From an uncultured Clostridia bacterium (GTDB taxonomy: Bacteria; Bacillota; Clostridia; Oscillospirales; Acutalibacteraceae), in NCBI GenBank assembly GCA_947585615.1, contig CANPXD010000009.1:1-38977 (forward strand): 38,977 nt of DNA, in the 5' to 3' direction. The translations under genes and the position numbers were made by a program. The notes beneath the pieces were generated by a model. That model had not been told where the DNA came from, did not search any database, and was given only the letters and a program-made list of their open reading frames with translations. Positions 1-38,977 of the stretch are shown in pieces; positions within the stretch are counted from its first letter, which is position 1; every line of letters begins with the position of its first letter.

Positions 1-251
1 GCTTTGCACTGAGCAATAGTGTATTTAGGGTCTTCATCCATTGTGTAATCAATGAAATCAAGGATAAGATTTCCCGAATAATCAGTAATCGAACCGATGT
101 CGCGGAAAACCTCTTCGAGTCCTTCGTCAAGAAACCACTGATAAGACTTCTTCTGCACCTCAATAAGATTCGGCATAGGCATAACCTCATTGATTTTTGC
201 AAAGCTCTTTCGTGTAGTCGTACCGAGTTGGACGTCCTTCACATTTACCAT
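1..251 (-). CDS. rpoB: DNA-directed RNA polymerase beta subunit, N-terminal part (runs off left edge)
   Basis: Reverse-strand translation from ATG at 251: [83 protein letters not shown], typical RpoB N-terminus; upstream SD AACGGAG. Not in the ORF track because it is truncated by the edge. Confidence 0.95.
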
Positions 252-396
252 ACAGGTAATCACTCCGTTTCTTTTGATTTACTGCAAAAAGGCGTTTTGT
301 GCCGCAATCAGCCGGAATTCCTGCAGTTTTTTTGCTTCATAAAAAAGCATCATACTGCCGAAAACACAACCTTTGCCATTATAAAATGTGCATCTA

Positions 397-425
397 TTTT
401 AATATCAAATTATTACCTTGTCAAG
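397..425 (-). promoter_or_regulatory. sigma-A type promoter for rpoB (TTGACA-N17-TAAAAT)
   Basis: Minus strand TTGACA (425-420), 17-nt spacer, TAAAAT (402-397); about 140 nt upstream of the rpoB start. Confidence 0.7.
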
Positions 426-598
426 AAATAATTCTATATATTTTTATAAAAATGGAAAACTTTTTGTTATGCTTATCCGGGTGTTTCAAATGATGACCTG
501 ATACTGTTTTTTTCTTACAAAATTTTGCTCTTTTCAAAGTTGTTAAAATCTGTTATAATATGGTAATTAAAATTTCCGGTGATTAACGGTGATTAACA

Positions 599-2233
599 AT
601 GAAAAAGATTTTCAGTATATTACTGAGCGTTCTTCTACTTGCAGCCATTTTCACGGGCTGCGGCTCAGATAAAGAAAAAATTGATTTGATTTATCCTTTC
701 GGCGGAAACATAAACAGCTACGATCCTCAGGTTGCCTCGACGACCGATGAATTTCTTTTCGCGGAAAACTGCTTTGAGGGACTTGTCCGAACAGACGATG
801 AGGGCAACATACTCAAAGGCTGTGCCACTTCTTGGCAAATCAGCGACGATCAGCTTACTTACACATTTTATCTTAAACAAGGTCTCAGATGGAGCATAAC
901 CGAAAAAATCAAAGCGCGTATGGGAGAAGAATACAATCCCGAAATCACTGCTCATGACTTTGCCTTTGCGCTCCAAAGAGCCGCCGATTCAACTACTCAA
1001 TGTCCCCTTTATTCCACAATATCGGGTATAGAAAACGCACCTGACATCAATGCGGGAATTCGCGACAAATCGGAGCTGGGAGTCCGAGTTATTGACGATT
1101 ACACATTGCAGATACGTCTTTCTTCTCCTGACAGCGGCTTTCTTCAGACGCTGTCAACGGCCGTCGCAATGCCCTGCAACGAGGAATTTTTCTATGCTAC
1201 CAACGGCAGATACGGACTTTCTCTTGAATACACTCTTTTTAACGGTCAGTTCACGCTGACGTACGTTCTTGACGAGTCCTATATCCTGAAAAAAAATTCT
1301 TCGTACAGCGGCGTATCCCCTGCCTCGGCAACAGATCTTACACTTAAAATTGTTGATGAAGACGCAAGCCTTTCCGAGCTTCTGAAAAGCGGTTATTACG
1401 ACGCGGCATATATCAGAGGTTACGAAAGCACTGAAATAGACAAAAAGAGCGGCATTGCACTTGTACCTTACAGCAACACAACATGGGCGCTTGTCATAAA
1501 TTCAGCAGACGGTATTCTTGCCGCCGCTGACGCACGCCACGCCTTTTCACTCGCATTATCGAGGCCTGACCTCACCGACTATCCATACCTTACGGACGCG
1601 CACGGATTTATTCCGCCGTCATGCACCGTTCAGGGGAAGCCGTATACCGACTGCCAATATGATGTAAACGAAAAGGGCGATTCTCAGAAAGCGGTTGAAC
1701 TTTGGAAAACGGCGGTTGAGGCAACTTCAATATATACCATCGACATAACTGTGCTTGCACCCGACAATATGGAGGATATTGCAAAACTGCTCCTGCAAGG
1801 GGTGCAAAGCAGCATCGGTGCTATATCAAATGCTGATAAGAACAAGAAAATTTCATTTTCACTTGTTCTGGAAACAAAGCCTGAGAGCGAAGTGAAAGCC
1901 GCGGTCAATTCAGGTGAATACGACATTGCGCTTTATCCCTTTACGGCTGACGCATCCAGTCCGGTCTCTTTTTTACAGACATTTACGGACAGAAATATCA
2001 CCTCGTTTATAACAGATGATTTTTCTTCTGCGCTTGACGCCGCGCGGTCTTCCAATGCGCAAAGCCTTGCCGATGCGTGCAGATCCTGTGAAGAAAAACT
2101 GGTTGAATCGTACTGTTATACTCCCCTCTTTTACGAATCGCGCTACTATGCGAGTGCAAAAGGGGTAAGCGGAGTTCTGTTTCATCCCGGCTCGGGAAGG
2201 GTGTGCTTTGCATATGCAACGAGAAAAAATTAA
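599..2233 (+). CDS. ABC transporter substrate-binding lipoprotein, peptide/nickel family 5 (SBP_bac_5)
   Basis: Lipoprotein signal MKKIFSILLSVLLLAAIFTGCGS; SBP_bac_5-like body (FGGNINSYDPQVAST..FEGLVRTDDEGNILKGCATSWQISDDQLTYTFYLKQGLRWS). Confidence 0.85.
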   Translation: MKKIFSILLSVLLLAAIFTGCGSDKEKIDLIYPFGGNINSYDPQVASTTDEFLFAENCFEGLVRTDDEGNILKGCATSWQISDDQLTYTFYLKQGLRWSITEKIKARMGEEYNPEITAHDFAFALQRAADSTTQCPLYSTISGIENAPDINAGIRDKSELGVRVIDDYTLQIRLSSPDSGFLQTLSTAVAMPCNEEFFYATNGRYGLSLEYTLFNGQFTLTYVLDESYILKKNSSYSGVSPASATDLTLKIVDEDASLSELLKSGYYDAAYIRGYESTEIDKKSGIALVPYSNTTWALVINSADGILAAADARHAFSLALSRPDLTDYPYLTDAHGFIPPSCTVQGKPYTDCQYDVNEKGDSQKAVELWKTAVEATSIYTIDITVLAPDNMEDIAKLLLQGVQSSIGAISNADKNKKISFSLVLETKPESEVKAAVNSGEYDIALYPFTADASSPVSFLQTFTDRNITSFITDDFSSALDAARSSNAQSLADACRSCEEKLVESYCYTPLFYESRYYASAKGVSGVLFHPGSGRVCFAYATRKN

Positions 2234-2687
2234 ACAGTTACTGTGCTGGGTATCCGTAGCCGCCTGTATGACAGCGATATTCTGTTTTTCTGCACGCACG
2301 GCTGATGAATCCGCCGCGCAGAGCGGTACTCTGCTGGGTATTCTGCAAAGAATTTTCGGGGATAATCTTTTTACCGACTTCATCGTGAGAAAAAGCGCAC
2401 ATTTTCTTGAATTCGCGGGACTTGCGTTCCTGTTTAACCTTGCGCTTCACTGCCGGACAAAAAGATTGCACCCGTTTTTATCAATACTCTTCACGTCTTT
2501 ATATGCGGTTACGGACGAGATTCACCAGCTTTTTGTAGAGGGCAGAGCCTGCCGCATAGGCGACTGGGGAATTGATACAGCCGGGGCGCTGGCAGGAACA
2601 GTCGGCTTCCTTGTTCTGTTTGCAACTGCATCCAAAATAATTTCAGCCAAAAACGGTGAAATAATTGACAGAACCGACAATTTATAA
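2208..2687 (+). CDS. VanZ-like family membrane protein
   Basis: CFSARTADES..VRKSAHFLEFAGLAFLFNLAL..YAVTDEIHQLFVEGRACRIGDWGIDTAGALAG, the VanZ-like pattern; overlaps the 3' end of the preceding gene (start could be 2214). Confidence 0.85.
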   Translation: MHMQREKIKQLLCWVSVAACMTAIFCFSARTADESAAQSGTLLGILQRIFGDNLFTDFIVRKSAHFLEFAGLAFLFNLALHCRTKRLHPFLSILFTSLYAVTDEIHQLFVEGRACRIGDWGIDTAGALAGTVGFLVLFATASKIISAKNGEIIDRTDNL

Positions 2688-2731
2688 TACTATTATTACT
2701 AAATATTTCCGCAAAGCTTAAGGAGAATTCA

Positions 2732-3457
2732 ATGAACGTACTTATTTATGATAACGAGGAACAGATAGGAATTGCCGCAGGAAATTATATGTGCGGTCAG
2801 GTACTCCAAAAACCCGACTCGGTTCTCGGGCTTGCAACAGGCTCAACACCGCTCAAGCCTTACAGGCAGATGTCCGAGCTATACAAAAAGGGCGTTATAG
2901 ATTTTTCAAAAGTTACAACATTCAATCTTGACGAATATGTGGATCTAGATATAAACGATAAAAATTCATATCACTCGTTTATGAATGAAAACCTTTTCAG
3001 GCATATCAACATCCCGCCTGAAAACATACATTTTCTGAATGGAAACGCTTCGGATTTACAGAAAGAATGTGATGATTACGAAAAGAAAATAAAAGCGGCA
3101 GGCGGAATAGATATTCAGCTTCTCGGCATAGGCTCAAACGGTCACATTGCTTTCAATGAGCCGAGCGACTGCTTTCAGCGCTGGAGTCATATTGTTGAGC
3201 TTAAGGAAAGCACTGTAATGGACAACAGCCGTTTTTTCAATTCTCCCAACGAAGTTCCGACAAGGGCGGTAACTATGGGAATCGGCTCAATAATGCTCGC
3301 GAAAAAGATTCTTATAATCGCACTCGGCAAAAAAAAGGCGTATGCAATAAAGCAGGTTTTAAACGGCAACGTAACGCCTATGTGTCCTGCCTCTGTTTTG
3401 CAGTTTCACACAGACGTAACCCTTATGCTTGACAGGGACGCCGCGTCGATGATCTGA
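2732..3457 (+). CDS. nagB: Glucosamine-6-phosphate deaminase
   Basis: LATGSTPLKPYRQM, FNLDEYVDLD, LLGIGSNGHIAFNEP, VTMGIGSIMLAKKILIIALGKKKA; SD AAGGAG. Confidence 0.95.
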   Translation: MNVLIYDNEEQIGIAAGNYMCGQVLQKPDSVLGLATGSTPLKPYRQMSELYKKGVIDFSKVTTFNLDEYVDLDINDKNSYHSFMNENLFRHINIPPENIHFLNGNASDLQKECDDYEKKIKAAGGIDIQLLGIGSNGHIAFNEPSDCFQRWSHIVELKESTVMDNSRFFNSPNEVPTRAVTMGIGSIMLAKKILIIALGKKKAYAIKQVLNGNVTPMCPASVLQFHTDVTLMLDRDAASMI

Positions 3458-3570
3458 CAATTGGGAAGTCAGCCGTTACCGATAATACGGGAATAATAAC
3501 CGAGATGAAGTTCAAACTGAATTTGAGACGGCAAAGCACGCTTGCCTTGTTTATTAAGGAGGAATACATT

Positions 3571-5517
3571 ATGGCAGAAAAAGAAAAATTTTATATTACC
3601 ACACCGATTTATTATCCGTCCGGCAATCCGCATATCGGTCACTGCTATACAACCGTTGCCTGCGATTCCATCGCGAGATACAAGCGTCTTCAGGGAAAAG
3701 ATGTTATGTTTCTTACGGGAACAGACGAGCACGGGCTCAAAATTGAGCAGAAAGCTGCGGAAAAAGGCGTAACACCCAAGGAATATGTTGACGAAATAGT
3801 TGAAACTTTCAAAAAGCTCTGGAGCTATATGAACATCAGCTATGACAGATATATCAGAACGACAGACGATTATCACATCGAGTCCGTTCAGAAAATATTT
3901 AAAGAACTATACGACAGGGGTTATATTTACAAAGGAAAATACACGGGAAAATACTGCACTCCATGCGAGAGCTTCTGGACGGAGAGCCAGCTTGTCGACG
4001 GCAAATGCCCCGAATGCGGCAGAGATGTTATCGACGCATCAGAGGAGGCGTATTTTCTCAAAATGTCGCCCTTTGCGGACAGAATTGAAAAGCTTCTCAC
4101 CGAAACAGATTATTTGCAGCCAAAATCAAGGGCGACCGAACTTGTCAATAATTTTATAAGACCCGGCCTTGAGGATTTGTGCGTTTCAAGAACTTCATTC
4201 ACATGGGGTATTCCCGTAACCTTTGACAAAAATCATGTTGTCTATGTATGGATAGACGCTCTTTCAAACTATATCAGCGCGCTCGGTTATCAGAACGACT
4301 CATTCAATGATTATGACAAATTCTGGCCAGCCGACGTTCATATGGTTGCAAAGGATATTATGCGCTTTCACGCCATTATCTGGCCGGCAATGCTTATGGC
4401 GCTTGAGCTTCCTCTTCCGAAGCACCTTGCAGTTCACGGTTGGATAACGTTCAACGGTCAAAAAATGTCCAAATCAATAGGAAATGTGGTTGATCCTTTC
4501 GTGCTGGGAGAAAGATACGGCAGTGACGCAATAAGGTATCATATTCTCAGAGAAATGGCACTCGGAGCAGACAGTTCTTTTTCCAATGAAATTATGATAA
4601 ACAGAATAAACTCCGACCTTGCAAACGACCTCGGAAATCTCGTTTCCAGAACCGTTGCCATGGTGGAAAAGTATTTCGGCGGCACGCTTCCGACAGAACG
4701 CGAAGTTGAGGAAATCGACAGCGAGCTTATAGATATGGTAACCTCTCTTCGCGATAAGGTTGATTATTATATTGATGAAACGCAACTCAATAACGCGCTT
4801 GCGGAAATATTCAAGGTCATTTCCAGAGCGAACAAATATATAGACGAAACAACGCCGTGGATACTCGGCAAGGACGAAAGCAAAAAGGCTCGGCTCGCCA
4901 GTGTTCTCTATAACCTCCTTGAAACAATACGCGTAAGCACCACTCTTCTCTCTTGCTTTATGCCGTCAACAATGCCTGCCGTATGGGAGCAGATCGGCGC
5001 GGAAAAGTCACTGATCACATATGAAAATGCAGCAGTCTTTGGTGTTCTTTCCCCCAATGTTACTGTTAAGAGAGGACCTGCTCTTTTCCCGAGAATTGAC
5101 GTTGAAAAGGAAATAGATGAGCTGAACGCTCTTATCAAGAATCAGACAGACAAGGCAGCAACGAAGATAAAAACAGAACCCGAAGGACTTACCGAAATAA
5201 CGTTTGACGATTTTTCAAAGGTAGAATTAAGAGCGGCTGCAGTTATTGAATGCGAGCCGATAAAAAAAGCAAAAAAGCTTCTTAAAATTCAAGTTGACGA
5301 CGGCTCGTCAAAGCCACGCCAGATTGTTTCCGGTATCGCTCCGTGGTATAAGCCTGAGGAGCTTATAGGGAAAACAGTAATTATTGTTGCAAATTTAAAA
5401 CCTGCAAAGCTCTGCGGTGAAATGAGCAACGGTATGCTGCTTGCGGGAGACACTGCTGACGGCGGCGTAAAGGTTATGTTTGCAGACGGCTTTGAGCCGG
5501 GTACTCAACTCAGGTGA
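3571..5517 (+). CDS. metG: Methionyl-tRNA synthetase with C-terminal tRNA-binding domain
   Basis: MAEKEKFYITTPIYYPSGNPHIGHCYTT; zinc-knuckle CTPCESFWTESQLVDGKCPECG; KMSKS loop; C-terminal EMAP/tRNA-bind domain. SD AAGGAGG at ~3558 supports start 3571 rather than ORF-track 3505. Confidence 0.96.
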   Translation: MAEKEKFYITTPIYYPSGNPHIGHCYTTVACDSIARYKRLQGKDVMFLTGTDEHGLKIEQKAAEKGVTPKEYVDEIVETFKKLWSYMNISYDRYIRTTDDYHIESVQKIFKELYDRGYIYKGKYTGKYCTPCESFWTESQLVDGKCPECGRDVIDASEEAYFLKMSPFADRIEKLLTETDYLQPKSRATELVNNFIRPGLEDLCVSRTSFTWGIPVTFDKNHVVYVWIDALSNYISALGYQNDSFNDYDKFWPADVHMVAKDIMRFHAIIWPAMLMALELPLPKHLAVHGWITFNGQKMSKSIGNVVDPFVLGERYGSDAIRYHILREMALGADSSFSNEIMINRINSDLANDLGNLVSRTVAMVEKYFGGTLPTEREVEEIDSELIDMVTSLRDKVDYYIDETQLNNALAEIFKVISRANKYIDETTPWILGKDESKKARLASVLYNLLETIRVSTTLLSCFMPSTMPAVWEQIGAEKSLITYENAAVFGVLSPNVTVKRGPALFPRIDVEKEIDELNALIKNQTDKAATKIKTEPEGLTEITFDDFSKVELRAAAVIECEPIKKAKKLLKIQVDDGSSKPRQIVSGIAPWYKPEELIGKTVIIVANLKPAKLCGEMSNGMLLAGDTADGGVKVMFADGFEPGTQLR

Positions 5518-6284
5518 TTATGTATAATAATATTTTCGACACACACTGCCACTATGACGATGAAAAATTCGACCCCGACAGAGACACTCTTTTGAAAGAG
5601 CTTCCCCGTCGGGGAGTATCCTTTGCGGTAAGCTGCGGATGTGATATTAAAACAACCGCGTTCAATATGGAGTTATCCGAAAAATACGATTATATCTATT
5701 TTGCAGCAGGGTTTCATCCGGAAAATCTGAACGGCGCGAGCCTTGAGGATATAGATACGATAAAGCGTTTTACCACTCATAAAAAATGCGCTGCAATAGG
5801 CGAAATCGGACTTGATTACCACTGGATGAACAGCGATAAAGAAATTCAAAAAACGTTTTTTACGGCGCAAACGGAGCTTGCCAAAAGCCTCGGTATGCCC
5901 GTTATCGTCCATGACCGCGAAGCGCATGGCGACACACTTGAAATTTTGAAAAGAATCAGACCGAAAGGTGTTCTTCACTGCTTTTCAGGCTCGGCGGAAA
6001 TGGCTAAGGAAATAATCAAAATTGGTATGTATATCGGTTTAAACGGAGTTACAACATTCAAAAACGCGCGGAAAAGCCTTGAAGTGGTCGATTCCATTCC
6101 TCTTGAGCGACTTGTTTTGGAAACGGACTGCCCGTATCTTGCACCGGAACCGTTCAGAGGGAAGCGAAATGATTCTTCTTTGATTCCATACATTGCCGAA
6201 AAAATAGGAGAGCATCTCGGAATAACTGCACAGAAGCTGCTTGATATAACTGCAGAAAATGCAAAGCGCCTTTATGAATTTTAG
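5514..6284 (+). CDS. tatD: TatD family metal-dependent hydrolase/DNase
   Basis: FDTHCHYDD, GFHPENL, IGEIGLDYHW, VIVHDREAH, GVLHCFSGS, LETDCPYLAPEPFRGKRN; overlaps metG stop (GTG 5514 or ATG 5520). Confidence 0.93.
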   Translation: MIMYNNIFDTHCHYDDEKFDPDRDTLLKELPRRGVSFAVSCGCDIKTTAFNMELSEKYDYIYFAAGFHPENLNGASLEDIDTIKRFTTHKKCAAIGEIGLDYHWMNSDKEIQKTFFTAQTELAKSLGMPVIVHDREAHGDTLEILKRIRPKGVLHCFSGSAEMAKEIIKIGMYIGLNGVTTFKNARKSLEVVDSIPLERLVLETDCPYLAPEPFRGKRNDSSLIPYIAEKIGEHLGITAQKLLDITAENAKRLYEF

Positions 6285-6328
6285 TTACACAGTTTGATTT
6301 AAAAATTATTAAAGCACACATAAAGAAA

Positions 6329-6370
6329 CCCACTGCGGCTCTTGGTTAAAGAAGCCTCAGTGGGTGTTTT
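6329..6370. terminator. Hairpin between convergent genes (tatD and XRE gene)
   Basis: CCCACTGCGGCT...AGCCTCAGTGGG followed by TGTTTT; A-rich on the other side. Confidence 0.65.
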
Positions 6371-6418
6371 CGATTTACATAATAGATTCAAATAAAAACA
6401 GAAAGCTTACATTCCCGG

Positions 6419-6862
6419 TCATTTGTCCTTTTTTTTGCTGATGTAATCAATAACATCATTTCTGTCCTCGCCACTCAAATGCCTTAGCTTGCGTATCAAC
6501 ATAATTTCAAGATCAGTAAGCTTGCTGACATCTGAGAGGTCTCCCATATCATTTTTCTGGGTCACATATACGCTTTCCGGCGTTCTCAGAACAAATGCAC
6601 CGTTGTTTTTTTCGGCATAACGCTCTGCTTCAAAAGCATATACTTCCTCCCTGCCCAAAAGATAATCAACGGATACACCGAAAAAATCGGCAAGCTTGAT
6701 CATCGTGTCAAACTTCGGAATATTGGCGCCGCTTTCATACTTTTTAAGATTATCATGATCTATTCCCGTTATTTCTGCAAGTTCTCTTCCCTTAAGTCCG
6801 GCCTTACTCCGTAATTCCTTAAGTCTTAAGGAAAAAATTTTCTTTGCGGTGTCCCGTTCCAT
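6419..6862 (-). CDS. XRE family HTH transcriptional regulator with C-terminal extension
   Basis: MERDTAKKIFSLRLKELRSKAGLKGRELAEITGIDHDNLKKYESGANIPKFDTMIKLADFFGVSVDYLLGREE; SD GGGGA upstream of ATG 6862 (ORF track start 6895 lies within the operator region). Confidence 0.9.
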   Translation of the reverse strand: MERDTAKKIFSLRLKELRSKAGLKGRELAEITGIDHDNLKKYESGANIPKFDTMIKLADFFGVSVDYLLGREEVYAFEAERYAEKNNGAFVLRTPESVYVTQKNDMGDLSDVSKLTDLEIMLIRKLRHLSGEDRNDVIDYISKKKDK

Positions 6863-6877
6863 AACAAATCCCCTCAT

Positions 6878-6952
6878 TGTGATAATTACACACATTGTGA
6901 AAATTATTCACATTCAAGGGAAGATTATACACAAAATTCGACAAGTTGTCAA
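6878..6952 (-). promoter_or_regulatory. Consensus sigma-A promoter plus two tandem palindromic operators upstream of XRE gene
   Basis: Minus strand TTGACA (6952-6947)-N17-TATAAT (6929-6924); palindromes TGTGAAAATTATTCACA (6896-6912) and TGTGATAATTACACA (6878-6892), centres 19 bp apart. Confidence 0.75.
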
Positions 6953-6978
6953 TTATTTTGACACCGAAGCATCTTTCT

Positions 6979-7560
6979 TTATTTAATTTTCGTTATTTTT
7001 TCCCCTTTAACAAGAAACACATTATCGGAAATATCCATCATTGCCTTATCGTTCATCGAATCCGTATAAAAATTTTCTATATGCGCTTCGGGATAAAGCT
7101 CCCTGAAAATTTTGACCTTGTTTTCAAGAAAGCACAACCGCGTGAATTTTCCCGTTTTTTTGTCTATGCTTGATCCGACATAGTTTTTTATATTCATTCT
7201 TTTCATTATTTCATCAAGTATAAAATCCGTCGTTCCCGAAACAATTATATCGCTGTCTCTGCGGACCGTTTCATACCACGGCTTTATTTTTCTTTCATTT
7301 TTATTCCAGAAATCAACAACGCTATCGCTTACATCGCCGGTATTCACGTAATATCCCTCAAGAAATGCGGCATACGCCTCTATAGCCTCCTGAACGGTAA
7401 AAAGATGAAACGCGTCCTTAAATGCAATTCTGACAAGTCCGGGAACATATTTCCAGATTTTTATATCGCGCTTCATATAGTAAAGAACAAAATCAACGAG
7501 GGTCTCGCCTCTGTATATCGTATTGTCAAAATCATAAACATTTACGTTCAAATTAAGCAT
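6979..7560 (-). CDS. HAD-superfamily hydrolase (subfamily IB, PSPase-like)
   Basis: NVNVYDFDNTIYRGETLVDFVLYYMKRD, IVSGTTDFILDEIMKRMNI, IENFYTDSMNDKAMMDISDNVFLVKGEK. Confidence 0.85.
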   Translation of the reverse strand: MLNLNVNVYDFDNTIYRGETLVDFVLYYMKRDIKIWKYVPGLVRIAFKDAFHLFTVQEAIEAYAAFLEGYYVNTGDVSDSVVDFWNKNERKIKPWYETVRRDSDIIVSGTTDFILDEIMKRMNIKNYVGSSIDKKTGKFTRLCFLENKVKIFRELYPEAHIENFYTDSMNDKAMMDISDNVFLVKGEKITKIK

Positions 7561-7725
7561 TCCTCTGTTTCCGATGAATTTTTACCCCTAAAGTATAATA
7601 CACTATGTATTGATGCTGCGTGGATTATCTCTGCGGCATATGTTATGGTAACAGATTTTCAGAAGTAAATCAAGCGTAGCAAAAACTGCGTCAGTCGGTT
7701 TGACAATAATATGTAAAAATTTTAC

Positions 7726-7754
7726 TTTACAAATATAGTTTAATGTGATATAAT
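7726..7754 (+). promoter_or_regulatory. Sigma-A promoter of rpsO (TTTACA-N17-TATAAT)
   Basis: TTTACA 7726-7731, 17-nt spacer, TATAAT 7749-7754. Confidence 0.7.
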
Positions 7755-7761
7755 TCATCTG

Positions 7762-7805
7762 CCGAGTACGGATTACTCGGATTCGGGTGCAAGCTCCGCA
7801 GGAGA
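7762..7805 (+). promoter_or_regulatory. Structured 5' leader of rpsO (candidate S15 autoregulatory leader)
   Basis: Hairpin CCGAGTA-CGGAT-TACTCGG (7762-7780) followed by GC-rich ...GGGTGCAAGCTCCGCAGGAG between promoter and rpsO. Confidence 0.45.
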
Positions 7806-7869
7806 TTTACCTTTCCCGTTTCTGTGTTTTCCGCAAATCGCGCAAAGATTTATTAAATGAGGTGAAAAA

Positions 7870-8145
7870 ATGACACAGGCAGAAAAACAGGCTATTATCA
7901 AGGAATATGCCACTCACGAGAATGACACCGGCTCTCCCGAGGTTCAGATTGCCGTTCTTACAACAAGAATCAATGAGCTTACCGCTCATCTCAAGATTCA
8001 TAAGAAAGATAATCACTCACGCAGAGGTCTTCTCAAAATGGTAGGTCACAGAAGGAATCTTCTTGCCTATCTTTACAAGAGTGATATTGAAAGATACCGT
8101 ACTCTTATCGCAAAGCTTGGTATCCGTGATACACTCGGCAGATAA
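7870..8145 (+). CDS. rpsO: 30S ribosomal protein S15
   Basis: [68 protein letters not shown]. Confidence 0.98.
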
Positions 8146-8154
8146 CCATAACCG

Positions 8155-8186
8155 AAAGCAGACGGCATAAATTACCGTCTGCTTTT
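8155..8186 (+). terminator. Rho-independent terminator after rpsO
   Basis: AAAGCAGACGG-cataaatta-CCGTCTGCTTTT. Confidence 0.8.
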
Positions 8187-8218
8187 CATCATTCAACGTA
8201 ATCAAACGGAGGGTGAAT

Positions 8219-8270
8219 ATAGTAGTAAATTGAACATATAAACTGAATTATATGCTGAATTTATTACTAT
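8219..8270 (+). promoter_or_regulatory. Long near-perfect stem-loop in the pnp leader (possible RNase III-type substrate)
   Basis: ATAGTAGTAAATTGAACATATA / TATATGCTGAATTTATTACTAT: 20 of 22 positions pair, counting one G-U, with loop AACTGAAT. Confidence 0.6.
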
Positions 8271-8315
8271 TTGCACCTCCTTTGATATAAAAATTTTTTA
8301 AAGAGAGGTAAAATT

Positions 8316-10514
8316 ATGTTCTTCAAAAATTACAAAATTTGGGAAACGGAATTTGCCGGACGGAAATTTACACTTGAAACCGGCAAAATGGCGGGACTCG
8401 CAAACGCCGCATTTCTTGCAAGCTATGGTGAAACCCAGGTACTTTGCACCGTTACGGCATCGGCAAAGCCAAGGGAGGGTATCGATTTTTTCCCTCTTTC
8501 GGTTGATTACGAGGAAAAAATGTATTCCGTAGGCAGAATTCCCGGTTCATTCCTCCGCCGCGAAGGCAGAGCAAGCGAAAAGGCTATTCTTACAAGCCGT
8601 TGCATAGACAGACCCATCCGTCCGCTTTTCCCGAAAGATTTAAGAAATGACTGTTCGGTTGTTGCGACAGTTATGTCTGTTGATCCGGACTGTTCGCCTG
8701 AAATTACCGCCGCGGTAGGCGTATCGGCTGCTATCGCCGTTTCCGATATACCGTGGGACGGTCCGATTTCGTCTGTAAATGTCGGTCTTGTCGACGGCGA
8801 AATTGTTCTCAATCCCACTCTTGAACAGAGAGCAAAAACCGACCTCACACTTACGGTTGCTTCAACAGCAGACCTTGTTGCAATGATCGAAGCAGGCGGC
8901 AACGAAATAGAAGACGACCTTATGTTTGATGCCATTATGGCAGGGCACGAGGAAAACAAAAAAATGGTTCGCTTTATACAGGGGATTGTCGATGAAATCG
9001 GCAAACCAAAATTCAGCTATGAATCATCAAACCCGGATCCCGAAATCATGGCGGAGATTGAGGAATTCTGCATAGAAGATGTCAAAAAGGCTCTTGATAC
9101 AGACGACAAACTTGTACGCGATGAAGCTTTGCTTCCCATATATGCGGCAGTTCACGAAAAATTCAATGAGCGTTTTGAAGGCTGTGAGGAAAAACTTGAT
9201 GAGATTCTTTATCTTGTTCAGAAGCACGTTGTCCGCGCATGGCTCAAAGACGAGCATAAGCGTGTCGACGGCAGAGGAATTGACGAAATCCGTCCGCTCA
9301 ATGCCGAAATAGATTTGCTTGCAAGAGCGCACGGCTCAGGAATGTTTACACGCGGTCAAACGCAGGTTCTTTCCGTTACCACACTCGGTCCGATGAGCGA
9401 CTGCCAGCTTCTCGACGGTCTTGATGAGCAGACCGAAAAAAGATATATTCATCACTATAATTTCCCGTCATTCAGCGTAGGAGAAACAAGACCGTCAAGA
9501 GGACCGGGAAGAAGAGAAATCGGTCATGGCGCACTTGCTGAAAAGGCGCTTGTTCCGGTGCTTCCCTCTGTTGATGAATTTCCCTATTGTATCCGTGTTG
9601 TTTCCGAGGTGCTCTCCTCTAACGGCTCAACATCTCAAGGCTCCATCTGCGGTTCAACGCTTTCTCTTATGGCCGCGGGCGTTCCGATTAAAGCTCCTGT
9701 TGCCGGCATCAGTTGCGGACTCATCACAGGCGATGAAGGCGTTTACGGCGACTTTATGACAATGGTTGACATTCAGGGACTTGAGGATTTCTACGGAGAT
9801 ATGGATTTCAAGGTCGCAGGAACAAAAAAAGGCATCACGGCAATCCAGATGGATCTCAAAGTACACGGTCTTACTCCTGAAATCATCAAGGAGGCATTTG
9901 CAAAAACAAACAAAGCAAGAAATTATATTCTTGATGAGATTATGCTTCCCGTTATCAGCGAGCCGCGCAAGGAACTTTCAAAATATGCTCCGAAAATGCT
10001 TACGCTTACGATTGACCCCGACAAAATCGGCGACGTTATCGGCAAGGGCGGCAAGGTTATTCAGGAAATCCAGGCAGAATTTGACTGCAAGATTGACATT
10101 GAAGAGGACGGAAGAGTATTTATCAGCGGTATTGACGTTGAAAAATGCAAGGGCGCTCTTGAAGTTGTCAATCTTATCGCAACCGATCCCGAGGTCGGCG
10201 CATTCTACAACGGAGTTGTAACAAGAATTATGAACTTCGGCGCGTTTGTTGAGATAGCCCCCGGCAAGGAGGGACTCGTTCATATCTCAAGGCTCGATGT
10301 AAAGAGAACCGAAAAGGTTGAAGACGTTGTTAATGTCGGCGATTCAATCATTGTTAAATGTATCGAGATAGACGACCAGGGCAGAATCAATCTTTCAAGG
10401 AGAGACGCTCTCATTGAGCTTGAGGGAATGACTCCCGAAAACGATATTGACGATGGCCCGAGAAAGCCTCGCAGAGACGGAGGACGTTCGGACCGCCGCC
10501 CACGCAGACAGTAA
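8316..10514 (+). CDS. pnp: Polyribonucleotide nucleotidyltransferase (PNPase)
   Basis: GDFMTMVDIQGLEDFYGDMDFKVAGT, PRREIGHGALAEKAL, KH domain DKIGDVIGKGGKVIQEIQ, S1 domain GAFVEIAPGKEGLVHISRL. Confidence 0.98.
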   Translation: MFFKNYKIWETEFAGRKFTLETGKMAGLANAAFLASYGETQVLCTVTASAKPREGIDFFPLSVDYEEKMYSVGRIPGSFLRREGRASEKAILTSRCIDRPIRPLFPKDLRNDCSVVATVMSVDPDCSPEITAAVGVSAAIAVSDIPWDGPISSVNVGLVDGEIVLNPTLEQRAKTDLTLTVASTADLVAMIEAGGNEIEDDLMFDAIMAGHEENKKMVRFIQGIVDEIGKPKFSYESSNPDPEIMAEIEEFCIEDVKKALDTDDKLVRDEALLPIYAAVHEKFNERFEGCEEKLDEILYLVQKHVVRAWLKDEHKRVDGRGIDEIRPLNAEIDLLARAHGSGMFTRGQTQVLSVTTLGPMSDCQLLDGLDEQTEKRYIHHYNFPSFSVGETRPSRGPGRREIGHGALAEKALVPVLPSVDEFPYCIRVVSEVLSSNGSTSQGSICGSTLSLMAAGVPIKAPVAGISCGLITGDEGVYGDFMTMVDIQGLEDFYGDMDFKVAGTKKGITAIQMDLKVHGLTPEIIKEAFAKTNKARNYILDEIMLPVISEPRKELSKYAPKMLTLTIDPDKIGDVIGKGGKVIQEIQAEFDCKIDIEEDGRVFISGIDVEKCKGALEVVNLIATDPEVGAFYNGVVTRIMNFGAFVEIAPGKEGLVHISRLDVKRTEKVEDVVNVGDSIIVKCIEIDDQGRINLSRRDALIELEGMTPENDIDDGPRKPRRDGGRSDRRPRRQ

Positions 10515-10543
10515 TCGGAAAATTTAATACCGATAATATTTTT

Positions 10544-10578
10544 GAGCAGAAGCATAAAACCGCTTCTGCTCATTTTTA
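10544..10578 (+). terminator. Rho-independent terminator after pnp
   Basis: GAGCAGAAGC-ataaaacc-GCTTCTGCTC-ATTTTT. Confidence 0.8.
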
Positions 10579-10839
10579 ATCCGTTAAACGCTTTGCTGTA
10601 AATTAGGCTGTCTGCTCCGCTTTTGTCCGTATAAATCAGATACGCTCCTGAACAGGCAGCGGCATCCTTTGAGGTTACTCCGTAATTTATTGAAAGCTGT
10701 CTGTTTGGCGATATTTGACCGCAGGGCAGATTGTGTTCCGCTTAACATAATTTCAATTTCAGTCGGCGGAAATTCCAACAAACGGCAATGAAGAAATTAG
10801 TATCCATGCGGTCAACAAAACAGATAATCGTTTTTTCAT
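10575..10839 (-). pseudogene. Decayed secreted protein remnant
   Basis: SD GGAGGTGG then MKKRLSVLLTAWILISSLPFVGISAD followed by a stop; another frame continues AEHNLPCGQISPNRQLSINYGVTSKDAAACSGAYLIYTDKSGADSLIYSKAFNG. Confidence 0.45.
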
Positions 10840-11079
10840 ATCCACCTCCGAATTTATTTATAAAATTATATAGTCGTATTTTTTTCGCTGCGTCTTATTC
10901 GCCAATATCGTTTTAAGTGTATGCTGCCATTTAATCGACATATTATGATTATTTGGGGGATTTTATAAAACCGCTAAAGGAAAAAAGCATCACAATAGAC
11001 GAGGACTTAAAAGAACTTAAAATATTCCGCAGGCAAAATTATTTATTTACATACTGATTGACGGATTTCAACAAATATA

Positions 11080-11108
11080 TTGACAAGGAAAGCCTGAATC
11101 TTTATAAT
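11080..11108 (+). promoter_or_regulatory. Consensus sigma-A promoter (TTGACA-N17-TATAAT)
   Basis: TTGACA 11080-11085, TATAAT 11103-11108. Confidence 0.75.
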
Positions 11109-11137
11109 AGTTTATATAATAATTTAGGAGTGGTTTT

Positions 11138-13315
11138 ATGAAAAAAGTTTTAAGTTTATTGTTATCTTTTGTGATTCTTTTGAGCATCACCGCAGGTATA
11201 GATATGACTGCGTTGGCAGAAGAAACCTGCACGCTCAGCATTGAGGGCACTTACAATTATACAAATGTAAATGAAGTTCTTCGCCTTGTAAATCTGGAAA
11301 GGCAAAAAATGGATCTGCCTGCTCTAACGCTTGATGAGGAACTTGTAAAAGCAGCGGAAATAAGAGCAGCGGAAATAGCAATTTATTTTGAACACACACG
11401 TCCCGACGGCACCGAATGCAGCACCGTTTCTCCGAAGCTGAACAGAGAAAACATTGCTGCGGCTTACACTACACCGGATTCGGTTGTTCAGGGATGGATG
11501 GACTCCATCGGTCATAAAGACAATATTTTGAGCAGTGACAGCAAATCAATCGGAATCGCCTGCTTTATCGACAGCAGCAACGTATTCTATTGGGTTCAAT
11601 GTTTCAGTGTTCAGGAATCGGCAAAGGTTCCCAGCATATCCGGCACTGCCAAAGCCAAACAGGACATTAAAGTAAGTAAATCCTGCATGGAACTCTACGG
11701 AAATTTTACAATAGATTCATTGAACGATGACTATATGTTGATCGGTGAAAAAGGAAGCATTGATTACGGCATCAATAATAAAGGCTGGGAAGGAAAAGAA
11801 TGCTCCGTATCGTCGGATAATTTTGAAATCAAGTCAAGCAATACGGCTGCTATCAGAATAGGTGACAACGGAGAGTTTATTGCCGAGGGCGAAGGAACAG
11901 CCACTGTGCGTGTATGTATTAAATCAAACCCGAACTTCTGCGTCAGCAAGGATATAACCGTTAAAAGAGAGGATGTTGCTTCCGATATTGTAACTGTTTC
12001 GGGAATCGAAGAGGAATACGCATATACAGGTAATGAAATAGCTCCAAAACCGCATCTTTCTTACAAAAACAGTATTCCGATGACGGAAAATGTTGATTAT
12101 ACGCTTTCTTACAGTAACAATACAAACAAAGGAACAGCAACGCTTGAAATAAGTGGTATGGGCAAATTCAAGGGCGTTAAAACGATCAGCTTTAAAATTG
12201 TTGACAGTTCTCCTGTTGAACACGAACACGAATACGAATCAAAAATAGAAAAGGAAGCGACCTGTACCGAGGAAGGCAGAAAATCATTCACCTGCTCTGT
12301 TTGCGGAGAAACATATGATGAAACCATTCCAAAAAAGGATCATACTGTTGTAAACGATCCGGCAGTTGAGCCAACCTGCACACAGCCGGGAAAAACAGCC
12401 GGAACACATTGCTCTGTCTGCGGCACTGTTCTGATTGAGCAGACCACTGTTCCCGTAAAGGATCACACTGTTGTAAACGATCCGGCAGTCGAGCCGACCT
12501 GCACGCAGCCGGGAAAAACAGCCGGAACACATTGCTCCGTCTGCGGCACCGTTTTGATTGAGCAGAATACTGTTCCCGCAAAAGGGCATAGTTTCAGTGA
12601 TTGGGAATTAACTACACCGCCAAGCTGCACAAAGGAAGGCGTTGAAACACGTTCCTGCTCATGCGGCGAAACAGAGACACGTTCCGTTGCAAAGATTGCT
12701 CATACTCCGGGCGAATGGGAGGAAATAAAAGCGGCTAACTGCACAGAAGAAGGCGAAAAAATACAAAAATGCACTGTTTGCGGCACTGTTGTTTCCAAAC
12801 AAACCGTTTCCGCTCTCGGACATACTCCTGGAGAATGGGAAACAGTTAAAGAGCCTTCGTGTACGGAAAATGGTTTAAGAAAATCAATCTGCACTGTATG
12901 CGGTGAAGAATTGACTGAAGAAATCAATGCTCTCGGGCATACTCCGGGAGAATGGAAAACGGTTAAAGAATCTTCTTGCACAGAAAACGGTTTAAAAAAA
13001 TCAACCTGCGCTGTATGCGGTGAAGAACTGACTGAAGAGATTTCAGCAACCGGTCACAGCTTCGGCGACTGGGAAGAAAAAGACGGAAAGAAAGTCAGAA
13101 CCTGCAAATTATGCGGTTTTAAAGAGGTTGTAAATTCTGCCGCGGTTTCTGCTGCTCAAAGCACTAATAAAACGGCAGATAAGAACAATTCCTCAAAATC
13201 TCCTTCAACAGGCGCTAATGACAATATGGTAATTGAGATTTTTTCTATTGCCTTTTCTTTCGGCGTCCTCCTGAGCATTACCTTTGCGTATATGCGTAAA
13301 AGAAAAGCCGATTAA
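11138..13315 (+). CDS. Secreted CAP/SCP-domain protein with tandem Cys-rich repeats and C-terminal sorting/anchor region
   Basis: Signal peptide; CAP-like VNLERQKMDLPALTLDEELVKAAEIRAAEI..FEHTRPDG..NIAA..VVQGWMDSIGHKDNIL; about 8 repeats, most with paired CxxC; C-term SPSTGAND-hydrophobic-RKRKAD. Confidence 0.85.
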   Translation: MKKVLSLLLSFVILLSITAGIDMTALAEETCTLSIEGTYNYTNVNEVLRLVNLERQKMDLPALTLDEELVKAAEIRAAEIAIYFEHTRPDGTECSTVSPKLNRENIAAAYTTPDSVVQGWMDSIGHKDNILSSDSKSIGIACFIDSSNVFYWVQCFSVQESAKVPSISGTAKAKQDIKVSKSCMELYGNFTIDSLNDDYMLIGEKGSIDYGINNKGWEGKECSVSSDNFEIKSSNTAAIRIGDNGEFIAEGEGTATVRVCIKSNPNFCVSKDITVKREDVASDIVTVSGIEEEYAYTGNEIAPKPHLSYKNSIPMTENVDYTLSYSNNTNKGTATLEISGMGKFKGVKTISFKIVDSSPVEHEHEYESKIEKEATCTEEGRKSFTCSVCGETYDETIPKKDHTVVNDPAVEPTCTQPGKTAGTHCSVCGTVLIEQTTVPVKDHTVVNDPAVEPTCTQPGKTAGTHCSVCGTVLIEQNTVPAKGHSFSDWELTTPPSCTKEGVETRSCSCGETETRSVAKIAHTPGEWEEIKAANCTEEGEKIQKCTVCGTVVSKQTVSALGHTPGEWETVKEPSCTENGLRKSICTVCGEELTEEINALGHTPGEWKTVKESSCTENGLKKSTCAVCGEELTEEISATGHSFGDWEEKDGKKVRTCKLCGFKEVVNSAAVSAAQSTNKTADKNNSSKSPSTGANDNMVIEIFSIAFSFGVLLSITFAYMRKRKAD
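12338..12583 (+). repeat. Two adjacent 123-bp (41-aa) repeats inside the surface-protein gene
   Basis: DHTVVNDPAVEPTCTQPGKTAGTHCSVCGTVLIEQ(T/N)TVP(V/A)K repeated at 12338 and 12461 with few, mostly synonymous differences. Confidence 0.9.
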
Positions 13316-13359
13316 TTTTATGAACGCGTAATCAATATCATACAATATTTTAACACACG

Positions 13360-13386
13360 GCAGCCGCTTGATGCGGCTGCTTTTTT
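13360..13386 (+). terminator. Rho-independent terminator
   Basis: GCAGCCGC-ttgat-GCGGCTGC-TTTTTT. Confidence 0.85.
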
Positions 13387-13574
13387 ATGAGATAAGAACA
13401 AATTAAGATATAAAACCGGCAAAGGAATGTGCACACACAAAAAAAGGCCAACAGAAATATACATCATTTTCGTTCGCTTGCTTATTGACTAACATCAATT
13501 AATAATGGTATTATAAATATAAATTAAAAATAAACTGCATCAAAAAACTTTATTTGTTTGTGGGAGTGATGAAA

Positions 13575-16500
13575 ATGGAATATGAAATAAAAAGAAACCT
13601 GCATTCCGATTTTTCTGTTTACGAGGAAAACAAAATGCCTGAGCGCAGTTACTTTATTCCCTTTTCAAATACTGTTGCTCTGAAAAGAAGTAATTACAAA
13701 AACGAAAGATATGTTTCCGACAGAGTTATGTGCCTGAGCGGAAACTGGGATTTCGCTTATTTTGAAAAGCTCAGTATGATTCCCGATACGGTGAATACTG
13801 ATATTCTGCCGTTTAATTCAGTTCAAATACCCTGCACGTGGCAGAGAACGGGTTACGATCAGATAGCATATATCAATATGAGGTATCCTTTCCCGAAGAA
13901 TCCTCCAAACATTCCTGAGGATGTTGCGGTTGGTATTTACAGAAAAACTGTCAATTTTAAAGACGCCGCCGACCGCCGTATTTTGACATTTTTAGGAGCG
14001 GCAGGCGCTCTCTGCGTGTACTTAAACGGACACTATATAGGTTATAGCGAGGGTTCACACAATACAGCGGAATTCGACATAACGCCGTTTGCCGCTGAAG
14101 GTGAAAACGAAATTTTCGCCGTTCTTTACAAATGGAGCAACGGAACGTATCTTGAATGTCAGGATATGTTCAGGGAAAACGGTATATTCAGAGATGTCTA
14201 TATCACTTTGCAGAAAAACAGTTATATAAACGATTTTCTTCTGCGTCCTGCAAAAAACATTGATGGAAGCTACGATTTGCATATAAAAATTGATGGAGCT
14301 TTTTCAAAATCCGCTCATATCTGCATAAAAGCGTCAAACAGGGAAAAGGTGCTGTTTGAAACCGAACTGTCAGAACAAAAAGAAACAACCATCCGCGCTC
14401 TGCGTATTGATGAGTGGAGCGCGGAGACACCAACGGTTTACGAAACAGAACTTGTTTTGTACGAGGGCGGAGAACAAATTGAAGCGGTACGCACTTATAT
14501 AGGCTTTAAAAACATAAAAATTAATGGCGAAGTTTTCCTTTTTAATGACAAACCTATTAAAATCAAGGGTGTAAATCATCACGATACGCATATGACTAAG
14601 GGCTATGCGGTTCGGATTGATGATCTTGAAAAAGACGTTGCCCTTATGAAGGAATATAACTGCAACGCGGTGAGAACCTCTCATTATCCTCCCGATCCTG
14701 CGTTTATGACAATGTGCGATTTGTACGGGCTCTATGTCATTGCAGAGGCGGATATAGAAACGCACGGCTTTTATGCAGTACCCGGCCCGTATCATCCAAA
14801 TAGGCTCAGCAACGATTTAAAATGGGCGAATCATTATCTCGACAGAGTGAAAAGAATGTATGGCAGGGATAAAAACCACCCGTCGGTTACGATGTGGAGT
14901 CTCGGAAATGAATCGGGCGGCTACAAATGCCAGGACGTATGCTACAATTATCTTAAAAAAGTGAACCCGGAAATTCCCGTTCATTATGAAGGCGTAAACC
15001 GCAGCAAGCGTTGGGCATATGATATTATTTCAAAAATGTATCCTTTCCCGAATCTTATCCGAAGGATATACAACGGAAAAGCAGGAAGAAAATACAAAGG
15101 CAAGCCGCTATTCCTCTGTGAATACGCCCATGCAATGGGCAACGGTCCCGGCGGACTTGAGGAATTTATGCAGTATTTTTATACAAATGAGCAGTTTATG
15201 GGCGGCTGTATCTGGGAATGGGCGGATCACACCGTATATGACGAAAACGCAAAATACAAATACACCTACGGCGGCGATCACAACGAACCTATGCACGACG
15301 GAAATTTCTGCGTTGACGGTCTTTTTTATCCGAACCGCGAGCCGTCGAGCGGCGCTCTTGAAATGAAAGCGGTCTACCGCCCGCTGAGGGCAAATCTTGT
15401 CGGCGGTGGGAACTTTGAAATATGGAACACACAATGCTTCTCTTCATCCTCAGGTATAAAAATTTCATACGAGGTTCTTATCAATTCAATTGTTGCCGAA
15501 TCAGGTGTAATTGATGCTGATATTCCCGCAGGCGAAACCCAAACCTTTAAAATTGATTCAGACTGTTTCGCGGACAAAGAGCACGACGTTTTTGTTGATT
15601 TCATTTATACCGAAAAGAGCAGCGGTCTGGAAATAGCAAGAGAGCAGATTGTTATAAACAACGGCAGACTTCCACGCTCCGCTGTTAAAAACTCTGCCGA
15701 GTATTTCTTAGAGAACGACAAAATCAAAGTTATTTTCAAACACGGCAGTGCTATTTTTGACAGAAAAAAGGGTCTTGTCAGCCTCAGATCAGGCGATAAG
15801 GAATACATAAACCGGAATCCGCTTGATGAAATGTTCGGTCTTGTTCCGCATATTTACCGCGCTCCTCTTGACAATGACAAATACCTCGATGTAATTTGGA
15901 AGCTTCTCAATCTCGACAAGACAACTCCAACGCTTTCATCATGCAAACCGATTACGCAAAACGGCAAAAAATTTGTTCGCACCTCTTATATTTTTACCTT
16001 GCACGGATTATTCCCTCTCGCGAAAGCTGTTATAGATTATCATTTTAATGAAAACGGCACTATTTATACTGAAGCAAGACTTAAAAAGCTCAGCCCGTTT
16101 TTCAGCAGTATTCCCCGTTTCGGAATTCAATGCGAATTTTGCGGTGATTTTGAAAAGGTTAATTACTACGGCGCGGGTCCGGAGGAAAATTATTCGGATT
16201 TCAAGGAACACGCTCCTGTCGGTATTTACGAAACGACTGTTTCTGAGGCTTCGCATAAGTATATCAAACCTCAGGATTCGGGAAACAGAGGTGAAACACG
16301 TTTTGTATCGTTTAAATCCGACGATGGCTCAACCGTAAAATTCAGCGCGGTTGAAAAACCGTTTGCTTTCAGTGCCTCTCATTTCACTCTGAAACAGGCG
16401 GTTGCCGCAAGGCATATTGAAGACCTTGAAGATAGAAACACCTCATTTGTTTCAATAGACGGCTTTGTCCGCGGAACGGGTTCCGGCAGCTGCGGGTATC

Positions 16501-16586
16501 CTTTCCTGCCTGAAAAATACACTGTAAAAGCAAGATATTCCGCTCCGCTGACTTTCGGTTTTGAAATCAGTTTCCCGGAGAAATAA
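13575..16586 (+). CDS. Glycoside hydrolase family 2 beta-galactosidase (LacZ-type)
   Basis: GH2 acid/base region MWSLGNESGGYKCQD and nucleophile region LFLCEYAHAMGNGPGGLEEF; IPCTWQ, KGVNHHDTH, AVRTSHYPPDP. ORF track start 13554; SD GGGAG favours 13569/13575. Confidence 0.93.
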   Translation: MEYEIKRNLHSDFSVYEENKMPERSYFIPFSNTVALKRSNYKNERYVSDRVMCLSGNWDFAYFEKLSMIPDTVNTDILPFNSVQIPCTWQRTGYDQIAYINMRYPFPKNPPNIPEDVAVGIYRKTVNFKDAADRRILTFLGAAGALCVYLNGHYIGYSEGSHNTAEFDITPFAAEGENEIFAVLYKWSNGTYLECQDMFRENGIFRDVYITLQKNSYINDFLLRPAKNIDGSYDLHIKIDGAFSKSAHICIKASNREKVLFETELSEQKETTIRALRIDEWSAETPTVYETELVLYEGGEQIEAVRTYIGFKNIKINGEVFLFNDKPIKIKGVNHHDTHMTKGYAVRIDDLEKDVALMKEYNCNAVRTSHYPPDPAFMTMCDLYGLYVIAEADIETHGFYAVPGPYHPNRLSNDLKWANHYLDRVKRMYGRDKNHPSVTMWSLGNESGGYKCQDVCYNYLKKVNPEIPVHYEGVNRSKRWAYDIISKMYPFPNLIRRIYNGKAGRKYKGKPLFLCEYAHAMGNGPGGLEEFMQYFYTNEQFMGGCIWEWADHTVYDENAKYKYTYGGDHNEPMHDGNFCVDGLFYPNREPSSGALEMKAVYRPLRANLVGGGNFEIWNTQCFSSSSGIKISYEVLINSIVAESGVIDADIPAGETQTFKIDSDCFADKEHDVFVDFIYTEKSSGLEIAREQIVINNGRLPRSAVKNSAEYFLENDKIKVIFKHGSAIFDRKKGLVSLRSGDKEYINRNPLDEMFGLVPHIYRAPLDNDKYLDVIWKLLNLDKTTPTLSSCKPITQNGKKFVRTSYIFTLHGLFPLAKAVIDYHFNENGTIYTEARLKKLSPFFSSIPRFGIQCEFCGDFEKVNYYGAGPEENYSDFKEHAPVGIYETTVSEASHKYIKPQDSGNRGETRFVSFKSDDGSTVKFSAVEKPFAFSASHFTLKQAVAARHIEDLEDRNTSFVSIDGFVRGTGSGSCGYPFLPEKYTVKARYSAPLTFGFEISFPEK

Positions 16587-16629
16587 ATATCTTAACTATT
16601 TAACTTCGGTTTTGCAATTTAGAATTAAT

Positions 16630-16679
16630 CCCCTTATGGTAACTTAGCTGTTCAAGAAAAAGCACCATAAGGGGATTTT
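16630..16679 (+). terminator. Hairpin terminator after GH2 gene
   Basis: CCCCTTATGGT...ACCATAAGGGG-ATTTTCC. Confidence 0.6.
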
Positions 16680-16692
16680 CCGTAATATTTTA

Positions 16693-16721
16693 TTGAAAAC
16701 GTTTTTAAACAATGCTATACT
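16693..16721 (+). promoter_or_regulatory. Promoter of leader-RsgA-methyltransferase unit (TTGAAA-N17-TATACT)
   Basis: TTGAAA 16693-16698, TATACT 16716-16721. Confidence 0.65.
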
Positions 16722-16770
16722 ATTAATAACAAATCTCGGCACAACCGGGGCAGAAGAAAGGAGATTGATT

Positions 16771-16803
16771 ATGGGAGTTATATTTGAGGTGGCTGTCCGT
16801 TAA
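16771..16803 (+). CDS. Candidate 10-aa leader peptide MGVIFEVAVR
   Basis: SD AAAGGAG (16758-16763 area), ATG 16771, stop TAA 16801-16803, followed by attenuator-like hairpins. Confidence 0.5.
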   Translation: MGVIFEVAVR

Positions 16804-16816
16804 AAGAGAATATGCG

Positions 16817-16986
16817 GAGCAACCCTGCACGGCAAGCCGTGTTTATTTGCGTTGCTCATTAAACCTTTCGTGAATACTGTTTTTGTAAGGCACGGCAGGC
16901 GTGTCTTTTTTCATGCCTGTTTTCAGATTCGGCCATACAAGCAGACGATAAGGTTTTGCTTGTGTGACATTTTTATGTCCTTTTTT
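16817..16986 (+). promoter_or_regulatory. Attenuator-like leader with mutually exclusive hairpins and two T6 terminators
   Basis: CACGGC(16828-16833)/GCCGTG(16836-16841); GCCGTG can also pair with CACGGC(16891-16896), which competes with the terminator GGCACG-gcagg-CGTGTC-TTTTTT (16889-16911); second set CAAGCA../TGCTTG then GACAT-tttt-ATGTC-C-TTTTTT (16938-16986). Confidence 0.6.
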
Positions 16987-17068
16987 AAGTACAGCCGCAA
17001 TATTAAGGAGTTGATGTTTATGAAAAATAATACAATAAACAGCTTTATTTACTTGGAGGAAAAATATA

Positions 17069-18115
17069 TTGAATATAAAAAATTACGGTTTTATTCCAAG
17101 CGCGGAACAGGATACTTGTGCAGGTATTCCCGCGCGCATTACAGCCTGTCATAAAAACAAGTTTGAATTTGTGTGCAATAAAGGCGAAGGTTTGGCACAT
17201 CTTAAAACAAGCAATTATTTTAAAAGCGACGAAATCTGTCCCACAACGGGCGACTTTGTGGTTATTGATTATCGAACAGACGGTGAGAGCATTATTCTTA
17301 AAACTCTGCCGAGAAAAACTTGTTTTAAGCGCATTGACCCGTCTTCCAACGGCATAGGCGCTCAGGTAATTGCCACAAATTTTGATTATATTTTCATTTT
17401 GCAGTCGCTTAATCAAAACTTCAATCCGAACAGATTGGAGCGGTATTTAACTCTCGCGTGGGAGTCGGTGGCAACACCGGTTGTTATTCTTACAAAAGCG
17501 GATCTCGCAGAAGATTTGCAGAATAAAATGTGCGAGGCGAAGCAAATTTGCCTTGGCGTTGAGGTTATTGCGGTCAGTTCAAAGACGGGTTACGGAACTG
17601 AAAGGCTTGAAAAATATTTAAAAGCGGGCAAGACGGTTGTTTTTCTCGGCTCATCAGGCGTCGGCAAATCAAGCCTTGTGAATTTTCTTGCTGGCAGAAA
17701 TATAATGAACGTAAAAGAAATTAGAAAATCCGACGGCAGAGGACGGCACACAACAACGCACCGTCAGCTAATTATGCTTGAGAGCGGCGCGATGATTATT
17801 GACACGCCCGGTATGCGCGAGTTAGGTATGTGGGACGCGGCTGACGGCCTCGGTCACAGCTTTGCAGATATTGAAAAATATTTCGGCAGATGCAGATTCC
17901 GTGACTGCTGTCATCAAAACGAACCGGGCTGTGCTGTTAAGCAGGCAATCGAAAACGGTGAGCTTTCGCAGGAACGCTGGAACAACTATTTACAACTTAA
18001 GAAGGAGTCAGCTTATTCCGAGGGCAAAAACGATTATCTTATTCAAAAGTGGCAGCGAAACAAACGAATCGCAAAAAATGAACGCAATCTGAAGAAAATG
18101 GGAGGAATAAAGTAA
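17069..18115 (+). CDS. RsgA/YjeQ-like circularly permuted ribosome-associated GTPase (probably a divergent paralog)
   Basis: TTG start with SD GGAGGA; G4 TKAD, G1 GSSGVGKSSLVN, G3 DTPGMRELG, C-terminal Zn site CRFRDCCHQNEPGCAVKQAI. Confidence 0.9.
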   Translation: MNIKNYGFIPSAEQDTCAGIPARITACHKNKFEFVCNKGEGLAHLKTSNYFKSDEICPTTGDFVVIDYRTDGESIILKTLPRKTCFKRIDPSSNGIGAQVIATNFDYIFILQSLNQNFNPNRLERYLTLAWESVATPVVILTKADLAEDLQNKMCEAKQICLGVEVIAVSSKTGYGTERLEKYLKAGKTVVFLGSSGVGKSSLVNFLAGRNIMNVKEIRKSDGRGRHTTTHRQLIMLESGAMIIDTPGMRELGMWDAADGLGHSFADIEKYFGRCRFRDCCHQNEPGCAVKQAIENGELSQERWNNYLQLKKESAYSEGKNDYLIQKWQRNKRIAKNERNLKKMGGIK

Positions 18116-18828
18116 TGACAAATTATGCTGATAAATTAAAATGTATTGTGGACAATCAATATTTAATCAGTATGGTTCCAGTTGACGAATTGTTGAGAAT
18201 AGGCTATGAGCTTGGTCTTGATAAAAACAGCAGAGTTCTTGATTTGTGCTGCGGATACGGAACGCTTCTCAAGATATGGAGCGAGGCTTTCGGTATATCG
18301 GGAACAGGTGTTGACAGATGCAAAGAATTATTGCACACGGGCAAAAAACGCCTTAAAGAAAGCGGCGTTGACCATATCATGCTCGAACACGGCGATGTTA
18401 CAAAATATTGCGACAGCACTAAATATGATGTTGTAATTTGCAGTGAAACTATTGGATCAATTGAGAACACATTCAAGCTTGGGGAAAAATTCCTGAAAGA
18501 CGGCGGAACTCTCTTATTTCAGAAAGTTTATTCGCTTACGGAAAATGTGCCTGAAGAGCTTTCGGAGTTTGACGGAGGCGTTTACCCGATAAGCAAATTG
18601 AATAAAAGATTCAACAGCCTTGGATATTACATAACAAATCTTGCAACCGGAACTGAAAACGACTGGAATCGTTATCACACCTCAAGCGTTCGCAGCGATC
18701 TTGAAAAGATACGCAAAAATCCGAAAGATATAAAGCAGAAGAACCGGCTTGACAAATGGAATGATATGCACTTTATGTACCGAATGCCGTTTGAAAATCA
18801 GGCAATGTTCTGCTTGGAAAAAATATAA
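18115..18828 (+). CDS. Class I SAM-dependent methyltransferase
   Basis: Motif I VLDLCCGYGTLLKIWSE, GVDRCKELL, YDVVICSETIGSIENTFKLGEKFLKDGGTLLFQ; directly abuts the RsgA-like gene. Confidence 0.85.
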   Translation: MTNYADKLKCIVDNQYLISMVPVDELLRIGYELGLDKNSRVLDLCCGYGTLLKIWSEAFGISGTGVDRCKELLHTGKKRLKESGVDHIMLEHGDVTKYCDSTKYDVVICSETIGSIENTFKLGEKFLKDGGTLLFQKVYSLTENVPEELSEFDGGVYPISKLNKRFNSLGYYITNLATGTENDWNRYHTSSVRSDLEKIRKNPKDIKQKNRLDKWNDMHFMYRMPFENQAMFCLEKI

Positions 18829-18876
18829 TTTCAGAAGGGTCGGCAGTTTTAATCAGACTGCCGGCCGATTAATTCG

Positions 18877-18905
18877 TTGACTGCATCTTATTGCGGTGCT
18901 ATAAT
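18877..18905 (+). promoter_or_regulatory. Promoter of sulfatase gene (TTGACT-N17-TATAAT)
   Basis: TTGACT 18877-18882, TATAAT 18900-18905. Confidence 0.7.
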
Positions 18906-18953
18906 TTATTCAACATCAAGCAAAATGAATACACGCTTTAAAAGGAGATTATG

Positions 18954-20282
18954 ATGAGCAGACCAAATGTAATAATCATTCTGACAGATGATCAGGGCTA
19001 CGGCGATTTAAGCTGTATGGGGACAACCGATTTTAAAACGCCGCATATAGACGCTCTTGCAAGGGACGGTATACGTTTTTCATCAATGTATTCTGCTTCA
19101 CCCGTCTGCTCTCCCTCAAGGGCAGCTCTCCTGACAGGCAGATACCCGGCAAACGCAGGAGTGCGCGCTATTCTTGCAGGTCACCGTAGGGCGTCGGGAC
19201 TGACACCCGAAGTACCGACTATTGCATCCGCGCTAAAAAAAGTCGGATATAAAACGGGAATAACAGGCAAATGGCATCTGGGTCTAAAAGATGAGTGCAG
19301 ACCAAACAGCAACGGCTTTGATGAGTTTTCCGGATTCCTTGCCGGCTGCATAGATTATTATTCTCATATTTTCTACTGGGGTATGGCGGACGGCAACACA
19401 GATCCCACCCATGACCTCTGGGAAAACGAGCGGGAGGTCTATGCAAACGGCGAGTATATGACGGAACGCATAACAAGAAAAAGCATTGAGTTTATTCAAA
19501 ATCATCACGATGATCCGTTTTTGCTCTATGTTGCTTATAACGCGCCTCATTACCCTATGCACGCGCCTGAAAAATATTTAAAAAGATTTCCTTATCTCTC
19601 TAAAGACAGGCGGATTATGGCAGCAATGATAAGCGCCGTTGATGACGGGGTCGGCGAAATAAGAGCAGAATTGGAAAGGCTGAATATTCTCGACAATACA
19701 GTTATCTATTTTCAGAGCGATAACGGACCTTCACGTGAATCAAGGAACTGGCTTGACGGTACGGAGGATTATTATTACGGCGGAACAACGGGACAATTCT
19801 GCGGTCACAAGTTCAGCCTTTTTGAAGGCGGAATCAGAATTCCTGCCATCTTGAGTTGGCACGGCAAAACGGCTCGGAAAGTCATTGACACACCGCATAT
19901 TGCGACTGACATTTTTCCGACAATCCTTGAACTCTGCGGTGAGAGCTGTGAAGATTACGAGCTTGACGGAATCAGCCTGCTGCCTATGATAAACGGAGAA
20001 GGTGACCCACAGCACGAATATCTTTTCTGGGAAATGGAAAACCAGACTGCGGCACGAAAGGGAAAATACAAACTTGTACTTAACGGACAGCTTGTTGAGG
20101 GAGAAGAGAAAAGGGCTGAAGTCTTTCTTTCCGATTTGGAAAAAGATCCCGGCGAAAGGCACAATCTTGCGAATGAATTGCCCGAACTGTGTGCCGAAAT
20201 GACCGACGCGGCATTAAAGTGGAGAGAAAAAATCGAAAAAACCTGGAAAGAAAAATTTGAAAAAAATTACAGTTTAACATAA
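18954..20282 (+). CDS. Sulfatase (arylsulfatase-like, Cys-type formylglycine motif)
   Basis: NVIIILTDDQGYGDLSCMGTTDFKTPHIDALARDGIRF; C-x-P-S-R motif SPVCSPSRAALLTGRYP; GKWHLG; QSDNGP. Confidence 0.93.
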   Translation: MSRPNVIIILTDDQGYGDLSCMGTTDFKTPHIDALARDGIRFSSMYSASPVCSPSRAALLTGRYPANAGVRAILAGHRRASGLTPEVPTIASALKKVGYKTGITGKWHLGLKDECRPNSNGFDEFSGFLAGCIDYYSHIFYWGMADGNTDPTHDLWENEREVYANGEYMTERITRKSIEFIQNHHDDPFLLYVAYNAPHYPMHAPEKYLKRFPYLSKDRRIMAAMISAVDDGVGEIRAELERLNILDNTVIYFQSDNGPSRESRNWLDGTEDYYYGGTTGQFCGHKFSLFEGGIRIPAILSWHGKTARKVIDTPHIATDIFPTILELCGESCEDYELDGISLLPMINGEGDPQHEYLFWEMENQTAARKGKYKLVLNGQLVEGEEKRAEVFLSDLEKDPGERHNLANELPELCAEMTDAALKWREKIEKTWKEKFEKNYSLT

Positions 20283-20356
20283 AAACGGTTTATTGCCATA
20301 GTTACTTATGTTACTTGCGAATTTTAAACAAAGTTGAAATTGAAAGGAAAATCACT

Positions 20357-20582
20357 GTGAATCTTTCTGTCTGCGGAATCGACTGTGACTAAAGGAGGGC
20401 TGTGTGGGATGCGGAAATATAAAGGGTAAGGTTTTCCGGGGGCGAATGTGAGCTTTACCGGTGCAACGCGCAAAGAAAAGCAGAAACCTTGCGGCAAATG
20501 CCTGCAATTCCCCCGCGGTAAACTGAAAGAATGGGCGGCGTCCGAGAACCCGGAAAGGATTGATAATTTAAACAACTGCTGA
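20357..20582 (+). pseudogene. Frameshifted small Cys-rich protein resembling DUF3795
   Basis: Pieces in different frames: VNLSVCGIDCD / GCVGCGNIKGKVF / GECELYRCNAQRKAE / KPCGKCLQFPRGKLKEWAASENPERIDNLNNC*. Confidence 0.6.
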
Positions 20583-20610
20583 CTATGATTTATTTTTAAA
20601 GCAATTGCAA

Positions 20611-20650
20611 AAAGGTGTGAAAAGCGAATTTTTTCCTTTTCACACCTTTT
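20611..20650. terminator. Bidirectional hairpin terminator
   Basis: AAAGGTGTGAAAAG...CTTTTCACACCTTT with A/T flanks. Confidence 0.65.
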
Positions 20651-20720
20651 CATATTTATAGCAGCGGTAAACGCCGTTTATATGCCTGAATTTCTATACA
20701 GTGCGTTGCGCTATGCCAGG

Positions 20721-21989
20721 CTATAAAATATAATCGCTTATGCAGTCGTACCAATGGACGTATATTTTTCCGTTTACGGTGAGACGTTCGTTTTCGGGAA
20801 GAATTTCGCTCCACGGTTTCCTGTAACGTTCAATTGCCCAATCATCACGATTGAACCTCCTCCACAGAATCGTTTTTCCGTTTCTGTCCAAAAACTGTTC
20901 GGAAACAACACCACAGTTATAGGTTTCAATATCCATTACACATACTGTATCGTATCTTTTTCCGCCAATGGTAACAGTATACCTTCCAACAATATCCAAG
21001 AGGAAATCTTTATCAGCGCTTACAATAGCGTTTCCGGCCCGTTGAATATCGCCTTTAACGGACAGATTTATTTCTTTGCCGCAATTATCTTCGCCAAACC
21101 CCCAATTTGGCATAAATTCATCGCCGTCAAGGAAAGTAATATAATTGCGTATATCTCCATCATTTCTGAGCGCTGCAAGGTAACGGCAATGCGTGTCTGT
21201 CAGCTGTGCCACAAAGGTACGGTTGATCAAATCGTTCTTATCCGAGCAAGATGCTTCTCTCGCGGTAAGCTCCACTCCTTCAATGCCGTGAACCTTGGCT
21301 TTGCCCGTAACCTGCATATCATAAACATGGCTGCATTTACGGGACGGAATATCATACATACCCCAAGACATTTTTTCACCAAGCTTAGGGATTAAGAACC
21401 ACCCCATCAGTTCTTCCCACTTCACCGAGAAGGGTTTCTCGGTATTGGCTTCAATTTTGTATTCGGGAATCAATTCGGGCATTTTTTTCATACTGCTTTC
21501 TCCTTTCGATACTTGAGTAAAATACGGATATTTGGTTTTGAAGTTTTGTTTTGCCTTATAAAGTCTGCTTTTAACCGTTCCGACAGGAATGTTCAGTTGT
21601 TTTGCAATTTCAGCCTGCTGAAACGCTTCCCAAAAGTAAAGATATAAGATCTGCCTGTCTTTATCTCCAAGCAGGTCTAAGGTTTCTCTTACCGTATCTA
21701 TTACTGAAACACCGTATCTGCTGTCTGACAGTCTATTTTCGGTTATCTCATCAATCGGGATTTCATACTGAGTTGCTTTCCTGCGGAAATAGTCGCTGCA
21801 TTTGTTCCTCGCTATGCTTATTATCCAGGGTTTGAAACTGTCTCTGTTTTTCAGCATACTGAATTTCTGAAAAGCCGCAAGATACGTCTCCTGAAGAATA
21901 TCCTCGGCGCTGTTTCTGTCTGAGATTCTATAAAACACAAAACGTTCAACAACTCTTTTGTGTTCATTAAGCAATATTTCAAAATCCAT
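20721..21989 (-). CDS. ECF-type sigma-70 factor fused to about 240-aa C-terminal domain
   Basis: Sigma2: AEDILQETYLAAFQKFSMLKNRDSFKPWIISIARNKCSDYFRRK; sigma4: LLGDKDRQILYLYFWEAFQQAEIAKQLNIPVGTVKSRLYKAKQ; then MKKMPELIPEYKIE... domain in the same frame. Confidence 0.85.
   Translation of the reverse strand: MDFEILLNEHKRVVERFVFYRISDRNSAEDILQETYLAAFQKFSMLKNRDSFKPWIISIARNKCSDYFRRKATQYEIPIDEITENRLSDSRYGVSVIDTVRETLDLLGDKDRQILYLYFWEAFQQAEIAKQLNIPVGTVKSRLYKAKQNFKTKYPYFTQVSKGESSMKKMPELIPEYKIEANTEKPFSVKWEELMGWFLIPKLGEKMSWGMYDIPSRKCSHVYDMQVTGKAKVHGIEGVELTAREASCSDKNDLINRTFVAQLTDTHCRYLAALRNDGDIRNYITFLDGDEFMPNWGFGEDNCGKEINLSVKGDIQRAGNAIVSADKDFLLDIVGRYTVTIGGKRYDTVCVMDIETYNCGVVSEQFLDRNGKTILWRRFNRDDWAIERYRKPWSEILPENERLTVNGKIYVHWYDCISDYIL
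21489..21507 (-). promoter_or_regulatory. Embedded Shine-Dalgarno and ATG at the sigma/C-terminal domain junction
   Basis: Minus strand GAAAGGAGAAAGCAGT-ATG-AAAAAAATG, in-frame start at 21491. Confidence 0.55.
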
Positions 21990-22011
21990 AATTTCACCAC
22001 CCTTCATTTAT

Positions 22012-22025
22012 TGAAAACGTTTTCA
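22012..22025 (-). promoter_or_regulatory. cre-like perfect palindrome TGAAAACGTTTTCA
   Basis: Matches TGWNANCGNTNWCA; located just upstream of the ECF gene RBS. Confidence 0.45.
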
Positions 22026-22031
22026 TTCATA

Positions 22032-22059
22032 CAGACGTTTTTTTACTCAAAAAGGTTCA
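22032..22059 (-). promoter_or_regulatory. ECF-type promoter TGAACC-N16-CGTCTG upstream of the ECF gene
   Basis: Minus strand TGAACC (22059-22054), TTTTTGAGTAAAAAAA spacer, CGTCTG (22037-22032); close to the Bacillus SigM/W/X-type consensus TGAAAC-N16-CGTMTA. Confidence 0.6.
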
Positions 22060-22064
22060 TAAAA

Positions 22065-22105
22065 ATATGCACCCCATAAAGTTTTCTTACTTTTGAGGTG
22101 CATAT
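22065..22105 (-). terminator. Terminator after the MFS transporter gene
   Basis: Minus strand ATATGCACC...GGTGCATAT-TTTTATG. Confidence 0.6.
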
Positions 22106-22125
22106 CGTTTTTTATCAGTTATGAT

Positions 22126-23589
22126 TTACTTTTGCGAGCGTCTTGCGGCAAGTGCCTCGGAAATCTTCGCTTTCTTTTCACCGACAATATCATACTTGAA
22201 CATAGGAATTATGGAAAGCAGAGCAAGAATTCCCGGAAGCGCCGTGTAGGCAAAGAAGATAATATCCTTTGTGGCGTTTGTAAATGAGCCGCTTGCAAGC
22301 GAAGCATAATAACCTGATTTTTGAACAAAAATCAGTCCGACCGCAGTCCCGAGAGCAAGACAGACCTTTATGGTCAGCGTAAGAATCGAATATGCCGCGC
22401 CTTCCATACGCTTTCCCGTCTCATATTCATAATAATCAACTGTATCGGCTGTCATAATCATCGGCATTAGCGTAACCGCGCCGAACTGCAGACCGATAAG
22501 GAACAATGAAGCATAGAACAGAACGGTTAAAACTGTGTTACCCGGATTTTGAAACCAAAAATGGCCGATTATAAATGAGAAAATTGAAGCGGCAAAGCCA
22601 TATATTGATAAAAGAAGATATGTGTTTTTTTCATTGAGCTTTTTGATGAGAACGGGACAGAGAGCCATACTTATCATTGAACCGACCGCCGTTACGATAC
22701 CGAGGACGGCAACAAGATTCTGAGAGCCGAGAAGCACCGTTGCCGCCTGAACCTGAATGCCCATTGCCATCTGTCTTCCGAAGCCGAGGAAATAAGAGAT
22801 AATGACAAGCATAAAAGGCTTATTATTTTTCAGTGCGGCAATCATATCCCCGAAAGATGTTTTTTCTCCTGCGACATAAGGGACTCTTTCCTTATTCAGT
22901 ATCGGTATAAGCGCAAAGAGCGCACAGCCGAGAACAGCCGTTAAAACTGCAGTGCCGAGATATTCGGCTCCTATCATCGGAGTGTCTGTTTCACCCTCAA
23001 AGCCGAACACCTGAGAGCCGTTCGGAACGATAAGACATACTATTGGAACAATAACCACACAGGCGGAAAAGCCGATTTGCTTAAAAGTGTTTGAAATAGA
23101 AACAACATTCGTTCTCTCCGTAGGATTCGGAGTAAGAACAGACGCAATGCCCTGCGACGGCACGTCGCCGAGAGTCATTGCGAGTGACCAGATAAGATAC
23201 GTTGCAAAAATCCAGATATAGCAAAGAATATTGTTTCCCCTGAAATCTATCGGTAAAAATATAACGGCAGTCATTATAAGAAGCGGTATAAGCGAATACA
23301 GAATCATTGACTTGAATTTGCCCCTTTTACTTTTTGAGCGGTCAATCATATTCCCGACAATCGGGTCAAAAACAGCAGAAACAATTTTCGCCACAAGAAT
23401 GAGGATTCCGACAACGCCTACGTCTATCGCCATATTTTCATAACCGCCCAGAATTGAACCGTCAAACTCCGCCTGATAGGAATTAAGGAGTCCGACTATC
23501 GCCTGAAAACCGAAAAGTCCGAGCGAATATGCGGCTATTTCCTTGAAGTTCATATGCTTTTGTGTTGTAACATCTGTTTTTGCAGCCAT
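22126..23589 (-). CDS. GPH-type (glycoside-pentoside-hexuronide) MFS sugar transporter
   Basis: MNFKEIAAYSLGLFGFQAIVGLL.., DPIVGNMIDRSKSKRGKFKSMILYSLIPLL, 12-TM hydrophobic pattern; SD GGAGG before ATG 23589. Confidence 0.85.
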   Translation of the reverse strand: MAAKTDVTTQKHMNFKEIAAYSLGLFGFQAIVGLLNSYQAEFDGSILGGYENMAIDVGVVGILILVAKIVSAVFDPIVGNMIDRSKSKRGKFKSMILYSLIPLLIMTAVIFLPIDFRGNNILCYIWIFATYLIWSLAMTLGDVPSQGIASVLTPNPTERTNVVSISNTFKQIGFSACVVIVPIVCLIVPNGSQVFGFEGETDTPMIGAEYLGTAVLTAVLGCALFALIPILNKERVPYVAGEKTSFGDMIAALKNNKPFMLVIISYFLGFGRQMAMGIQVQAATVLLGSQNLVAVLGIVTAVGSMISMALCPVLIKKLNEKNTYLLLSIYGFAASIFSFIIGHFWFQNPGNTVLTVLFYASLFLIGLQFGAVTLMPMIMTADTVDYYEYETGKRMEGAAYSILTLTIKVCLALGTAVGLIFVQKSGYYASLASGSFTNATKDIIFFAYTALPGILALLSIIPMFKYDIVGEKKAKISEALAARRSQK

Positions 23590-23661
23590 ATTTTTTCCTC
23601 CCGTAAAATACAATAGGGCTGAGTGGTTCACCGCTGCACCTCTCTGCCCTGTTTTTAATAT

Positions 23662-24498
23662 TTAATCCTTGAAAACCTCGCTGAAAAGGTCTATATCAGC
23701 AGCTTTCATAACAGCGCTGAAAAGGCGCGCTCCGTTGACGGGAAGCAACTTTCCAAAAATGCTCATTGCGTGAGCGTCAACGCCGTGAATCTGAAGAGCC
23801 TGTTTGTGTTCTATTCCAAACATAATCAGTTTGACCATCAAATCACAGTCAGTCGAAATCATATCAATAATCTTTTCTCCCTTGCCGCCTTCGTTTGACT
23901 GATTGCGCATAATATCGGTTTTTGTAAATCCCGGGCAGACAAGACCTACATAAAGTTTTCCTCTGAATTCCTCGCGCAAAGATTCTGTGAATCCCTTGAG
24001 CGCCGCCTTTGACGCGGAATAAATTGATGTGCCTGCAAGGCTCATAAGAGCAGCAGACGAATCAATATTAATGATACCTCCGTCCTCACTTTCAAGAAGA
24101 AACGGGAGCAGAACCTTTGTTGAATACACGCAGGAGTAGAAATTGATATTCATTGCATTTTCAATTTCCTGCATATCATATCTGTCAAACCGCTTGAATT
24201 TCGGCAGAATACCCGCGTTGTTTACAAGAACATCAACGCGCGTTTTGTTTTCTCTCAGTTCGTCGGCGAATTCCGTCCAGTTTTCCTGCTTGGATACATC
24301 AAAAAGCCTGTATGAGAACTGTTCCGCATAGGTGGGTCCGAGTTCCTCTATGAATTTGAGCATCTTAGACTCACTTCTTGCAATACCGATAACATCGCAT
24401 CCGTGTTTTTTAATAAGCGTTGCCGCAATTCCTGCGCCCATACCGCCTGACGCACCGGTTACAATACAGGTTTTTCCTTTAAGCCAATCAGCAGACAT
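23662..24498 (-). CDS. SDR family NAD(P)-dependent oxidoreductase
   Basis: KTCIVTGASGGMGAGIAATL, NNAGILPKF, S..YSASKAALKGFTESLREEFRG (YxxxK), CPGFTKTDIM. Confidence 0.92.
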   Translation of the reverse strand: MSADWLKGKTCIVTGASGGMGAGIAATLIKKHGCDVIGIARSESKMLKFIEELGPTYAEQFSYRLFDVSKQENWTEFADELRENKTRVDVLVNNAGILPKFKRFDRYDMQEIENAMNINFYSCVYSTKVLLPFLLESEDGGIINIDSSAALMSLAGTSIYSASKAALKGFTESLREEFRGKLYVGLVCPGFTKTDIMRNQSNEGGKGEKIIDMISTDCDLMVKLIMFGIEHKQALQIHGVDAHAMSIFGKLLPVNGARLFSAVMKAADIDLFSEVFKD

Positions 24499-24550
24499 AA
24501 ACTCACATCCTCTTTTAAAGTAATTCTATTATACTAAAGTGGGAAATTTA

Positions 24551-25147
24551 TTACAACTGCTTTTTAAATTTTTTGGTATATTTTTTTAAAGACAGGCAAA
24601 TGAACGCTGCTGCGGCAGCCTTTGCCATATCGGGAATTATAAAAGGCACAACACATATTCCCAGCGCACCTGAAAGTGAAACATTCGCTTCACTGCTTTT
24701 GTTGTAAACAATCATATACCACGCTGTTCCGAACACGTAGCAAACGGCAATACCCAAAACCATCGACAAAAACAGTACGATACCTTTTTTGCCGAACAAA
24801 TGAGAAAAGCCGCCGATTATAAGCGCCGTAAATATAAAGCCGATTATATAGCCTCCCGTAGGGCCAAGAAGCTGACCGATACCCGAAGAAAAACCGGAAA
24901 ATACCGGTATACCGATAACGCCGAGAAGTATATAGACTATAACGCACAGCGCACCTTTTTTTGCGCCGAGAATCCCGGCACAAATGCACACCCCCATTGT
25001 CTGGAGCGTAAAAGGAATAGGCGCCGGTATACTTATCCACGAGCAAACGGCAATTATCGCCGTAAAAACACCGATATAGGCTGCGTCGGACGCCGCGAAT
25101 TTTCTTTTTGTGACATTATTATTCTTTGAAACTGCCTTTTTCATCAT
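24551..25147 (-). CDS. bioY: BioY family biotin transporter substrate-binding component
   Basis: AAYIGVFTAIIAVCSWISIPAPIPFTLQTMGVCICAGILGAKKGALCVIVYILLGVIGIPVFSGFSSGIGQLLGPTGGYIIGF. Confidence 0.92.
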   Translation of the reverse strand: MMKKAVSKNNNVTKRKFAASDAAYIGVFTAIIAVCSWISIPAPIPFTLQTMGVCICAGILGAKKGALCVIVYILLGVIGIPVFSGFSSGIGQLLGPTGGYIIGFIFTALIIGGFSHLFGKKGIVLFLSMVLGIAVCYVFGTAWYMIVYNKSSEANVSLSGALGICVVPFIIPDMAKAAAAAFICLSLKKYTKKFKKQL

Positions 25148-25201
25148 TGTTTTATGTTCCTTTCTCTGTTTCTTTGATTATTAAACATCTTCATCGCCTG
25201 A

Positions 25202-25233
25202 TTGTCAACTGTTTTTTTAATCAAGGTTTACAA
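25202..25233 (-). promoter_or_regulatory. BirA-box-like operator overlapping the bioY promoter
   Basis: TTGTCAACT-N14-GGTTTACAA; the minus-strand -35 TTGACA (25208-25203) of TTGACA-N17-TTTAAT lies within it. Confidence 0.65.
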
Positions 25234-25319
25234 TTTATAAGTTGCCAAAACGCATATATTATGATAATATATATAGGAGCTGAAGAAAACATATTCAAAG
25301 TTCAGGAAAGGGTAAAATT

Positions 25320-26312
25320 ATGTCAGAAAGAAAATGGTATAAAGGCGACACTCACCTGCATACAATCAACAGTGACGGAATACTGACAAAAGGTCAGCTT
25401 GTTGAAAAGTGCAAAAAAATCGGTCTGGATTTTATGATTATCACAGACCATAATTACAATTCCGTTAAGGAAAGCTATTATGACGGCGATATGCTCATAA
25501 TCCAGGGGCAGGAAATCACGGGTGATAACGGTCACGTAAACATCTGGGGAGTCAAAGTACCCGAAGAACCTCCTTACAAGCTTGATTCCAAGGAGGATTA
25601 TGTTAAAATCATTAATAAATGCCGCAAAGCGGGAGGAACGGTCTGCCTTAATCATCCGTTCTGCTCTAAATGCGGCTTCAGAATTGATATAGACGATTTA
25701 TACTGCGACTGCGTTGAGGTGTGGAACACGATTCAGCACTCGGATAATATGATAAATCGCGACTGGTGGGTAAAACAGCTTCTAAGCGGCCGAAGACTTG
25801 CGGCCGTCGGCGGTTCTGATTTTCATAAGGAATATGTACCGAAGCTTGAAATACTGCTTGCAAGTCCGACAACCATCGTTCTTGCGGAAGAAAAAACGCC
25901 CGAAGCAATATTAAAGGCGCTGCGCGAGGGCAGAAGCGTTATAACGAACTCCCCCGCCTCCTCAATGATAGAGCTTAGATGCGGTAACGCCGTTATTGGA
26001 GACACGGTAGAGTTCAAAGAGGGACTGACCGTAGAAATAGACATAACCAAGCTTATGCCGTTTCATACAGTTGTTGTGTATAACAACGAAAAACCGATCT
26101 ACACCTATGACTCGGGCACGTCTTTTTTCCAGAGCTGCCATTTCAGTTGTGATGTTGAGGAAAAAGGCTTTGTAAGAGTTGAAATCCTGTATGAATACAA
26201 GGGCGCTTTGAAATCTCTTTATCATACGGTTGAAAAAAAGTTCCTCGAATGCAGCCGAGAGACTTTACCGCCCTTCGTCAGAACGTTTACAAACCCGATT
26301 TGGTTTGAATGA
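25320..26312 (+). CDS. PHP-domain metal-dependent phosphoesterase
   Basis: KGDTHLHTINSDGILTKGQLVEKCKKIGLDFMIITDHN, LNHPFCSK, VGGSDFHK. Confidence 0.85.
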   Translation: MSERKWYKGDTHLHTINSDGILTKGQLVEKCKKIGLDFMIITDHNYNSVKESYYDGDMLIIQGQEITGDNGHVNIWGVKVPEEPPYKLDSKEDYVKIINKCRKAGGTVCLNHPFCSKCGFRIDIDDLYCDCVEVWNTIQHSDNMINRDWWVKQLLSGRRLAAVGGSDFHKEYVPKLEILLASPTTIVLAEEKTPEAILKALREGRSVITNSPASSMIELRCGNAVIGDTVEFKEGLTVEIDITKLMPFHTVVVYNNEKPIYTYDSGTSFFQSCHFSCDVEEKGFVRVEILYEYKGALKSLYHTVEKKFLECSRETLPPFVRTFTNPIWFE

Positions 26313-26316
26313 TAAT

Positions 26317-27831
26317 ATGGCAGATAAAAAAATAAAATCAATTCCAAAAAACCTGAAAATAAGCACAAGGATTTTTATAACCTCCGTTCTTGCAATCATC
26401 ATTCCCACCATCATAATCGTTATACTTGCAATTTCATTGATTTTTTTCGCTTCGGAGCGATTCAATTATTCAAACGAATCTTCCGGTACATACAGCATAA
26501 TCAGTCAGCTTCAGTGGAGTCAAATAGCCTCGGAGCTGACAGACGAGCTGATAAGTTTTGAAAGCGACGAGCAGAAGCTTGAGATGATTAAAGACAAAAT
26601 CGCTTCTCTTGAGGAAATGAATACACTTGTCTATATCAGCAAGAACAACGAAAACTTTTATAAAACCGATACCGACATTGATATTGTTCAAAAGGCAGAG
26701 GAGATTTCCGACGATGAATCTGACAAAAATCTTTATTATCTCGGTGAAAACGGACTTGTTTTAATTTCGACAACAGTTTATGATAACGATGAATACAGGC
26801 TGATTTTTGTTAATGAAAACTATATTGTTTCAGACAATGCGCCGGGCAAAAATTCAGAAAGTTTTATCGGTATGCTGATAAACAGGGCAAGTATTGTTAT
26901 GGCGGTTGTGCTTATAACCTTTATCACGGCAATCATTATAATCTCTTTTATAACTACTAAAACGATTGTCGGTCCCATTGAGGAGCTTACGATAGGAGCA
27001 AATGAATTTTCAAAGGGAAACTTTGATTACGAAATCAAATATAAATCAAGAAATGAAATCGGTCAGCTTGCAGACAGCTTCAACGAAATGCGTCTCAGGT
27101 TGAGAGAATCCATAGAAGAGAGGAACAGGGCGGATCAGAAGCAAAAAGAGATGATTGCGGGAATAGCCCATGATTTAAGAACTCCTCTCACCTCCGTAAA
27201 GGGATACCTTGAGGGACTGCGCGACGGTATTGCAGACACTCCTGAAAAAAGGGACAGATATATGGAAATCATCTATAATTCCACAATCGATACAGAAAAA
27301 ATGCTCGATGATCTTCTTGCCATTTCCAAATTTGACATCGGCGCTGTTTCGCTCAACTGCGAGAAAGTAAACATTCCGGACTTTATTGAATTTGCCGGAG
27401 AACTGGGTGAAATGCTGGAAAAAAATGATTTCGATTTTGAAATTATTGATAAAACGCGCACCTCTCCGAATCTGTACGTTGATACAGACAACTTTATAAG
27501 AGTTATAAACAATATTATTTCCAACAGTATCAAATACCGTCGTCCCGATGTCAAAGGTAAAATCGTGCTTACGATTTCGGAATATAAGCACACGGTTATT
27601 TTTGAAATGAAAGACAATGGTATGGGAGTGGACAAGGAGAGTCTGCCGCGAATATTTGATACGCTCTACAGAGCGGATAAAGCGCGCACGAATGTGCGCA
27701 ACGGTACCGGACTCGGTCTTGCTGTCTGCAAGCAGATTGTGGAAATGCACGGCGGTCTGATCTGGGCGCAAAGTGAATTCGGAAACGGGCTGTCAATATT
27801 TATTTCACTGCCTATATATAAAGAGGAGTAA
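26317..27831 (+). CDS. Membrane sensor histidine kinase (HAMP, HisKA, HATPase_c)
   Basis: Two TM segments, HAMP, H-box GIAHDLRTPLTSVKGYLEGL, N-box NIISNSIKYR, DNGMGV, GTGLGLAV. Start 26317 preferred; ORF-track start is an in-frame TTG inside the PHP gene. Confidence 0.93.
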   Translation: MADKKIKSIPKNLKISTRIFITSVLAIIIPTIIIVILAISLIFFASERFNYSNESSGTYSIISQLQWSQIASELTDELISFESDEQKLEMIKDKIASLEEMNTLVYISKNNENFYKTDTDIDIVQKAEEISDDESDKNLYYLGENGLVLISTTVYDNDEYRLIFVNENYIVSDNAPGKNSESFIGMLINRASIVMAVVLITFITAIIIISFITTKTIVGPIEELTIGANEFSKGNFDYEIKYKSRNEIGQLADSFNEMRLRLRESIEERNRADQKQKEMIAGIAHDLRTPLTSVKGYLEGLRDGIADTPEKRDRYMEIIYNSTIDTEKMLDDLLAISKFDIGAVSLNCEKVNIPDFIEFAGELGEMLEKNDFDFEIIDKTRTSPNLYVDTDNFIRVINNIISNSIKYRRPDVKGKIVLTISEYKHTVIFEMKDNGMGVDKESLPRIFDTLYRADKARTNVRNGTGLGLAVCKQIVEMHGGLIWAQSEFGNGLSIFISLPIYKEE

Positions 27832-27833
27832 TT

Positions 27834-28532
27834 ATGAAAAAGATTTTAATTATTGAGGACGACATTAACATCCAAACTCTGGAAAAGGATTACCTTGTGG
27901 CAAACTCCTTCAGCGTAAAAACAGAAGTTGACGGAGAAGCAGGTCTTGAAACAGCGCTTAACGAAGATTTTGATCTTGTTATTCTTGATATTATGCTTCC
28001 GGGAACAGACGGTCTTGAAATTTGCCGCCGCCTGCGTGATGTAAAGGATATTCCGATAATCCTTGTCACCGCTAAAAAGGAGGATATTGATAAAATCAAA
28101 GGCTTCGGGTTCGGCGCTGACGACTACATAGTAAAGCCTTTTTCACCGAGTGAGCTTGTTACAAGGGTTATTGCGCATATAAGCCGTTATAAAAGACTGA
28201 CCTCACGCGATTCCGCAAGAGGTGAAAACGGCGAAGTGCTTGAAATCGATCGTCTCAGGCTGGACTGCAATTCAAGACGTGCGTTTATTGAAAACAAAGA
28301 AGTCAATTTAACAAACAAGGAATTTGATCTGCTTTACTTCCTTGCCTCAAATCCCGATACGGTTTATGCAAAGGAAACGCTTTTCAATGAAATATGGCAT
28401 TATGATTCCATCGGCGAAACATCAACGGTTACCGTCCATGTCAACAGAATACGCGATAAAATAAAGGAAATAGACGGCAGTGCCGATTATATCCACACTG
28501 TATGGGGCAAGGGCTATCGCTTTAACAGATAA
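27834..28532 (+). CDS. OmpR/PhoB-family response regulator
   Basis: KKILIIEDDINIQTLEKDYL, DLVILDIMLPGTDGLEICRRLR, GADDYIVKPFSPSEL, winged helix HYDSIGETSTVTVHVNRIRDKI..YIHTVWGKGYRF. Confidence 0.95.
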   Translation: MKKILIIEDDINIQTLEKDYLVANSFSVKTEVDGEAGLETALNEDFDLVILDIMLPGTDGLEICRRLRDVKDIPIILVTAKKEDIDKIKGFGFGADDYIVKPFSPSELVTRVIAHISRYKRLTSRDSARGENGEVLEIDRLRLDCNSRRAFIENKEVNLTNKEFDLLYFLASNPDTVYAKETLFNEIWHYDSIGETSTVTVHVNRIRDKIKEIDGSADYIHTVWGKGYRFNR

Positions 28533-28580
28533 AAAGGCTCAATATCAAATATTGGAGCAGCGCGAACCAATAAAGAATGA

Positions 28581-28622
28581 AATCAAAACCCATCGGTTGA
28601 ATTCAACCGGTGGGTTTTGATT
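28581..28622. terminator. Bidirectional terminator between convergent genes
   Basis: Near-perfect 42-nt palindrome AATCAAAACCCATCGGTTGAATTCAACCGGTGGGTTTTGATT. Confidence 0.85.
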
Positions 28623-28638
28623 TGCTGTCGAACTATAT

Positions 28639-29328
28639 TCATACACCGTTACATACCGCAATACAATGCTGTTTCGGAATGATGTTATATATGTTTTCGC
28701 ATTTCCCGCAGGCAAGCGCTCTCACCTTGCAGTCCTTCCTTGTTACTTCTATAAGTGAATTTTTCGTTACGGCATTGTAAACGTTTTCCTTGTTGCAACC
28801 GTAAAGCATATAAATCGTTTTTTCGGTATCTCTGCCCTTAATTACGCTTTTTGAAATGATTATATATCTCGGCGGATAGGAATATTTGTATCTTTTTGCG
28901 TTTTCATCAAAAGAGAGCGACTTCAATTCCTCCTGAAAATAGAAAGGCATTTCAGGGTATTCGGGAATATATGTAATCTCGCTCCTGTCAATGCTGCTGT
29001 ATACAATCCGCCTGTTTTCTATACGAAAAAGAGGCGTCACTTTATTGCTAATAATATCCTGTTCAAGCCTTATCATCAGAATCACGCTCCAGTCGGAGCC
29101 GCTGCCATACTCATCCGTGTTCCTCAAAGCGTATGTTATGTGCTTTTTCCTATAAGGCTCGAAAATAAAAAAGAAAAAACAGGAAAACTTATTTTTGTTG
29201 AAACGCAGACCGTAAAATTTTCTGCTGAAAATATTGCGCGCCTTTATTTCATGGAAAAATCCGTCTTTTGCCTTTCTGTATTCAAAATAAGTATAATTTC
29301 TGCTCGTGATATTACATATAGCTGTCAT
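28639..29328 (-). CDS. Hypothetical protein
   Basis: Continuous 229-aa ORF, no recognised family, no competing ORF on the other strand over most of its length. Confidence 0.55.
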   Translation of the reverse strand: MTAICNITSRNYTYFEYRKAKDGFFHEIKARNIFSRKFYGLRFNKNKFSCFFFFIFEPYRKKHITYALRNTDEYGSGSDWSVILMIRLEQDIISNKVTPLFRIENRRIVYSSIDRSEITYIPEYPEMPFYFQEELKSLSFDENAKRYKYSYPPRYIIISKSVIKGRDTEKTIYMLYGCNKENVYNAVTKNSLIEVTRKDCKVRALACGKCENIYNIIPKQHCIAVCNGV

Positions 29329-29365
29329 TCAATCACCCGTAATTACTATAACATAATAAAACAGC

Positions 29366-29566
29366 TTATTTTGCCGAAGCGTGATACGTGCGGGCATTCG
29401 CAATTTTTACCAATGTCGGCAGACTGAGCTTTGTGGCGGCTCTTTCAATATGAGATATATTAGACGGCTCAACGCCGGATTTCTCAGAAAGTCTTTCCTG
29501 CGTCCACCCGTGTGAAATTCTTGCCTCCTTTACGCGTTTCCCGATTGATACATAATCAATTCCCAT
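29366..29566 (-). CDS. Short XRE-family HTH protein (possibly C-terminally truncated)
   Basis: IGKRVKEARISHGWTQERLSEKSGVEPSNISHIERAATKLSLPTLVKIANARTYHASAK*. Confidence 0.75.
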   Translation of the reverse strand: MGIDYVSIGKRVKEARISHGWTQERLSEKSGVEPSNISHIERAATKLSLPTLVKIANARTYHASAK

Positions 29567-29599
29567 TATTCTACTTCTAAATATGTTAAATTGATTGTA

Positions 29600-29662
29600 T
29601 ATCCTTATCGGATATGATAACAGAACGCCAATATCCTAATCGGATACTGTCGTTCTGTTATC
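29600..29662. promoter_or_regulatory. Paired 15-bp palindromes and nested inverted repeat upstream of small XRE gene
   Basis: TATCCTTATCGGATA (29600-29614) and TATCCTAATCGGATA (29632-29646); IR GATAACAGAACG (29616-29627) / CGTTCTGTTATC (29651-29662). Confidence 0.7.
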
Positions 29663-29716
29663 ACGCTAAATTTTTATCAATTATATAATTTAAGGATATT
29701 TCTCACGAAAAAGCAT

Positions 29717-29752
29717 TAAAAATGCGGTACAGCCTTTGCTGTACCGCATTTT
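29717..29752 (-). terminator. Strong terminator after rplL
   Basis: Minus strand AAAATGCGGTACAGC-aaag-GCTGTACCGCATTTTT. Confidence 0.85.
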
Positions 29753-29768
29753 AGATGTATTAAACTTA

Positions 29769-30146
29769 TTATTTAAGTTCAACCGTTGCGCCTGCTTCTG
29801 TGAGCTTAGCCTTAAGAGCCTCAGCGTCTGCTGTTGGAACAGCCTCTTTAACTGTTGAGGGAACACCGTCAACAATTTCCTTCGCCTCTTTAAGACCGAG
29901 ACCTGTTGCCTCACGAACAGCCTTGATGACCTGAATCTTGTTTGCTCCAACCTCAGTAAGAACAACATCAAACTCTGTCTTTTCCTCTGCTGCTGCCGCG
30001 CCGCTCTCTGCAGGAGCCGCAACTGCAACAGCTGCTGCCGCGCTTACGCCGAATTCTTCTTCTACTGCCGAAACGAGCTCTGAAAGCTCAAGAACTGTGA
30101 GAGTTTTAAGCTCTTCAACAATTTTTGTAACATTTTCTGATGCCAT
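29769..30146 (-). CDS. rplL: 50S ribosomal protein L7/L12
   Basis: [83 protein letters not shown] before 30146. Confidence 0.97.
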
Positions 30147-30183
30147 TTTTATTTCCTCCAAATTAATATTTTCATTTTGCTGA

Positions 30184-30759
30184 TTATTCAGCGGTTTCTT
30201 CTGCGGGCGCTTCCTCTGGTGAAGCCGCCCCCTCTGCGGAATCTTTTTCCTGCATACAGGCTTCTACTCCGCCCTTGTCAACTATGGCCTTTACTCCTCT
30301 TGCAAATGCGGCGATAGGCGCGCTGAACACACTGCAAACCGTTGCAAGAAGAACTTCTCTTGACGGAAGCTTTGCAAGCGACTGGAGCTTTGCCATATCA
30401 ATCACTTCATCGTCAAGAAAGCCTGATTTAAGGGTGAAGTTCGGATGTGTGTCGGCGTATTTCTGAAGAATACGTGCCGATGCAACATAATCGTCTGCGC
30501 TTGTAGCAATAGCCGTTGTACCTTCAAGTACATCATCAAGTCCCTCAAGACCTGCCGCGTCGGCCGCTCTTTTGAGGAGCGTATTTTTAACGACTGTGTA
30601 CTCAACGCCGGCTTCACGAAGCTCTTTGCGCAGCTTTGTGTCATCTTCTACATTTATACCCTTGTAATCAACAACAACGCCTGCGATGGAGCCTTTAATT
30701 CTCTCTGCGAGAGCAGCAACCTGTGCCTGTTTCTTTTCAAGAATTACCGTGCTTGGCAT
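30184..30759 (-). CDS. rplJ: 50S ribosomal protein L10
   Basis: [75 protein letters not shown]. Confidence 0.95.
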
Positions 30760-30779
30760 TAACCTTTCCTCCTTATTTA

Positions 30780-30966
30780 TTTGCCGCCTTTTGAGACGGA
30801 CTTTGAGGCTGTTTCCAAAAAACAAAAGTGCATTCCCATAGAGGAATGCACAACATTTTAAAATAATTATATATACCTATATAATCGTAAAATGCTCATT
30901 CCTCGGCAGGCGATTAAATAATCTTACGCCAAAAGGCACCTGCTGTCTTTGGTTGAACAGCAAATG
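30780..30966 (-). ncRNA. Ribosomal protein L10 leader (attenuating rplJL leader)
   Basis: Minus-strand leader upstream of rplJ ending in hairpin GTGCATTCC-tctat-GGGAATGCAC-TTTTGTTTTTT (30816-30851). Confidence 0.7.
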
Positions 30967-30967
30967 T

Positions 30968-30996
30968 ATTGTAACACAGGACAAAAGTTCTGTCAA
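30968..30996 (-). promoter_or_regulatory. rplJL promoter (TTGACA-N17-TACAAT)
   Basis: Minus strand TTGACA 30996-30991, TACAAT 30973-30968. Confidence 0.75.
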
Positions 30997-31008
30997 TACC
31001 GAAATAAA

Positions 31009-31710
31009 TTATTCTACGTTTGAACCTACTCTGCCCGGATTAATGCGAACGCCGGGGCCCATTGTTGACGCAACTGTGCAGGATCTGATATACTGACCCT
31101 TAGCGGCGGCAGGCTTTGCCTTGATAATAGCGTCAAGCAGTGCGTTGAAATTTTCAAGCAACTTTTCCGTTCCGAAAGAAGCCTTGCCGATTGGGCAGTG
31201 AATAATATTTGACTTGTCAAGACGGTATTCAATTTTACCTGCTTTCGCGTCTGTTACAGCTTTTGCAACGTCCATCGTTACAGTACCTGCCTTGGGAGAC
31301 GGCATAAGACCGCGGGGGCCGAGAACTTTACCCAGACGTCCTACAAAACCCATCATATCGGGGCTGGCAATAGCAACATCGAAATCCATCCAGCCGCCCT
31401 GAATCTTTGTTACGAGATCTGCGTCGCCTACAAAGTCCGCGCCGGCTTCTTCAGCCGCCTTTGCCAGATCGCCTTTTGCGAATACCGCAACGCGAACATC
31501 TTTACCGGTTCCGTTCGGAAGAACGACCGCACCGCGTACCTGCTGGTCAGCGTGACGTGAATCAACACCCAGACGAACATGAACCTCAATTGTTTCATCA
31601 AATTTTGCTGTAGCTGTCTTTGTTGCAAGCTCAAGAGCCTCAGCGCTTTCATACAGATTTGAACGGTCAACGAGCTTTGCGCTGTCCAAATATTTTTTTC
31701 CATGTTTCAT
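31009..31710 (-). CDS. rplA: 50S ribosomal protein L1
   Basis: [22 protein letters not shown].., [37 protein letters not shown]. Confidence 0.97.
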
Positions 31711-31758
31711 AATAAATTACCTCCAGTGGTTAATCGGATTTTTCCTCCCACACGGGAA

Positions 31759-32184
31759 TCAATCTTCTACTGTGATGCCCATGCTGCGGGCAGTGCCTGC
31801 AATCATACTCATTGCGGCTTCAAGGCTTGCAGCGTTGAGATCGGGCATCTTTGTTTCTGCAATCTGCTGAATCTGCGCCTTAGTAATTGATGCTACCTTG
31901 TTTTTGTTCGGAACACCCGAAGCCTTGTCTATTCCGCACGCCTTCTTGATAAGGACGGCTGCCGGCGGAGTCTTTGTAACAAATGTGAATGAACGATCCT
32001 CAAAAACCGTGATAACAACCGGGATTACAAGACCTGCATCATTCTTCGTTCTTTCATTGAATTCCTTGGTGAAAGCCATAATGTTTACACCATGCTGACC
32101 GAGCGCGGGACCTACCGGGGGCGCCGGAGTCGCTTTGCCGGCCGGAATTTGCAGCTTAATTAAGCCTACTACCTTCTGAGCCAT
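31759..32184 (-). CDS. rplK: 50S ribosomal protein L11
   Basis: [46 protein letters not shown]. Confidence 0.98.
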
Positions 32185-32287
32185 AATAATTTCCTCCTAA
32201 AAAATGTGGTATGGCGGGGCTTTACCCCTCCCACTCACCGCTTGGCGGTGAATAACAAGCAGCATTGCTGCCGATTACCAAAATAAA

Positions 32288-32812
32288 TTAATTGTCTGCC
32301 TTTTCAAGCTGGTCAAGCTCAAATTCAACCGAAGTTTCACGGCCGAACATTGAAATCGTGACCTGAGCGCTGTTTGCGGCAGCGTCAACGGAATCAACCG
32401 TTCCGGAAAATCCTTCAAGCGGGCCGTCAATAACATTGACGAGATCGCCCTCCTTGTAGGCAACCTCCACGCTGACCTTGTCAACGCCGAGCTTTTTAAC
32501 CTCTTCCTCAGTAAGAGGAACGGGTTTGCTCTCAGGGCCTACGAATCCCGTGCATCCTCTGATGTTTCGGACAACATACCATGTGTCGTCGTTCATAACC
32601 ATTTTTACGAGAACATAGCCGGGAAATATTTTTCTTTCGACTTCTTTTTTAGTTCCGTCTTCCTTTATTTCAACAACTGTTTCGGTCGGCACGGAAACCT
32701 CCTGAATCAAATCGTGGAGATTTCTGTTTTCAACAACAGTCTGAATATTGCTTGCAACCTTGTTTTCATATCCCGAAAAGGTGTGCGCAACATACCATTT
32801 TGCTTCTTCCAT
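32288..32812 (-). CDS. nusG: Transcription termination/antitermination protein NusG
   Basis: MEEAKWYVAHTFSGYENKVASNIQ.., ERKIFPGYVLVKMVMNDDTWYVVRNIRGCTGFVG, KOW YKEGDLVNVIDGPLEGFSGTVDSVD. Confidence 0.97.
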   Translation of the reverse strand: MEEAKWYVAHTFSGYENKVASNIQTVVENRNLHDLIQEVSVPTETVVEIKEDGTKKEVERKIFPGYVLVKMVMNDDTWYVVRNIRGCTGFVGPESKPVPLTEEEVKKLGVDKVSVEVAYKEGDLVNVIDGPLEGFSGTVDSVDAAANSAQVTISMFGRETSVEFELDQLEKADN

Positions 32813-32845
32813 ATGGATAGTGAGCCTCCGTAAATAAATTAGAGC

Positions 32846-33235
32846 TTACTCAGCCGTGTCAGCGTCAGCGTCGGCGCTTGTTTCCTCTTCAACATCCAAA
32901 TCGGATTCAGAGGTGTTATCGGCTGTATCGCTTACGGTTGTGTTTTCCTTAAGGCTCTTTATTCCCTTTAATCCGAGGGAAAGAACTGTGTCCACACCGT
33001 AAATTGCAACGCCAACCACAAGTGAAACCAAAAGCACGATAGCCGTGTTTCTGATTGTTTCCTTAGCCGATGGCCAGACAACCTTTTTGCGCTCTGCATT
33101 AACGCTCTTAAAGAAAGAGACTATGGATTTAAACGGATTTTTCTTTGCTTTTTTACTTTTCCCTGCCTTTTTGGAGCTTTTTTCAGCCTTTGCAGGCTTT
33201 TTTTCATCCTTTTCGGCGTTCTTATCTTCAGCCAT
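32846..33235 (-). CDS. secE: Preprotein translocase subunit SecE with Lys-rich N-terminal extension
   Basis: KSIVSFFKSVNAERKKVVWPSAKETIRNTAIVLLVSLVVGVAIYGVDTVLSLGL, directly upstream of nusG. Confidence 0.92.
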   Translation of the reverse strand: MAEDKNAEKDEKKPAKAEKSSKKAGKSKKAKKNPFKSIVSFFKSVNAERKKVVWPSAKETIRNTAIVLLVSLVVGVAIYGVDTVLSLGLKGIKSLKENTTVSDTADNTSESDLDVEEETSADADADTAE

Positions 33236-33247
33236 TTCTATCCTCCG

Positions 33248-33397
33248 TTACTTCGTTTCTCTGTGAAGAGTATGCTTTTTACAGAACGGGCAATACTTGT
33301 TCATTTCAAGTCTGTCCGGTGTATTTTTCTTGTTTTTCATCGTATTGTAGTTACGCTGTTTGCATTCAGTGCAAGCTAAAGTTACTTTAACTCTCAT
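33248..33397 (-). CDS. rpmG: 50S ribosomal protein L33
   Basis: Reverse translation [49 protein letters not shown] (49 aa, two CxxC); too short for the ORF track. Confidence 0.96.
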
Positions 33398-33518
33398 TTC
33401 GGCACCTCCATTTTATTTCGATTTTTAATCTCCCTCATAACCCGCAAACGCAGCTTTTACAAGCCTTGTCCGTTGCACAAAAAGGGCAAAAAAATTAACC
33501 CCTTTTCGAGGTATCATT

Positions 33519-33548
33519 ACTATAGCATAACGCGAAACATATTGTCAA
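33519..33548 (-). promoter_or_regulatory. Promoter of rpmG-secE-nusG region (TTGACA-N18-TATAGT)
   Basis: Minus strand TTGACA 33548-33543, TATAGT 33524-33519. Confidence 0.7.
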
Positions 33549-33634
33549 GTAATTTCTGTAAAAAAATTTGCAATTATCTGTAATTTATATTATTATAATA
33601 AAAAACATCATAGATATAGTGTTCGGAGGATTCC

Positions 33635-34747
33635 ATGACCACAATTATAACAGGCGCCGGAGCTTCGGGTCTTGCCGCCGCAATCACACTTAAACAGAAC
33701 TTACCTGATGAAGAGGTTATTGTTCTCGAACGTCTCAGCTCGGCAGGCAGAAAAATACTTGCCACAGGCAACGGCAGGTGTAATCTGACAAATACCTGTG
33801 CTGAAAACTACAGCGAGGTACGCTCCTTTTTTGAAAAAATCGGGCTTTTTCTGAGATGCAAGGAGCAGGGGCGCGTTTATCCCTATTCCCTGAAAGCCGA
33901 AACAGTACTTGAAATTCTTTTGGAAGCGTGCGATAATCTCGGAGTAAAGATAATAACAGACTGCGAGGTAACGTCCATAAAAAAGAATCTTGAGGTCAGT
34001 TGCGCAAAGGGGACTTTCAAGGCAGACAGCATAATCCTCTGCACCGGAGGAACCGCGCAGAGGAATCTCGGTTCAAACGGAAGCGGCTACAGTCTTGTTA
34101 AGGCTCTCGGACACAGCGTTACTCCCCTGTCCCCCGCGCTCGTTCAGCTCACCTCTTCCAGCAAACATCCGCGTGCTTTGAGCGGCACAAGGGTGCGCTG
34201 CGGAATCCGGATTGAGCTTGACGGAAAAGCCGCAGGTGAGGAGCATGGAGAAATTCTTTTCACCGATTACGGAATTTCGGGAATTGCCGCAATGAATTTA
34301 TCTTATATTGTTGGCAAAAACTTTTCAGAAAGCGTACCCGAAAAATGTGTTGCCGTTCTTGACCTTACACCTGAAATCAGCGCGGACAAACTTTCGCGGC
34401 ACATTGAAGAATTCGGAACTTTACGCGGAATTCTCGGTAGCAGACTATGGGAAATAATCATAAAGCAGGCTGACGGCGATTTGCACAGAGCCGTCAAAAT
34501 CACAAAAAGCTGGCGGCTTGTTATCACAGGCACAAAAGGTTTTGACTTTGCACAAATAACAAACGGAGGCGTTCCGCTCAGCGAAACAGACAGGTTTGAA
34601 TCAAAAGCCGCTGAAAACATTTTTATCTGCGGCGAATTGCTCGACAGGCAGTTCCCGTGCGGCGGTTTCAATCTTGACTTCGCATGGCATAGCGGAATAA
34701 GCGCAGCAAACAGGATAACGAGAAAAAGATATGATAAGAATAAATGA
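33635..34747 (+). CDS. NAD(P)/FAD-dependent oxidoreductase (HI0933/BaiN-like)
   Basis: TIITGAGASGLAAAITL, ERLSSAGRKILATGNGRCNLTN, GGFNLDFAWHSGISAANRI. Confidence 0.9.
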   Translation: MTTIITGAGASGLAAAITLKQNLPDEEVIVLERLSSAGRKILATGNGRCNLTNTCAENYSEVRSFFEKIGLFLRCKEQGRVYPYSLKAETVLEILLEACDNLGVKIITDCEVTSIKKNLEVSCAKGTFKADSIILCTGGTAQRNLGSNGSGYSLVKALGHSVTPLSPALVQLTSSSKHPRALSGTRVRCGIRIELDGKAAGEEHGEILFTDYGISGIAAMNLSYIVGKNFSESVPEKCVAVLDLTPEISADKLSRHIEEFGTLRGILGSRLWEIIIKQADGDLHRAVKITKSWRLVITGTKGFDFAQITNGGVPLSETDRFESKAAENIFICGELLDRQFPCGGFNLDFAWHSGISAANRITRKRYDKNK

Positions 34748-36326
34748 AATCCGGCTTTCCCTTGACGACGACGAAAGCGTCTTAACCGAAAAGGCAGCCA
34801 AAATCCTTAAAATCAACAAAAAATACATCACCTCCCTGTCGATATATAAAAAAAGTATCGATGCAAGAAACAAAGAGGATATACACTTCACCTATTCGGC
34901 AGACGTGGAAATTTCCCTTGACGAAAAACAGATAGTCTCAAAGTGCAAATCGTCAAAGGTATCCCTTGCCAAGGCGTATTTTTATAAAATTCCCGAAAAC
35001 AAACGTGCATCAAAATACCGTCCCGTTGTGGTCGGCTTCGGACCTGCCGGAATGCTTGCGGGTCTGATACTTGCCGAAGCGGGACTCAGACCGATAATTC
35101 TTGAACGCGGAAAGGATATTGACTCACGGAAGAAAGACGTCAGTCTCTTCTGGACAAAGCGTATACTGAACGAAGAGTCAAACGTACAGTTCGGCGAGGG
35201 CGGAGCAGGCACTTTTTCCGACGGAAAGCTGACAACGGGAATTAAAAGTCCGTTTATCGGGAAGGTACTTCGTGAACTTTACGAGGCAGGTGCTCCGGAG
35301 GAAATCCTCTATTCCTCAAAGCCTCACATCGGCACTGACAGACTGGCTCAAGTTGTTAAAAACATTCGTTTAAAAATCGAGAGTCTCGGCGGAAAAGTAT
35401 GCCTTGAGACACGTCTTGACAGGTTGATTGTGTATAACGGTTTTGTTCAGGGCATAACATATACTCAAAACGGAAAAACCTTCGACAGAGAAACGGACAG
35501 CGTTATTATGGCGATAGGTCACAGCGCAAGAGATACAGTTGAAATGATGTATAACCTTGGTGCCGAAATGATGCAGAAGCCTTTTTCCGTGGGTGCGAGA
35601 ATAGAACATCCGCAAAGTCTCATAAACAAAGCTCAGTACGGAAAATATGCGAATCACCCGAAGCTCGGGGCTGCTGACTACAAGCTCTCCTGCCACGGTC
35701 TGCATGAGCGCGGAGCATACACTTTCTGTATGTGTCCCGGCGGAACCGTTGTTGCGGCGGCAAGTGAAAAAGAGAGTGTTATTGTCAACGGAATGAGCAA
35801 TCTTGCAAGAGATGGTGAAAATGCAAACAGCGCGCTTTTGGTGGGCATAGAACCATGTGATTTTCCGAACGAACATCCCCTTGCGGGAATATATTATCAG
35901 CGTGAAATCGAACACAAAGCCTTTGAACTTGCAGGAGGAGACTACAAAGCGCCTGCTCAGCTTGTGGGCGACTTCCTCGCAGGCAAAGAGAGCAAGTCAA
36001 TCGGCAGTGTAAATCCAACGTGTCCCACAGGCATTACGCTTACAAGCCTTGATGAATGCCTGCCAAACAAGGTTTCGGAAACGATGAAATCCGCCATAGT
36101 TGAGATGGACAAAAAACTGAACGGCTTTAATCTCTACGATGCCGTTTTGACCGCTCCCGAAACACGAAGTTCAAGCTCGGTGAGAATTTTGAGAGATGAA
36201 TTCTGCCAATGCAATATCAGAGGCGTTTATCCCTGCGGAGAGGGCGCGGGATATGCAGGAGGAATCGTCTCCGCCGCCGTTGACGGAATCAAATGCGCCC
36301 ACGCCGTTCTATCCGACGAGCATTGA
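34731..36326 (+). CDS. NAD(P)/FAD-dependent oxidoreductase (COG2509-like)
   Basis: VVVGFGPAGMLAGLILAEAGLRPIILERG, NVQFGEGGAGTFSDGKLTTGIKSP, GVYPCGEGAGYAGGIVSAAVDGIK; overlaps the preceding gene. Confidence 0.9.
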   Translation: MIRINEIRLSLDDDESVLTEKAAKILKINKKYITSLSIYKKSIDARNKEDIHFTYSADVEISLDEKQIVSKCKSSKVSLAKAYFYKIPENKRASKYRPVVVGFGPAGMLAGLILAEAGLRPIILERGKDIDSRKKDVSLFWTKRILNEESNVQFGEGGAGTFSDGKLTTGIKSPFIGKVLRELYEAGAPEEILYSSKPHIGTDRLAQVVKNIRLKIESLGGKVCLETRLDRLIVYNGFVQGITYTQNGKTFDRETDSVIMAIGHSARDTVEMMYNLGAEMMQKPFSVGARIEHPQSLINKAQYGKYANHPKLGAADYKLSCHGLHERGAYTFCMCPGGTVVAAASEKESVIVNGMSNLARDGENANSALLVGIEPCDFPNEHPLAGIYYQREIEHKAFELAGGDYKAPAQLVGDFLAGKESKSIGSVNPTCPTGITLTSLDECLPNKVSETMKSAIVEMDKKLNGFNLYDAVLTAPETRSSSSVRILRDEFCQCNIRGVYPCGEGAGYAGGIVSAAVDGIKCAHAVLSDEH

Positions 36327-36369
36327 TGTCGCAGACACGCAACTCCGTAAACCAGTACCGATGAGAACG

Positions 36370-38016
36370 CTATTTTTCAACAATCATCAACATTCCTTCT
36401 GCGCCAATACGGCTTTCCGGCGTTGATAAAATCCCTGCGGCAATGCACGCCTCGATTGCTTTTGATAACATTCTATTACCTGCAATCAGTTCGGTATAAA
36501 TTTGATATTCATTCAGCAGGTGCTTCGGAATGTGGTTCCGCATAAACGTCGAAAGTTCTTCGGCAATTTGCTCAATCAGCGTCCCCATATCGCGATTGAA
36601 ATCAAAAGATAGATTGAAGAACTCCTTATCATTCTTCCTGTCAATCACAATCATCTTCGGCTCAATGAAAGTTCCGTTTTTGCGCAGGTAGCCGCATTCA
36701 ATTGCCTTTGCCGCTATTTCTTTTTCCGTTTCGGACAATCTATCGACTGAAATTCCGCCGATTGCTTTCAGCACCATAAGCAGCTGCGGATCTTGAGACA
36801 GATTGTGTCCGCAGTGGAAATGCGCATCCATGCGCCTGCCGTAAATATTGGATACAAATACCGACTTATACCCGCCAACCGAAGTTGAATCAATACCGTC
36901 ACTTCCATAGAAATCAAAAACGGGTTTTTGCTCGTCTGTATAGGCAACGGCGGCACAAGAGAAATTTCTTTTGACTGGCGTTATATCTGAGAAATATGTT
37001 TTTGCCAAAACTCGATTGATTCTTTCTTCAAAATCCCAAACTGTTTTGGGAATCAAAGACCACAGGATGAACCGTAAATCCTTCTGTTCGCTTAAATATG
37101 GGAAAGAAAGGATTTTCGTCTTATTTTGTTCCAGCGTGTTTTTCAGCGCATGACAAAATTCAGGTAAGTGCTTTTCATAAATTTGATTGGCAGAATCGTA
37201 TTCATCATAATCTGCCAAATGGATATTTACCGTAAACTTTCCGTTATCCGATTTTCGGAGCATCCCGTATGTTCCGTTTTCGCCGTGACATTGGATTTCC
37301 AATTCTTCTTCAATGTAGGGCATCGGAACACAAAGCTCATCGGAGAGTTCTTTGGCTGATTTGGGTTTATTTTTACATAAATAAATCAGATTTTGAGAAA
37401 ATGACCGTTCGGTTTTCGTACGGGGATCGTTTCCGCATGGATTTCCGGTTCCCGAAACAGCCAGCTTTATTGGTTTTAACACATACGTTTTTCCATTCAT
37501 CATTTCTACCTCGTTTCTAATTTGATTTCGTGCGGAAAACAAACGTTGCTTTACTGTGCTTTCCTTGGTATTCAGACTCAACGCAATGTTTTTGACGGAA
37601 AGCCCATCAAGATAGAACAGGATCATTACTTCACGGTATGCTTTTGATAAAAATGCGATCTCATGAAAGATTCTTCTTAATTGTTCTTGCTCGGCAGATT
37701 CCTCAATCAGTTTGTCGATCTCGTTTTCCTTCGATGCAACAAGAGCCAAATCGCTGTTTTCGATGCTGAAAACCAAATGTTCCGTATTTCGGCGTTGACA
37801 GCAGTCTGCGTAGACCCGTCGGGCGATTGTCCAGACAAAGGCGTAAAAGTTATCAATTTCCTCCTGCCTATGTATGGCAGATAGCACTGTAAGAATAATA
37901 TCAGAACACAGATCCTCCGCTTCGTGCGCGGTACTGCACCGATGATAAGAAAAACGAAACAGTTTATCAAGGAAATTTTTGTCGTCAAGTAATTTCAGCG
38001 CTTCGTTTGCTTTCAT
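36370..38016 (-). CDS. ECF-type sigma-70 factor fused to about 375-aa C-terminal region with winged-helix-like segment
   Basis: Sigma2 AHEAEDLCSDIILTVLSAIHRQEEIDNFYAFVWTIARRVYADCCQRRN; sigma4 LSKAYREVMILFYLDGLSVKNIALSLNTKESTVKQRLFSARNQIR; wHTH-like KSAKELSDELCVPMPYIEEELEI. Start 38016 preferred (SD AAAGGAA). Confidence 0.8.
   Translation of the reverse strand: MKANEALKLLDDKNFLDKLFRFSYHRCSTAHEAEDLCSDIILTVLSAIHRQEEIDNFYAFVWTIARRVYADCCQRRNTEHLVFSIENSDLALVASKENEIDKLIEESAEQEQLRRIFHEIAFLSKAYREVMILFYLDGLSVKNIALSLNTKESTVKQRLFSARNQIRNEVEMMNGKTYVLKPIKLAVSGTGNPCGNDPRTKTERSFSQNLIYLCKNKPKSAKELSDELCVPMPYIEEELEIQCHGENGTYGMLRKSDNGKFTVNIHLADYDEYDSANQIYEKHLPEFCHALKNTLEQNKTKILSFPYLSEQKDLRFILWSLIPKTVWDFEERINRVLAKTYFSDITPVKRNFSCAAVAYTDEQKPVFDFYGSDGIDSTSVGGYKSVFVSNIYGRRMDAHFHCGHNLSQDPQLLMVLKAIGGISVDRLSETEKEIAAKAIECGYLRKNGTFIEPKMIVIDRKNDKEFFNLSFDFNRDMGTLIEQIAEELSTFMRNHIPKHLLNEYQIYTELIAGNRMLSKAIEACIAAGILSTPESRIGAEGMLMIVEK
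37498..37512 (-). promoter_or_regulatory. Embedded SD and double ATG at sigma/C-terminal junction
   Basis: Minus strand GAGGTAGAA-ATG-ATG-AATGGA, in frame (starts 37503/37500). Confidence 0.5.
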
Positions 38017-38122
38017 TTTGTATTCCTTTGCTCCAATCATGATTGTTACGCTTATATAGTCCTCATTTTACAAATCAGGTTAGGTGAATTTTGAAAATCG
38101 TATAGTATAAAATTTTCATAAG

Positions 38123-38166
38123 AAAAGGCAGCACAGAAAGTACCTCGGATCTCTGTACTGCCTTTT
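38123..38166 (-). terminator. Hairpin terminator downstream of the edge ORF
   Basis: AAAAGGCAGcACAGA...TCTGTaCTGCCTTTT. Confidence 0.7.
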
Positions 38167-38254
38167 GCCTTTGCTAACGCCTATTCGGTTGTATTTAAAG
38201 GATGTTTTTAAATTACTTCCTTATGCGCCGATGAGAATCGGCGGTCTTTTTATT

Positions 38255-38977
38255 TCAGATTTCAACTGTTTCTTTGGCGTTTCTTTCCGAAACCACTTTA
38301 TGATACAGTTCTTCAAGTTCGGACAAATGTGTATAGTTTTCCGACTGGATGATGAGATTTTTTGCTCTTGTATACGGCTTAGTCGCTCGGCGGTATACGG
38401 AAACTGATTTTACATAGGCTTTAAGCTCTCTTCTCGCTTTAAAGCTTTCAAGGAGCGTTTTTGTTTCCCGTGACCGGATTTCCTCTCTGACGCGCTCGTC
38501 AGGCACTGCAAGTTTTTCAGCGCCGTATTTTCTGATAATCTTTGCCGCCGCTTTCTTTATTCTTGCCAATTCAATGGCGTCCGCTCTTATTTCGCGCTCC
38601 TCTTTAGTATTTTTCGGCAGATTTTTGGCTTTTTTCATTTCTTCCTTTAGGTTTTTATATTCAAAAAGCTCTCCGTGATTAAACACGTCATAGGCGCTTT
38701 CAAGCTGCTTCTGATAACGGAGCGTAGAAAACTTGTGAAGTTCTTCAAGAACAATCGGCATTGTTTCCAAGTTGTTGTTCTTTTCTCTTATTTCTCTGAT
38801 TTTCTGCTTTTCGATGCGGACTGCATCTTTTCTCTTTTGCTTTTCAGCCTCGCTTTTTTTAGGCAGGGCACGGGCAGCGTACAGAGCGGATTTATCTATT
38901 TTCTGCTTTTGCTTTCCCTCGGTTTCCCTGGCGGCATTAATGATTTCCATTGCCTCTGTCAATTCATGATCATCAAG
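38255..38977 (-). CDS. C-terminal part of a Lys/Arg/Glu-rich helical protein running off the right edge (possibly relaxase/mobilization protein tail)
   Basis: Frame stays open to the window edge (LDDHELTEAMEIINAARETEGKQ...), so the ORF-track start is not real; charged coiled-coil-like composition. Family assignment is a guess. Confidence 0.4.
   Translation of the reverse strand, partial: LDDHELTEAMEIINAARETEGKQKQKIDKSALYAARALPKKSEAEKQKRKDAVRIEKQKIREIREKNNNLETMPIVLEELHKFSTLRYQKQLESAYDVFNHGELFEYKNLKEEMKKAKNLPKNTKEEREIRADAIELARIKKAAAKIIRKYGAEKLAVPDERVREEIRSRETKTLLESFKARRELKAYVKSVSVYRRATKPYTRAKNLIIQSENYTHLSELEELYHKVVSERNAKETVEI

Follow-up and report, generated by a model that had tools for sequence, protein, structure and literature searches.

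The window analysed here is a stretch of 38,977 nucleotides from an uncultured Clostridia bacterium (contig CANPXD010000009.1), in which a leader at 16.7-17.0 kb precedes two genes; leader and genes are all on the forward strand (+). The promoter, TTGAAA-N17-TATACT, was located at 16693..16721 (-35 at 16693-16698, -10 at 16716-16721, spacer of 17 nt), and related loci L038-L041 had a similar -35/-10 pair in the equivalent position. Near the predicted 5' end lies a small hairpin, P0 (CTCGG/CCGGG, 16735..16749), whose stem reads TCTTG/CAAGA in relatives; the hairpin was retained despite the sequence change across five species of the genus. A Shine-Dalgarno (SD) sequence, GAAAGGAG (16756..16763), precedes a leader ORF of 10 codons, MGVIFEVAVR*, running from ATG to TAA (16771..16803). 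An earlier note on this DNA had described the promoter, SD and ORF, and all three were found where it had placed them. The leader continues with a hairpin (P1), a 17-nt element (M), two intrinsic terminators (T1 and T2) and the distal strand of a long-range helix (helix A). Element M, its pairing with the SD, and helix A had not been noticed earlier.

The first gene behind the leader (17069..18115, +) has a TTG start and encodes an RsgA-like GTPase (PF03193, E 4e-52) that matched RsgA chains in the PDB with E values down to 7e-40. The genome has a second, separate RsgA at C10:5385-6149, so the window GTPase is a paralog, here called RsgA2. In a tree, the RsgA2 branch was separate from housekeeping RsgA with support of 100/100, and leader-bearing genes made up most of one RsgA2 subclade (19/23 rows). 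RsgA2 is thus a member of the RsgA superfamily and is not orthologous to the single-copy housekeeping RsgA. A second ORF of 44 codons with its own SD (ORF2, 17020..17154, +) overlaps the RsgA2 TTG start in another frame, and similar overlaps were visible at L039, L057, L058, and L059; translational coupling or a second control point is possible.

The second gene (18115..18828, +), whose start overlaps the RsgA2 stop by one base, encodes a class I SAM methyltransferase (PF13847, E 1e-13). Both domains assigned to the downstream genes in the earlier note, an RsgA-like GTPase followed by a methyltransferase, were therefore confirmed. The methyltransferase belongs to the generic Methyltransf_31/25 type, and its PDB relatives were 5bp7, 5epe, and 1nkv (YjhP; E 6e-14), which are uncharacterised SAM methyltransferases; its best match was not a known rRNA-modifying family. 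The suggestion that the products act on the ribosome thus fits the family of the GTPase and does not extend to the methyltransferase, whose nearest solved relatives are of the uncharacterised YjhP-like kind. Within the genus the methyltransferase was present in 5/80 species, behind the leader in all five, and among 399 sampled genomes of the phylum it was found in one, the window's own. The methyltransferase cassette is therefore a patchy accessory cassette. What is left of the leader-methyltransferase cassette at L052 (G388), about 1500-1900, is decayed, which suggests that the cassette was lost within the genus. A mobilisation-type protein is encoded about 3 kb from the cassette at L041 (6268-7110, -), hinting at cassette mobility.

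Conserved copies of the leader were found in 4 other species of the genus and in about 20 further genomes from the order and class. A search among congeners at the DNA level identified it in one species, directly 5' of the methyltransferase and with no GTPase. When about 85,000 species genomes were scanned for an SD followed by a relaxed MGVIFEVA pattern, four true relatives emerged along with two chance matches (L037 and L042), in which the peptide pattern lay inside other sequence and the remainder of the leader was absent. Among the true relatives, L039 had the order leader-RsgA2-methyltransferase, and L038, L040, and L041 had the order leader-methyltransferase. A covariance model built from five leaders (R1), which carried one misplaced outer T1 pair, found a further eight leaders within the order (E 4e-12 to 5e-4). 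A second model, R2, correct in that pair and built from 13 leaders, added about ten in two families; four further R2 matches (L068 and L078-L080) were without M and were judged to be chance. In the wider class, RsgA2 genes were preceded by the leader at four, perhaps five, loci (L082, L083, L084, L089, and weakly L095), and none of 28 housekeeping rsgA loci had it. Rfam contained no match to the window leader, and ten relative loci had none even at E<1. The plasmid and phage collections gave no leader match, those obtained with an AT-rich relative being low-complexity, and neither the peptide nor M matched viral contigs. A PADLOC scan gave generic domain matches only. The open-licence papers searched in PMC made no mention of RsgA leaders, and an earlier description elsewhere is possible. 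The window leader is apparently one copy of a switch family that is widespread in gut Clostridia and undescribed within the searchable literature.

In most cases the gene behind the leader was RsgA2, and many of these RsgA2 proteins carried a fused RNHCP domain (PF12647). At L057, L058, and other RsgA2 loci this domain was C-terminal on RsgA2; the open-licence literature yielded no biology paper on it. Other genes also stood directly behind the leader: a methyltransferase related to that of the window (L065, from a different family within the order), an APH-domain (PF01636) kinase whose nearest NCBIfam was CotS (L071 and L074), a CAAX protease-type gene (L066), and a putative exported protein (L055 and L056, with a Vps62 domain in L055). 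An exported protein is not what one would expect a ribosome-responsive switch to control. Behind RsgA2, a GNAT-type gene was found at L062, L069, L076, and L084 (GNAT-like by eye only at L075), a methyltransferase and a GNAT-like gene (by eye) at L082, a MatE protein at L081, and an ABC ATPase at L061. The APH/CotS-kinase, GNAT, and MATE neighbours suggest that small-molecule modification or export may also be among the functions controlled, these gene families being large and their names no proof of resistance.

A predicted ORF of 9-12 codons behind an SD was found in 25/25 leaders examined, and its length differed among leaders by multiples of 3, i.e., by in-frame indels. An SD with a short ORF was present in 21/21 representative leaders vs about 10% of shuffles. 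The predicted peptides ranged from MGVIFEVAVR to MIVIKGIFG. No run of one amino acid was common to the 25 peptides, the RLR (R/K-X-R/K) arrest motif of macrolide-type leader peptides (hflXr, erm) occurred in 0/25, and the window peptide contained no known arrest motif. Inside the window ORF there is an SD-like GAGGTG (16786-16791), of which GGTG survives even in the divergent leaders L061 and L062; it may pause ribosomes or serve as a second partner for M.

Hairpin P1 (16817..16857) consists of an outer stem, GAGCAAC/GTTGCTC, and an inner stem, GCACGGC/GCCGTG, with compensatory changes in both halves. T1, GGCACGGCAGGCGTGTC followed by T6, spans 16889..16911. The four segments listed in the earlier note, CACGGC (1, 16828-16833), GCCGTG (2, 16836-16841), CACGGC (3, 16891-16896), and CGTGTC (4, 16900-16905), together with the T6 at 16906-16911, were all correctly placed. 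Pairing 1:2 proved to be the inner half of the larger P1, 3:4 is the stem of T1, and both were kept in relatives with compensatory changes across leader homologs. A second hairpin set ending in T6 had also been proposed. A second terminator, T2, does exist there (CCATACAAGC..GCTTGTGTG plus T5, 16933..16974; stem 16933-16966, T5 at 16970-16974); the T6 at 16981-16986 is not its tail and forms part of helix A. T2 occupied the equivalent position in most RsgA2-type leaders, and an intrinsic terminator between the ORF and the structural gene (T1, usually with T2) was conserved.

Upstream of T1 the leader can be drawn as a three-way junction composed of the SD region paired with M, a hairpin of the ORF, and P1. 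In the junction alignment of 13 sequences, 93.5% of cells were paired and 26/42 pairs had two-sided changes. Cells with two-sided changes numbered 75 vs 20.7 ± 3.8 in shuffled alignments (0/500 as high) in an alignment that was fitted to the structure, and sliding the partners abolished the signal. A MAFFT alignment misregisters the SD region, and a model-based alignment, which leans towards the structure, was used instead.

Element M (ACCTTTCGTGAATACTG, also written ACCUUUCGUGAAUACUG; 16863..16879) is 17 nt long and near-invariant, and it is complementary to the SD consensus GAAAGG, i.e., it resembles an anti-SD sequence. Its complementarity to the T1 5' arm and loop was stronger than shuffled in 21/21 leaders (combined p 2.5e-8) and that to the T2 loop (in the window, ACGATAAGG) in 15/18 leaders (combined p 7.6e-5); these values, like those for the structure, are optimistic, the sequences being related and the leaders having been selected in part by models that include these regions. 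The controls (M with P1, reversed M, and reverse-complement M) were all null. With this complementarity in every one of the 21 leaders, M is a conserved candidate antiterminator whose pairing with T1 would be mutually exclusive with termination. Variants of the T2 loop fit its pairing with M: the M sequence of L066 ends in CGCG with a T2 loop of GCGGAAAGG, that of L057 has CGUG with ACGGAAAGG, and in L077 CCUUUU in M is matched by a loop of GAAAAGG. M is present as a single copy, yet it would have two terminators to counter.

In the junction model M also pairs with the leader SD. A test of cognate vs noncognate SD and M pairs gave no overall signal (p 0.36), the flank being cognate-specific in only some leaders. 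The core of this pairing is invariant and so cannot display covariation, and the covarying flank comes from the alignment fitted to the structure. In models of a transcript ending at the T1 loop, M paired with T1 with a mean probability of 0.19 in the free RNA, 0.36 with a ribosome on the start codon, and 0.48 with the SD and ORF covered. The modelled ribosome increased this pairing in 15/22 leaders and decreased it in 3/22. Equilibrium folding of whole leaders showed little ribosome effect in methyltransferase-only leaders, where T1 won regardless; a switch in these would have to be kinetic.

Helix A joins codons 7-10 and the stop of the leader ORF (5' strand, 16789..16805) to TTTTTTAAGTACAGCCGC (3' strand, 16981..16998). 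In the window its energy was -23.8 kcal/mol vs a shuffled mean of -11.8 kcal/mol, and it beat all non-cognate pairs. Across the family it joins ORF codons 6-10 and the stop with a stretch beyond the last terminator and before the gene. Roughly half of the leaders had a strong helix A, its sequence varying widely between them, e.g., GCUAACUGAA:UUCAGUUAGC in L075/L076 and GGCUUUUUCCUGAAAAC:GUUUUCAGGAAAAGCC in L069. Helix A was undetectable in about 9/22 leaders and is therefore not a defining part. Because polymerase must be beyond T2 before helix A can form, the helix cannot decide termination at T2; that it acts on translation of the full message or on its stability is a guess.

The leader holds the predicted components of a leader-peptide attenuator, namely an ORF with a ribosome binding site, a terminator, and a putative antiterminator. 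On balance, ribosome-mediated attenuation of transcription is the probable function of the 16.7-17.0 kb segment; a held ribosome would free the anti-SD mimic M and so block termination. RNA polymerase would make a short RNA carrying a strong SD and an ORF of 9-12 codons. With no ribosome present, M, as a mimic of the anti-SD end of 16S rRNA, would fold onto the SD in the three-way junction, and with M captured by the free SD, T1 and T2 would form and transcription would end. If an antibiotic or another cause of slow translation kept a ribosome on the SD or the first codons, M would be released and could then pair with the T1 5' arm and loop and with the T2 loop. Termination would be weakened and the operon, i.e., the RsgA2 GTPase and methyltransferase, would be made. 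We infer the direction of this switch and its inducer from the sequences, together with products that may protect translation or modify drugs. The attenuator-type leader described earlier, with a short ORF and alternative structures before a GTPase and a methyltransferase, is supported by these results, and comparative genomics strengthens the idea of control by ribosome stress, the inducer being a prediction. A wider reading is offered tentatively, at somewhat under even chances: that the leader is a class-wide, portable sensor of Clostridia in which an anti-SD mimic reads SD coverage and antiterminates two tandem terminators, and that it controls a second RsgA serving as a so far undescribed antibiotic-protection factor, along with drug-modifying partners.

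Other readings of the leader were considered. It is unlikely that RsgA2, as a GTPase of the 30S-binding type, binds M as a 16S-like site and feeds back on its own operon in the manner of a ribosomal-protein leader. M is conserved nearly letter for letter across orders, beyond what pairing demands, and the leader goes mainly with the one RsgA2 subclade (19/23 rows). M also contains CCUUUC, as in the 16S anti-SD tail, and GUGAAUAC, as in 16S near the decoding site; this may be coincidence. Chance alone would yield an 8-nt match to 16S in roughly one case out of four. Against autoregulation, the leader precedes a methyltransferase or kinase with no adjoining RsgA2 at L038, L040, L041, L065, L071, and L074, and it holds a conserved short ORF with an SD. 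The earlier note had proposed classical attenuation of the Yanofsky type, in which GCCGTG of P1 antiterminates CACGGC of T1 and the position of the ribosome selects 1:2 or 2:3. The three complementary segments are indeed present in the window, where 2:3 reached p 0.03, but in the family as a whole 2:3 did not exceed chance (10/20 leaders above it, combined p 0.07). This logic is left without support because 2:3 is not conserved, whereas the pairings of M with T1 and of the SD with M are. L067 lacks P1 altogether, and segment 1 lies about 25 nt past the stop codon; we regard this reading as very improbable.

It is no more credible that the terminated leader acts mainly as a trans-acting small RNA, with M pairing with the SDs of other mRNAs and operon control secondary. 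The complementarity of M to the consensus SD (GAAAGG) would suit such an RNA, and the tandem terminators would release one of about 180 nt, but in the loci read the leader lay immediately 5' of a gene and in the same orientation, and the ORF and helix A would be senseless for an RNA acting only in trans. Least probable of all is amino-acid attenuation or a small-molecule riboswitch. A leader ORF with a terminator is the usual layout of amino-acid attenuators, but the peptides share no single-amino-acid run, the downstream genes are not biosynthetic, and ten loci gave no Rfam match at E<1.

For the preferred reading, a ribosome-mediated attenuator acting through M, the closest analogue is HflXr. 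In Listeria, the hflXr / rli80 attenuator uses a short translated uORF to control a paralog of a GTPase that splits ribosomes, and stalling on the ORF permits read-through (PMC6310831). Both systems place a short ORF and a terminator/antiterminator before a paralog of a ribosome-associated GTPase. They differ in the ORF (14 codons with an RLR motif there, 9-12 codons with none here) and in the GTPase (HflX there, RsgA here), and the hflXr description consulted mentions neither a conserved anti-SD-like element nor tandem terminators nor a long-range helix (PMC6310831). In the E. coli topAI-yjhQ-yjhP operon, stalling anywhere in the toiL uORF, by several drug classes, turns the operon on (PMC12121999). 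The yjhP product of this operon is related in sequence to the window methyltransferase (1nkv). Stalling on toiL exposes a ribosome binding site and affects Rho-dependent termination (PMC12121999), whereas the leader here has intrinsic terminators. The uORFC-6-1 leader upstream of hflX in Bacillales is likewise a structured uORF leader before a ribosome-rescue GTPase; it differs in gene, in order and, going by its description, in sequence (PMC8632094). In Streptomyces, translation-targeting antibiotics induce an RsgA/EngC paralog (SCO6149/SCO5211 pair), GNATs, and methyltransferases through the WblC/WhiB7 regulon (PMC7157823). The regulator there is a transcription factor whose own gene has a uORF attenuator (PMC7157823), unlike the leader-per-operon arrangement here.

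Were the proposed mechanism true, the 17 bases of M would be a search handle for operons switched on when the ribosomes of gut Clostridia are blocked. Such operons would include genes unlinked to drug exposure so far: the RsgA paralog and its RNHCP fusions, the YjhP-like methyltransferase, and APH/CotS-type kinases. RsgA would join HflX as a second ribosome-assembly/rescue GTPase with a paralog under antibiotic-responsive attenuation, and the leader would be a sensor of SD occupancy, not of arrest at one codon.

Elsewhere in the window, an ECF-type sigma factor of 427 aa in all is encoded at 20721-22007 (-), with a long C-terminal extension that matched no Pfam family. A ribosomal protein L10 leader (RF00557, 74 bits) was identified at 30813-30970 (-).
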